From positions 1 through 56,998 of the forward strand of contig NHDL02000001.1 in the NCBI GenBank assembly GCA_002167555.2: DNA of 56,998 nt, in the 5' to 3' direction. Each line of letters begins with the position of its first letter. Position 1 is the first letter of the stretch. Both the position numbers and the translations under genes were made by a program. The stretch is from Deltaproteobacteria bacterium TMED58 (lineage in GTDB: Bacteria; Desulfobacterota_D; UBA1144). This document shows positions 1 through 56,998 of this stretch, piece after piece. Below the pieces are notes generated by a model. The model saw nothing but the letters and a program-made list of their open reading frames with translations. It searched no databases and had not been told where the DNA came from.

Positions 1-131
1 ATATCATAGTCGAATACCGGATCAGCTACACCCTGAGAGATAATATGAATTCTATCTCTATCAAGTGGTAATGGTGGAACTTCCCCTTCTTCGAGCCATG
101 GATAGCTATATTCGTTTGCTTGTTTTCCCAT
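1..131 (-). CDS. Unknown protein, N-terminal part only (MGKQANEYSYPWLEEGEVPPLPLDRDRIHIISQGVADPVFDYD...), runs off left edge
   Basis: Open frame on minus strand from ATG at 129-131 to window edge; same strand and close spacing to the ADC-like gene. Confidence 0.55.
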   Translation of the reverse strand, partial: MGKQANEYSYPWLEEGEVPPLPLDRDRIHIISQGVADPVFDYD

Positions 132-166
132 GATTATTTTCTCCTAAAATAAATTTAATTTAGTTC

Positions 167-1138
167 CTATGCACCTTGGTGAATTGGGAACTGTTGTCTT
201 AAACCATACTGATATGGTGTTGCATATCCTCTATAGCTTGCAGGTCTTTCGTATGTTTCATTCCATACAACCTCTGCTGGAGGAATAACAAGATCAAATG
301 TAAATGAAATTAAACCTTTAACTTCGTTTACTTTTAATTCTGCACCCATGTTATCAAATGGTGTAGCTTGTTGGAACCAGTCAATGGCATCGCCAGAAGC
401 TGTTCTTGTAAGCTCGTTTTTAATTTGGAATCTATGTCCTTCTACATTAAATGCAGGTGGAAGTTTAGATGGAAGATATGTTAACTGCCATTCTGAACTT
501 GCAACATCAGGACGTGTGATAACTTTCATATTGAATTTACCCCAGTCAGTTTTTCCATAAAAATATGGTGGTTTAACTGGTGCATCATCATATTTACCTT
601 GCTGTGCGCACATTAGGTAACCATTTCTTGACATTGAGAAGCCAAAGAAATCGTCTCCTTTTTCGCCGCCATGCTCAGTTGCTCTGATATAAGCCATTTT
701 TTTAGGGAATCCTAAAACACGACCTGCGTCAACCGCTGAATCAGAAGTAAGATACATATATGGATAGTAACCTGCTTTCCATGTATTACCTTTAGCGTCT
801 GTGTGAGAAGCGGAGATTGTAACTCCGAACTCTAAATAAGGGCCTAACATTGTGTTATTGTGTTGTACATACCAGTACTCGACAAGTTCTGCGTCGTCTC
901 CATCCCATACAGATAATGGTGGATTTGGACATAGTCTTTGTCTTGTTTCTGCGTCAACATCAAGAACAAAAGCTGACCATCTTGAATCTGAATAAGTCAA
1001 AGGAAGAACATCAATATCCCATAGAGGATCGGAAGGGTTTCCAATAATCCATGATTTAATGTCTCTTTCAACTGGTGGTGCTGGAATCTCGTCTGTGAGA
1101 GTCCAATACTTTGTGTCTACATTAAGATGACTTGGCAT
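167..1138 (-). CDS. Acetoacetate decarboxylase family protein
   Basis: 323 aa; GFPKK motif carrying the paired lysines typical of the ADC family; SD-like AAGGAGG upstream of the start. Confidence 0.75.
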   Translation of the reverse strand: MPSHLNVDTKYWTLTDEIPAPPVERDIKSWIIGNPSDPLWDIDVLPLTYSDSRWSAFVLDVDAETRQRLCPNPPLSVWDGDDAELVEYWYVQHNNTMLGPYLEFGVTISASHTDAKGNTWKAGYYPYMYLTSDSAVDAGRVLGFPKKMAYIRATEHGGEKGDDFFGFSMSRNGYLMCAQQGKYDDAPVKPPYFYGKTDWGKFNMKVITRPDVASSEWQLTYLPSKLPPAFNVEGHRFQIKNELTRTASGDAIDWFQQATPFDNMGAELKVNEVKGLISFTFDLVIPPAEVVWNETYERPASYRGYATPYQYGLRQQFPIHQGA

Positions 1139-1185
1139 CGTTTGAGACCTCCTTAAATGAAATTTGCGCGTGTAGGGTAGTTTTT

Positions 1186-1230
1186 ACGGTGTAAAACCTT
1201 TAATTGCTAAACTAAGCTTTTACACCCCGT
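1186..1230. repeat. Inverted repeat GGTGTAAAA(1188-1196)...TTTTACACC(1218-1226) at the predicted 5' end of the ADC transcript
   Basis: Direct reading; 9-bp arms with flanking ACG/CGT. Confidence 0.7.
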
Positions 1231-1237
1231 TATATCA

Positions 1238-1266
1238 ATTAAATCAAATAGTGAAAAAATAGTCAA
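1238..1266 (-). promoter_or_regulatory. sigma70-like promoter for ADC-like gene: TTGACT-17 nt-TTTAAT
   Basis: -35 at 1261-1266 and -10 at 1238-1243 read on minus strand. Confidence 0.6.
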
Positions 1267-1276
1267 TGATTAATTT

Positions 1277-1334
1277 AAAAAAACTATAATGTCCATATTA
1301 TTTATTATAGACCGTATTTAAGTTGGACATTATA
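1277..1334 (-). terminator. Probable terminator of sir2 gene: 11-bp perfect inverted repeat TATAATGTCCA/TGGACATTATA followed on minus strand by T7
   Basis: Arms at 1285-1295 and 1324-1334, A-run (T on minus) at 1277-1283; large ~28-nt loop lowers certainty. Confidence 0.5.
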
Positions 1335-2100
1335 AGCCTAAAAACCCCATTAATAGCTCAGAAACATGCACTGCTCGGTCTTGAATCTTTATAGTTGCCC
1401 TTGAATCAAAAGGGGTATCTAAAAGGTCAATTATTGCCAAATCTGAGCCTGTTTTTAAAGCTACATCAGGTAGGCTATTTGCCGGAGAAACTTGAAGAGA
1501 GGAGCCAATTACTATCATCAATGACGCTTCTTTGCATTTATCAACAGAAGATGTCCACGGGCGAGTTGGAAGACCTTCGCCAAAAAAGACTGCAGTTGGT
1601 TTTATAAGACCATTACATGGTTTTCCATCTATTGTTTCACAAATGGGAGGATTTTCTCCTTCATCGACTCGATTTATTATATCATCCATAGGAAAAACTT
1701 GTCCGCATTCTAGACAACTCGATTGTCTAATAGAGCCATGTAGCTCATGTACATTAATATTTCCTGCCGTTAAATGAAGACCGTCGACATTTTGAGTTAT
1801 AACCCCATTAATTAGACCAGCCTTTTCCATTTTTGCTAAAAGTAAGTGAGCCGAGTTTGGTTTTGCGTTAGCTCTAATTGGATACATTTCCAAAGCATAA
1901 TTATAATATTGAGTTGGATCTTTTAAAAAGCCTGGAATTGAAACTATCGAGGAGTCATACTTCTCCCATGCTCCAGAACCAGGTGAACGATAGTCTGGTA
2001 TGCCAGACTCAGTACTTATTCCAGCTCCCGTAAATACAATTGAATTTTTATGTTTTAAAATTAAGTTTGCTAATTGTTCTACTTTATCTTCTGTGCACAT
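1330..2100 (-). CDS. cobB: NAD-dependent protein deacylase, Sir2 family
   Basis: GAGISTESGIPDYRS, TQNVDGLH, HGS and CxxC...C...C motifs; start placed at ATG 2098-2100 (MCTEDK), not the TTG at 2133, which lies in a hairpin. Confidence 0.88.
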   Translation of the reverse strand: MCTEDKVEQLANLILKHKNSIVFTGAGISTESGIPDYRSPGSGAWEKYDSSIVSIPGFLKDPTQYYNYALEMYPIRANAKPNSAHLLLAKMEKAGLINGVITQNVDGLHLTAGNINVHELHGSIRQSSCLECGQVFPMDDIINRVDEGENPPICETIDGKPCNGLIKPTAVFFGEGLPTRPWTSSVDKCKEASLMIVIGSSLQVSPANSLPDVALKTGSDLAIIDLLDTPFDSRATIKIQDRAVHVSELLMGFLGL

Positions 2101-2131
2101 AAAAAAAATAGGGAAGGGGGTAGCCCTTCCC
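2101..2131 (-). terminator. Intrinsic terminator: GGGAAGGG-CTACC-CCCTTCCC-TATTTTTTTT
   Basis: 8-bp GC-rich stem (2111-2118/2124-2131), 5-nt loop, then U8 on minus strand, downstream of the nitroreductase stop. Confidence 0.85.
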
Positions 2132-2153
2132 AAAGTTTAAGGTCAAATTTAAA

Positions 2154-2969
2154 TTAACCGTTTTCGTCAGTTCTAGTTGGTAAACCCATAGCTTCAGCAG
2201 CTTTGTTTACAGCTGCTAGTCTTTCAGGAGTTAAAGCTGATGCTTCACCCATCATTCCTAACGCGGTAAGTTCTGCATCTACACCAGGATCTGCTACCGC
2301 TGGGACACCACATTTCTCTTTATAAATGATATCTCCATAAGGTGATCTTGGTCTCCATCCCATGGATTCTACTGATTCTCCTGGATAGCCTATTGCCATT
2401 GCCCAAACAAACTGCATTGATTCTCTAAAACCTAGAACTTCAGCAATTTTTGGTCCTTGTCCAGCATAACAACAGCTTCCTAAGCCAAGTGCTGTAGCCA
2501 TTAACTGAGCTGACGCCATAGCCATTCCAGTTTCACATGAAAGAAGATAAGCAACTATTTCCGGTGGAAAAGTTGTTAATCTTGGTAGAGTAGTATTTTC
2601 AATATTATCCATACTCCAACCATGACTTGGGTTAACACCACCCATTTTGAAAAGAGCTGGTAATCCTTTAGGTAATCCGTTATACCATAAGTCTCTGTCA
2701 AGTGCAAAAACTAAGCTCACTGGAGCCATTTTTGCCATTGGTATGTTAAATGCTGAAACAATCTCAGTAAACTTATCTTTTGTCTCCTGGGCTTCAACTA
2801 TAGTAACTGTTATACAGTTAGCATTACCCATATGTGATGCATTCCTAGCTGCTTGACATATGGCTTGAGTTTTTTCAGGTTCAACCGCTCTTTCTGGATC
2901 ATAAAATCTGCAAGAACGTCTTTTACCTAAAACTTCTATAAAATCTACGCTTTCGTAATTTAAAGGCAT
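2154..2969 (-). CDS. Nitroreductase family protein
   Basis: FIEVLGKRRSCRFYDPERAV N-terminus and ATALGLGSCCYAG motif typical of the family. Confidence 0.8.
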   Translation of the reverse strand: MPLNYESVDFIEVLGKRRSCRFYDPERAVEPEKTQAICQAARNASHMGNANCITVTIVEAQETKDKFTEIVSAFNIPMAKMAPVSLVFALDRDLWYNGLPKGLPALFKMGGVNPSHGWSMDNIENTTLPRLTTFPPEIVAYLLSCETGMAMASAQLMATALGLGSCCYAGQGPKIAEVLGFRESMQFVWAMAIGYPGESVESMGWRPRSPYGDIIYKEKCGVPAVADPGVDAELTALGMMGEASALTPERLAAVNKAAEAMGLPTRTDENG

Positions 2970-3078
2970 ATTATTTCCCTCCTTGGTTTAACTTTAAATC
3001 TACTTAATTCAAAAGTGAACTATTTAATATTACAGAACTTAAGTTTTTTTTTCAATAATTTTAAAAAAAAACTAGAAA

Positions 3079-3489
3079 CTACTTAACTGGTCTAAATTTA
3101 TATGAATAAATATCAGAGCCATCTTTGGCTTTTCTAACTACACCTACTATTGTTTCCACTTCTATACCTAGTTTTAAATCTTTTTCGAGATCATCTGCTT
3201 CAACTTGGGCCATAACTCTAATTTTTTGATCTGGAAAATCAATTAATCCAAGTCCAAAAGGCACAGTAAAATCGGGCAAACTCCTTCTTACAATAGTAAA
3301 AGAGTGTAAGATTCCATTTCTAGGAAGTTGTGTATGCTCCACGTCGTCTAAAAAGCTCACTGGATCCGCCAAATATGGTGGAAAAGTCCAGTTACCTGAG
3401 GACTTAGATTTGCCAGCAATTAATCGTGGTTCTGGATTTTCAGTAAAAAAATCGGCATGTAAAACTCTTCTTTCATCATTTTCACTCAT
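3079..3489 (-). CDS. DUF35 OB-fold acyl-CoA-associated protein, zinc-ribbon cysteines missing
   Basis: Layout GxWxFPP + OB-fold; positioned next to a thiolase as is typical for DUF35. Confidence 0.65.
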   Translation of the reverse strand: MSENDERRVLHADFFTENPEPRLIAGKSKSSGNWTFPPYLADPVSFLDDVEHTQLPRNGILHSFTIVRRSLPDFTVPFGLGLIDFPDQKIRVMAQVEADDLEKDLKLGIEVETIVGVVRKAKDGSDIYSYKFRPVK

Positions 3490-3513
3490 AATAAAACTCC
3501 TGTTTAATTTCTT

Positions 3514-4680
3514 TTATTTACCTAGGATGCTAACAACACAAGTAATACCGTCCATTGCTGGTTGTGCTCCGCCCATAGTTTCAATTAGACCAATTTTTGC
3601 ATCTGGAACTTGATATCCTGTTGCTTCACCTCTTAGCTGATTTACAATTTCTACAGTTTGTAAAAGACCGGTGGCGCCCACAGGATGTCCTCTAGAAAGC
3701 AAACCACCACTTGCGTTAATAGCTATTTCCCCATCATAATTGGACCTTTCTTCTTCGACTAATCTTGCACCTTCGCCTTTCTTAGCAAAACCTAAAGCTT
3801 CTGCAACAATAAGTTCGGCAATTGCAAAAGCATCATGTATTTCCACCACGTCAATGTCTTTGGGACCAAGGCCTGCTTGCTCATAAGCCATTTGTGATGT
3901 TCTAGTTACGTTTTCTGATGGATCACAAGTAAGTCCAGTAGGAGACGCATAACCTCCGGATTGAGCAATACAACCTAGAACTTTAATTGGCTCCCTTGAA
4001 GTATCTCTTTTAATTTTTTTCAATGTATCCCCATCTACTAAAACAGCTGCAGCTGATGCATCACCAACTGGGCAACACATGCTTCTAGTTAGTGGGTCAG
4101 CTATTAGCGGGTCATTTAATACCTGCTCTATTGTTGTTTCTTTTCTAAATTGTGCAATTGGATTTTGTGCAGCATGTTTTCTACTTTTGACAACAACTTT
4201 GGCTAGTGTTTCAGAAGAGACACCATATTCATCCATATATTTCTTGGCTCTCATAGCATAAAGTCCTGGCATACTCATTCCTAATGCAACTTCAATATCA
4301 TCCTCTTCTAATGGAAGGGGGCCACCAGACATTATTTTGCTTAAATTCTCTACTCCCCAAGCTAGAGCAACATCATGCTGACCATAAGCAATAGTTCTCC
4401 AAGCTTCCCAAAAAGAAAGGGTTCCGCTTCCACAAGCGCCCTCAACATTAATTACGGGTTGTCCTACTAAGCCAATGTCTTTAAGTGTTCTTTGACCTAC
4501 GCCCATACCTTGATAAACATGACCACAAAAACCTATTTCAATATCTCTTGCATGTATACCCGAATCTTTAATAGCGGCCCATGATGCCTCACGGCCTAAC
4601 ATGTGAGCAGCCTGAGTTGGAAACTTGCCACAAGGGGTTTGACCAACACCAATTATATATACATCTCTTAAATTTGCCAT
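3514..4680 (-). CDS. Thiolase family protein (SCP2/acetyl-CoA acetyltransferase-like)
   Basis: GACGSGTLSFWEAWRTIA, VEIHDAFAIAEL, NASGGLLSRGHPVGATGL motifs. Confidence 0.9.
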   Translation of the reverse strand: MANLRDVYIIGVGQTPCGKFPTQAAHMLGREASWAAIKDSGIHARDIEIGFCGHVYQGMGVGQRTLKDIGLVGQPVINVEGACGSGTLSFWEAWRTIAYGQHDVALAWGVENLSKIMSGGPLPLEEDDIEVALGMSMPGLYAMRAKKYMDEYGVSSETLAKVVVKSRKHAAQNPIAQFRKETTIEQVLNDPLIADPLTRSMCCPVGDASAAAVLVDGDTLKKIKRDTSREPIKVLGCIAQSGGYASPTGLTCDPSENVTRTSQMAYEQAGLGPKDIDVVEIHDAFAIAELIVAEALGFAKKGEGARLVEEERSNYDGEIAINASGGLLSRGHPVGATGLLQTVEIVNQLRGEATGYQVPDAKIGLIETMGGAQPAMDGITCVVSILGK

Positions 4681-4765
4681 AAACTACACCTCTTCTTTGT
4701 ATTAACTAAAAATAAATTCAATAGTAGAATCAAAATTGTAAATTGAAATGACAGAAAAGGCAATA

Positions 4766-5605
4766 TTAAGTCCACTCTAAAAGCTCTAATAGGCCTCTTT
4801 TAATTGTTGGATAAAGATTTTGGGTCCTTGTAGACTGCGTTGTATTGTTCAAGTTTGATACTTCAACAATTCCCCGAACAGCATTGGTTATAAACATAGC
4901 CTCAGGAAAAATAATAGATCCAGGTTCAAATTCATCTTCAATAACGCGAATTTTATTGTTTTTGCAAACCTCTAGAACCAAATTTCTAGTTATACCATTA
5001 AGAGCACCTGTTTCAATAGAAGGAGTAAAGACATTTGTACCTTTAATCCAAAAGAAATTTCCCGAAGTTGACTCTACAACTATGTTCTTTTCGTTTATTA
5101 AAAGGGAGTCATCAAAATTGTTAAGCTTTGCAGCTCTTCTTTCTATAGAGTTAAGAAGGTAGTTGGTGGTTTTATGTGAATTAAAAATATCATTTGAACT
5201 AACCTTTTGCTTGCTTAAGCCAAGTGATATTGTTTCTTTAGTTGCACTATCCTCTTCTTTAATCGAAACACATAAAGTTGTTTTTTCAGATTTATCAAAG
5301 TAAGATGAGCCTCCGGAACTAAAAAGGGCCACCTTTATTACTAAGTCTTTAATAACATTATTAAAATGTTCGGATTTATGATTCTTAACCACCTTATCAA
5401 CAGTTGTTTCAATATAAAAATCCCCAGGATACTTGATATCAAGAAATTTACATGTGCTTTTCAGTCTTTGAAGGTGTCTGTCTATAAATACTGGCAATTT
5501 TTGCTTAAATCTAAAAGTTTCAAAAGCTCCTTCACCAAACATTAGACTTCTATTGAAATCTTCGGGGGACAACTTTTCTTTATCAAAATATAAAAATTCT
5601 TTCAT
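4766..5605 (-). CDS. pabC: Class IV aminotransferase, probable 4-amino-4-deoxychorismate lyase
   Basis: Fold class IV motifs (SHKTTNYL lysine region, ESTSGNFF); 4-bp overlap with pabB. Confidence 0.75.
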   Translation of the reverse strand: MKEFLYFDKEKLSPEDFNRSLMFGEGAFETFRFKQKLPVFIDRHLQRLKSTCKFLDIKYPGDFYIETTVDKVVKNHKSEHFNNVIKDLVIKVALFSSGGSSYFDKSEKTTLCVSIKEEDSATKETISLGLSKQKVSSNDIFNSHKTTNYLLNSIERRAAKLNNFDDSLLINEKNIVVESTSGNFFWIKGTNVFTPSIETGALNGITRNLVLEVCKNNKIRVIEDEFEPGSIIFPEAMFITNAVRGIVEVSNLNNTTQSTRTQNLYPTIKRGLLELLEWT

Positions 5606-6735
5606 TTTATTTTCACGGATTCACTTAAAGCTTGTGATTTTAAAATAGTTTCAGTGTTTTCTTTAATTGGCTTTGAATCCCAAACTATTCCAGCACCTGT
5701 ATAAAATCTTGAATCACTTTTTTCTATTATAACAAGTCTTATTCCAACAGAAAAACAAAAATCGCCAGAGGGGCCAAAAAAACCTAATGCCCCACAATAC
5801 GGACCCCTTTTGTGTCTTTCGATTTCATGAATTATTTCCTTAGCCCGCGATTTAGGAGTTCCAGTAACTGAGCCGGGGGGCATTAAGTATTTGAAAATTT
5901 CTTTATTGCTTATTTTTTTAACCAAAGTTCCTTCAATTTCGGATTCCAACTGAACAAGAGTCGAATAGGATTTTTTTTTAAAAAGCTTGTTAGTCTTAAC
6001 TGAACCTGGCACACAAATTTGAGATAAATCATTCCTCATTAAGTCTACAATCATTAAGTTCTCTGAAATTTCTTTATTATTTTTTTTTAGATTCTTGTCA
6101 TCTTCTGAGTTTCTTGAGGCAGTTCCTTTAATTGGTTTAGTTGTAATCTTCTTTCCAGACTTTTTAATAAAAAGTTCCATCGAACCACTAACAATAGAAT
6201 GATCGTGGAACTCAAAAAAAGATCCAAAATCTACAGGTTGTGTTTGATAGTAATTCAAGAATAATTCATATGGGCTTTTAATTTTTCCTAAAGTAAACTC
6301 CCTAGTTAAATTTATTTGGTAGATATCTCCATCTTTTATATATTTTTGAGCCTTCTTAACCCCTGATATAAAACTAGAATTAGGCGTAACTTTTTTTAAG
6401 ATTCTCTTGCTTGTTTGATATGAAATTTTATTTTTGCCACAAGGTGAAAATCCTTCGTAAATATTAAAAATTGCATTATATTTGGGAGGCTTCGTGACTT
6501 TTGAGTTGTATTCATAGGAAAAATATCCACAAGCAAAGCGACCACTACTTGTTTCCTTATCTATAAGGTCAACAATATCGATTTTGCTTCTGACTTTTTT
6601 ACCATTTTCACGAATGAACGTTCGTCCATCCTTGTCTTGGAGAATTTCAAATAAAGGTTTAGAAAAATATAGATTTTTTGTTTTTAAGTCATCAAGGTTC
6701 CAGCTTCCGTTTCTAGACTTAAGATGTGTCGTCAT
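5602..6735 (-). CDS. pabB: Aminodeoxychorismate synthase component I
   Basis: Chorismate-binding domain: IKGTASR, MVDLMRNDLSQICVPGSV, MPPGSVTGTPK, YCGALGFFG. Confidence 0.88.
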   Translation of the reverse strand: MTTHLKSRNGSWNLDDLKTKNLYFSKPLFEILQDKDGRTFIRENGKKVRSKIDIVDLIDKETSSGRFACGYFSYEYNSKVTKPPKYNAIFNIYEGFSPCGKNKISYQTSKRILKKVTPNSSFISGVKKAQKYIKDGDIYQINLTREFTLGKIKSPYELFLNYYQTQPVDFGSFFEFHDHSIVSGSMELFIKKSGKKITTKPIKGTASRNSEDDKNLKKNNKEISENLMIVDLMRNDLSQICVPGSVKTNKLFKKKSYSTLVQLESEIEGTLVKKISNKEIFKYLMPPGSVTGTPKSRAKEIIHEIERHKRGPYCGALGFFGPSGDFCFSVGIRLVIIEKSDSRFYTGAGIVWDSKPIKENTETILKSQALSESVKIK

Positions 6736-8782
6736 TTTGATTTATTTCTTCTTTATCACCTTTTTCACTCGTAAGTTTTTCGAAGTTAGAATTTTTAACG
6801 GGTAAATCAAGAGAATCCTCTAAAAGCTCAGCTATATCTTTTATTTTAATTTTGTCATTACCAACATATTTGGCTGCATCTTCAAACATAACATTACAGA
6901 ACGGACAAGCTGCTGCAACTGTCTCAACACCACTTTCCTCAATCTCCTCAAATCTGTTCCAGTTAACCCTTGGGGCTTCCTCCTCCATCCAAATTTTTCC
7001 TCCACCTGCACCACAACAAAAGCTTGTTTCACGAGATCTTTCAAGCTCCTTAACCTCTAAGCCAGGAATAGATGCTAATATTTCTCTTGGCTCATCGAAA
7101 ACTCTGTTGTGTCTACCTAAATAACAAGGATCATGATAGGTGATTTCTTCATCAATATTTTTCTTTGGATTCAACTTTCCATCTTTGACAAGGCTAGCTA
7201 AAAATTCTGTATGACTCAAAACTTCAACATCAGAGCCAAAATCTGGATATTCATTTTTAATTGAGTTAAAGCAGTGTGGACAATTTGCAATAATTTTTTT
7301 AACACTAAATCTATTCATTGTTTCAATATTTGTCATCGCCAACTCTTGAAATAAAGCTTCTTCACCAAGACGTCTCGCTGGATCACCTGTACAAGTTTCC
7401 TCAGGGCCCATCACAGCAAACTTAACGCCAGCCTCTTTAAGAAGTCTTGATATTGTTGCCGCCACCTCTTGACCCCTAGGGTCAAATGCCCCAAAGCATC
7501 CTGTCCAAAAAACTACTTCATAATCTTCTGCTGTGTTTCCCCCACCATTTCCTAGAACAGGAACTTCTTCCTCTTTGGTCCATGGGGCTCTGTCACCTGG
7601 TTCAAATCCCCAAGGATTTCCATGACTACCGAGTTTTTGAAGAGTTCTAACTGCAGTTCCTGTCATTTTACCTTCCATTGTCAGGAACCTTCTCATTTCA
7701 ACAATTTTTCCCATTTGATCTATAAATAAAGGACAAACTTCGACACAAGCACTACAGGTTGTACAGGCATATAATTCTTCTTCTGTAACCCAGCCTTCAC
7801 TAGGCAAATACTCGGTATTCATTTCTTCCTTACCAGAGTTCTCTGTAACAAAATGCCTAAGCTTAATAACAATATCTCTTGGACTTAAAGGTTTCTCAGT
7901 CCCCCATGCAGGACAATTATCAGTACATCTTCCGCATTCTGTACAGGTATAGGCATCAAGGACATCTTTCCAACTGAAATCTTCAAACTTTCCTGTGCCA
8001 AAATGTTCTATATCATCTGGAACATCCTCAAAATCAATCTTGCTCATTTTGCCTCTAGGTTCAAGATTTTGAAAAAATACATTAGGAATAACTGTCAAAA
8101 CATGACTGTGTTTTGAATAAGGTAAATAATTTAAAAAAGCAAATAAAAGACATACGTGAATCCAATAAAAAAACTCAGTAGAAAAAGCTGCGGTTGCTAC
8201 ATTAACATTGCTTAGAAAAAAGGAAGCCCACATTGATGAAACCGGAAGCCAAGATGAAGGTTCAGTACCAAGAGCGATTTTAGAGGCACGAAATCCAAAA
8301 TCAGTAACCATTAAACCAAAAATCATCCCTAAAATAACTACGGCATCAATACTATTAACCTCTCTTCTTTTACCGCTAGGAATGACCGTTCTATTTAAAA
8401 CACCCATGATTAAAGCAACAATAACTAATGATTGAACAACATCTAAAGTAAGAAGAAACATGTCTTGGGCATCCCCACCAAGGAAACCAAATGCTTCAAA
8501 TCCTGGAACAAAACCCAGAACAACCAATTCCAAAGATCCAATAGTAATAATCATAAAGCCCCAAAAGAGCATGAAGTGCTCTATGCCAGCCCATGTATAG
8601 TTTTTTAGAATTCTTTTTTGACCAAAAACATAAACAATCAAACCTTTAACTCTGTCAAAAATTCTGTCCGCTCTAAAAGAAGGTCTTTTTGCAGAGAACA
8701 TTATTTTCAAAAAACCAAACACATTTCTCAAAAAAAATGCTATCGCAAACACCACCAATAAACTTAGTACAATAGGCTTCAT
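6719..8782 (-). CDS. Membrane Fe-S oxidoreductase: NarI-like cytochrome b domain + 4Fe-4S dicluster + CCG domains (EtfD / ETF:menaquinone oxidoreductase-type)
   Basis: Multiple N-terminal TM segments, CTECGRCTDNCPAWGT and CTTCSACVEVCPLF clusters, CCGAGGG motif. Confidence 0.8.
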   Translation of the reverse strand: MKPIVLSLLVVFAIAFFLRNVFGFLKIMFSAKRPSFRADRIFDRVKGLIVYVFGQKRILKNYTWAGIEHFMLFWGFMIITIGSLELVVLGFVPGFEAFGFLGGDAQDMFLLTLDVVQSLVIVALIMGVLNRTVIPSGKRREVNSIDAVVILGMIFGLMVTDFGFRASKIALGTEPSSWLPVSSMWASFFLSNVNVATAAFSTEFFYWIHVCLLFAFLNYLPYSKHSHVLTVIPNVFFQNLEPRGKMSKIDFEDVPDDIEHFGTGKFEDFSWKDVLDAYTCTECGRCTDNCPAWGTEKPLSPRDIVIKLRHFVTENSGKEEMNTEYLPSEGWVTEEELYACTTCSACVEVCPLFIDQMGKIVEMRRFLTMEGKMTGTAVRTLQKLGSHGNPWGFEPGDRAPWTKEEEVPVLGNGGGNTAEDYEVVFWTGCFGAFDPRGQEVAATISRLLKEAGVKFAVMGPEETCTGDPARRLGEEALFQELAMTNIETMNRFSVKKIIANCPHCFNSIKNEYPDFGSDVEVLSHTEFLASLVKDGKLNPKKNIDEEITYHDPCYLGRHNRVFDEPREILASIPGLEVKELERSRETSFCCGAGGGKIWMEEEAPRVNWNRFEEIEESGVETVAAACPFCNVMFEDAAKYVGNDKIKIKDIAELLEDSLDLPVKNSNFEKLTSEKGDKEEINQNDDTS

Positions 8783-8844
8783 AAAAACTCCCGGGGATGA
8801 TTAAATAATATTAAGTAGTTAGTGTTAAAAATCAAGGTTTAGAT

Positions 8845-9678
8845 TTACGATTTTAAAAGTTTTTTTAACTCTTCTTTAGAGCTTGTCATTAAAAGGCGCT
8901 CAACCTTGTCTAAATATCTTCTAAAATTTTTAATACCTTTTGCCAGGTTTTTTCTATTAGAAAGGAAAATCTCTGACCAAAGTTGCTCAGAACTCATAGA
9001 AATTCTGGAATAATCCTTGTAACTCGTACCACCATATTTTGATATTTCCTGTCGCGTCAAGCTCTTGTTTGATATATTTTTTAAACCAAAGGCTAGAACA
9101 TGAGGAAGATGACTAAGATGAGCAAAGATTTTATCGTGTTGTTCAGGGGACACAAGATAAACATGCCCGCCTAATCTATTCCAAATTTCTTTTATGAGTT
9201 TTACTGAGTCCTTTTTTGCTCTAATCCCAGAAATAAAGACTGGCTTATCTTTAAATAAGTCTGTAACAAGATTTTTGAATCCAATTTTCTCTGTTCCCGC
9301 GATAGGGTGCCCACCTACAAAATCATAGTGTTTGGGTAAAATTTTTAAAGCTTGTTTGAATATATCAACCTTAATGCTTCCTACATCAGAAACAATTATT
9401 CTATTGTTAAAACTAATTCTAGCTAGATCCGAAAAAATTTTAGCCATATCATGTATACCTGTAGCTACAAAAACAATTCTACTATCTATAATATTGTTAC
9501 TTTTTTTAAGTGTTGAAACCTCAAGGAAAAAATTCGATTGTTTTGCAATCTTAATTGTGGACGGCTTTTGATCAATCCCAATCAAGGATATTTTATCCCC
9601 GTATGTTTTTTTCAAGGAAGAAGCCAATGAACCGCCTATGTGACCAAGCCCAATGATAGTTATAATAATTTTTTTCAT
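8845..9678 (-). CDS. tyrA: Prephenate dehydrogenase
   Basis: IIGLGHIGGSLASSLKK, GGHPIAGTEKIG, HLSHLPHVLAFGL; start placed at MKKII (9678). Confidence 0.88.
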   Translation of the reverse strand: MKKIIITIIGLGHIGGSLASSLKKTYGDKISLIGIDQKPSTIKIAKQSNFFLEVSTLKKSNNIIDSRIVFVATGIHDMAKIFSDLARISFNNRIIVSDVGSIKVDIFKQALKILPKHYDFVGGHPIAGTEKIGFKNLVTDLFKDKPVFISGIRAKKDSVKLIKEIWNRLGGHVYLVSPEQHDKIFAHLSHLPHVLAFGLKNISNKSLTRQEISKYGGTSYKDYSRISMSSEQLWSEIFLSNRKNLAKGIKNFRRYLDKVERLLMTSSKEELKKLLKS

Positions 9679-9682
9679 TTTT

Positions 9683-10768
9683 CTATGCCACAACTTTTTT
9701 CAATGCATTGATTAGCTTAACATTTTCATGTTCAAGCCCAACGGTTATTCTGAGGTGATTATTTAAACCATAGTTTTCAAGTGGCCTTGTAATAACACCC
9801 TCCTTTAAAAGTTCTTCGTAAATTGTACTCGCGCTAGATTTAAATTCTACAAGTATAAAATTTGCGTATGATGGATAAGACTTTATGTTCATTTTTGTAA
9901 GCTCAGCTTTTAAATAAATCATTCCTGCTTTGTTTAATTCTATAGACTTTCTTACATGTTCTTCGTCATCTAAGGCAACAGTAGCTGCTAACTGGGCAAC
10001 CTGATTTACATTAAAGGGTTCTCGAGGTTTATTAAGAAGTCCAATCATCTCAGGGGACGCCATCCCATATCCCACTCTTAGGCCAGCAAGTCCATAAACT
10101 TTGGAAAAAGTCTTAAGGATAATTAAGTTTTCATATTTATTTATTAGAGTCGAAACGTTTGTATTTTCTCCACCCATATATTCAGCATAGGCTTCATCTA
10201 AGACCACAATTATGTTGTCTGGAACTTTCTCTAAAAAATGTTCTACATCTTTTTTTGTGGATCTTGCACCCGTAGGATTGTTAGGGTTGGCAATAAAAAT
10301 TACCTTGGTAGCCATAGTTATTTTAGGAAGTATGTCATCTAAGTTTAACGCAAGATTATTCATTGGTATTCTGACAATGAACGCTTCGCTAAGATTTGTT
10401 ACAATTGGGTAAACAATAAAACAATATTCACCCATGATTGCCTCATCCCCCTTTTCCAAAAATGTATGGGCAACAAGCTCTAGAACCTCATTTGACCCGT
10501 TTCCAACGATTATTTGGTTTGGAAGAATGTTTTCCTTAAAAGAAATCTTTTTTTTTAAATTATAGCAATCTCCATCGGGATAAAGGTGGACCAAGTGGGC
10601 TGAATTTTGAATTACGTCAACAGCGCTAGAAGGAGGACCAAGTGGATTTTCGTTTGATGCAAGTTTAATAGCATCTTCGAATCCTAACTCGCGTTGAAGC
10701 TCTTCAATTGACTTTCCTGGCCTATAAGTTGGTAATGAATTTATTCTAAGGCTGTTCTTAAATTTCAA
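9683..10768 (-). CDS. hisC: Histidinol-phosphate aminotransferase
   Basis: LASNENPLGPP, FSKVYGLAGLRVGYG; TTG start at 10768 overlaps the pheA stop as TTGA. Confidence 0.88.
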   Translation of the reverse strand: MKFKNSLRINSLPTYRPGKSIEELQRELGFEDAIKLASNENPLGPPSSAVDVIQNSAHLVHLYPDGDCYNLKKKISFKENILPNQIIVGNGSNEVLELVAHTFLEKGDEAIMGEYCFIVYPIVTNLSEAFIVRIPMNNLALNLDDILPKITMATKVIFIANPNNPTGARSTKKDVEHFLEKVPDNIIVVLDEAYAEYMGGENTNVSTLINKYENLIILKTFSKVYGLAGLRVGYGMASPEMIGLLNKPREPFNVNQVAQLAATVALDDEEHVRKSIELNKAGMIYLKAELTKMNIKSYPSYANFILVEFKSSASTIYEELLKEGVITRPLENYGLNNHLRITVGLEHENVKLINALKKVVA

Positions 10769-11835
10769 GTAAAGACTCCAAGTATCTTTAAAAATGGGGT
10801 CTTTTCTTTTAAAATCTTTAAACAAGTTTGTGCTTCCTTAATGTTTCTGTCAATAACAAAGTCGATAAAAAATAGATAGTCCCAATCATTTTTCTTAGAA
10901 GGCCTTGACTGAATTTTTGTTAAATTAATTTTTGAATCCCTAAAAGGTTTTAAACATTGGTGAAGACTGCCTGGTTTGTGGTCTAATGAAAAAGCCACCG
11001 ACACTTTGCTGTTTTTTAAAACTTTTGGGTCACCGCTAGCTTTCTCAACAAGAGCAAAAACCGTGGTATTAGAGCTATTGTCTTGTATGTTTTTATCCAA
11101 TATATTCAAAGAATAAAGCGATGAGCACGCCCTTGGGGCAATAGCTGCACTTTTCTTTTTTCCTGAAACTATTTGAGCTGCCCTCGCTGTGCTTTGTACT
11201 TCAATTAGTTCGGCTTTTAAAAAGATTTTTTGTATATATTTTTTACACTGTGCCAGCGCTTGAGGATGAGAATATATTTTATTAATATTCATTGTAGATT
11301 TTTCTTGAGACATTAAAAAGTGAGAAATTTTTAAATCTATTTGGGAAATAATGTTTACATTTTTTTCTACTAGTCCGTCAAGGGTCTCTACAACGGGGCC
11401 CTCTAGTGAATTTTCAAGTGGGACTATTCCAAAATCCGCTTCTTCTTTTTCAATAGAAATTAAAACGTCAGATATTGTTTGTTGTGAAAAGAATGTGGCA
11501 CTGTTGCCAAATTGTCTTTTTGCTACCTCTCCTGTGTTGCTACCCTCTGGGCCTAAATATGAAACCTCAATGGGGGCTTGAACCTCCCTGCAGGCTGAGA
11601 GTATTTCCCCATATATTTGCTTAATCGACTGGGGGGTTAAGTGGTCTGCTTTGTTTTTAGATAAATTATTTAAGACCTCTCTTTCTCTTTTTGGATCATA
11701 AATATTGTTTGGTTTGAACTTTGTTGTTTTTTTTGCGAAACTAGCTCTTTGGTTTAAAAGTTTTAATATTTTATTGTCAATTATGTCGATATTACTTCGA
11801 ATTTTTACTAACTCGGGTTTGTTGTTTTTTCTCAT
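10765..11835 (-). CDS. pheA: Bifunctional chorismate mutase / prephenate dehydratase
   Basis: N-terminal CM helix motif (RSNIDIIDNKILKLLNQRASFA), PDT domain (YLGPEGSNTGEVA), C-terminal ACT (DHKPGSLHQCLKPF). Confidence 0.9.
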   Translation of the reverse strand: MRKNNKPELVKIRSNIDIIDNKILKLLNQRASFAKKTTKFKPNNIYDPKREREVLNNLSKNKADHLTPQSIKQIYGEILSACREVQAPIEVSYLGPEGSNTGEVAKRQFGNSATFFSQQTISDVLISIEKEEADFGIVPLENSLEGPVVETLDGLVEKNVNIISQIDLKISHFLMSQEKSTMNINKIYSHPQALAQCKKYIQKIFLKAELIEVQSTARAAQIVSGKKKSAAIAPRACSSLYSLNILDKNIQDNSSNTTVFALVEKASGDPKVLKNSKVSVAFSLDHKPGSLHQCLKPFRDSKINLTKIQSRPSKKNDWDYLFFIDFVIDRNIKEAQTCLKILKEKTPFLKILGVFT

Positions 11836-11836
11836 A

Positions 11837-12934
11837 TTATACTCTCATTGGCATTACCACAGAAAGCTGCCTGTAGCGGTCGTCCTCTGAAGAAAAGATA
11901 CATGCGGGGCTAACTTCATCGCCAATGGAAAGACAAACCTCTTGTTCTTCATATGTACCAAGAGCGTCAATAAGATATTTAACATTAAAACCAACGTCTA
12001 AGGGTTCGGTTAGTTTGTCTACTGGTACTTCTTCGATTGTTTCACCGTCATCAGATGTTGATCTAATTTCCATTTTGTTCTCTCCTATATATATTTTAAC
12101 TCCTTTGTTTTTTTCTTGTAACACAACGGATGCTCTTTGGAGGGCATCTGTAAGCTGTTTTTTTTCAATTTTAATTGTGTTTTTAAAACTTGTGGGTAAA
12201 ACCTGTTTATAATCTGGGAATTTAACATCAACTAATCTTGCCAACAAAGATGTTTGTCCATCATCACATATAAAAAAGTTTTTTCCCACTCCAATATTAA
12301 CCACTTCGCTGTCTTTAATAAACTTCCTCAGTTCTATTGAAGCTCTTTTGGGTAAAGTAAAGGATTCAACTATACTGTTCTCAATGTTTTCTTCGGCAAG
12401 GCTCATTCTGTGTCCATCTGTTGAAACCAGCCTTATTTTGCCGTTTTGTGTCATGTCAAAAAATATTCCTGTTAAGTTTTTTCTCAAATCGTCACTACCG
12501 ATACAATAAAGCGTTTTTTTGATAAGGTTGTCTAGTTTTTCACTTTTTATTGCCCTATATACGAAATCGTCTGGTTTTGGTATTTGGGGAAAGTCTTCTG
12601 CGTTTTGTGTTTTAATTTTTGTTTTTCCTTTTTTATAATCTATTTGTGCTTGAAGATCGTTGATTGTTTGAATCTGTATTTCACCCTCTGGTGTTTTTTC
12701 AACAATTTCGTATATCTTTTTTGCCGGCAGACAAACACATCCCTCTTCAATTATGTTTGCTGGAAAAGAGGTGTAAACAGAGGATTCTAAATCTGTAGAA
12801 GACAAGAAAAGTTTACCCCCTTTTGCTTCTAATAAAACGTGGGACAAAATTAACATAGTAGGTCTTGTGTCAACTATTCCTTGGACATAAGATAAATATT
12901 TATAAAAAAGTTTTTTATCAACAGAAAGCTTCAT
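11837..12934 (-). CDS. dnaN: DNA polymerase III beta clamp
   Basis: Three-domain clamp sequence ending in VVMPMRV; adjacent to dnaA. Confidence 0.95.
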   Translation of the reverse strand: MKLSVDKKLFYKYLSYVQGIVDTRPTMLILSHVLLEAKGGKLFLSSTDLESSVYTSFPANIIEEGCVCLPAKKIYEIVEKTPEGEIQIQTINDLQAQIDYKKGKTKIKTQNAEDFPQIPKPDDFVYRAIKSEKLDNLIKKTLYCIGSDDLRKNLTGIFFDMTQNGKIRLVSTDGHRMSLAEENIENSIVESFTLPKRASIELRKFIKDSEVVNIGVGKNFFICDDGQTSLLARLVDVKFPDYKQVLPTSFKNTIKIEKKQLTDALQRASVVLQEKNKGVKIYIGENKMEIRSTSDDGETIEEVPVDKLTEPLDVGFNVKYLIDALGTYEEQEVCLSIGDEVSPACIFSSEDDRYRQLSVVMPMRV

Positions 12935-13093
12935 TACTTCTCCTATTATAATATATTATATTAAATATAAAGTAGTAGTAGTAGGTATGTTGAAATGTTA
13001 ACAATTAAACATAAACCACCATTAAAGATAAAATCAAATCAACACTTGTTAACACTAATTTTTAAAAAACCCCAAAAAGAACATTTTTCAACA
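12935..13093. other. oriC: Candidate oriC unwinding region: AT-rich element, four TAG DnaA-trios, box-like sites
   Basis: 12944-12970 pure A/T except flanks; TAGTAGTAGTAG 12973-12984; box-like ATTTCAACA (rc of 12988-12996); TGTTAACA at 12996-13003 and 13047-13054. Confidence 0.6.
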
Positions 13094-14527
13094 TCAATCT
13101 TCCAGTTTTCCACCAGAAATTTTTCTTAGCTGCGTTTGTAATATGCGGATTGGGTTTTCTTGAGATGGGTTTGAAGCTAGTTGGTCTTCTATTGTTGCAA
13201 TAGAATGAAGAACAGTGGAGTGATCGCGACCACCAAAACCCCTGCCAATTTCCAATAGGGATTCATCGGTGAAAATTCTACACAAATATATAGCAATTTG
13301 TCTCGGCCTTACAATACCCTTTGTTCTTTTTTTTGAGCACAAATCCTGAACACTTATACCAAAAAAACTAGCAACTTCTTTTTGAATTAAACTAATATTT
13401 ATTAAATCAATACTTTTGGTAGACAAAAGCCTAGAAGAAACATCATTTACAAGCGCCTTGTTAATCGGAACATTTAACATTGATGATTGGCCAATAACAT
13501 TATTAAAAAATCCCTCCAACTCCCTAATAGACCCCCCAGATTTCTCTGCAACAACAAACAACACTTCTTCATCTATTTGGATTCCCATATCTCTTGCTTT
13601 TGTTTGTAGGATAGCAACACGATGTTCGACATCGGGTGGCAACACCTCAACTGCAAAACCCCACTCAAACCTACTTACAAGCCTCTCTTGTATGCCAGAT
13701 AATTGGTGTGGTGGTCTATCACTTGTGAGAATGATTTGTTTGTTTGCATCATAAAGTGCATTAAACGTGTAAAAAAACTCTTGTTGTGTGCCCTCTTTAC
13801 CAGCAATAAATTGAATATCATCAATCAACAAAACGTCACAATCAAATCTAAATGAATCTCGTAGTTCTTTTGTTTTTCCAGAACGAATAGAGCTAATTAC
13901 TTTATTCGTAAAGTGTTCAGCTGAGATTGAACAAATCTTAAAATCTTTATTGTCATCATAGACTGTGTTTCCAACTGCGTTTAACAAGTGTGTTTTTCCA
14001 AGACCAGTTCTACCATAAATAAACAAAGGGTTGTAGGACTTTCCTGGGTTGTCGGCAACTCTTTCAGCTGCAATACCTGCCAGAGTATTAGAGGCGCCCT
14101 TAACAAAAGTGTTAAATGTTTGCCTACCATTCAACGTTCCCTCATGAACCCTTGTTAGCCCTCTTGAGTTGGCCTTCTTTTTTTTAGGTCTTAAGTTTGG
14201 AGATCTATATGCATCTTGTGCATGAACAACAACTTTTTTGAAACCCAGTTCTTCTTCAGATTCTTCCCAGAAAACTTTTTCTAATATATGCATATAGTGG
14301 TTATTAATCCACTCTGATGTCATTTCGTCAGAAACTATAAATGTTGCCTGTTTATCGTTAACGTCAATTAACTTTATTGTTGCGAAAAATTGTTTAATTC
14401 CAGGATAGTTTTGAGTTATGTTATCCAAGACCATTGCATTTAAAACATTTTTGTCTACCAGGTCAGTATCTAGATGTTCGTTAACACTCTCGTTGAGAGT
14501 TTTGTTTTGCGTATTCTCGTGTCCCAA
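13094..14527 (-). CDS. dnaA: Chromosomal replication initiator protein DnaA
   Basis: NPLFIYGRTGLGKTHLLNAVGN, LLIDDIQFIAGKEGTQQEFF, GRDHSTVLHSI. Confidence 0.97.
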   Translation of the reverse strand: MGHENTQNKTLNESVNEHLDTDLVDKNVLNAMVLDNITQNYPGIKQFFATIKLIDVNDKQATFIVSDEMTSEWINNHYMHILEKVFWEESEEELGFKKVVVHAQDAYRSPNLRPKKKKANSRGLTRVHEGTLNGRQTFNTFVKGASNTLAGIAAERVADNPGKSYNPLFIYGRTGLGKTHLLNAVGNTVYDDNKDFKICSISAEHFTNKVISSIRSGKTKELRDSFRFDCDVLLIDDIQFIAGKEGTQQEFFYTFNALYDANKQIILTSDRPPHQLSGIQERLVSRFEWGFAVEVLPPDVEHRVAILQTKARDMGIQIDEEVLFVVAEKSGGSIRELEGFFNNVIGQSSMLNVPINKALVNDVSSRLLSTKSIDLINISLIQKEVASFFGISVQDLCSKKRTKGIVRPRQIAIYLCRIFTDESLLEIGRGFGGRDHSTVLHSIATIEDQLASNPSQENPIRILQTQLRKISGGKLED

Positions 14528-14562
14528 TTCCGTATCCCTTTTAATTTATATCTTTGTCCAAG

Positions 14563-14593
14563 TTATCAACAAAATGTGGATAAATGTGGATAA
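14563..14593. promoter_or_regulatory. DnaA box cluster upstream of dnaA: TTATCAACA, then two perfect TGTGGATAA boxes spaced 10 bp
   Basis: 14563-14571, 14575-14583, 14585-14593 read directly. Confidence 0.85.
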
Positions 14594-14721
14594 AAATGTT
14601 AACAATTTAGGCATCTTATATGCTTTGTAAATCAATTAACATTTTTTAATATTAACAAATAATTAACAGTGCGTCCATAAAAAAAGTGATAAGAAAAATT
14701 TTATTCAATAGTTGTGGAAAC

Positions 14722-15357
14722 TTAAATTTTTATTTTTTTCAATAAAGACGATGTTAGCAACTCTACTTCGTCTCTTAAAGTTCTATAGCTTGTTTTATTT
14801 ATAATAACCTTTGCGTTAATTTCCATAATTATATCAATAATTTTTAAATTATTTTCCTTTATTGTTGATCCCGTCTCTGTTATATCTACAATAGCCTCTG
14901 CAAGGCCGGTAAGAGGAGCAAGCTCAACAGATCCATTTAGATAAACTATTTCAGGGTTTATTTTATGCTTTAAAAAAAAATTTTTCGCTATTCTAGGATA
15001 TTTTGTCCCAATTTTTATATTCATCCCAGGTTTAAGTACCAACTTTTTGGTTTTTAATGTCGCAAGAACCATCTTGCATTTCCCTAGGGGTAAACTTATT
15101 GGCTCATATACATCGCAATTTGTTTCTGCGATACAGTCTGATCCAACAATTCCACAATCTGCTGCACCTAGTTCAACATATTTAGGAACATCTATAGGCT
15201 TGCATGCTAGAATTTGAAGGTTTTTGATATTAAAAATAAGCTCCCTGGTTGCGCTTTTAGCAATATTGTTTGGGTAGCCAGACTTTGAAAGGAGCCCACA
15301 AACTTCCTTCAAAATTCTTCCTTTTGAAACTGCGACTTTTACTCTTTTTCTCTCCAA
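14722..15357 (-). CDS. hisG: ATP phosphoribosyltransferase catalytic subunit, short form
   Basis: 211 aa; LGAADCGIVGSDCIAE, ALAPLTGLAEAIVDITETGSTIKENN-type motif; lacks C-terminal regulatory domain. Confidence 0.92.
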   Translation of the reverse strand: MERKRVKVAVSKGRILKEVCGLLSKSGYPNNIAKSATRELIFNIKNLQILACKPIDVPKYVELGAADCGIVGSDCIAETNCDVYEPISLPLGKCKMVLATLKTKKLVLKPGMNIKIGTKYPRIAKNFFLKHKINPEIVYLNGSVELAPLTGLAEAIVDITETGSTIKENNLKIIDIIMEINAKVIINKTSYRTLRDEVELLTSSLLKKIKI

Positions 15358-16595
15358 ATTTTTGCTCCAATTAGTTTAAGTTTATCATCTATTCGTTCGT
15401 AACCCCTGTCAAGATGATATATTCTAAAAATTTCGGTTTTACCTTTAGACGAAAGAGCCGAAAGTATAAGTCCCGCACTTGCCCTTAAATCACTAGCTTG
15501 TATCTTAGCGCCAGCGAGCCCGTTCACACCTATAATTTTAGCGGTATTTTCTTTTATTGAAATATTTGCCCCTAGTTTTCTTAGTTCTGCGACATGTATA
15601 AATCTGTTCGGAAAAACATTTTCTTGAATTTTTGATACACCTTTAGCAAAAATTAATACTGCCATTAGTTGTGCTTGAAGATCCGTAGGGAACCCTGGAA
15701 AAGGTTTTGTTTGAACTTGAATCGGTTGAATAGCCTTAGGTGGGGTTATTTTGATAGAAGCTTTTTCTGTTTCCACTTTTGCTCCCATTAATCTTATTGT
15801 TGATATAACTTCTTTAAGGTCCTCCACCTTGGCATTTGTTACAGTTATTTTATTTGGGAATATACATCCAAGATACATAAATGTTCCAGCCTCTATCCTG
15901 TCAGGTATCACTTTGTAAATTTTCTTTTGTTTTTTTAATTCAGTGACGGGAGTTACTATTACTTTTTCTTTCTTTCGAACTATTTGACCACCTAAAGAAT
16001 TTAGAAAATTAATCAAATCATCTACCTCAGGTTCAAGCGAGCAATTTTCTAATATAGTTTTTTGTTTACCTAATATCGAAGCGAGTATTAAGTTTTCTGT
16101 TCCGGTCACAGTTTTTACTTTAAATTTAAAGTTTCCCCCTACTGGGCCTTCACTAATAGACTCTAGATAACCAGACTTAACTATAGTTTTATATCCAATT
16201 GATTCAAACCCTGCTAAGTGTTGGTCAACTGGCCTATCTCCAATTGCACAACCACCAGGAAAAGAAATTTTTGCTCTACCTAGTCTTGATAAAAGTGCCC
16301 CCCATATTAAGACGGAGGCGCGCATTGTTTTTACCAGGTCGTAAGGCGCCTCGTGTTTTTTGATATTTATTGTATTAATTACAACCTTGTTGTCTTTAAA
16401 CGTATACTTAGCGCCCAAAATTTTTAATAATTCCAGCATTGTTCTAACGTCCTGAATATCCGGTATGTTATTAAGGCTATATTTGTTGGGATATACGACA
16501 GTTGCAGCAAGTATAGGCAGTGCAGCATTTTTAGATCCTGAGATTTTAACCCTTCCTTTCAAAGGGGTTCCACCATCAATAATTAGTTTTTCCAT
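15339..16595 (-). CDS. murA: UDP-N-acetylglucosamine 1-carboxyvinyltransferase
   Basis: SGSKNAALPILAATV, SFPGGCAIGDRPVDQHLAGFESIG (catalytic Cys retained), PGFPTDLQAQLMA. Confidence 0.95.
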   Translation of the reverse strand: MEKLIIDGGTPLKGRVKISGSKNAALPILAATVVYPNKYSLNNIPDIQDVRTMLELLKILGAKYTFKDNKVVINTINIKKHEAPYDLVKTMRASVLIWGALLSRLGRAKISFPGGCAIGDRPVDQHLAGFESIGYKTIVKSGYLESISEGPVGGNFKFKVKTVTGTENLILASILGKQKTILENCSLEPEVDDLINFLNSLGGQIVRKKEKVIVTPVTELKKQKKIYKVIPDRIEAGTFMYLGCIFPNKITVTNAKVEDLKEVISTIRLMGAKVETEKASIKITPPKAIQPIQVQTKPFPGFPTDLQAQLMAVLIFAKGVSKIQENVFPNRFIHVAELRKLGANISIKENTAKIIGVNGLAGAKIQASDLRASAGLILSALSSKGKTEIFRIYHLDRGYERIDDKLKLIGAKIWREKE

Positions 16596-17440
16596 TTGCC
16601 TGCTACTATCCTTTCTATGTTGTTTAAATCATTATATGTTACCAAGTCCGAGTATCCAAGATTAAAGAGAATCTCTTTAGCCTGTTTAGCTTGTCCAATT
16701 CCAACTTCAAAGAATATTTTGGCATCCTTTTTCAAATAATTAGTTGATTCTTTTGCTATCTTTTTTATATGAGAATAACCTCCGTTATCACTTACCAAAG
16801 CATTTTTGGGCTCGTAAAGTTTCACAGTATTTTCTAAGGAGAGATATTGGTTTTTGCTAACATATGGAGGATTGCAACAAATTAAATCAAATTTTCTATC
16901 CGGTATTTTAGTGAAAAAAGTCGATAAAATAAGATTGCTTTTACTTAAAAGATTATAAGTTTGTAAATTTTTTCTACAACAGTCTATGGCTTTTTTGCTT
17001 TTATCAACGAAAACAACTTGCTTAAAATTTGAATTTTCTAGCATTAGACTGACACCAATACATCCTGAGCCTGAGCACATATCTAAGCATGATATATTTT
17101 TTTTCTTTGCAAAAACTTCTAAGACTTTTTCAACTAGTATTTCGGTTTCGGGCCTAGGAATAAGAACACCTTTTGAAATGTGTAAAACACGTGAGTAAAA
17201 GTGACTTATTTTTGTAATATATTGTATTGGTTCACCGATTTTCCGTCTATATATTCCTTTGAAAAATAGTTCTTTTATTTGCTTTTTTAGAAACATGTCC
17301 TTTTGAATAAATATTTCCTCAAAGCTCATTTTTAATAGATTTTCTAGAATTTCTCTAGCTTCAATTTTGTAGTTTTTGATACCAGCACTTTTTAAAATTT
17401 GCTCACCTTTTTGAAGTGCATTGCTTATTGAAGAGACCAT
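16583..17440 (-). CDS. prmC: Peptide chain release factor N5-glutamine methyltransferase
   Basis: IPRPETEILVE, DMCSGSGCIGVSL, CCNPPYVS. Confidence 0.92.
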   Translation of the reverse strand: MVSSISNALQKGEQILKSAGIKNYKIEAREILENLLKMSFEEIFIQKDMFLKKQIKELFFKGIYRRKIGEPIQYITKISHFYSRVLHISKGVLIPRPETEILVEKVLEVFAKKKNISCLDMCSGSGCIGVSLMLENSNFKQVVFVDKSKKAIDCCRKNLQTYNLLSKSNLILSTFFTKIPDRKFDLICCNPPYVSKNQYLSLENTVKLYEPKNALVSDNGGYSHIKKIAKESTNYLKKDAKIFFEVGIGQAKQAKEILFNLGYSDLVTYNDLNNIERIVAGKWKN

Positions 17441-17467
17441 ATAGTGAATTATATATTATAATATTTA

Positions 17468-18154
17468 ATGATTATGAATATTGAAAATAAATACCAAGAT
17501 TTTTTAGGAGAATTTAATAAATACTTAGAACGCATTAATAAAAAAGCCACCTTAATTGCAGTTTCTAAAACTAAGCCTATTGATAATATTGTTAGCTTGT
17601 GTAGGCTGGGCCATTGTGACTTTGGTGAGAACTATGCTCAGGAGTTTAGAGATAAGATTAAAGATGAAAGGTTTTCAAGTTTTAACATAAGGTGGCATTT
17701 TATTGGCAACATTCAACGAAATAAACTTAAGTATATTGTTGGGAAATCTTCTTTAATTCATACTGTTGATAGTTATGATAAAGCCGAAATGATTAATGAT
17801 TTTAGTATCAAAGTAGATTCAGTTCAGCCTATTTTGCTTCAAGTAAATATTTCTAAAGATCCAAAAAAGGGCGGGGTTAGCGCTGAAGAAGTTAATAATT
17901 TATTTCCAAAGCTAATGATGTTAAAAAATATAAAAATTAATGGCTTAATGACCATAACCCAATATTCGGAAGATCCCGAAAACTGTAGAAATGATTATAA
18001 AGAAATGAAGAATTTGTCTTTGATTTTAGAAAGCAAGTATGGAGGGAGTTTAGAATTATCAATGGGCATGAGTAATGATTATAAGGTAGCCTTAGACGAA
18101 GGGGCAACAATGGTGAGAGTAGGCACTAAGATTTTTGGAGAGCGTAGAAAATGA
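17468..18154 (+). CDS. YggS family PLP homeostasis protein
   Basis: LIAVSKTKP, FGENYAQEFRDK, WHFIGNIQRNK, LSMGMSNDYKVALDEGATMVRVGTKIFGER. Confidence 0.92.
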   Translation: MIMNIENKYQDFLGEFNKYLERINKKATLIAVSKTKPIDNIVSLCRLGHCDFGENYAQEFRDKIKDERFSSFNIRWHFIGNIQRNKLKYIVGKSSLIHTVDSYDKAEMINDFSIKVDSVQPILLQVNISKDPKKGGVSAEEVNNLFPKLMMLKNIKINGLMTITQYSEDPENCRNDYKEMKNLSLILESKYGGSLELSMGMSNDYKVALDEGATMVRVGTKIFGERRK

Positions 18155-18954
18155 AAGTTGGAATCATAGGCTCAGGGAATATGGCACTATCCTTAATTAA
18201 CGGATTTAGAACCGAAAAAAAGAATAAAATTATATGCTCTGATATTGATATAAAAAAATTAAACATTCTTAAGAAAATTTCGAATATAAGCACAACAAAT
18301 GATAACCTTGAAGTTGTCAGGAATTCTGAAATAATTTTTCTTTGTGTTAAGCCCGACATGGTGAAATTTGTTTTAAAAGAAATTAAACAGAGCCTGGGAT
18401 CAAAAAAGCTTTTGGTTTCTATAGCTGCTGGGGTTAAGACTTCTTTTATTCAAAACGAACTTAATTTAAAAAGTAAAATTATTAGAACTATGCCTAACCT
18501 TCCATGTCTGGTGCTCGCAGGCGTCTTCAGTTATAGGGCGAATAAAAATTGCACTTCTAATGACTTAAGGAATTTCCTAAATTTAGTTCAAACTGTTGGA
18601 ACCGCAATTAAAGTTCCCAAGGAATCAGATTTTGATTACGTTACAGCATTAAGTGGGTCAGGCCCAGCGTTTTTAGGAGAGTTTATAAATGCACAATTAG
18701 TGTATGCAAAGACTAAGGGAATTAGTTCAAAATTAGCAAAACAATTAATTTTAAACACAATAGTAGGAACTAGTAAGTATTTAAGTGAAACTTTAATTAA
18801 ACCGGATGAATTTGTGAAGATGGTTTCATCGCCTGGTGGGACAACTGAGGCAGGAATTCGTGTATTGAAAAATAAAAAATTTGAAAATATTATTATTAAA
18901 TGCCTTAACTCAGCATCATCAAAATCTAAGAAGATTTCTAAGAAGCTGAAATGA
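18151..18954 (+). CDS. proC: Pyrroline-5-carboxylate reductase
   Basis: GIIGSGNMALSLI, IRTMPNLPCLV, TALSGSGPAFLGEFI, VSSPGGTTEAGI. Confidence 0.92.
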   Translation: MKVGIIGSGNMALSLINGFRTEKKNKIICSDIDIKKLNILKKISNISTTNDNLEVVRNSEIIFLCVKPDMVKFVLKEIKQSLGSKKLLVSIAAGVKTSFIQNELNLKSKIIRTMPNLPCLVLAGVFSYRANKNCTSNDLRNFLNLVQTVGTAIKVPKESDFDYVTALSGSGPAFLGEFINAQLVYAKTKGISSKLAKQLILNTIVGTSKYLSETLIKPDEFVKMVSSPGGTTEAGIRVLKNKKFENIIIKCLNSASSKSKKISKKLK

Positions 18955-18960
18955 GTTGAT

Positions 18961-19251
18961 ATGATTATAGGAAATTTAATTTTAGCTATCGCAAATGTAA
19001 TAAACCTGGCATTGTCTATTTTTGTCTGGCTGATAATCATTCGTGCACTTGTATCATGGTTCAGCCCCGATCCTTATAATGTTTTTTTTCAATTTCTTTA
19101 TAGAATCACAGAACCTGTTCTCTCAGTTGTTAGAGCAGCAATGCCAAATCTTGGTGGTATTGATATTTCTCCTATTATCGTTTTATTAGCAGTCGAATTT
19201 TTAAAAGGTTTTTTGGTAAAGTCTTTAGTTCAACTTGCCTATACTTTCTGA
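18961..19251 (+). CDS. YggT family membrane protein
   Basis: Two hydrophobic segments with WFSPDPYN...ITEPVLSVVRAAMPNLGGIDISPI. Confidence 0.88.
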   Translation: MIIGNLILAIANVINLALSIFVWLIIIRALVSWFSPDPYNVFFQFLYRITEPVLSVVRAAMPNLGGIDISPIIVLLAVEFLKGFLVKSLVQLAYTF

Positions 19252-19513
19252 TTTGAAACTACTAGTTTCAGTTAAGCCTAGGTCAAAAAAATCTGAGGTT
19301 TTAAGTTATAATTCCGGAGTTTTATATGTAAAAGTTGCAGCTATCCCTATTAAAGGGGCATCAAATCTAGAATTAGTAAGAATCGTTTCTCTCTTTGTGG
19401 ACGTTCCAAAATCAAAGATAACCATTATTAGGGGCCACAAATCTAAGATTAAGACTTTAGAGATAAACTGTTCTTCAAACAAACTTAACCTTGCTTTAAA
19501 AAAACTGTTATAA
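19235..19513 (+). CDS. DUF167 (YggU) family protein
   Basis: VSVKPRSKKSEV, GASNLELVRIVS, KSKITIIRGHKSKIKTLEI. Confidence 0.85.
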   Translation: MPILSDLKLLVSVKPRSKKSEVLSYNSGVLYVKVAAIPIKGASNLELVRIVSLFVDVPKSKITIIRGHKSKIKTLEINCSSNKLNLALKKLL

Positions 19514-19548
19514 TATTTCAGATTATATTCAAATGAAAGGAGAATTAA

Positions 19549-20202
19549 ATGAAAATTAGTTTATTAGGGGGAACTGGCTCATTCGCTGAAGGTCTTGTCA
19601 TTAGATGGGCAAAGGTAGGGCATGAAGTTCTTATAGGGTCCAGAACCCAAGAAAAAGCAGATGTTGCTGCTGCTGAGATAAATGATAAAGCAAAAGCACA
19701 AGGTGTAGATGGAAGCATTGTTGGAATGGAAAACGGTGAAGCTGCCAAGGCTAGCGAAGTTGTAGTCGTTTGCTTACCACCAGAATATACCAAGGGAACA
19801 CTGGAGGGTATTTCCGATTCCTTTACAAATCAAGTTGTAATTTCTCCAGTAGTACCTATGAAATTCGGAAAGGTTGTTTCTTATGATCCTCCAGAGTCTG
19901 GCTCTGCAGCTATTGAAATACAAAATGTTTTACCCGATACTGTAAACGTTGTAAGCGCCTATCATAACATTCCCGCAAAAGGGCTGGCAAATTTCGAGAA
20001 ACCACTTGATTATGACGTGGTAATTTGTGGAGACAATGATGATGCAAAGTCACTTGTTACAAAGTTAACAGAGGAAATGCCTAATCTAAAAGCTATAGAT
20101 GCTGGACCGCTTGAGATTTCTGCAATGATTGAGGCAATTACACCGTTAATAATTAACATGAACAAGAAGCATAAGCATGAATTTTCAATAAAATTTATTT
20201 AA
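19549..20202 (+). CDS. npdG: F420H2:NADP oxidoreductase-like protein (NpdG/Fno family)
   Basis: LLGGTGSFAEGLVIRWAKVGHEVLIGSRTQEKA, SAYHNIPAKGLANFEKPLDYDVVICGD. Confidence 0.82.
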   Translation: MKISLLGGTGSFAEGLVIRWAKVGHEVLIGSRTQEKADVAAAEINDKAKAQGVDGSIVGMENGEAAKASEVVVVCLPPEYTKGTLEGISDSFTNQVVISPVVPMKFGKVVSYDPPESGSAAIEIQNVLPDTVNVVSAYHNIPAKGLANFEKPLDYDVVICGDNDDAKSLVTKLTEEMPNLKAIDAGPLEISAMIEAITPLIINMNKKHKHEFSIKFI

Positions 20203-20263
20203 TTTACTTGAATGTTCAATTAACATGATTACTTTATAAGTAATAATTAAGGGGGAGTATAAA

Positions 20264-20569
20264 ATGGCTAAATCAAAAAAGAAAAGCGTTAAACCTTTAG
20301 GTGCCTTCGTTTTAGTTAAAAGAAATGAAGCGGAAAGTACGACGCAAGGTGGGATTATTATCCCTGATAGCTCACAAGAGAAACCTTTAGAAGCTACTGT
20401 TGTTTCAGTTGGGGCAGGAAGGATGGACCACAAGGGAAACGTTACGCCACTAACTGTTAAAAAAGGAGACAAAGTTCTTTTCAGTAAGTTTGGTGGTGCA
20501 GAAGTAAATATTGAAAATCAAGATCTTATGGTTTTGGAAGAAAGGGACATATTAGCAATACTTAGCTAG
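20264..20569 (+). CDS. groES: Co-chaperonin GroES
   Basis: KPLGAFVLVKRNEAESTTQGGIIIPDSSQEKP, VKKGDKVLFSKFGGAEV, DILAILS. Confidence 0.92.
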   Translation: MAKSKKKSVKPLGAFVLVKRNEAESTTQGGIIIPDSSQEKPLEATVVSVGAGRMDHKGNVTPLTVKKGDKVLFSKFGGAEVNIENQDLMVLEERDILAILS

Positions 20570-20579
20570 GTGCTTGAAA

Positions 20580-21182
20580 TTAACTGTAATTTTTGCTTTT
20601 TTCAAAGTCCTTAAGGTCGCTAAGACAGTCAATATCAAGTCCAATATTTTTATTTTTAATAATTTCATATTGGGCTTTATTTTTTTTGAACTCATCAACA
20701 TGTTTTTTAAAACTGTCTTCTCCAAAGTATGACTTAATTACGTCAGGTGGCTTTCTGAGTATGGCATTTGTTCCATTCCCGCTTTTAGAGGGCACTATAA
20801 TGCTACAGCTTAGGTCATTATATTTCTTAAATATAGTGTCAATGTCTTCTTTACTTAAAAGAGGTAGGTCCCCTGGTATTCTCAAAATGCACTCAGCACC
20901 TTTTTTCATTAGTAATTTTGAAGCATAATCTACCGAGATGCTTTCGCTTACTTGCCTTTCTTCTTCAATTATTTTAATCCCAACTTTTTTTGCTAGCTCC
21001 ATTGCCTTCTTGTCTTTTGTTACTATAAAGTTTCCATTTGATAGCTTTGATTTAGACACTTCTGATAGGACATGTATTAGCATTTTTTCTACAATTTCTT
21101 CAGTTTTTTGATCTGAAATGTCTTTTCTCATTCTGCTTTTAGCTAATTTAAAGTTTTTAAATGGGACAATAACAAATTTCAT
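20580..21182 (-). CDS. cofC: 2-phospho-L-lactate guanylyltransferase-like protein (CofC family)
   Basis: IVPFKNFKLAKSRM, ILRIPGDLPLLSKEDIDTIF, IVPSKSGNGTNAILRKPPDVI; start placed at MKFVIV. Confidence 0.8.
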   Translation of the reverse strand: MKFVIVPFKNFKLAKSRMRKDISDQKTEEIVEKMLIHVLSEVSKSKLSNGNFIVTKDKKAMELAKKVGIKIIEEERQVSESISVDYASKLLMKKGAECILRIPGDLPLLSKEDIDTIFKKYNDLSCSIIVPSKSGNGTNAILRKPPDVIKSYFGEDSFKKHVDEFKKNKAQYEIIKNKNIGLDIDCLSDLKDFEKSKNYS

Positions 21183-21229
21183 AATTAATTCCACTAACAA
21201 GATTGGAAGAATTATTATAAACTAATTTA

Positions 21230-21988
21230 ATGAACATTTTTTCTTGGAATGTTAATGGAATAAGAGCAGTTAAAAAGAAAGGTTTTTTTGATTTTCTCTC
21301 TGAATATAATCCAGATATATTGTGCCTGCAGGAAACTAAAGCTCATGTGGAACAATTAGGAGATGATTTAATCAATATAACCGGATATAAATCATTTTTT
21401 GATTCACCAAAACATAAAAAGGGTTATTCAGGTGTCGCAATTTATACAAAAGAAGAGCCTATTAAAGTCTCCACTTCACTTAAAAGCGATAAGGATTTAG
21501 ATGATGAGGGAAGAACGCTTATTGCCGAATATAATGATTTTATTCTCTTAAATTTTTACTTTCCTAATGGTCAAATGAATGAAGACAGGCTGCAATATAA
21601 ACTAAGATTTCATGAGGCAGCTTATAGACTTTTTTTAAGCCTAAGGAGAAAAAAGAAAAATCTTATTATTTGTGGTGACTATAACATCGCTCACAATGAA
21701 ATTGACTTAAAACATCCAAAGCCAAATGAAAATACCTCCGGGTTCTTAAGGATAGAAAGAGATTGGTTAGATAAGTTTCAAAAAAAAGGTTTTGTTGATA
21801 CATTTAGACACTTTTATCCAAACGAAGTCAAATATTCTTGGTGGACTTATATGAGGAATGCACGTCAAAATAATGCTGGATGGAGAATTGACTATTTTTG
21901 GGTATCGCAAATAGAAAAAGTAAAAGACTCTTTGATTCACAACGAAGTTTATGGTTCAGACCACTGTCCAGTTTCTATTGTTGTTTAA
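21230..21988 (+). CDS. xthA: Exodeoxyribonuclease III
   Basis: FSWNVNGIRAVKKKGF, LCLQETKAH, GDYNIAHNEIDL, WRIDYFWVS, GSDHCPV. Confidence 0.95.
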   Translation: MNIFSWNVNGIRAVKKKGFFDFLSEYNPDILCLQETKAHVEQLGDDLINITGYKSFFDSPKHKKGYSGVAIYTKEEPIKVSTSLKSDKDLDDEGRTLIAEYNDFILLNFYFPNGQMNEDRLQYKLRFHEAAYRLFLSLRRKKKNLIICGDYNIAHNEIDLKHPKPNENTSGFLRIERDWLDKFQKKGFVDTFRHFYPNEVKYSWWTYMRNARQNNAGWRIDYFWVSQIEKVKDSLIHNEVYGSDHCPVSIVV

Positions 21989-23349
21989 ACTTGCTCAGTA
22001 GGACTTTCTGTATATTCATCGGCTAAATTTTCAAAACTTGGAACGCCCTGTGTATCTAAGAATGCCAACGAAACTGTCCCTGTGGGGCCATTTCTTTGTT
22101 TTCCAATAATTACTTCGGCTAGTCCATCCCTTTCATCAGCAACTCTTTTGTATGCATCTGCTCTGTGCAAGAAAATGACCATATCCGCATCTTGTTCTAG
22201 TGCACCACTTTCTCTTAAGTCAGAAAGCTGAGGCTTTTTGTCTGTTCTGGCCTCAGTTTGTCTGCTTAGCTGCGATATTGCTATAATAGGAATTTGAAGT
22301 TCTTTTGCTAATGCTTTTAATGATAGTGATATCTCAGCAATTTCTCTTTCTCTGTTATCGGTCCTTGAATTACCACGCATAAGCTGTAGATAGTCTACAA
22401 TCAACAAATCTATACCTTTGTCGCTTTTAATTCTTCTAGTCCTTGATCTTAGGTCAAGTGAAGTAAGTGCGGGTGTATCATCAATGTAAATGTTTGCCCT
22501 TTGAAGTGCATCAGCAGCATCTACAGTTTTTTGAAACTCAGAATCTGACAGAAAACCGGTTCTTATTTTTCCAAAGTTTAATTTAGATTTTGCAGAAAGC
22601 ATTCTCATCATTAGTTGTTCTTTTGCCATTTCTAGAGAAAAGAAACCTACCTTTAGTCCGTGTACTAACGCAGCATGCATAACAATATTTAAACTAAAAG
22701 AAGTTTTTCCCATACCCGGCCTAGCTGCAATTATAATTAAATCTGAGTCTTGAAAACCTGCAGTCATTTTATCTAGTTTTTTAAAACCACTAGCTATGCC
22801 AGTTATAGCCATCTTCTTTGTTGTTAAATTCTCAATTATTTTGATTGTTTCAGAGGCAAGTTCAGCTGTCGAAACAAAGCCAGATCTTTTTTTATTCTGG
22901 CTAATCTCGAACAGCTTCCTTTCAGCTTGATCAACGAATTCGTCTACTTCAACTTCAGCTGTCTGTCCTTCATCTATAATTTCTGAAGCCGTTCTTATCA
23001 TGTTTCTAAGTATTGATTTTTCTTTTACAGATTTTGCATAAAAAACTACATTTGATGAGCTTGGTACAATTTCGATTAATTGGCTTAAATATGAACTACC
23101 TCCCACATCTTTTAAAAGTGATTTTTTTGATTTTAGTTTGTCGTATAATGTTAAAATATCTATAGGCTTACTTTCTTTGTCTAAGTCGACCATAGCTGAA
23201 AAAATCTTTTTGTGGTTTTCATCATAGAAATCACTTTCCACAATTTCTTCTAATGCTAAGTTCATTGCATCCTGGTCAATTAGAATTGAACCAAGCACGG
23301 CTTGCTCTGCCTCATTGTTTTGTGGAAGGGCTTTAAGGTTAATAGTCAT
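21985..23349 (-). CDS. dnaB: Replicative DNA helicase
   Basis: LPQNNEAEQAVLGSIL, ARPGMGKTSFSLNI, LLIVDYLQLM, LRESGALEQDADMVIFLHR. Confidence 0.96.
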   Translation of the reverse strand: MTINLKALPQNNEAEQAVLGSILIDQDAMNLALEEIVESDFYDENHKKIFSAMVDLDKESKPIDILTLYDKLKSKKSLLKDVGGSSYLSQLIEIVPSSSNVVFYAKSVKEKSILRNMIRTASEIIDEGQTAEVEVDEFVDQAERKLFEISQNKKRSGFVSTAELASETIKIIENLTTKKMAITGIASGFKKLDKMTAGFQDSDLIIIAARPGMGKTSFSLNIVMHAALVHGLKVGFFSLEMAKEQLMMRMLSAKSKLNFGKIRTGFLSDSEFQKTVDAADALQRANIYIDDTPALTSLDLRSRTRRIKSDKGIDLLIVDYLQLMRGNSRTDNREREIAEISLSLKALAKELQIPIIAISQLSRQTEARTDKKPQLSDLRESGALEQDADMVIFLHRADAYKRVADERDGLAEVIIGKQRNGPTGTVSLAFLDTQGVPSFENLADEYTESPTEQV

Positions 23350-23378
23350 TTTAATATTATAACAATAGATGGCTCAAC

Positions 23379-24113
23379 TTAGAAGTTGCTATCATTCATT
23401 CCTAGATATTTCCTTAAAAATTTTACGCAAATATACAATATTGGCGTATCTAGCAGTGCTACTATAAATTTGAATATATAGGCGTAGGATATAAGCACCA
23501 GCAATCCTTCAAATTCTGATTTACCTTCTGGTAAAGGTATTGATTTAGACAGAAAATGTGTGATTGATATAACACATATCGTATCAATAAGTTGGCTTAC
23601 TAACGTTGATGCATTATTCCTAAGCCATAAGTGCTTTCCTTTTGTTAGCTTTTTTATGAAGTGAAAAATTTTAACATCAGAATATTGCGCTAAAAAATAT
23701 GCAATCATCGATGCAGTTATTGTACTAAGCGAAAGCGCTCTTATAGTCATAAATGCATTTTTGGATTCAACACTTAGATCACTTGAAGTAAAACCAGGAA
23801 CTATGCCACCTAACCACAAAATTATAGCAAGCCAAATATTAACAACTAATCCTGTCCATACAAGCTCTGAGGCTCTTTTTTCACCGTAAATTTCAGATAT
23901 TAAATCAGTACATAAAAATGTTATGGGATATGGCAATACACCAATAGCTAATATAATTGGAATTTCAAATCCAAAAAAGTTGAATCCTAAATCTAGGAAT
24001 TTTGATGTACCTAGTAAGTTCAACATTGTCATTGAAGATATGAAAATAGCGGATAAAATTAACAAAATTATTCTTCTTCTATTTTCGTAAGTAATTTGTA
24101 AATTATTATTCAT
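23379..24113 (-). CDS. Queuosine precursor transporter (YhhQ/VUT family)
   Basis: Hydrophobic; YPITFLCTDLISEIYGEKRASELVWTGL, LVSQLIDTICVI. Confidence 0.88.
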   Translation of the reverse strand: MNNNLQITYENRRRIILLILSAIFISSMTMLNLLGTSKFLDLGFNFFGFEIPIILAIGVLPYPITFLCTDLISEIYGEKRASELVWTGLVVNIWLAIILWLGGIVPGFTSSDLSVESKNAFMTIRALSLSTITASMIAYFLAQYSDVKIFHFIKKLTKGKHLWLRNNASTLVSQLIDTICVISITHFLSKSIPLPEGKSEFEGLLVLISYAYIFKFIVALLDTPILYICVKFLRKYLGMNDSNF

Positions 24114-24174
24114 AACTTTATTTTATCTACCTTTCTTGAAAGTCCCTTATGTCATGATAAACTCAAAATCCATC

Positions 24175-24246
24175 GGCCGTGTAGCTCAGGGGTAGAGCGA
24201 CGCTCTCATAAGGCGTATGTCGGAAGTTCGAATCTTCCCACGGCCA
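24175..24246 (+). tRNA. tRNA with CAT anticodon (Met or lysidine-modified Ile2; not resolved)
   Basis: Full cloverleaf: acceptor GGCCGTG/CACGGCC, anticodon stem ACGCT/GGCGT with loop CTCATAA, T-arm GGAAG-TTCGAAT-CTTCC; no encoded CCA. Confidence 0.92.
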
Positions 24247-25182
24247 CTATACAAGCCCCACCATTCTATCAATGGCTGTCTTAGCTTTTGCTGCTATATA
24301 TTTTTCTACTTTTACTTCCGGGGATTCTGATTTTAATGTTTCTAGGACTTTATCAACCGTAATCATTTTCATATACTTACATGTAGCTGATTTATTTATT
24401 GGTATAAAATTTTTATCTGGAGAGTTCTTTTTTAGTTTATGTATCACCCCAGTTTCTGTAGCCACAATGATATTTTTTGATGCAGTTTCTTTAGCCCGAT
24501 TAATCATTGCTTCTGTAGATAAAAAAAGCATTTTTTTATCATTATTTTTTTCTGAATAATACATTGCTTGGGACCCACATGCGCACTCAGGATGAATTAA
24601 AACTTCGGTTTCTTCGTACTCATCTCTTAGATTTTTTATTTCCTCATATGTCATAGCTGCATGAACATGACATTCTCCAGGCCATACATTAATTTTTCTA
24701 TTTGTTTTTCTTTGAACATACGCACCTAAAAACATATCAGGAAGAAAAAGAATTTCTTTATTTTTATCTATCGATTCAACAATTTTTACTGCATTTGAGG
24801 AAGTAAAGCAATAATCACTTTCCGCCTTTATTTCTGCAGTTGTATTAACATAAGATACAACTACTGCCCCAGGATTTTTCTTTTTCCAGTCTCTTAGTTG
24901 ATTAACATCGATAGAGTCGGCAAGTGAGCAACCTGCATCTAGATCTGGCAAAAGGATTTTCTTATCAGGACATAGTATGGATGCTGTTTCTGCCATAAAA
25001 TGGACACCACAAAATATTATTATTTCTGCTTCTACCTCTAAAGCTTTTCTTGCTAGCCCCAGTGAATCTCCTATAAAGTCAGCGATATCTTGTATTTCTG
25101 GAATCTGATAATTATGAGCAAGAATTACAGCATTCTTTTGTTTTTTTAAGTCTGAAATTTCCTTTAATATATTTAGGTTCAT
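24247..25182 (-). CDS. nadA: Quinolinate synthase
   Basis: AVILAHNYQIPEIQDIADFIGDSLGLA, FCGVHFMAETA, PDLDAGCSLAD, HPECACGSQA. Confidence 0.95.
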   Translation of the reverse strand: MNLNILKEISDLKKQKNAVILAHNYQIPEIQDIADFIGDSLGLARKALEVEAEIIIFCGVHFMAETASILCPDKKILLPDLDAGCSLADSIDVNQLRDWKKKNPGAVVVSYVNTTAEIKAESDYCFTSSNAVKIVESIDKNKEILFLPDMFLGAYVQRKTNRKINVWPGECHVHAAMTYEEIKNLRDEYEETEVLIHPECACGSQAMYYSEKNNDKKMLFLSTEAMINRAKETASKNIIVATETGVIHKLKKNSPDKNFIPINKSATCKYMKMITVDKVLETLKSESPEVKVEKYIAAKAKTAIDRMVGLV

Positions 25183-25186
25183 ATCT

Positions 25187-26029
25187 TTATTTTAACACAT
25201 TCATAGAAATGTCTATCGATTGAGAGGAATGTGTTATGGACCCAGCTGATATAAAGTCTATATCTAGATTAGAAATCTCTTTTATTTTTGCGACTTTAAT
25301 TCCACCAGATACTTCTATTTCAACTTTTGGATATTTTCTAATAATTTTTATGGCTTTTTTAGTATCAGATAAATTGAAATTGTCTAACATAATTCTTTTA
25401 ATTTTGAACTTTAGTGCTTCGTTTAATTGATGAATAGACTTAACTTCAACTTCTACCTCGTTTTTTGATTTTGCCTTTTGAAGTTTTTTAAGAGCTTTAT
25501 TTATTCCATTACAAAATTTAATATGATTATCTTTTATTAAAATTAATTTTGAAAGGTCAAGTCTGTGGTTGTTGCCACCACCTACTTTTACGGAGTATTT
25601 TTCAATTAATCTCCATCCAGGAGTTGTTTTTCTTGTGTCGAGGAGCTTTATTTTTGTATTTTTTATTGATTTATATAATATGGAGGTTGAAGTTGCTATT
25701 CCTGAAGTCTTTTGTAAAAAATTTAATAAAATTCTTTCTATAGATAATATTTTATTTGCAGGACCAGTTATTAAGCCCACTCTGGTCCCCCTCTTTATCA
25801 AATCCCCATCATTATATTTCCACTCAATTTTTATTTTTTTATTAAAATTTTTGGCTATATGCGTTACTATTTTTGTTCCACACAATACGGCTTTTTCTTT
25901 GAACTTAATTTCACAAGATATCACTCTCGAATCAACAAGGCTGAGTGTTGTTATATCTGAATGAATTTTATCTTCGTTTAAGGCAGCTTTTAGAATTACA
26001 TTAATGCTATTTTTTAAAGCATTATTCAT
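25187..26029 (-). CDS. nadC: Nicotinate-nucleotide pyrophosphorylase (carboxylating)
   Basis: ERILLNFLQKTSGIATST, LLDTRKTTPGWRLIEKYSVKVGGGNNHRLDLS. Confidence 0.95.
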   Translation of the reverse strand: MNNALKNSINVILKAALNEDKIHSDITTLSLVDSRVISCEIKFKEKAVLCGTKIVTHIAKNFNKKIKIEWKYNDGDLIKRGTRVGLITGPANKILSIERILLNFLQKTSGIATSTSILYKSIKNTKIKLLDTRKTTPGWRLIEKYSVKVGGGNNHRLDLSKLILIKDNHIKFCNGINKALKKLQKAKSKNEVEVEVKSIHQLNEALKFKIKRIMLDNFNLSDTKKAIKIIRKYPKVEIEVSGGIKVAKIKEISNLDIDFISAGSITHSSQSIDISMNVLK

Positions 26030-26034
26030 ATTGT

Positions 26035-27048
26035 TTATTTAACGTCCCAAGTATCTCCTGAAGAAACAAGCTTTTCAAGGTCGGGCGCAAATTTAGTTTT
26101 TGCTGATTCAATTTGCTCATGTACCGCATCGTCGAAAGTTGGCAAAGCAACCCTTTTTACTACACCCATTGGTACGGGGAATTCAGGGAATTTCATATCA
26201 GAAATCATTCTAACTAAAGTTAAATCAGTTTCATCGTAAATAATTACATTATCAGGGATATTTTCAGGTTCGAATTCAACAATATCAAACTTACCATATC
26301 CCATTACAAGCCCTTTATTGCTTTTTTCACCGAAAACCAAAGGCTTACCATGTTCAACTTTAATGTTGTTATCATCTCTTATAGATCTTTCTGTAAACCC
26401 GTCAAAAGCACCATTATTATAGATATAACAGTTTTGATATATATGAACAAAGGAGGTTCCTTTGTGATTATAAGCTTCTACTAAAACACTAACTAGTTCT
26501 TTGACATATGTTGCAGAAATTTGTGCAATAAAAGATGCTCCACATTCTACTGCGAGTCCTAGTGGATCTGATGGTTCTTCTATTGTTCCATAAGGAGCAG
26601 TTTTATTAATTTTACCTTTTTCACTAGTAGGAGAATATTGACCTTTAGTAAGTCCATAAATTCTATTATCAAAAAGAAGAATAGTCATATCAGTATTTCT
26701 TCTTAAAGCATGCATCAAATGGTTTCCGCCAATTGAAATACCGTCACCGTCACCAGTTACAACCCAAACAGCAAGTTCAGGATTTGAAACTTTTAAACCT
26801 GTAGCAACTGGAAGAGGTCTCCCGTGGATAGTATGAAAACCATAAGTTCCCATATAATAAGGAAAACGGGATGAGCAGCCTATGCCTGATACAACAGCGT
26901 GTTCGTTTGAAGGTCTACCGATTTGTGCCATGGCAGTTTGGACTGCTTTAAGGATTGCATAATCCTCACAACCCGGACACCATCTTGGTTCTGCTGATGA
27001 TTTAAAATCGGTTGCTTTATATTTTACTGCTTCTGTATCAGTACTCAT
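26035..27048 (-). CDS. korB: 2-oxoacid:ferredoxin oxidoreductase beta subunit (KorB-like)
   Basis: RWCPGCEDYAILKAVQ, SGIGCSSRFPYYM, WVVTGDGDGISIGGNHLMHALRRN. Confidence 0.9.
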   Translation of the reverse strand: MSTDTEAVKYKATDFKSSAEPRWCPGCEDYAILKAVQTAMAQIGRPSNEHAVVSGIGCSSRFPYYMGTYGFHTIHGRPLPVATGLKVSNPELAVWVVTGDGDGISIGGNHLMHALRRNTDMTILLFDNRIYGLTKGQYSPTSEKGKINKTAPYGTIEEPSDPLGLAVECGASFIAQISATYVKELVSVLVEAYNHKGTSFVHIYQNCYIYNNGAFDGFTERSIRDDNNIKVEHGKPLVFGEKSNKGLVMGYGKFDIVEFEPENIPDNVIIYDETDLTLVRMISDMKFPEFPVPMGVVKRVALPTFDDAVHEQIESAKTKFAPDLEKLVSSGDTWDVK

Positions 27049-27066
27049 AATGTCTCCTTCTTCTTA

Positions 27067-28926
27067 TTAATGTTCTTTAAGTAAGTCTAACTCATTATTT
27101 ATAAATTCCACCATTTCTACAACAGAAATTGGCTGTCCAGTAACCCTTCCTAAAAATGCAGTATCTATCATAAATTTTGATCTTATTACCATATTTAATT
27201 GCCCTAAGTTTAATTCAACAACAGCAACTTTTTTATATTTTCTCAAAACTTCCTCAAGATTCTTTGGGAAAGGGTTTAAATATCTTAAATTGACAATTGC
27301 AACCTTTCTTCCGCTTTTAGCAATTACCTCTGCAGAAGCTCTCATACTTCCTATCGAACTTCCCCAACCTAAAAGTAAAAGCTCAGCGTCTTTATCACCT
27401 AAAACTTCAACATCAGGAATATCATTTTGAACTTTTTGAACCTTTTCTGCTCTTAACCTTGTCATTAAATCATGGTTTTCTGGATCTTGTGTTATAGCAC
27501 CAGTCTCATTCGTTTTTTCAAGACCCCCAATTGTATGCTCTAATCCTTTTGTACCTACTCTTACCCAGTCTCTGGCAAGAGTTTCTTTATTTCTTTTGTA
27601 AGGAAGATAACCATCTGGTTCGGTTCTAAAACGCGCATCCATTTTTGGTATGCTGCTTATGTCGGGAAGTTTCCAGGGTTCAGATGCATTTATCAAGAAA
27701 CCCTCAGATAGAACCATAACAGGAGTCATATATTTTGTAGCAAGTCTTACAGCCTCAATAGATATCCAAAAGCAATCAGATGCTGATTCGGGCGCTAAAA
27801 CAATTAAATGTGAATCTGATGGTCTCCCAAATAAAGCCATGGCAAGATCACCTTGCTCAGTCTTGGTTGGCATACCAGTAGATATTCCAGATCTCATAAA
27901 GTTAAATATTATTAAAGGTAATTCTGTCATTACAGCTAAATTAATAGCCTCAATTTTTAGTGCTATTCCGGGACCTGAGCTTCCAGTAATTCCAAGTGAA
28001 CCACCATATGCTGCACCTAATGCCATAGTGACCGCAGCAATTTCATCCTCTGTTTGAATTGCAGCAACATCAAACTGCTTCAGTGCTGCAAGAGTATGAA
28101 GAACTTCACTAGCAGGTGTTATGGGATATCCACAATAAACTATTGGAAGTTCAATTTTTTCTGCAGCTGCTAATAAACCATAGGAGGTTGCTAAAGCGCC
28201 ATTAATATTTCTATAAGTCCCTGGTTCAAGCTTGGCTGCTGGGATCTTATACATAATAGGGAAAATTTCCATAGTGTCGCACATATTATAGCCAGCATGT
28301 AAAGCCTTAGTGTTTGCTTCTAATATTAATGGCTTCTTTCCAAACTTTTTTGATAAGAAATTTTCAATTGGCTCTAATGGTCTTTGAAAAAGCCAAGAGA
28401 CAACACCTAAAGCTAAAAAGTTTTTACATCTTAGCTTGTCTTGATGACCCATTTCTTCCATATCTTCTAATGCCTTTAAGGTTAGTGTTGTAATTGGAAT
28501 TTTATGTACGCGAAAATCTTGTAAAGTTGTATCCTCAGGATCAAGAGGGTCAGACTCAAAACCTGCTTTTTTTAAGTTTTTTGGTACAAATTCATCTTCG
28601 TTTACGACAATAATTCCACCTTTATTGACTGTGCTCATGTTTACTTTTAATGCTGCTGGGTTAAAGCACACTAAAACATCAGGCGTGTCACCTGGTGTAA
28701 ATATATCTTTAGCAGCGAATTGTATTTGATAAGAAGACACACCATAGGTTGTACCTAATGGGGCTCTAATTTCAGAAGGGAAGTCGGGGAATGTGGAAAA
28801 ATCATTACCAGCAATTGCAGTTGTATTACCAAATTGATCTCCTGTGATTTGAATTCCATCTCCAGAATCGCCAGCAAACTTTACTGTAACCATCTCAAGT
28901 TCTTCTAATTGTTTTTCAACAGCCAT
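27067..28926 (-). CDS. korA: 2-oxoacid:ferredoxin oxidoreductase alpha subunit with fused N-terminal gamma domain (KorA-like)
   Basis: KFAGDSGDGIQITGDQFGNTTA gamma domain; YCGYPITPASEVLHTLA, GSSGPGIALKIEAINLAVMTELPL. Confidence 0.9.
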   Translation of the reverse strand: MAVEKQLEELEMVTVKFAGDSGDGIQITGDQFGNTTAIAGNDFSTFPDFPSEIRAPLGTTYGVSSYQIQFAAKDIFTPGDTPDVLVCFNPAALKVNMSTVNKGGIIVVNEDEFVPKNLKKAGFESDPLDPEDTTLQDFRVHKIPITTLTLKALEDMEEMGHQDKLRCKNFLALGVVSWLFQRPLEPIENFLSKKFGKKPLILEANTKALHAGYNMCDTMEIFPIMYKIPAAKLEPGTYRNINGALATSYGLLAAAEKIELPIVYCGYPITPASEVLHTLAALKQFDVAAIQTEDEIAAVTMALGAAYGGSLGITGSSGPGIALKIEAINLAVMTELPLIIFNFMRSGISTGMPTKTEQGDLAMALFGRPSDSHLIVLAPESASDCFWISIEAVRLATKYMTPVMVLSEGFLINASEPWKLPDISSIPKMDARFRTEPDGYLPYKRNKETLARDWVRVGTKGLEHTIGGLEKTNETGAITQDPENHDLMTRLRAEKVQKVQNDIPDVEVLGDKDAELLLLGWGSSIGSMRASAEVIAKSGRKVAIVNLRYLNPFPKNLEEVLRKYKKVAVVELNLGQLNMVIRSKFMIDTAFLGRVTGQPISVVEMVEFINNELDLLKEH

Positions 28927-29043
28927 AAAACCACACCTTTCTTCTCATATTCATTATTTGGACTACTTTAATATGTGCTACTGCAACGCACCGGAAAAAT
29001 TATAGAATTTTTTTTATTTAATACAATGTGAAAAGTTATAATT

Positions 29044-30651
29044 TTATTGCTTAGAATAAGAAAATCTAAGGGTCCCGTTTGTTAACTTCCAGTTGATATG
29101 TTTTAGCCATTTGTTCGATTGAGAAGAAAAATCTTCTCTAATATGAGCACCTCTTGATTCTTCTCTTAAAAGGGCAGATTTAGTAATCAAATAAGTTAGG
29201 CTTTTTAGATTCATTAATCTTTTATCTATAAGATCAAATTCATCTAGATTTTTCTTTTTAATGGATGAGATTTCATTAAGTGCTAGAAGTAAATCTTTTT
29301 TATTTCTTAAAATTCCCACATAGTTATTAATAATTTGGGACAGTGATATTCTATAGTTAAGATAGGACTCTACTTTCTTATCTGATGAGATTAGCGAATA
29401 TTTTTTCGCTTTTTCGATCAATTTCCTTGGAATTTGTTTTTCTTTTTTTGACAACTTCAATGAAGAGTCTATCGCTCTTTTTGCAAAGACCAAACATTCA
29501 AGAAGTGAGTTGCTTGCTAATCTATTTGCACCGTGAGCCCCAACACATGCAACTTCCCCACACGCGTACAAATTTTTTATGTTGGTTTGAGAGCCAGCAT
29601 TTGTTTTAATTCCACCAATCATATAATGTGCGGCAGGAGAAACTGGAATATCATCTTTGGTTATATCCAAACCCTCTCTTAAGCATAATTCGAAAGTATT
29701 TTTAAACCTGTTTTTTATTAGACTCGACTTTAGATGTTTAAGAGATAAGAAAACATTTTTTTCTCCATTCATTCTCATTTCATTAAATATCGCGCGTGCT
29801 ACGATATCTCTTGGAGCTAGCTCAAGTTGCTTAGAATAGTTTTCCATGAATCTTATTTTAGAATGATTAATTAATTGACCACCTTCTCCTCTAATAGCTT
29901 CTGATATAAGAAAATTTTTAGCACCTTCTTTTGAAAAAACAGTTGGGTGGAATTGAATGAACTCCATATCTTTAACTGTTGCGCCAGCATTAAGCCCTAG
30001 TGCTATCCCATCGCCTGATGTACTAGAAGGATTTGATGATTGAGAATATAGCCCACATGCACCACCGGTTGCGAGTATTGTCGACTTAGAATGAATGCTG
30101 ATTTTATTTTTTTTTGTATCAGAAAAAACTAGACAACCAAAGCAGGTCTTAGAGTCAGAGAATAAGTCAATTACAAACGAATTTTCATATATTTTAACTT
30201 TATTATTCTTTTGAACTTCTTTTGATAGAAAATCAACAACAGCTTTTCCAGTTTCGTTACCTAAAGCGTGTAAAATTCTTCTCCTACTATGACCGCCCTC
30301 AATCCCAAAATCAAAACCTGATTCGGCTCGGTCAAAACTCATGCCTTGATTTATTAGCTCTAAAACCCTTTCTGTTCCTTCGGAAACCATAATGTTTACT
30401 GCATCTAAATTATTCAGACCACAGCCAACAGAAAGAGTGTCTTCTTTATGAATTTCAGTCGAATCGTCACTATTTATGGCTGCGGCGATACCACCTTGCG
30501 CCCAATAAGAATTACTTTCTTGTATTGAAGATTTCGTTATTAACGCTACTTTTCCAAATTTGGATGCATATATTGCCGCGTAAAGACCTGAGAGACCAGA
30601 TCCTATAATAAGAAAATCGGTTTTAACTTCTGTAACACTAGATTTGTTCAT
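29044..30651 (-). CDS. nadB: L-aspartate oxidase
   Basis: LIIGSGLSGLYAAIYASKFG, SYWAQGGIAAAI, HSRRRILHALGNETGKAV, GEVACVGAHGANRLASNSLLECLVF. Confidence 0.95.
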   Translation of the reverse strand: MNKSSVTEVKTDFLIIGSGLSGLYAAIYASKFGKVALITKSSIQESNSYWAQGGIAAAINSDDSTEIHKEDTLSVGCGLNNLDAVNIMVSEGTERVLELINQGMSFDRAESGFDFGIEGGHSRRRILHALGNETGKAVVDFLSKEVQKNNKVKIYENSFVIDLFSDSKTCFGCLVFSDTKKNKISIHSKSTILATGGACGLYSQSSNPSSTSGDGIALGLNAGATVKDMEFIQFHPTVFSKEGAKNFLISEAIRGEGGQLINHSKIRFMENYSKQLELAPRDIVARAIFNEMRMNGEKNVFLSLKHLKSSLIKNRFKNTFELCLREGLDITKDDIPVSPAAHYMIGGIKTNAGSQTNIKNLYACGEVACVGAHGANRLASNSLLECLVFAKRAIDSSLKLSKKEKQIPRKLIEKAKKYSLISSDKKVESYLNYRISLSQIINNYVGILRNKKDLLLALNEISSIKKKNLDEFDLIDKRLMNLKSLTYLITKSALLREESRGAHIREDFSSQSNKWLKHINWKLTNGTLRFSYSKQ

Positions 30652-33182
30652 AACAAAATTGTTTTCAAGCTTTCTTTAACTAAATTAATATCATTCTTTT
30701 GTAATAATTTTTTACCATCCATCTTTTTAACATAGAAAGAATCTTCAACAGAACCTCTACGAGTAGAAATTTTAACTAATCCCACAGTTAATCCTAATTT
30801 TTTTAGATTACTTGATATTTCAAATAACAATCCTGGCTTATCAGCTGAAGAAAATTCAATAACTGTAAAATTCTTGGAGGAATTATTATCTATTTTAATT
30901 TTAGTTTTGATTTCTATTCCAGGTATAACTGCCGATGTGTTTCTTAGATTTTTGTCTTCATTAAACTGAAAACCCTCACTTTCTAGGTCATTTTGAATCA
31001 TATTCCAAATTCCTCTATCCGAAAATGTTGATTTCCCAAATCTATTAACCTCAAAAGTATAAAGCGCTAAACTTTTCTTTAGTACAGTTATCCTTCCAGA
31101 ATATATATTAATATTTGCCGAAGAAAGTTTTCCGCAGATCTCCGTAAACCCAACATCTGGTTTTTTTGACCATATTGTTATTTGATCCACATTATCTTTT
31201 TGACTATATTTAACCTTTAAAGATATGTTGCTAGTTTGATTTATAAGTATTTCTATTTGATATTTTAACTCCTCAGTATTGTAGGTGTTAAAATAAGTAG
31301 AGTACGAATTTCCTGCAATCCTCTTAAATTTTGTTTCATCAATTTTATTGAAAATCTCACTTTTTTTAGAATTTTTAACATTTAAATTCTTTTGTTCATA
31401 TTTCGGTTTAACAAATAAGCTATTAGCTTTTTTAAACAACAATGAAAGTAGATTCCCCTTCCAGTTTGACCAAACATCGGGAGCCACGCTTCTTAGGTCA
31501 CAAAAAGTTAATATGAATAAATATTGGAGTTTTTCTTGCGACCCAATTTTATTTTTAAATTCTTTAATTAATTGCACATCGTCTAGGTCCCTTTTTTGTG
31601 AGTAATTAGACATTAGTAAATGTTCTCTTACTAAGAATTCAACTGTTTCAGGCAAATCATCTTCGCAATTAAATCTATCACATATCGTTTTCGAAATTAA
31701 CGCACCTCTCTCTGCATGTCTATTTCCATATCCTTTTCCAATATCATGGAGAAGACAGGTAAGAAAGAAAATTTCTTTTCTTTTGAGTTTTAACGCGATG
31801 CTTGATTCAAGTGGGAATTCTTTTTTATAGGTTCCATCAATTAATTTTTCAAATTCTTTAATTAACAAAATTGAGTGAATATCTACTGTGTAGATATGTG
31901 AAGGATCTGCTAAAGGCAAATTTTTAATAACTTTAAATTCATTTATTAAAAAAGAAAGAATATCTGTTTTGTTCAAATCAGACAGTATTTTGAAAATATT
32001 CTTTCCTTTTTTCAAAATTTCAACAAAATTAGAATATAGTATTTTTATATCTGTAACGGAAAATTTACTTGTTTTTACTCTTTTCAGCTCATTAAGTAAG
32101 TCATCTGAAATCTCCGCACCATGCAGAGCAGAGTACTCGAACGCCTTTAATATATTTTGAGCATTTAATTCTCTAGGATTTATAGCTCTTAGTTTTCCTC
32201 TATGAATAATAAAAAAATCGTCGATATTTTGAATTCTTTTAGAGATAAAGATTTTTTTATTTAGAGTGTCTCGTATAATTTTGTCGGTGAGTTCAGAGAC
32301 CTTATTAATTGTTGCATGAACTTCTTTCATAAAAAGTGTTTCTTTAGTTAAAAACCCTTCATCCGTCATATTAAAAAATTCTGCGGCTTTTTTTTGTGAA
32401 TCGAAATCGATTATATCTATCTCGTGTTTTTTATTTATGTGCAGATTATTTCTAATGGTAAGCAGAAAATTAAGTGAATCATTTATAGTTCCCAATTCGG
32501 TTTTATTTAAAAAACCAGCTCCTAAAAATTTGTTAATCTCAATTTGAGAATGAAATGCTTTTAAAATCCAAAAAATTGAATGAATGTCACGCAAGCACCC
32601 CTTACCCTCCTTTATATTGGGCTCAATTAAATACATGGCTGTTCCATATTTTGCTTGTCTTTTTGATCTTTCTTCTATTTTTTCTCGAATAAAATTTTGT
32701 GATATATTTGGCAGAAGTTTCTTGTTTATGTCATTTTGCAGTTTCGTTTGGAGAATTGAGTCTCCTGCTATTGCTCTTATATCGAGCAAAGAAGTGAGTA
32801 TAGTTGAGTCCTGTGAGCTAGCTAACTCCAAACAGTCATCAATAGTCCTTAAAGAATTTCCAACTTCTAATCCTGTATCCCAGAGTTTATATAATATTTT
32901 TTCTGCAATCTCTTTTGCTTCATTCAGTTTTGATTTTTCATATAATATTAATATGTCTATATCTGATTGAATACACAGCTCCCTTCTTCCATATCCCCCT
33001 AGTGCAAGAAGCGCAATGCCTTTGTTCTTATAATTTAAGTTAACCTCAGAAGAGATAAGTTTATCAATTTGATTGGAAAATTTATTAACAACTTGTATTC
33101 CCGAATTTTTTTTATAGAGATGCGTTTCTTTTATATCAGCATAGATTTTATTAAATTTTTCTGAAAATATAGAATTTGTCAT
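30648..33182 (-). CDS. glnD: [Protein-PII] uridylyltransferase/uridylyl-removing enzyme
   Basis: GGYGRRELCIQSDIDIL, CLLHDIGKGYGNRHAERGALIS, two C-terminal ACT-like segments. Confidence 0.9.
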   Translation of the reverse strand: MTNSIFSEKFNKIYADIKETHLYKKNSGIQVVNKFSNQIDKLISSEVNLNYKNKGIALLALGGYGRRELCIQSDIDILILYEKSKLNEAKEIAEKILYKLWDTGLEVGNSLRTIDDCLELASSQDSTILTSLLDIRAIAGDSILQTKLQNDINKKLLPNISQNFIREKIEERSKRQAKYGTAMYLIEPNIKEGKGCLRDIHSIFWILKAFHSQIEINKFLGAGFLNKTELGTINDSLNFLLTIRNNLHINKKHEIDIIDFDSQKKAAEFFNMTDEGFLTKETLFMKEVHATINKVSELTDKIIRDTLNKKIFISKRIQNIDDFFIIHRGKLRAINPRELNAQNILKAFEYSALHGAEISDDLLNELKRVKTSKFSVTDIKILYSNFVEILKKGKNIFKILSDLNKTDILSFLINEFKVIKNLPLADPSHIYTVDIHSILLIKEFEKLIDGTYKKEFPLESSIALKLKRKEIFFLTCLLHDIGKGYGNRHAERGALISKTICDRFNCEDDLPETVEFLVREHLLMSNYSQKRDLDDVQLIKEFKNKIGSQEKLQYLFILTFCDLRSVAPDVWSNWKGNLLSLLFKKANSLFVKPKYEQKNLNVKNSKKSEIFNKIDETKFKRIAGNSYSTYFNTYNTEELKYQIEILINQTSNISLKVKYSQKDNVDQITIWSKKPDVGFTEICGKLSSANINIYSGRITVLKKSLALYTFEVNRFGKSTFSDRGIWNMIQNDLESEGFQFNEDKNLRNTSAVIPGIEIKTKIKIDNNSSKNFTVIEFSSADKPGLLFEISSNLKKLGLTVGLVKISTRRGSVEDSFYVKKMDGKKLLQKNDINLVKESLKTILL

Positions 33183-33739
33183 TTCTTGAAATCAACAAAA
33201 ACCTCGCCTTCATGACTTATTTTGTTCTGGTGTCTTGCTAAAACAAAAAGTAAATCCGAAAGCCTATTTATATAAATGAGCACACTTGGGTTGACCCATT
33301 CAATTTCATTTAATGCAACTACACGTCTTTCGACTCTTCTGCATATAGTTCTTGCCAAGTGAAGATTGGATCCCACTAATGATCCCGAAGGAAGAATGAA
33401 CTCCTTTAAGGGACCGACTTCAGCATTATATTTATCGATAGTTTTCTCTATTCTACTAATTTTTGTTTTTTTGATTCTTGGGACCTTAGTCTCTTTGGTA
33501 GAAGCCAAATCTGCACCTAATATAAATAAATCATTCTGAATTACATTAATTATTTTTTTTACATCTTCAGTCATATTTCCAGAAAGTGCAACTCCAAGTG
33601 CTGAGTTTAATTCGTCTACTTCACCATATGCACTGACTCTATCAGAATTTTTGGATACAACTTCACCTCCAACAAGCATTGTCTCTCCTTTATCTCCAAA
33701 TTTTGTATAAACTTTAGATATCCGCATTTTTTTAGCCAT
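33179..33739 (-). CDS. Cob(I)alamin adenosyltransferase, PduO type
   Basis: VYTKFGDKGETMLVGGE, YGEVDELNSALG, LARTICRRVERRVVAL, INRLSDLLFVLAR. Confidence 0.92.
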   Translation of the reverse strand: MAKKMRISKVYTKFGDKGETMLVGGEVVSKNSDRVSAYGEVDELNSALGVALSGNMTEDVKKIINVIQNDLFILGADLASTKETKVPRIKKTKISRIEKTIDKYNAEVGPLKEFILPSGSLVGSNLHLARTICRRVERRVVALNEIEWVNPSVLIYINRLSDLLFVLARHQNKISHEGEVFVDFKK

Positions 33740-33801
33740 TATTTATTTTAACTTATAGAAAAGGTGTAAACAATTTTATCAAATTTTGGTAATCTTATAA
33801 T

Positions 33802-34860
33802 GTGTTTTCAGATTTATTTAGAAACCAAAAAAAAATTCCTTTTTCCACTTTTGTTAATCATGCACTATATAGCCCCAATGGTTATTATAGTAGAGGTAGT
33901 AGAATTTCAAAAAGTGGAGATTTTATAACCTCTCCAATAATATCAAAAATTTATAGCCAAGCTGTTGCTTCTTCATTGATTGATGAATTTTATTCTAGTT
34001 CTGACAATAAAATTCTAATAGAAGGAAAGATTAACTTGGTTGAATTAGGCTCTAATGATGGCACTTTGATGATGCATATGGTTGATTATTTTTCCAAACG
34101 TCCTGAGATTTACAATAAACTTAATATTATTATGGTTGAAAAAAGTTTGAAATTACATAGGAAAATTTTGAAAAATTTACATTCTCACAGAGATAAGCTT
34201 TTAGTAACAGATTGCTTGAGTAAGATTTCGGCTGTGTCAGAAAAAGCCATTATCTTTTGTAATGAATTTTTCGATGCCTTATCTTTTGAAAGATGCTTAG
34301 TTAAAAATAAAAAATTATATCAAGTTAATCTGAAGCTCGAAAATAATAGATTGACCGAATCCATAGATTTGGCACCCCCAAAATTAGCTCAAAAGTTTCA
34401 GACATATAATTTAAAATGCAAGGAAGATGCCTTTTTTGAATTTCCAATTATTGAATATGAATTATATTTTGAATTACTAGCAAAAAAATTCAAAAAAATA
34501 TTTTTTTTGATAAATGATTACGGAGACAGGTCAGATTTTTTTCAAAACTCCCAAGACCCATTTGGAACCAGCAGGTGTTTTTATCAGCACAAGGTCACAA
34601 GAAATTTTTATGAAAATGTTTTTTATCAAGATATAACTTATGATGTAAATTTTAATCTGTTGTCTTTAGTCGCGGAAAAATTTGGATTTAAAGAGGTAGG
34701 ATTCTCCTCTCAGACCAAATGGATGCTCAATAATAGGGTAGTTAATTCTCCAGCAATTAAAAAATTTATAGAAGATCAACCTGCTAGGGCTGGATTTTCT
34801 AAACTAATACATCCCAATTCTATGGGAGAGAGGTTTAAGTTTATTTCTTTTAAACTTTAA
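33802..34860 (+). CDS. SAM-dependent methyltransferase, MidA/NDUFAF7 (DUF185) family
   Basis: GYYSRGSRISKSGDFITSPIISKIY, LVELGSNDGTLMMHMV, FCNEFFDALSFER. Confidence 0.82.
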   Translation: MFSDLFRNQKKIPFSTFVNHALYSPNGYYSRGSRISKSGDFITSPIISKIYSQAVASSLIDEFYSSSDNKILIEGKINLVELGSNDGTLMMHMVDYFSKRPEIYNKLNIIMVEKSLKLHRKILKNLHSHRDKLLVTDCLSKISAVSEKAIIFCNEFFDALSFERCLVKNKKLYQVNLKLENNRLTESIDLAPPKLAQKFQTYNLKCKEDAFFEFPIIEYELYFELLAKKFKKIFFLINDYGDRSDFFQNSQDPFGTSRCFYQHKVTRNFYENVFYQDITYDVNFNLLSLVAEKFGFKEVGFSSQTKWMLNNRVVNSPAIKKFIEDQPARAGFSKLIHPNSMGERFKFISFKL

Positions 34861-34905
34861 ATCTTATTTGAAGTAATATTTTTTTACGTTAAAGTTAACG
34901 CTATT

Positions 34906-36069
34906 ATGAAGATTAGTTGGTCAGATAGAATAAAAAATTTACCTCCATATTTATTTGCAGAAATAGATGCCAAGAAAGATTCTTTACTTGCAAAAGGAGT
35001 TGACGTAATAGACCTTGGGGTTGGTGACCCCGATATACCTACTCCAACAAGAATAATTAATGCTTTACATAAGTCGTCTTTAAACCCTGAAAATCATAGA
35101 TACCCATCTTATGCAGGAATGATGTCTTTTAGAGATGAGGTAGCAAGTTGGTATAAAAAAAGATTTGACGTTTCATTGGAAGGAAAAAAAAATGTTATTG
35201 CCCTGATTGGCTCCAAAGAGGGAGTTGCACATGCACCTTTGGCTTTCATAAATCCTGGAGATGTTGCCCTAGTTCCCGACCCAGGATATCCAGTATATAG
35301 TGTAGCAACAGAGTTTGCGGGTGGAACACCATATGTGATGCCTTTGCTTGAGTCGAATGGATTTATGCCAGATTTAGATATTATTCCTGAAGATATATTA
35401 AATAAAGCAAAAATAATGTTTCTGAATTATCCAAACAATCCTACTTCTGCTTTTGCAACAGATGAATTTTTTGAAAAAGCAATTGAATTTGGATTAAAAA
35501 ATAATATTTTAATATGTCACGATGCTGCATATACAGAGGTATATTTCGATAAAAAACCCAAAAGTTTTCTAGAATATGACGGAGCTATTGATGTTGGCAT
35601 TGAGTTTCATAGTCTCTCAAAGACTTTTAGCATGACAGGTTGGAGGTTAGGTCATGTTGCTGGGAATGAAAGTGCTGTTGCTGCAATAGGGAAGATTAAA
35701 ACAAATATTGATTCGGGCGCTTTTCAAGCAGTCCAAGAAGCTGGAATTGAAGCACTTAGAAATTATGAATATGAGCTTCAAGATAGAATTAATGTTTATA
35801 AAAAAAGATCAGAACTTTTATCCCAAGGACTTAAATCAATCGGAATTGAGGTATATGAACCTAAGGGAACATTTTATGTTTGGTTTAAAAATCCAAATGG
35901 AACTTTATCAAAGGATTTTGCAAATAGCCTGTTAGAAGATGCTGGAATAGTTATGACTCCTGGAACAGGCTTTGGTGAATATGGTGAAGGCTACACAAGG
36001 GCTTCGGTTACATTAAATGATAAAAGGCTAGAAGAAGCCGTTGAAAGAATAAAAAAAATTACTATTTAA
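34906..36069 (+). CDS. dapL: Class I/II aminotransferase, probable LL-diaminopimelate aminotransferase
   Basis: [56 protein letters not shown]. Confidence 0.8.
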
Positions 36070-38497
36070 CTATTAAATTAATCAGCCTTTTACTTATATA
36101 TATTTTTTTTATGATTTCCTTATTTATGAAGAACTTACTAAATTCATTTAGCTCTATTATTCTGGAGGTTAACTCATCTTCATTCTCCTCTTCATAGAGC
36201 AAAGGTATGGACCCACGAGTTTTACCATTCACTTGAATACCTATAATAATTTGATCTTTTTGAATTATTTCGCTACTATACTCCGGCCATTCTAGATTAA
36301 TATCTTTTTCTTTTAATTCGCTTAATTGCCATAGTTCATTTGCGATATGAGGAATAAACGGATTTGCAAGTTGAAGAAATTGATATATAAAAAAACCAAA
36401 AAGCTTGTCATTGTTGTTCTTTTCTATAAATTTGTAAGCTGAGTTTAAAAGTTCCATTAAAGCAGCAATACATGTATTGAACTGCAGGTTTTCCACATCT
36501 TTTGTTATTTTTTCTGTAGTTTTATGAATTTTTATTAAAAAATTTCTTTCATCTATAGATAGGCTATCAAAGTCTTGATTAAAAGAATCCTGAATTTTAC
36601 TGATATTTTCATAGGTTATCTTCCATATTCTTTTCAAGAACCTGCTAGCACCCTCAATACCTGACTCATTCCATTCTAAATCTTTTTCAACAGGTGCAGA
36701 AAATAGAATAAAAACCCTTACAGAGTCCGCTCCGTATTTTTTAATTATATCTTCTGGATCAACCGTGTTGCCTAAGGATTTTGACATTTTGGCACCATCT
36801 TTTAGGACCATTCCCTGGGTTACCAATTTTTTAAAAGGCTCACTTATTTCCGTCTTCCCTAACCTTTTTAATGCATGCATAAAAAATCTGGAATAAAGTA
36901 GATGAAGAATTGCATGTTCTACTCCTCCAATATATAGGTCGACAGGCATCCACTTCCTAAATTGTTGATCAATCATATTATCAGATTTTGGTGAACAAAA
37001 TCTTGCAAAGTACCATGAAGATTCAAAAAAAGTATCAAAAGTGTCAGTTTCTCTAATTAGGCTTTCATTATTTTTTTTGTTTTCTGCATGTTTCCAAGTT
37101 GGATGTTTTTCTAAAGGATTTCCAACTTGATTAAAATCTACTTCATCGGGAAGTTCTATGGGAAGATCTTTATAATCAACGGGGATAACGGTTTCATTTG
37201 ATGAATATAAGATTGGAATTGGTGCTCCCCAATATCTTTGCCTTGAGATACCCCAATCTCTTAATTTATATTTTATTGAATAGTCAGCCTGATTTTTATT
37301 TTTTAAATTATCTATAACTGTTTTTTTAGCAGCTTCTATTTCTAAGCCATCTAAAAAATCTGAGTTAATCATTTTTCCCATACCTGTATATGCTTCTAAT
37401 AAATCTTCATTTTTATTTTTGCTTACAACTTGTTTTATTTCTAAATTATATTTTTTAGCAAATTCAAAATCTCTTTGGTCATGAGCTGGACACCCAAATA
37501 TAGCACCCGTACCATAATTTAACAAAATAAAATTAGCTATGTATACGGGGATTTCTTTTTCAGTAAATGGGTGCTTAACCGTTAATCCAGTATCGATACC
37601 AATCTTTTCTGCTTTTTCTAATTCTATATTGGTTGTCCCAGTTTGTTTGCAAAGTTTAATAAATTCAGAAATTTCCTTATTATCGTTAGACAAATCTATG
37701 CTTATATTGTGGTCGGCTGATAACCCAATAAAAGATGCACCAAATATTGTATCTGGACGAGTTGTAAAAACTTCAATAAAATTTTCTGAATTATTAATTT
37801 GAAATTTGATGGTTGCCCCAATAGATTTTCCAATCCAATTTTCTTGCATTGATAGAACTTTTTTTGGCCAATTTTCTAGTTCATTAAGCCCATCTAATAA
37901 ATCTTCAGCAAAGTCTGTTATTTTTAGAAACCATTGGGATAGTTTTTTTTGTTCAACAACAGCACCAGATCTCCAGCCTCTTCCTTCTATAACTTGCTCA
38001 TTGGCAAGTACAGTTTTATCCACAGGATCCCAATTTACAAACGATTCTTTCTTATATGCCAACCCCTCTTTATAAAGCTCTAAAAAAAATTTTTGTTCGT
38101 GGACAAAGTAATCATTATCACATGTTTTGATTTCTCTGCTCCAATCATAAGAAAGCCCCATCCGCATCAATTGCTTTTTCATGCTCTCAATATTTTTATA
38201 AGTCCATTCTCTGGGATGAATTTTATTTTTTATAGCTGCATTTTCTGCAGGCATTCCAAAAGCATCCCAACCCATAGGGTGAAGGACATTGAAACCGCGA
38301 GATCTCTTGTATCTTGCAGAAACATCACCAATAGTGTAATTTCTGACGTGACCCATATGAATTTTTCCTGATGGATAAGGGAACATTTCAAGAATGTAGT
38401 ATTTTGGTTTTTTACTATTCTCATCTAGGCAAAAAAGAGAACTCTGCTCCCAATTTTTTTGCCATTTTTCTTCAATATCTATAAAATTATATTCCAT
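36062..38497 (-). CDS. leuS: Leucyl-tRNA synthetase
   Basis: [54 protein letters not shown]; start placed at MEYNF (38497) to avoid overlap with the divergent gene. Confidence 0.96.
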
Positions 38498-38545
38498 ATC
38501 TTTTTTTGCCAAAAACAATTTATAGTTTAGTTTTATATATATACC

Positions 38546-39130
38546 ATGAATCTTCAAGATAAAAATTTAGTAAAGCAAAAGCTGATGAATCAAACCCGAT
38601 TATTAAAATCCTTAGGGGTGCATGGTCTTTTGATTTCTGATAAAAAAATGCTTGAGTTGCATAATATAGTAGATCACTCTAATGATAAAAATAACAATGC
38701 CTCTAATGTTAAAGTGCTTTTTATTGGTAGCAATTTAAATAACAAGAGTTCAGAGGAAGGAAAATTATTTGGCAATATTATTACAAAAGGTATGAATCTT
38801 AAGCATGAAAATGTTTCGATAATCGATACCGACCCTTTCTTTAAAGAGAGTTCCCCAATCACCAATCGTGAAGAATTAGTAAGTCTTATTCAAAAAGAAG
38901 TCGATTTCATCCTACCTCTCGTAATAGTAAGCTTAGGGGAAAAAAATTCTCAATTAATTTTGAATACAGATAAACCATTAGATGAATTAAGAAATAAATT
39001 TTATAATTTCAATGGTTTCAATTTACTTTGTACTTTGGACCTAGATTTATTAATAAAAGATAGCTCTAAGAAGAAATTGATTTGGGAAGATATAAAAAAG
39101 GTAAACAGAGAGATTGATGATGAAAAATAA
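38546..39130 (+). CDS. Degenerate uracil-DNA glycosylase-like protein
   Basis: Weak whole-length resemblance to family-4 UDG (KVLFIGSN..., [42 protein letters not shown]) without the catalytic GEAPG/HPS motifs or Fe-S cysteines. Confidence 0.5.
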
Positions 39131-41204
39131 ATTAGCTAAAGAAAACAGCCCCTACCTGCTTCAACATTCCACCAATCCCGTTGACTGGTATCCCTGGTCT
39201 GAAGAAGCTTTTCAAGTAGCAAAGGACAAAGACTTTCCGATATTTCTATCAATTGGTTATTCAACATGCCATTGGTGTCATGTTATGGAGAAAGAGTCTT
39301 TTGAAAGTGAAGAAGTTGCAAAAATTCTCAATAAAGATTTCATTTCAATTAAGGTCGATAGGGAACAAAGACCTGATCTTGACAGTATTTATATGGCTGT
39401 TTGTCAAATGATGACAAAACGTGGAGGATGGCCATTAACAGTAATCCTAACACCAGATAAAATACCTTTTTTTGCAGGTACTTATTTTCCAAAAAATTCA
39501 ACTAAGGGATCGGTTGGGCTTTGCGATTTTCTTCCTAAAGTTAAAGAGGTTTGGGTTGATAAAAGAGATGATGTTTTAACTTCATGTGAATCAATTTATA
39601 GTTCATTAAAAGAAGTTTCAAACCCCAATGTTCCAGACAGTTTCATTGAAAAAAAGGATCTAAAAGAAATATTTGAAAGCATTAAAGATTTTTATGATGA
39701 AAAGTACGGGGGGTTTGGAGAAGCTCCAAAGTTTCCAAGTCCACAAAATATGATTTTTTTATCAAAATTTTATTCTTTGTTTAATAATAATGATGCAAAG
39801 AGGATGGTAGAGCAAACGCTGGAAAATATGAGGCTGGGTGGCATTTTTGATCATATAGGATTTGGTTTTCATAGATACTCTACAGATGTTAAATGGGTGG
39901 TCCCTCATTTTGAAAAAATGCTTTACGATCAAGCTATGATTATGGAATCATTGGCAGAGGCCTACAGATTATCTAAAAAAAATGTTTTTGAAGAAACTAC
40001 TAATGAAATATTCTTATATACTGAAGAGATTTTAAAGTCTCCTGAGGGGGGATTCTTTTCAGCTGAGGATGCAGATAGTGAAGGAGAAGAGGGTGCTTTC
40101 TATACATGGGGACTTGATGAGATTCAAAAAATTCTAACTAAAGATGAGTCAGCTTTTTTTGAGCATTTGTACAGCATTGATTCTGAGGGGAATTTCAATG
40201 AAGAGGTTACCAAAAAGAAAAATGGAAAAAATATAATTTATCTTAAAGATGATTTAGAATCTTTTTCATCTATTTTTTCCATAGATCATGATTCAATTTT
40301 AGAAGAGTCTAATAGAATTAAGGCTAAGCTGAAAATTTCCAGAGACAAAAGGATTAGACCAAGTTTAGATGATAAGATTTTAACCGACTGGAATAGTTTG
40401 ATGATTTCATCTCTATGTAAATCATCAATTATTTTTAATCGCCAAGATTATTTAGATTCTGCTATTTCTAGTTTTAATTTCTTAAAAGGAGCGATGGTTA
40501 AAGATGATTTTTCTTTATATCATTGTTATAGAAATGGGGATGCATCTATTAATGGATTAATTGATGACTATGCTTTTCTGCTAAAAGCAAGCATAGACTT
40601 ATATGAAGCAACTTTGGATTCAGACTATTTAAAATTCGGAAAGAATGTTTGCCACAAGATGATTAACCTTTTTTGGGACAACACTAAGGGTTCTTTTTAT
40701 GCAACACCTATAGGGTCGGTTGATGTTATAGTAAGGCAAAAAAATCTTTTAGATGGTGCTATTCCATCAGGAAACTCTGTTGCTTTATATGGGATGGTGA
40801 ACATTGGCCAATATTTTAATGATAGTTCAATATTAGATAAATCTAATAAACTTTCACTTCAGCTGGGTGAAATGGCAAAAAAATTTCCAATAAACTTAGC
40901 ACAATTTTTAGCAAATCATTTAATTCTTTTAGAGGAGAATGTTCAAATAGTTATTATGAATCCCAATAAAGAACTAAATTATGAAAATGAGGTGATAAAT
41001 TATCTAAGAGAAATGACTTATGTTAATAAGTCAATTTATTACTTATCTTCTAATAATGATATCATTAAATATAAAAATATATTAGGTGACTCGGCAACCT
41101 TTTTGCCTGAACTTTCAGATGAATTTCAAATTTATATTTGCAAGGATAAAACTTGCCAACTCCCAGTTTCAACATTATCTGAGATTAAAGATATAATGAA
41201 ATAG
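39114..41204 (+). CDS. DUF255 thioredoxin-domain protein (YyaL/SPATA20-like)
   Basis: [66 protein letters not shown]. Confidence 0.92.
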
Positions 41205-41206
41205 GT

Positions 41207-43089
41207 TCAAATTTCTCGTGGAATTAAAGCTTCATTTTTTTTAATATAAACCATTAGGATATTAATTGCGGCTGGTGTGATTCCTGAAATTCTAGATGCT
41301 TGCCCAATAGTTTCAGGCTGAATCCTAGATAATTTTTGTTTTAGTTCATTTGAAAGACCGGGAATAAGATTTATATCTAAACTAGATGGGATTCTGACAT
41401 CTTGAAGTTTAGCAGCCTGCTGAATATCAGCGTTTTGTCTGGCTATATATCCCTCATATTTAATTTCATTCTCAACTAGGGATTGCATAATTTTATTTTC
41501 AAATTTATTTAAGCCGCTATCCAGTTCCATTAAATTATCATAAAAGACTTCTGGTCTTCTTAAGATTTCTTTATATGATGTTGGTTTTTTAAGTGGAGAA
41601 GTTCCAATTTTACTTAAAAAGGAATTATTTTTTTTGTTAGGAACAATTCTTGAATCATTTAATTCGGTCATTATATCATTAAAAGAATTTTGTTTTGCTT
41701 TGAAAATATCAAATCTTTTTTGTTTAATTAATCCAATTTCATAACCTATAGGTGTCAATCTAAAATCAGCATTATCATCCCTTAGAAGGAGTCTATGTTC
41801 TGCTCTTGATGTAAACATCCTATAGGGTTCATCAACACCTAATGTTACTAAGTCGTCGATTAATATTCCTATATAAGATTCTGACCTTTTTAAAATTATA
41901 GAATCCTTTTCTTTAGATTTAAGGGCACTGTTAATTCCAGCAATAAGCCCTTGTGCAGCGGCCTCTTCGTAACCAGTTGTTCCGTTTATCTGACCTGCCA
42001 TGAATAAATTTTTAATTTTTTTGATTCTAAGGTAGCTTTAAGGTCTCTAGGATCACAGTAGTCATATTCAACCGCATACCCAGGTCTTACAATGTCAGCA
42101 TTTTCTAGACCCTTGATGCTATTAATAATTTCTATTTGAACTTCTATAGGAAGACTTGTGGAGATACCGTTAGGATAAATTTCCCTAGTATTCAGCCCTT
42201 CGGGCTCCAGAAATACTTGATGTCTATCTTTGTCAGCAAATTTAACTATTTTATCTTCAATAGAGGGACAGTATCTTGGGCCGACTCCTTCAATTTCCCC
42301 GGAATACATTGGGGATTTATGAAGATTATTGTTTATTATCTTATGAGTTTGCTCGTTTGTATATGTTATATGGCAAGGCAATTGGGGGTTCTTTACACTT
42401 GTACTTTCGAACGAAAAAAGCAGTGGGTATTTATCCCCAGGTTGTTCTGTTGTTTTTTCCCAGTCAATTGTTTTACCATCCAGTCTAGGAGGCGTCCCTG
42501 TTTTAAGTCTACCTAAATTAAGCCCAAGTTCTTTAAATGAATTTGAAATTTCTTTTGTAGGTGCTTCACCTGATCGACCCGCACTGGTCTTTTTATCTCC
42601 TACATGTATGAGACCATTAGGGAATGTCCCTGGAGTGATAACAAGACATTTACAAGTAAACTTTTCGCCATATGATGTTTCTGCACCGACTATCTGGGAA
42701 TTTTTTTCAATCAAGGAGTGGATAAGTCTTTGTTTTACCAACAAGTTTTCTTGATTTTCTATAGTCTTTTTCATATAAATTCTGTATAAATTCCTATCTG
42801 CTTGAACTCTAGTTGCTTGAACTGCTGGGCCTTTTTTTGTGTTTAATCTCCTATATTGTATGGAAGAATAGTCAGCAGCTTTTCCCATCTCTCCACCAAG
42901 TGCATCTATTTCACGAACTAAATGTCCCTTGCCGACACCACCTATAGATGGGTTGCATGACATAACCCCAATAGTATCAAGATTTGCAGTTAAAAGTAAT
43001 GTTTTAGCCCCAAGTCTGGAAGCCGACAAAGCTGCTTCACAACCTGCATGTCCTCCACCAATAACAATCACATCAAACTTATTATTCAT
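41207..43089 (-). pseudogene. mnmG: tRNA uridine-5-carboxymethylaminomethyl modification enzyme MnmG, split by a +/-1 frameshift at 42016-42022 (may be sequencing error or recoding)
   Basis: N-terminal part in ORF 41986-43089 ([46 protein letters not shown]) and C-terminal part in ORF 41207-42001 ([19 protein letters not shown]); both halves are otherwise intact. Confidence 0.9.
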
Positions 43090-43163
43090 GACTGTAAGAC
43101 TATATGATAATTATAAAAATAAAAGAATTTTTAAAAGTCTATAAAATATTTGATAATAATAAT

Positions 43164-43841
43164 ATGAGAAAAACAATTGTTGGAATAACTTGCGATATAA
43201 AAGGTAAATTTTATGAATCAGAAATCTTATATTCTAAAAAAGTAATTAGCGCTGGTGGAATTCCTTTTTATCTTCCAATGACTACTGAGAAAAAAAATAT
43301 TTCTAAAATAGTCTCAGCTGTCGATTCAATATTGATTACTGGAAGTAGAGACATAGACCCATTATTTTACGGTGAAAAAAAAACCAAGCATATAAATCCA
43401 TTAGATAAGAATAGAACCATTAGTGAACTTTTATATATTATGTCTGGAATTAAATTAAAGAAAAAAATTTTAGGTATTTGTGGAGGAATGCAGCTTATTA
43501 ACGTTGCCTTAGGCGGGAACCTGCATCAAGATATTAATTCATGTCTACCATCTGCCATTGAACATAGGAACGGGGTAAAACATAAAATTTCCATTTCAAA
43601 TGATTCATTATTATCTAAATTATTTAATGCTTCCAAGTCTAATGTTAATAGCTACCATCATCAATCAATTAATGTTTTGGCTAAATTTTTAAAGGTTTCA
43701 GCTATAACAAGTGATGGTATTATTGAAGCTTTTGAAGATAAAAAGAGAAAAGTGATAGGCGTTCAATGGCACCCTGAACTTTCAAGGAAGAAACAAGATT
43801 TAGAATTTTTTTATTGGTTAACAAACCAAAACAAATATTGA
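43164..43841 (+). CDS. Gamma-glutamyl-gamma-aminobutyrate hydrolase-like class I glutamine amidotransferase (PuuD family)
   Basis: ILITGSRDIDPLFYGE, ILGICGGMQLINVALGGNLHQDI, VIGVQWHPEL; start placed at MRKTIV. Confidence 0.85.
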   Translation: MRKTIVGITCDIKGKFYESEILYSKKVISAGGIPFYLPMTTEKKNISKIVSAVDSILITGSRDIDPLFYGEKKTKHINPLDKNRTISELLYIMSGIKLKKKILGICGGMQLINVALGGNLHQDINSCLPSAIEHRNGVKHKISISNDSLLSKLFNASKSNVNSYHHQSINVLAKFLKVSAITSDGIIEAFEDKKRKVIGVQWHPELSRKKQDLEFFYWLTNQNKY

Positions 43842-43863
43842 TTCTTTTGGTTAAGCTATAAAA

Positions 43864-46614
43864 GTGAAGAACATTAATATTAAAGGAATAAGACAAAATA
43901 ATCTTAAAAATATAGATGTTAAAATTCCGCGTGGGTCTATCACTGTATTGACCGGAGTAAGTGGATCTGGAAAATCTACTTTAGCTTTTGACACTATATT
44001 TGCAGAAGGTCAAAGAAAATATTTAGAATCATTATCTAATTATGCTCGACAATTTATTGATAAATTTGAAAAACCAGATTTAGATTCTATTTCGGGCTTA
44101 TCTCCTACGATTTCAGTTGATCAAAAAACATTTATGCGAAATCCGAGATCAACAGTTGCAACTATAACGGAAGTTTATGACTTCCTTAGGTTGCTTTTTG
44201 CAAGGGTCGGTGAGATAAGATGCTGTGGAACATCAATAGATTCAGCACCAATTGATTCAATACTAAGCTTCATTAATAAAGAGTTTAAAGATAAAAATTT
44301 ACAAATTTATTATCCCATAGCGTTAGGTAAAAAAGGGGAGTTTAAAAAAGAAATATCTGATGCTAGTAAGCTATTTTCAAAAATTAGAATCGATGGAAAA
44401 ATTATCTCTTTAAATAAAGAAATTAATTTAGAAAAACAAAAAAAACATACAATAGAGGTCTATGTCGATAGTCTTAAAGTAGAGAAGAAGAATATTAATA
44501 GGATATCAGAGTCCATAGATACCTCTCTTACTTATGGGCTTGGTGTAGTGATTTTAGAATCGGCTAAGATTAGAAAAATTTTTAACAAAAATTTATCTTG
44601 TACTAAGTGCGATAAAACTTTTCCTGAAATTTCCCCAAGGTTTTTTTCATTTAACAGCCCATTTGGGCAATGTAAAGAATGTGAAGGTATGGGATATTTT
44701 ACAAAGTTTGATTCAGAGTTGATTATCCCTGATAAATCAAAATCTATAAAAGAAGGAGCCTTGGCCCCTTTTAAGAATTCAACTTTTTATAAAAAGATTA
44801 TTAATAATTTTTTAAAATCTAGTTCTATTAAGAACGATGTCCCCTTTGAGGAACTAACATTAAAGAATCAAAATAAGATTCTCTTCGGTGATTCTGTTTC
44901 ATTTGAAGGAGTAATAGATATTCTTGAAAAATGGTACGAATCTTCTAGAACAGATGAGATTAAAGAGAATCTTTCAAAATATAGAACAATGGAGCGTTGC
45001 AGCTCTTGTGGTGGTCAGAGGCTTAGAGAGGAGGCGCTCGGTGTACTCATAGGTGGCCATAATATCTCTGAAATATGTAATTTTACCGTGGAGGAATGTA
45101 AAAAATTTTTCTTATCCATATCTTTTAAAGGTACATCAGAATTAATATGGAAAAAAATTAAAGATGAAATTTTATCAAGACTAGAATTTTTATCTAGTGT
45201 TAGCTTAGGATATTTAAGCTTAGATAGGACGGCTCCTACTTTGTCTGGAGGGGAGGCGCAAAGAATAAGATTAGCCTCACAGCTAGGAGCCAATTTAACG
45301 GGAGTAACTTATGTTTTAGATGAGCCTACAATTGGCTTACATCCTCGGGACAATAGAATGTTGCTACAGTCTCTTAAACTATTAAAGGATAGAGGAAATA
45401 CTGTAGTGGTAGTTGAGCATGATGAAGAAACAATTAAATGTGCAGATTTCATTATTGATATAGGTCCTGGCGCTGGCACTAATGGTGGAACTGTTGTTGC
45501 AACTGGATCCCCAGATAGCATTGCTAAAAATAAATCTTCTTTGACCGGTCTTTACTTGTCAAAAAAGAAGAAAATAAATGTTGTTGAATGTGAAGCTCCT
45601 ATTCAAAATTATTTATCTATTAGTGGTGCCAAATTGAACAATTTAAAAAATATCAATGTCAAATTACCAGTCGGAAAGATTACCAGTGTTACAGGTGTCT
45701 CAGGATCAGGAAAAAGTTCTTTGGTTGTTCACACAATATATGAGTCTTTATCATCGTTAATTAATTTAAAAAACAAGTCCTTGCCGAATCATATTGATAA
45801 CATTGATGGACACCAGCATTTTGATAAAATTATTAATATTAACCAATCACCAATTGGTAGAACTCCAAGATCTAATCCTTCTACATATACAGGAATTTTT
45901 AGTACTATAAGAGAGATTTTTGCTTCATTACCAGAATCAAGAATGAAAGGCTTCTCTCCTGGTAGGTTTTCTTTTAATGTAAAAGAAGGAAGCTGTTTTG
46001 AATGCTCAGGGGCAGGAAACATCAAAATCGAGATGAGTTTCCTTCCTGATGTTAATGTTCAATGTGAATCATGTGAAGGAAAAAGATTTGATTTAGAAAC
46101 TTTAAGTATTTTATATAGGGGTAAAAACATCACTGATGTTTTAAATATGACTTTTAGTGAAGCCTCAAACTTTTTTTCAGGATTTCCAATTTTACAAAAT
46201 AAAATCGATCTAATTAATTCTGTTGGTTTGAGTTATTTAAAATTAGGCCAAGATGCAACTACTTTGTCAGGAGGTGAGGCTCAAAGAATAAAGTTATCTA
46301 AAGAATTGATTAAGAAAAATACAGGGAAAACTTTATATATATTAGACGAGCCCACTATTGGGTTGCATTATGAGGATATAGATAAACTTCTGGGAGTCAT
46401 TTATAAGTTAAGAGAATCAGGGAGCACAGTCGTAATAATTGAACATAATTTGGAAATAATTAATGCCTCAGATTATATTATTGATTTAGGGCCTGATGGT
46501 GGAAGTGCTGGCGGATTTTTAACATTCCAAGGTTTAAAAAAAGACTTTGTGTTATCTAAGAATTCTCAAACATCAAAATTTCTTAATACTCATATAAATG
46601 ACTTAAAAGGGTGA
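43864..46614 (+). CDS. uvrA: Excinuclease ABC subunit A
   Basis: GTG start; GVSGSGKSTLAFDTIFAEGQRKYLESLS, LDEPTIGLHPRDN, second ABC domain GVSGSGKSSLVVHTIYE. Confidence 0.96.
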   Translation: MKNINIKGIRQNNLKNIDVKIPRGSITVLTGVSGSGKSTLAFDTIFAEGQRKYLESLSNYARQFIDKFEKPDLDSISGLSPTISVDQKTFMRNPRSTVATITEVYDFLRLLFARVGEIRCCGTSIDSAPIDSILSFINKEFKDKNLQIYYPIALGKKGEFKKEISDASKLFSKIRIDGKIISLNKEINLEKQKKHTIEVYVDSLKVEKKNINRISESIDTSLTYGLGVVILESAKIRKIFNKNLSCTKCDKTFPEISPRFFSFNSPFGQCKECEGMGYFTKFDSELIIPDKSKSIKEGALAPFKNSTFYKKIINNFLKSSSIKNDVPFEELTLKNQNKILFGDSVSFEGVIDILEKWYESSRTDEIKENLSKYRTMERCSSCGGQRLREEALGVLIGGHNISEICNFTVEECKKFFLSISFKGTSELIWKKIKDEILSRLEFLSSVSLGYLSLDRTAPTLSGGEAQRIRLASQLGANLTGVTYVLDEPTIGLHPRDNRMLLQSLKLLKDRGNTVVVVEHDEETIKCADFIIDIGPGAGTNGGTVVATGSPDSIAKNKSSLTGLYLSKKKKINVVECEAPIQNYLSISGAKLNNLKNINVKLPVGKITSVTGVSGSGKSSLVVHTIYESLSSLINLKNKSLPNHIDNIDGHQHFDKIININQSPIGRTPRSNPSTYTGIFSTIREIFASLPESRMKGFSPGRFSFNVKEGSCFECSGAGNIKIEMSFLPDVNVQCESCEGKRFDLETLSILYRGKNITDVLNMTFSEASNFFSGFPILQNKIDLINSVGLSYLKLGQDATTLSGGEAQRIKLSKELIKKNTGKTLYILDEPTIGLHYEDIDKLLGVIYKLRESGSTVVIIEHNLEIINASDYIIDLGPDGGSAGGFLTFQGLKKDFVLSKNSQTSKFLNTHINDLKG

Positions 46615-46842
46615 AGTAAATTTTGCAATTACTAAAGAAAAAATAATTAATATTCCTAGAACTTTTATCATTACATAAGCATGTGCATGATCGGCACCTT
46701 TTTCAGCATTAGGAACTCGTTCAGGATATGAAAGAACCACATGTGTCTCTTCAGAAATTTCTTCTTCCGTAGTGGCCTCTTCAGTTTTGACTTCTTCTTC
46801 AACTGGAGAATTCTCTTTTATTTCTTCTTTATCTTCGCTCAT
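46603..46842 (-). CDS. Small acidic protein with single C-terminal transmembrane segment, unknown function
   Basis: MSEDKEEIKENSPVEEEVKTEEATTEEEISEETHVVLSYPERVPNAEKGADHAHAYVMIKVLGILIIFSLVIAKFTSPF; start placed at MSEDKE (46842). Confidence 0.5.
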   Translation of the reverse strand: MSEDKEEIKENSPVEEEVKTEEATTEEEISEETHVVLSYPERVPNAEKGADHAHAYVMIKVLGILIIFSLVIAKFTSPF

Positions 46843-46888
46843 CAATAAATAATAACCTAATGAATTCAATTTCAAAATAAATATATTC

Positions 46889-46918
46889 TTGCTTTTTATT
46901 TTATTTCAATGATATAAT
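46889..46918 (+). promoter_or_regulatory. sigma70-like promoter TTGCTT-18 nt-TATAAT for leader/rhodanese operon
   Basis: -35 46889-46894, perfect -10 TATAAT 46913-46918. Confidence 0.7.
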
Positions 46919-46935
46919 CTAAAGGTCGTCATTTA

Positions 46936-47008
46936 ACTCTAATTGCAGCGACTCAAAATAATTGCTAAATAGAGTAAGGGCGTTGTTCAATGTCCTTTCT
47001 CTTTGAGT
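46936..47008 (+). ncRNA. Structured 5' leader RNA (unnamed) with nested and mutually exclusive stems
   Basis: Hairpin 46971-47002 (14 pairs/wobbles with one U.U, GUUC loop); ACTCAAA 46951-46957/TTTGAGT 47002-47008; ACTCTA 46936-46941/TAGAGT 46970-46975. Confidence 0.5.
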
Positions 47009-47033
47009 TACAAATATATTTTTGGAGTTTGTT

Positions 47034-47123
47034 ATGGTTGAAATAATAAGTGTATTGCATGCTTGCCTTGCTGACACTTGTTGTTGCAACTTTACAAATT
47101 CGTGTTGTTGTAACTACAAATAG
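47034..47123 (+). CDS. Polycysteine leader peptide, 29 aa: MVEIISVLHACLADTCCCNFTNSCCCNYK
   Basis: ATG at 47034 with GGAG SD at 47024-47027 (6-nt spacing), TAG stop; two CCC triplets; upstream of sulfurtransferase. Confidence 0.65.
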   Translation: MVEIISVLHACLADTCCCNFTNSCCCNYK

Positions 47124-47189
47124 TACTAGTTATAAATTTAAAATTTAATTTTTTTCTAGTCTTTTTTAAAAGCTAGATGGAGGAGTAAG

Positions 47190-48032
47190 ATGGCAGAATA
47201 TAAAAATCCAGAATTATTGGTTTCAACTGATTGGGTTCTTGAAAATAAAGATAAATCAGGAATTAAAATTGTTGAGTCTAATGAGGATATCCTTTTGTAT
47301 GATATTGGTCATATTGAAGGCGCAATAAAATTAGATTGGGAGACAGAGCTCCAAGACAATCTAATTAGAGACTATATTGATAAGGAAAATTTTGAGAAAC
47401 TTATGTCATCAAAAGGAATTTCACCTGATGATACTATTGTTTTTTATGGTGATAAAAGTAACTGGTGGGCTTGTTACGCTTTGTGGACATTTAAAATCTA
47501 TGGCCATGCAAAATGTATAATTATGAACGGTGGTAGACAAAAGTGGATTGAAGAGAAAAAACCTTTAACTAAAGATGTACCTTCTCTTGAACCGACAGAT
47601 TATAAAGTTTCAAAAGTAGATTTAGGAATTAGAGCGTTTAGGGAAGAAGTTAAAGAGCATAGTGCATCTTTGGGTGCATTGATTGATGTTCGATCACCGA
47701 AAGAATTTTCGGGCGAAATGCTTCACATGGAGGCATATCCTCAGGAGGGAGCTTTAAGAGGTGGTCATATACCTAATGCTAAGAGTGTTCCTTGGGCTAC
47801 AGCCGCAAATGAGGACGGAACATTTAAATCCGCAGATGAACTAATTGAAATTTATCAAAATGGTGCAGGATTGAAACCTGATGATGATGTTATAGCTTAT
47901 TGTAGAATAGGTGAAAGATCTTCGCATACATGGTTTGTACTTACTTATTTGCTTGGATACAATAGTGTTAAAAACTATGATGGTTCATGGACAGAATGGG
48001 GAAATCTTGTTCAAGCACCTATTGAAAAATAA
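47190..48032 (+). CDS. Thiosulfate sulfurtransferase (tandem rhodanese)
   Basis: Two rhodanese domains; active loop [30 protein letters not shown]. Confidence 0.93.
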
Positions 48033-48043
48033 AGAGGCTGGAT

Positions 48044-48469
48044 TTGACAAAAGATAAACAGGAATTGATGGATTTTATTCTTGATCATTATGAGAACCCG
48101 AGAAATTCGGGTTTTCTAAGCGATGAGAAAGAAACACATTCATGTGATATTTTACAAAATGGTGGGAACCCTGGCTGTGGAGATATTGTTACCATTTGTT
48201 TAAAAATTGAAGATGACATAATTACTGATTTTAAATTTGAAGGAGAAGGGTGCATAGTAAGTCAAGCTGGAACATCAATTATTTCAGAGGTTGTCTTGGG
48301 AAAGTCTACTAAGGAAATAATGAATATGGGGCCAGAGATTATTACTGATATTATTGGTGAAGAGCTAGCACTTTCAAGGCCAAAATGCTCCACTTTGGGG
48401 ATTTCAACAGTTAAATTAGCGATAAAAGAACTAGAAAAAATTGAAACTAAGAAGCAAGCTTCAAGCTAA
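48044..48469 (+). CDS. Iron-sulfur cluster scaffold, IscU/SufU (NifU N-terminal) family
   Basis: ILDHYENPRNSGFL, NPGCGD, GEGCIVSQAGTSI, RPKCSTLGI: three cysteine ligands. Confidence 0.9.
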   Translation: MTKDKQELMDFILDHYENPRNSGFLSDEKETHSCDILQNGGNPGCGDIVTICLKIEDDIITDFKFEGEGCIVSQAGTSIISEVVLGKSTKEIMNMGPEIITDIIGEELALSRPKCSTLGISTVKLAIKELEKIETKKQASS

Positions 48470-48529
48470 ATACTTTTTTAATTTTTAAAAATAACTTATA
48501 ATAATTACTGAATATGGAGAGGTAGTGTT

Positions 48530-49879
48530 ATGACAAAAAAAAATGGAAAATCAAATGGCAAGGTAAATTATGAGGCTGCACTTAAATATCCTTTATTTGA
48601 AGCAATCTTTAATAGAAGGTCTAGAAGATTTGGACTAGGAATGGAATTGCCCTCAGATAGCACATTAGGCTATAAGTCTGAAATCGATCCGGTCCCTTTA
48701 ACTGAGTTCCAAGAAGCAATGTTGGTATGGGCTGGAACAGGACTAACAGGATTATGTTTAGCTGATTTACCACCTGAAAATGGGATTGATTTACTCTGTC
48801 AATGGACTGGTAGAACCTGGCCTTCTGCATGTAATAATCATGGAACAGAATTATTTTTTACTAACGATAGTGGATTGTATTATGTAGATGTCAAACATAT
48901 GCTCCCTAAAGATAAGGAGCTAGACGTATTTTTTAGGATGAATGTAAATGATAAAATCGAAAGATTGTTAGAGCTATATCGAGAAGGTTTAGTTAAGTTA
49001 GAAGATGGTAGAGCAAATCTGCCAGATAAGATGCCAGGCCTCTTTGACTTTAATCAATGGAATACAAATAAGCCTGGAACTACAACTTTTATACCAGTAA
49101 CAGATATTACGGAAGAATATCTTAATCTATTAACACTTTATTGTAGCAGTACATATGCATTCAATATTTGGGATGAAAAAAATAATTGCTCTTGTGGACA
49201 GGACAAGTGGATAGCTGAAGGGAGAATTAAAGAAGAAGTTAAAATGTCTTTATATGACCTTGAAGTTAGAATATTAACCGGTCTCAATGTCGAACAAGCA
49301 TTTATCTGTCAAAATATGTCCTTAGCGCTACAAGCACTAGGTCTTGGTGGCTGGACATTTACAGGCCTTATTCCTAGGTTTACCCTAGGATCAAACCCTG
49401 AGCTTTTTAAGGGTCTTGGATTCAGGTTTGAGCAGCCAAAATCTGGCCCTACAAGACCTGTAGGCAAGGACGGAATTTTTGAAGGATATTGCCCTCCTTA
49501 TTATAAAACAATGTCCGATGCATTCGATAAAATGGATGAACATAAATGGGCTGCTTGGGACAGCAAAAAACCTTTTCCATATGAAGAGCCTGATAAGCAC
49601 TTAGTTCAAGCTCCAAGACCTACAGATACAACAAATGAAATTGTTAAGTCCGTAGCAGATTATATTTATAATACTTATGGCTCATTTCCTGCATTTGTTG
49701 ATCCAATGTATATGAGATTAGTTTTTCAAGCGCAGAATCTTGATCTAGATTTTTATGACAAATATTATCCACCTGGATCTTATACAGATCAACATGTAAA
49801 TACATTTAAGTATTTTCATCCAGATAAAGAAAACCCATATAAACAAAAACCAGAAAAAAAGCATCCCTGGGATAAATAG
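48530..49879 (+). CDS. Large (449 aa) nitroreductase-fold-like protein, unknown function
   Basis: IFNRRSRRFGLGMELP, PLTEFQEAMLVWAGTGLTGL, QNMSLALQALGLGGWTFTGLIPRF resemble nitroreductase motifs. Confidence 0.55.
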   Translation: MTKKNGKSNGKVNYEAALKYPLFEAIFNRRSRRFGLGMELPSDSTLGYKSEIDPVPLTEFQEAMLVWAGTGLTGLCLADLPPENGIDLLCQWTGRTWPSACNNHGTELFFTNDSGLYYVDVKHMLPKDKELDVFFRMNVNDKIERLLELYREGLVKLEDGRANLPDKMPGLFDFNQWNTNKPGTTTFIPVTDITEEYLNLLTLYCSSTYAFNIWDEKNNCSCGQDKWIAEGRIKEEVKMSLYDLEVRILTGLNVEQAFICQNMSLALQALGLGGWTFTGLIPRFTLGSNPELFKGLGFRFEQPKSGPTRPVGKDGIFEGYCPPYYKTMSDAFDKMDEHKWAAWDSKKPFPYEEPDKHLVQAPRPTDTTNEIVKSVADYIYNTYGSFPAFVDPMYMRLVFQAQNLDLDFYDKYYPPGSYTDQHVNTFKYFHPDKENPYKQKPEKKHPWDK

Positions 49880-49880
49880 T

Positions 49881-51572
49881 TTATTTTTTGAGGGCGTCCC
49901 AAGTATCCTTGGTGACTCCCTCATCTCTTAATTTAACTTTTTGAACTCTATTTGTAGGAGTTTTTGGCAATGAGTCACGGAATCTTACAAATCTTGGAAT
50001 CATAAACTTAGGCATAATTGGTTGTAAAAATTCAATTAAATCCTTGGGGTCAAGAGTCATATTTTCTTTTAACACAATAACAATCATTAATTCATCTTCA
50101 GAGTGTCGACCTTGTTCATCAAGTTTAACGGCTATCGCAGCAGATTCTTCAATACTAGGATGGGTAGATATCAAGTTCTCTACCTCAAATGAGCTTATAT
50201 TTTCCCCTCTTCTTCTAATATAGTCTTTTACTCGGTCCATAAAAAATATATATCCATCTTCATCCATTCGACATAAGTCACCAGTATGGAACCATAGGTT
50301 ACGAAAGTCCGAAACAGTTTTTTCTGGCATTTTATAGTAGTAGTGCAAGCATATATTTGGAATTCTTGGTCTAAGTACAAGTTCTCCAGGAGTATTTCTT
50401 GGTAACTCTTCATCAGTATCTGGATTTACAATTTTTATTTCATATCCAGGGGATTCTTTTCCACAAGACCCTACTCTAAAAGGTTCATTGGGTCTAGTAA
50501 AAGTACATTGTCCTACTTCTGTTAAACCGTAACCTTCGGTAAAAAGAATATTAAATCTTTCCATAAATTCTTCAATAATGTCATGTGGTGCAGGGCTACC
50601 TAAAACAAGCTTTACTTTGTGCTGCTTTTCTTCGGGGACAACAGGGGCATTCCACATAAAGTATGACATTACGCCTACTAAATTAAATTTGGTTACTTCA
50701 AAGTCTTTCATCCATTTCCAAAATTTACTAGCAGAGTACTTCTCTTCTACAATAACTTTGCATCCACTTATCATTGCTGGGTACACACCCATCACCATTG
50801 CATTTGAATGAAAAAGTGGAAGGCATGTAAAAACGGTATCGTCAGATGTAAGATCCATAATTGAAGAATAATTTTGGGCTGATGAATAATCGGCTGCACA
50901 AGGCCTAACAACTCCTTTCGATTTTCCAGTTGTTCCTGACGTATACATCAGTCTTGCGTGGTCCATATGGGTGATTTCTACCTCTGGTTCTTGATTAGAA
51001 CCTTTTGAGACAAAATCATTCCACGAGATAAGCTGAGTTTTAGAATATCCATTTGATTCAAAGGAATCTTTATTATTTCTGGTCCATACAATTACTTTCT
51101 CTATGTTAGGAATTCTATCTTGTATGTTTGCCAATCGTTCAAGATATTCTTCAGCAATAATTATAATTTTTGAATCTGAGCTTTCGATTATGTATTGTAG
51201 AAAGTCCATAACATAAGCAGTGTTTATCGGAACCATTACTGATCCATTTTTTAAAATACCAAACCAAGCTAAGCAAATTTCTAATGAATTGGGCATGTAG
51301 ACAGAAACCTTATCTGTTTTACGTATCCCTAACTTGTTTAAAGAATTTGCAATTTGATTAGCGAGTTTATTAACTTCAGAAAAGGTTAAGGCTTTATCAT
51401 AGCTGAATTGTAAAAAATCTTTATTTGGGATTAAAGATGCTTGATCTTTTAAAACTTTCGGTAGCACCCAATTTTTTTGATCACTTTTAGTATTCCAGTT
51501 ATAGTCAAATTTTTTATTCCATTTGTACTTTAAAGGATGATCTAAGTCTTTAATAGGAAATTTTTTGGCCAT
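49881..51572 (-). CDS. AMP-dependent acyl-CoA synthetase/ligase (CaiC-like)
   Basis: RLMYTSGTTGKSKGVV, EGYGLTEVGQCTFT, WFHTGDLCRMDEDGYIFFMDRVKDYIRRRGENIS. Confidence 0.9.
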   Translation of the reverse strand: MAKKFPIKDLDHPLKYKWNKKFDYNWNTKSDQKNWVLPKVLKDQASLIPNKDFLQFSYDKALTFSEVNKLANQIANSLNKLGIRKTDKVSVYMPNSLEICLAWFGILKNGSVMVPINTAYVMDFLQYIIESSDSKIIIIAEEYLERLANIQDRIPNIEKVIVWTRNNKDSFESNGYSKTQLISWNDFVSKGSNQEPEVEITHMDHARLMYTSGTTGKSKGVVRPCAADYSSAQNYSSIMDLTSDDTVFTCLPLFHSNAMVMGVYPAMISGCKVIVEEKYSASKFWKWMKDFEVTKFNLVGVMSYFMWNAPVVPEEKQHKVKLVLGSPAPHDIIEEFMERFNILFTEGYGLTEVGQCTFTRPNEPFRVGSCGKESPGYEIKIVNPDTDEELPRNTPGELVLRPRIPNICLHYYYKMPEKTVSDFRNLWFHTGDLCRMDEDGYIFFMDRVKDYIRRRGENISSFEVENLISTHPSIEESAAIAVKLDEQGRHSEDELMIVIVLKENMTLDPKDLIEFLQPIMPKFMIPRFVRFRDSLPKTPTNRVQKVKLRDEGVTKDTWDALKK

Positions 51573-52714
51573 TATTCAAAAGCCTTCCTTGTTGGAATTG
51601 CTACAATCATTTCCATTGTCAAAACCCTTATTTTATTATCTTCAATTTTGGAAACTCCTTTAAAACCTGCTTTTTCATATGCACTTAATCCTGCATCTGT
51701 GACAATTTTATCACCACAAAGCTCTATAGTTAAAATTCCAAAATCATCTCGTGTCTCTATTAGGTCTTTATTTAAAACTTTAAATGAACCAACAATTTTT
51801 TCATCATCCTCATTGCTAGAAGCAAACATTGTTTGAACAATATCACTTGGGTAAGTTGGAGCATCATGTGAACCAGAGTTCATACCTAAAAAATATGCAT
51901 AAGGAATATGGGAGCTAACCTCACCTTCGACAGTAGATTTAACCGCACCACCATATCCTATAAAGTTGGATCCAGGTGTATGATGAACACTGGCATCATT
52001 AAGCGTAGAAATCTGAAGCCAACTGAAATCGACCAGACTTATAGATTTGGAAAAGGTTCCTTCATAAGTTTCATCAATTCCAAAGTCCTCATAAGCTTTT
52101 ACATTTTCGTCATTAAATTTTTTTGGTAGATTTTGAAATTTTAATGGCATCATAGCTTCCGTTAACCCGATTCTCTCAGGTTGATCTTGTATTGTTGATT
52201 GAGTATTTAGAGTTTTACCTTTAGAAGCTCTGACCAAGACTTGTCTTACGTATTCAAGCACTACCTTGCTGTCTTGATTTGTAATAGTGGTTTTCACTTG
52301 AACAGAACCATTAGATGCACCATCTTTTTTTACCTCCACACCTAAAACTTCTGAAGTAGCAAATAAGATATCACCTTCATATGCAGGAACCCCATACCTA
52401 AGATTTTTATATGAAAGGTTTGCAATAGCATTAAATGATATATCATGAACACTTAAACCAAACCCCACATTAAAAAGGTATCCTTGACTTACTAAAGATG
52501 GGGATTCAATACCAAAGTTTTGCTTTTTAATTTGTATATTCGGATCAACATAACCAAGACTTCCAGCTAACTTTGAATCAGCTCCCAGTGAGTAGTTTTT
52601 ATTAAATTTTTTGATATACTCTCTATTTCTAAAAGGAGTTACTTGAATAGCTCCATGATACAAAACTTCTCCTTGCACAAATTCTTCTATATGTTTAGAC
52701 GAGACTAGATTCAT
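51572..52714 (-). CDS. MaoC family (tandem hotdog) dehydratase-like protein
   Basis: NLSYKNLRYGVPAYEGDILFATSEVLGVE, repeated hotdog-like layout; overlaps the ligase start (TAATG). Confidence 0.65.
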   Translation of the reverse strand: MNLVSSKHIEEFVQGEVLYHGAIQVTPFRNREYIKKFNKNYSLGADSKLAGSLGYVDPNIQIKKQNFGIESPSLVSQGYLFNVGFGLSVHDISFNAIANLSYKNLRYGVPAYEGDILFATSEVLGVEVKKDGASNGSVQVKTTITNQDSKVVLEYVRQVLVRASKGKTLNTQSTIQDQPERIGLTEAMMPLKFQNLPKKFNDENVKAYEDFGIDETYEGTFSKSISLVDFSWLQISTLNDASVHHTPGSNFIGYGGAVKSTVEGEVSSHIPYAYFLGMNSGSHDAPTYPSDIVQTMFASSNEDDEKIVGSFKVLNKDLIETRDDFGILTIELCGDKIVTDAGLSAYEKAGFKGVSKIEDNKIRVLTMEMIVAIPTRKAFE

Positions 52715-52765
52715 TTTTAAACCTCCAAAATTAACTAGGTAAGGTTACAATTATTGAAATTTTTA

Positions 52766-53494
52766 TCAACGCTCTTTATAAGCTAAATAAGATACTAAGA
52801 TACCAATTTCATAAAATACGATTAATGGGATAAGCATAAAAAGCATTGAAAAAACATCAGTTGTGGGTGTTAGAATGGCAGATATTATTGTTGATATTAA
52901 TATAGAGTATTTTCTTTTTGATGCTAAAAAATGACTAGAGGTGACCCCAAACTTGGAAAGAATATATATTATCAGTGGGTATTCAAATATAATACCAAAA
53001 CTTAGAATCAATGATGATAAAAAACCAAGAGTATCACTGACATTAGGCAGTGCAGTAATTGAGTCTGAAGAATATTCATTTATGAGAACGTTGAATGTTA
53101 TAGGGGCTACATATTTATAGCAACAGAAGGCTCCTGTAAAAAAAAGCATTGTCCCAACTATAATTATGATGGCAGATACTTTCTTCTCATTTTCGTATAA
53201 CCCTGGTTTGATAAATGTCCATATTTCGTAAATTATCAAGGGGAAAGTTAAAATAAAGCTAGCAAGAAAAGAAATTCTTATATTTGATGAAAGCCCTTCT
53301 ACCGGTTTGGTAAATATTATTTTCGAGTCTGGGGGCAAAGCACCTGATATAGGCATTAGTGCTATTTCCATAATAATATCTCTAAAATAAAAACAAGGAA
53401 TAAATAAAAAAATCAATAATAAAATTACTTTTATTAGACTTTTTCTTAGAATACCAAAGTGTTCTAAAAAAGTCATTTTACTTTCTACGCTCAT
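52766..53494 (-). CDS. tatC: Sec-independent protein translocase TatC
   Basis: MTFLEHFGILRKSLIK, six hydrophobic segments, FGIIFEYPLIIYILSKFGV, AILTPTTDVFSMLFMLIPLIVFYEIGI. Confidence 0.92.
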   Translation of the reverse strand: MSVESKMTFLEHFGILRKSLIKVILLLIFLFIPCFYFRDIIMEIALMPISGALPPDSKIIFTKPVEGLSSNIRISFLASFILTFPLIIYEIWTFIKPGLYENEKKVSAIIIIVGTMLFFTGAFCCYKYVAPITFNVLINEYSSDSITALPNVSDTLGFLSSLILSFGIIFEYPLIIYILSKFGVTSSHFLASKRKYSILISTIISAILTPTTDVFSMLFMLIPLIVFYEIGILVSYLAYKER

Positions 53495-53542
53495 TCTTAA
53501 ATTTTATACTTAGCTATTTCTTTTTACAATTAATCGTTTTGA

Positions 53543-53571
53543 TTGACATTACTTGATTGCTAAAATATATT
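53543..53571 (+). promoter_or_regulatory. sigma70-like promoter TTGACA-17 nt-TATATT for serA
   Basis: -35 53543-53548, -10 53566-53571. Confidence 0.7.
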
Positions 53572-53598
53572 TTTCTCTTGTAACCTCGGAGGAAGATA

Positions 53599-55200
53599 TT
53601 GAAGATATTGATTACTGACGGTCTCTCAAAAGAAGGTCTATCATTATTTGAGAACCATAAGAATATAGATTTGGACGTAAGAAAGAAAATCGATAGGGAT
53701 GAACTGAAAGATATAATTAATAATTATGAAGCAGTTATTATTCGAAGTGCAACAACAATTGATGAAGAAATTATAAATCTTTTGGGAGAGGACTTTAAAT
53801 TAATTGGTAGAGCTGGTATTGGTGTAGATAATGTAGATATTAAGGCAGCATCTAAAAAGGGTATTATTGTCATGAATACTCCCTCTGCAAACGCTATTAC
53901 AACAGCAGAGCACACAATTGCTCTATTGTTTTCATTAGCAAGAAAGACTCCCCAGGCTCATAACTCAATGAAGTCTTTAAAGTGGGAGCGATCAAAATTC
54001 CAAGGAACAGAATTATATGGAAAAACATTAGGCTTGATTGGAATGGGAAATATAGGTCGCCTAGTTGCTGAAAGAGCTCTGGGTTTAAAAATGAAAGTTA
54101 TTGCTCATGATCCCTATATATTGAAAGGAACAAACTTAAATATGCCAGTAGAGTTAGTTGATATGGACGAAGTTTTTAAAATGTCTGATGTTATTTCTGT
54201 TCACACTCCCTTAACATCTACTACTAAAAATCTTATTTCAAAGGGCTCAATAGAAATGATGAAAGATGGCGTCCTACTTATAAACTGCGCTAGAGGTGGA
54301 ATTGTAAATGAAGAAGATGTTTCAGAAGCAATTAACTCCGGAAAGGTTGGCGGACTAGCAATTGATGTTTTTAATCCTGAGCCACCTGATTTTAAATCTC
54401 CTATTTTCAACTTAGATGAAAAAGTAGTACTAACCCCTCATTTAGGTGCATCTACTCAAGAAGCTCAAATGAAGGTGGGGATTGCTATGGCAGAGCAAGT
54501 TATTGAATTTGCGAACAATGGAGTTGTATCGAATGCAGTTAATATGCCTTCTATGAGCAATGAGGTTTTAAACGAAATTAGCCCATATATAAATCTTTGC
54601 GAAAAATTGGGTAATTTTATGGGCCAAACATGTAAGTCAGGCGTTAAAGAAATTATTGTTGAGTATAGTGGTAATGTTGCAGAAACAAATGTAGCCCCTT
54701 TAACTATTACAGCACTCAAGGGATACTTATCGCCAATTATGAGTGCTCCCGTTACTTATGTAAACGCACCTTTAATTGCCGAGGAAAGAGGTATTAAACT
54801 TATTGAATCTAAAGTATCTAAGGATGGAGAATTTTCTAGTTTAGTTTCCGTAACTATAAAAACAGACAATGAAGAGTTATCAATATCTGGCTCTTTGTTT
54901 GGAATGAAAGAGGCAAGATTTACAAAATTAAATAATCATTCAATTGATTTAATTCCAGAAGGAAATATTTTGATGATACAAAACTATGATAAACCTGGGG
55001 TTGTTGGCCTATTAGGGGAAGCTCTAGGTAAAAAAGATATAAATATAGCTAGACTGTATTTAAGTCGGCAGGAAGATTCTCAAAAACAGGATTATGCCTT
55101 AGCTTTTATCTCTGTTGACTCTCCTGTATCTGAGGAAATCCTTGAGGATATTGCAAACTTATCAGAAGTTAAAAGCATAGACCAGGTAATTTTTGGATGA
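53599..55200 (+). CDS. serA: D-3-phosphoglycerate dehydrogenase
   Basis: TTG start with GGAGGAAG SD; GRAGIGVDNVDIKAASKKGIIVMNTP, GLIGMGNIGRLVAERA, C-terminal ACT domain. Confidence 0.94.
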   Translation: MKILITDGLSKEGLSLFENHKNIDLDVRKKIDRDELKDIINNYEAVIIRSATTIDEEIINLLGEDFKLIGRAGIGVDNVDIKAASKKGIIVMNTPSANAITTAEHTIALLFSLARKTPQAHNSMKSLKWERSKFQGTELYGKTLGLIGMGNIGRLVAERALGLKMKVIAHDPYILKGTNLNMPVELVDMDEVFKMSDVISVHTPLTSTTKNLISKGSIEMMKDGVLLINCARGGIVNEEDVSEAINSGKVGGLAIDVFNPEPPDFKSPIFNLDEKVVLTPHLGASTQEAQMKVGIAMAEQVIEFANNGVVSNAVNMPSMSNEVLNEISPYINLCEKLGNFMGQTCKSGVKEIIVEYSGNVAETNVAPLTITALKGYLSPIMSAPVTYVNAPLIAEERGIKLIESKVSKDGEFSSLVSVTIKTDNEELSISGSLFGMKEARFTKLNNHSIDLIPEGNILMIQNYDKPGVVGLLGEALGKKDINIARLYLSRQEDSQKQDYALAFISVDSPVSEEILEDIANLSEVKSIDQVIFG

Positions 55201-56411
55201 TAAATATTTTTTCTTTACCATTAGGAATAAAAGAATATACAACTAAGGATGTAAGAAAGATTGATTTTATCTCTTCAGTTGTATTAGAAGAATCAGAGCT
55301 TTGGGGATATAAAAAGATTATTACTCCAATTTTTGAAAAGATTAATTCATTAACATTAGGTTTAAAGGAGGAAACAATCAATAAAACCATCAAGTTTATT
55401 GATCCCATGAACGGTGACGTCTTAGGGTTGAAATCCGATGTTACTCCACAAATAGCCAGATATGTTTCTAATAATTATAAGAATGAAAAAATTCCCCTTA
55501 GGCTTACATATAATGAACAAGTAGTAAGGAGCGATTTTAAACAATCAGGTTCAAAAAGAGAGATTTTTCAAGTGGGGTGTGAGCTTATAGGATCAAGTTC
55601 TATAGATTCAGATTTAGAAATAATTTCTTTAGGAACATCTATTTTGAAGAAGTTAGGTTTTAATAATCAAGTTGTGACTCTTAATTCGTCTTTATTATTA
55701 AATTTTATTTTTGAAAACTTGAAACCAATAAAAGATGATATTAAAGAACTTTTTCACAAGAAGGATTATCAATCGATTCAAAATTTCACAAAAGATAAGA
55801 GATTAAATAAGAATGAAAATGTCTTCATTAATAAATATTTAAAACCCTTGATCCAAAACAAAAGCATTCTATCTAAACCTTTACGTACAAAAATAAAGGA
55901 AAGTATTCTTAGGATAAATGCTATTGCAAAAATTTTATCTAAAGGCAATCCTAAATTGGATTTGAGAGTTGATCTCTTAGATGTAAAGAATTTTGATTAT
56001 TATTCTGGTATGACATTTGATATTGCAGTACCTGAAATTCCTGAGACTGTTTTATCGGGCGGAAGGTACGATGAACTGATAGGAAAGTATGGAAATAGCT
56101 TTCCTGCTGTAGGGCTTGGAATTAACATTTTACCTCTAATGAAAACAGTAAATGCAGATCAGCTGGGATCACCAGTAGTAATTGTTGAGTCAAACATTAT
56201 TGATAATTTTTCATTATCTTTAGAGATTAAAGATTTTTTCACCTCCCAGGGATTTACTTCTATCTTATCAAACAGGGCTAATTCATATAGGGATAAATTT
56301 GATTTAAAAATTAAGATTTCAAAAAATAAGAGTCTTACATTGTATGACAATAAAAATATAAAAATTACTACTTTCAAGACATTCTCTGATTTGGAAAACG
56401 AGGACTTTTAA
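55197..56411 (+). CDS. hisZ: ATP phosphoribosyltransferase regulatory subunit
   Basis: HisRS-like: LGLKSDVTPQIARYVSNNY, YNEQVVRSDF..REIFQVGCELIG, YYSGMTFDIAVPEI..GGRYDELIGKYG; no anticodon-binding domain. Confidence 0.85.
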   Translation: MINIFSLPLGIKEYTTKDVRKIDFISSVVLEESELWGYKKIITPIFEKINSLTLGLKEETINKTIKFIDPMNGDVLGLKSDVTPQIARYVSNNYKNEKIPLRLTYNEQVVRSDFKQSGSKREIFQVGCELIGSSSIDSDLEIISLGTSILKKLGFNNQVVTLNSSLLLNFIFENLKPIKDDIKELFHKKDYQSIQNFTKDKRLNKNENVFINKYLKPLIQNKSILSKPLRTKIKESILRINAIAKILSKGNPKLDLRVDLLDVKNFDYYSGMTFDIAVPEIPETVLSGGRYDELIGKYGNSFPAVGLGINILPLMKTVNADQLGSPVVIVESNIIDNFSLSLEIKDFFTSQGFTSILSNRANSYRDKFDLKIKISKNKSLTLYDNKNIKITTFKTFSDLENEDF

Positions 56412-56412
56412 T

Positions 56413-56998
56413 TTGATTAAAAAATCTAAAAATTCAATTTTTATTGGTGCTCAATGGGGAGATGAAGGAAAAGGCAGGATAGTTGATTTAGTATCCAAAG
56501 ATTATGACATAGTCACTCGATTTCAGGGTGGCAGCAATGCTGGACATACAATTATAATTAAAAACAAAAAAATTGTTTTACATCATATACCTTCCGGGGT
56601 TCTGAGGAAAGGTAAGGTTTCTGTAATAGGTAATGGAACTGTAATAGATTTAGGTACTTTGATTACAGAAATTAAAGGACTAAGAAAAAGTGGGTTCAAG
56701 GTAACAGGAAAAAATCTTAAGATAAGTTCACTTGCACATATAATTGCACCCTATCATAAGTTAATTGACCAACAGAGAGAAGTTTTAAAAGGAAATCAAG
56801 CAATAGGAACTACTGGGCGGGGGATAGGGCCTGCATATGAGGATAAAGTATCTAGGCAGGGAATCAGAATTATAGATTTAGAGGACAAAGCTTTATTAGA
56901 AAAAAAAGTTAAACAAATCTTAAAAGAAAAAAATAAAATTATTTCTAAAATATTTAATAAAAAAGGTTTTAATTCAAATACCATTGTTACTGAATTAA
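56413..56998 (+). CDS. purA: Adenylosuccinate synthetase, N-terminal part (runs off right edge)
   Basis: TTG start; IFIGAQWGDEGKGRIVDLVSKDYDIVTRFQGGSNAGHTI, IGTTGRGIGPAYEDKVSRQGIR. Confidence 0.94.
   Translation, partial: MIKKSKNSIFIGAQWGDEGKGRIVDLVSKDYDIVTRFQGGSNAGHTIIIKNKKIVLHHIPSGVLRKGKVSVIGNGTVIDLGTLITEIKGLRKSGFKVTGKNLKISSLAHIIAPYHKLIDQQREVLKGNQAIGTTGRGIGPAYEDKVSRQGIRIIDLEDKALLEKKVKQILKEKNKIISKIFNKKGFNSNTIVTEL

Follow-up and report, generated by a model that had tools for sequence, protein, structure and literature searches.

Does the short cysteine-rich open reading frame (ORF) that stands directly in front of a sulfurtransferase gene in Deltaproteobacteria bacterium TMED58 sense cysteine, and if so, does it act alone? 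The ORF lies in a 56,998-nt stretch of contig NHDL02000001.1 (the window), and an earlier note on this DNA, made from its letters, had read it as a candidate cysteine-responsive attenuator of the genes behind it.

A cysteine-rich ORF before a sulfurtransferase gene

The ORF and the genes that follow it are arranged as listed here.

47024-47027, + strand: Shine-Dalgarno sequence GGAG of the leader ORF, 6 nt 5' of its ATG and complementary to 47095-47101
47034-47123, + strand: poly-Cys leader ORF of 29 codons, with Cys clusters at 47079-47087 and 47103-47111
47190-48032, + strand: two-domain thiosulfate/3-mercaptopyruvate sulfurtransferase of the CysA2/SseA type (PF00581, two domains)
48044-48469, + strand: NifU/SufU-like Fe-S scaffold (PF01592; SufU model TIGR01994 below its cut-off)

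Direct translation of 47034-47123 gives MVEIISVLHACLADTCCCNFTNSCCCNYK and a stop codon and, together with the coordinates, confirmed what the earlier note had described, namely 29 codons with an ATG, a GGAG at 6-nt spacing, Cys at 7 of the 29 residues, and two Cys-Cys-Cys triplets with Asn directly after each run. The stop codon is separated by 66 bp from the ATG (47190) of the gene named there as a thiosulfate sulfurtransferase, an assignment that also stood; the protein has full-length matches to the solved structures PDB 3hzu (SseA) and 3aax (putative thiosulfate sulfurtransferase), and its best named match, at 69% identity, comes from a Candidatus Dadabacteria contig. The scaffold gene said to come next was found, as a NifU/SufU-like gene at 48044 that is likely co-transcribed with the sulfurtransferase gene. 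After it, at 48530-49879 (+) of the window, a 449-aa protein without a Pfam or NCBIfam match is encoded, which also occurs beside the sulfurtransferase in another family of the phylum (~75% identity; L023, L029).

When the leader was shuffled 3,000 times with its dinucleotides preserved, an ORF with two CCC triplets never appeared. The pattern TGYTGYTGY occurs 116 times genome-wide in any frame, and at the roughly 30 of these 116 sites whose surroundings were inspected, the other in-frame CCC short ORFs all lay in coding regions.

The family comprises 14 genomes in five genera, ~1.0 Mb in size and AT-rich, and its members are probably marine bacteria with small genomes; marine Dadabacteria are streamlined, with ~1.2 Mb (PMC8115339), and we consider Dadabacteria the likely affiliation. 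Within the genus the ORF was kept in all five genomes examined, with position and length unchanged, and the four others (G001-G004) carry the 29 codons with CCC...CCCNYK in the same place. Met1 is the sole residue common to the five sequences across codons 1-14, no change is seen at Thr15, at the six clustered Cys, at Asn22 or in the final three residues Asn-Tyr-Lys, and indels are present in the non-coding DNA that flanks the ORF. The comparison of relatives that the earlier note had proposed came out in its favour: the Cys runs are kept while other positions drift, and no indel falls inside the reading frame within the genus. A sister genus (G008) has a diverged ORF, MLSIFNLKVENLCCFNISNSCCCSFK, ending in ...CCFNISNSCCCSFK; before the sulfurtransferase gene of the three remaining genera no such ORF was found, and the Cys leader is confined to two of the five genera. 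No convincing Cys leader was found before the cysS and PALP genes of the family or before 80 sulfurtransferase homologues from other lineages, and an exact-pattern scan of viral contigs found nothing. On the evidence of this comparison, the reading of the ORF as a putative cysteine-responsive leader is well supported.

A SAM-II-like RNA element 5' of the leader ORF

The leader is most conserved 5' of the ORF, at GTCGTCATTTAACTCTAATTGCAGCGAC and the hairpin after it. A covariance model built on this RNA stretch (R1) matched 30 copies in 14 of the 14 family genomes, all but one with E < 1e-11; in the 44 other genomes of the phylum the R1 element was not found (58 genomes were searched in total, the phylum-level and class-level sets being identical). 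Compared with the SAM-II family of Rfam (RF00521), the 30 copies scored up to 35.8 bits (25.2 for the window copy), and none of them reached the gathering cut-off of 36 bits. RF00521 on its own gave 30 hits over the 58 genomes, with E values down to 8e-7 per genome, 27 of them on R1 elements. The other three (L238, L242, L243), in another family, were not located 5' of relevant genes and were taken as chance hits. The sole Rfam match at gathering level within the window is a tRNA gene at 24175-24246 (+).

46925-46974, + strand: SAM-II-like aptamer (RF00521, 25.2 bits; 30-copy alignment), with the pocket nucleotides UUU, UUGC and GCUAAA within it (by mapping to the positions in PMC3764141)
46925-46929 and 46948-46952, + strand: aptamer helix P1, GTCGT with GCGAC, 100% paired in 30 of 30 copies
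46937-46940 and 46971-46974, + strand: pseudoknot, CTCT with AGAG, the aptamer loop L1 containing ATTTAAC (30-copy alignment)
46971-47002, + strand: hairpin P3, with the inner stem 46976-46984/46989-46997 (covariation)
46971-46974 and 46999-47002, + strand: outer pairs of P3, AGAG with CTCT, mutually exclusive with the pseudoknot
47005-47014, + strand: linker GAGTTACAAA 3' of P3, near-invariant in the 30-copy alignment

P3 has the clearest comparative record, with seven pairs changed on both sides in 37 cells, a count of cells that none of 500 shuffles equalled; the covariation was also seen in a six-sequence alignment. P1 consists of five pairs, one position of which varies between U-A and U-G among the 30 copies. 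In the pseudoknot CUCU faces AGAG, GGAG or AGGG and 96.6% of the cells of the 30-copy alignment are paired, the changes being one-sided and thus supportive rather than compensatory; P1 and the long-range pairings are nearly invariant, varying too little to give covariation. The linker GAGTTACAAA may pair with either of two complementary stretches, TAACTC in L1 and TTGTAACT in the last Cys/Asn codons.

Positions within the element were assigned through what we take to be the crystallised SAM-II sequence. This mapping agrees with the numbering of PMC3764141, in which U10-U12, U20, U21, G22, C23, G42, C43, U44, A45, A46 and A47 are fully conserved. All 13 of these pocket nucleotides are identical in 27 of the 30 copies, the window copy included; the exceptions are A47G in two copies before sulfite reductase genes and one copy that misses the 3' half. 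At position 8, a G in SAM-II, 29 copies have C and one has G; the triple G8-G42-C23 is highly conserved but lies outside the fully conserved set (PMC3764141). Because this conserved G8 is C here, we call the element SAM-II-like, with SAM as its putative ligand.

Sixteen copies, from two genera, are followed by Cys-rich leaders of 21-33 codons (with ends such as ...NLCCINQSSSCCCN, ...HCLPLSNSCCCNN, ...APCCCCCN and ...STCCCLSNSCCCNYK), the ORFs of which start ~106-113 nt into the element (77 nt in one decayed copy); the Cys count rises to 9-11 in two leaders, and five Cys are consecutive in G008. Six of these leaders precede sulfurtransferase-NifU genes, six precede assimilatory sulfite reductase-CysD-CysN, and four precede a gene of the 56-kDa selenium-binding-protein type (SBP56/methanethiol-oxidase-like, PF05694), which scores below the cut-off of the NCBI oxidase model. 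One oxidase-type leader (L207, G000:C6:127197-129700) has behind it, after the SBP56-like gene, a 203-aa membrane-like protein without a family match and a thioesterase-superfamily protein. Neither the element nor a Cys leader was found at sulfite reductase genes in the other genera, or at the oxidase-like gene in the other genera and in G004, a 77% complete assembly with only two copies (before the sulfurtransferase and sulfite reductase genes). In the G003 copy before the oxidase-like gene (L216, G003:C13:35664-35736) the 3' half of the aptamer is lost and the Cys runs of the leader are broken, a joint decay which suggests that aptamer and Cys leader work together.

Fourteen copies, in 13 of the 14 genomes (two in G008), lack a leader ORF and are followed at 105-113 nt from the element start by the ATG of a threonine-synthase-like PLP enzyme with a similar Shine-Dalgarno sequence; this shared start position and Shine-Dalgarno sequence argue that the start site of the leader is used. 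In L206 (G000:C6:36306-37650) and the 13 further copies the element stands directly before the gene, whose product has an N-terminal Cys-rich ribbon. The two G008 copies (L219 on C20, L220 on C14) are near-identical in element and gene and represent a duplication or an assembly artefact. The enzyme may make homocysteine from phosphohomoserine, and a role of the riboswitch-linked gene in methionine synthesis is possible, given that the genome of the window carries another threonine-synthase-like gene (442 aa). Near +113 of L206, L210, L215 and L219 the enzyme starts with MSNSCVVNL or similar, which resembles the leader end SNSCCCNYK. Duplication of the 5' region of the threonine-synthase-like gene may have given rise to the leaders.

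For the earlier note, the consequence is that a Cys-responsive leader peptide gained support from the comparison (16 leaders before three sulfur operons) and was at the same time an incomplete account of the locus, as it missed the SAM-II-like part, the other operons with such leaders and the related RNA that stands, without a leader ORF, before the threonine-synthase-like gene.

Leader structure and a proposed two-input mechanism

The promoter-like boxes and the structures between the ORF and the operon are as follows.

46889-46918, + strand: putative promoter with a -35-like TTGCTT (46889-46894), an 18-nt spacer and a -10 box TATAAT (46913-46918)
47108-47135, + strand: helix of TTGTAACTA (47108-47116, the last Cys/Asn/Tyr codons) with TAGTTATAA (47127-47135, after the stop), from the consensus fold computed for nine leaders of the sulfurtransferase and oxidase types
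47155-47177, + strand: hairpin TCTAG..CTAGA immediately 5' of the Shine-Dalgarno sequence of the gene, with no U-tract after it
47178-47192, + strand: ribosome-binding site GGAGGAG and ATG of the sulfurtransferase gene

Among five relatives, three share the -10 box TATAAT and the other two have TATACT and TACACT. We infer a transcription start near 46925 from the boxes themselves, since a consensus promoter scan did not list the TTGCTT/TATAAT pair, its -35 box being too weak.

The leader folds 5 sd better than its shuffles, and the comparison supports three structures in it: the pseudoknot, P3 and the hairpin before the operon ribosome-binding site. The last of these shows three pairs changed on both sides among six genomes and recurs in the sister leaders; for the sulfite reductase leaders, a consensus fold of the RNA beyond the ORF showed no structure with support. 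In 12 of 15 leaders the codons before Cys cluster 2 were among the top three windows of complementarity to the leader Shine-Dalgarno sequence, which is suggestive. When a ribosome was modelled at Cys cluster 2 rather than at the stop, the cost of opening the operon start was lower in six of six genomes, by 0.4 kcal/mol (G004) to 6.8 kcal/mol (G000), so that the effect has the expected direction but is small in some genomes, the start being mostly paired in every modelled ribosome state. RNAalifold also found the mRNA 5' end paired to the Shine-Dalgarno sequence and AUG of the sulfurtransferase gene (p ~0.02 in most genomes). We do not take this pairing as the main mechanism, for two reasons: its 5' strand belongs to the aptamer and is kept equally before unrelated gene starts, and a C-to-G change weakens it in the oxidase-type copy of the window's genome.

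Our main reading, to which we assign a probability of about 0.7, is that translation of a cysteine-sensing leader peptide is controlled by a SAM-II-type riboswitch, so that the ~265-nt leader would be a two-input sensor of sulfur supply. Its proposed order is the SAM-II-type aptamer, the short ORF with clustered Cys codons and the ribosome-binding site of the operon. A simple switch could lie in AGAG 46971-46974, for which the pseudoknot strand and CTCT 46999-47002 are competing partners. At high SAM the aptamer would bind its ligand and the pseudoknot would form, taking the strand that otherwise extends P3; the altered pairing near the downstream Shine-Dalgarno sequence would then reduce initiation at the next ORF, i.e., the enzyme in the threonine-synthase-like RNA and the Cys leader in the sulfurtransferase RNA. 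At low SAM ribosomes would enter the leader ORF. With plentiful Cys-tRNA they would run through it, and the downstream fold would keep the operon start poorly used; with scarce Cys-tRNA they would stall at the Cys clusters, the RNA between Cys cluster 2 and the operon Shine-Dalgarno sequence would refold, and the operon would be translated. Expression would thus peak when SAM and cysteine are both low. We infer the direction of each step by analogy with SAM-II switches (PMC9373788) and mycobacterial leaders (PMC4633059, PMC9031893).

The final step is placed at translation in this scheme, as control there is more likely given that there is no intrinsic terminator (hairpin and U-tract) between the leader ORF and the sulfurtransferase gene; the sole terminator-like hit of the leader is P3, upstream of the ORF. 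Cysteine-responsive control of transcription, in which stalling in the ORF would block Rho or an unrecognised terminator, is in our view rather improbable. It has been proposed for mycobacterial cys leaders (PMC1262725), many SAM-II switches control transcription (PMC6061858), and an interplay of Rho with ORFs under riboswitch control is known from M. tuberculosis (PMC12810186); the missing hairpin and U-tract argue against it, with the proviso that Rho sites are not recognisable by sequence here.

Cys-tRNA might also regulate alone, the 5' element then being a remnant or spacer that came from the threonine-synthase-like leader and has lost SAM sensing. The RF00521 scores just under gathering, the change of G8 to C and the A47G of the two sulfite-reductase copies would fit such a loss, but the 13 pocket nucleotides are all kept in 27 of 30 copies, the pseudoknot is kept in all but one, and in G003 the aptamer decayed together with the Cys runs; we consider a lost SAM response unlikely. 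Still harder to reconcile with the comparison is a SAM-II riboswitch working by itself, with the ORF as a translated decoy or a standby or coupling ORF and its Cys codons set by RNA pairing (UGUUGUUGUA with parts of the leader). Two pairings do involve Cys cluster 2: the cluster is complementary to the aptamer, with shuffle p values of 0-0.004 in the individual genomes, and the end of the cluster is complementary to the bases that follow the stop codon. Cys cluster 1, however, has no conserved pairing partner and yet stays Cys in the genus, two leaders go up to 9-11 Cys and the G008 run to five, the enzyme that starts at the equivalent position of the sister RNA has no Cys run, and all three regulated operons are sulfur-related, which makes this explanation very unlikely. 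Finally, it is highly improbable that the ORF encodes a functional micropeptide whose Cys residues serve metal or redox binding and which is only by coincidence co-regulated with sulfur genes: Cys pairs and triplets could bind metal and short Cys-rich peptides exist, but the remainder of the peptide varies within the genus, the distance between the Cys clusters is not constant (G008 has a single run of five) and every such ORF lies in cis in the leader.

If the two-input reading is true, a streamlined genome of ~1 Mb would coordinate its use of sulfur in a compact manner, and a single mRNA would seem able to monitor two end products of sulfur metabolism ahead of gene expression. The logic lends itself to simple reporters, as there are 16 leaders across three kinds of operon and the sister RNA without a leader is a natural control. 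More tentatively, at slightly less than even odds, we suggest that this is a naturally evolved two-input RNA gate that turns sulfur operons on only when SAM and cysteine are both low, and that it may have spread within one family as the SAM-II leader of the threonine-synthase-like (possibly homocysteine-forming) gene was duplicated to three more sulfur operons.

Comparison with known systems

Riboswitches and amino-acid leader peptides are each known separately; for one leader that combines them, with the amino-acid-sensing peptide placed after a riboswitch whose ligand lies further down the same pathway, we found no report in open PMC papers. Cysteine leaders have been described before mycobacterial cysA2 and other genes, Bifidobacterium cbs and Rhodobacterales cysS (PMC1262725, PMC4633059, PMC8632094), and the present leaders would extend them beyond Actinobacteria and Rhodobacterales, the groups reported in the open literature surveyed. 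SAM-II, a repressing riboswitch (PMC9373788), is recorded in the same literature from Proteobacteria, Bacteroidetes and marine metagenomes, and the SAM-II-like RNA is extended here to a phylum without mention there.

The mycobacterial precedent drawn on by the earlier note was apt, as one such poly-Cys leader precedes cysA2, a relative of the present sulfurtransferase gene (PMC4633059). The leaderless polycysteine short ORFs of mycobacteria (Canestrari et al. 2020, as cited in PMC13236596 and PMC9031893; earlier, PMC1262725 and PMC4633059) share with the present ORF the clustering of Cys codons near the 3' end, the position directly 5' of a sulfur operon with a related target (cysA2), and the lack of an intrinsic terminator before the operon. 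They lie at the extreme 5' end of the mRNA, whereas the present ORF, judged by the start site predicted from the -10 box, does not: in 15 of 16 leaders a Shine-Dalgarno sequence and ~106-113 nt of conserved structured RNA with the SAM-II-like aptamer precede the ATG. The phylum is another one as well, and there are two Cys clusters.

With SAM-II (RF00521; SAM-II long loops, RF01726) the element has in common the H-type pseudoknot, the identical pocket (UUU, UUGC, GCUAAA) and sulfur/methionine genes downstream, and it differs from it in scoring under the Rfam gathering cut-off, in having C and not G at position 8, and in preceding a leader ORF. The uORFC-8-2 motif of Rhodobacterales cysS (PMC8632094) likewise combines a leader ORF with tandem Cys codons and a cysteine-related target; it has an intrinsic terminator and no riboswitch is described for it, whereas the present leaders have a riboswitch-like aptamer, no intrinsic terminator and targets in sulfur assimilation. 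Unlike in a trp-type transcription attenuator, the hairpin before the gene is followed by a Shine-Dalgarno sequence and not by U's. A riboswitch and a short uORF before a gene are also found in the B12 and Mbox riboswitches of Mycobacterium tuberculosis, the uORFs of which are not described as amino-acid sensors in the accessible text of the sources (PMC11260477, PMC12810186); the uORF here carries Cys runs, and therefore two metabolites of one pathway would be read.
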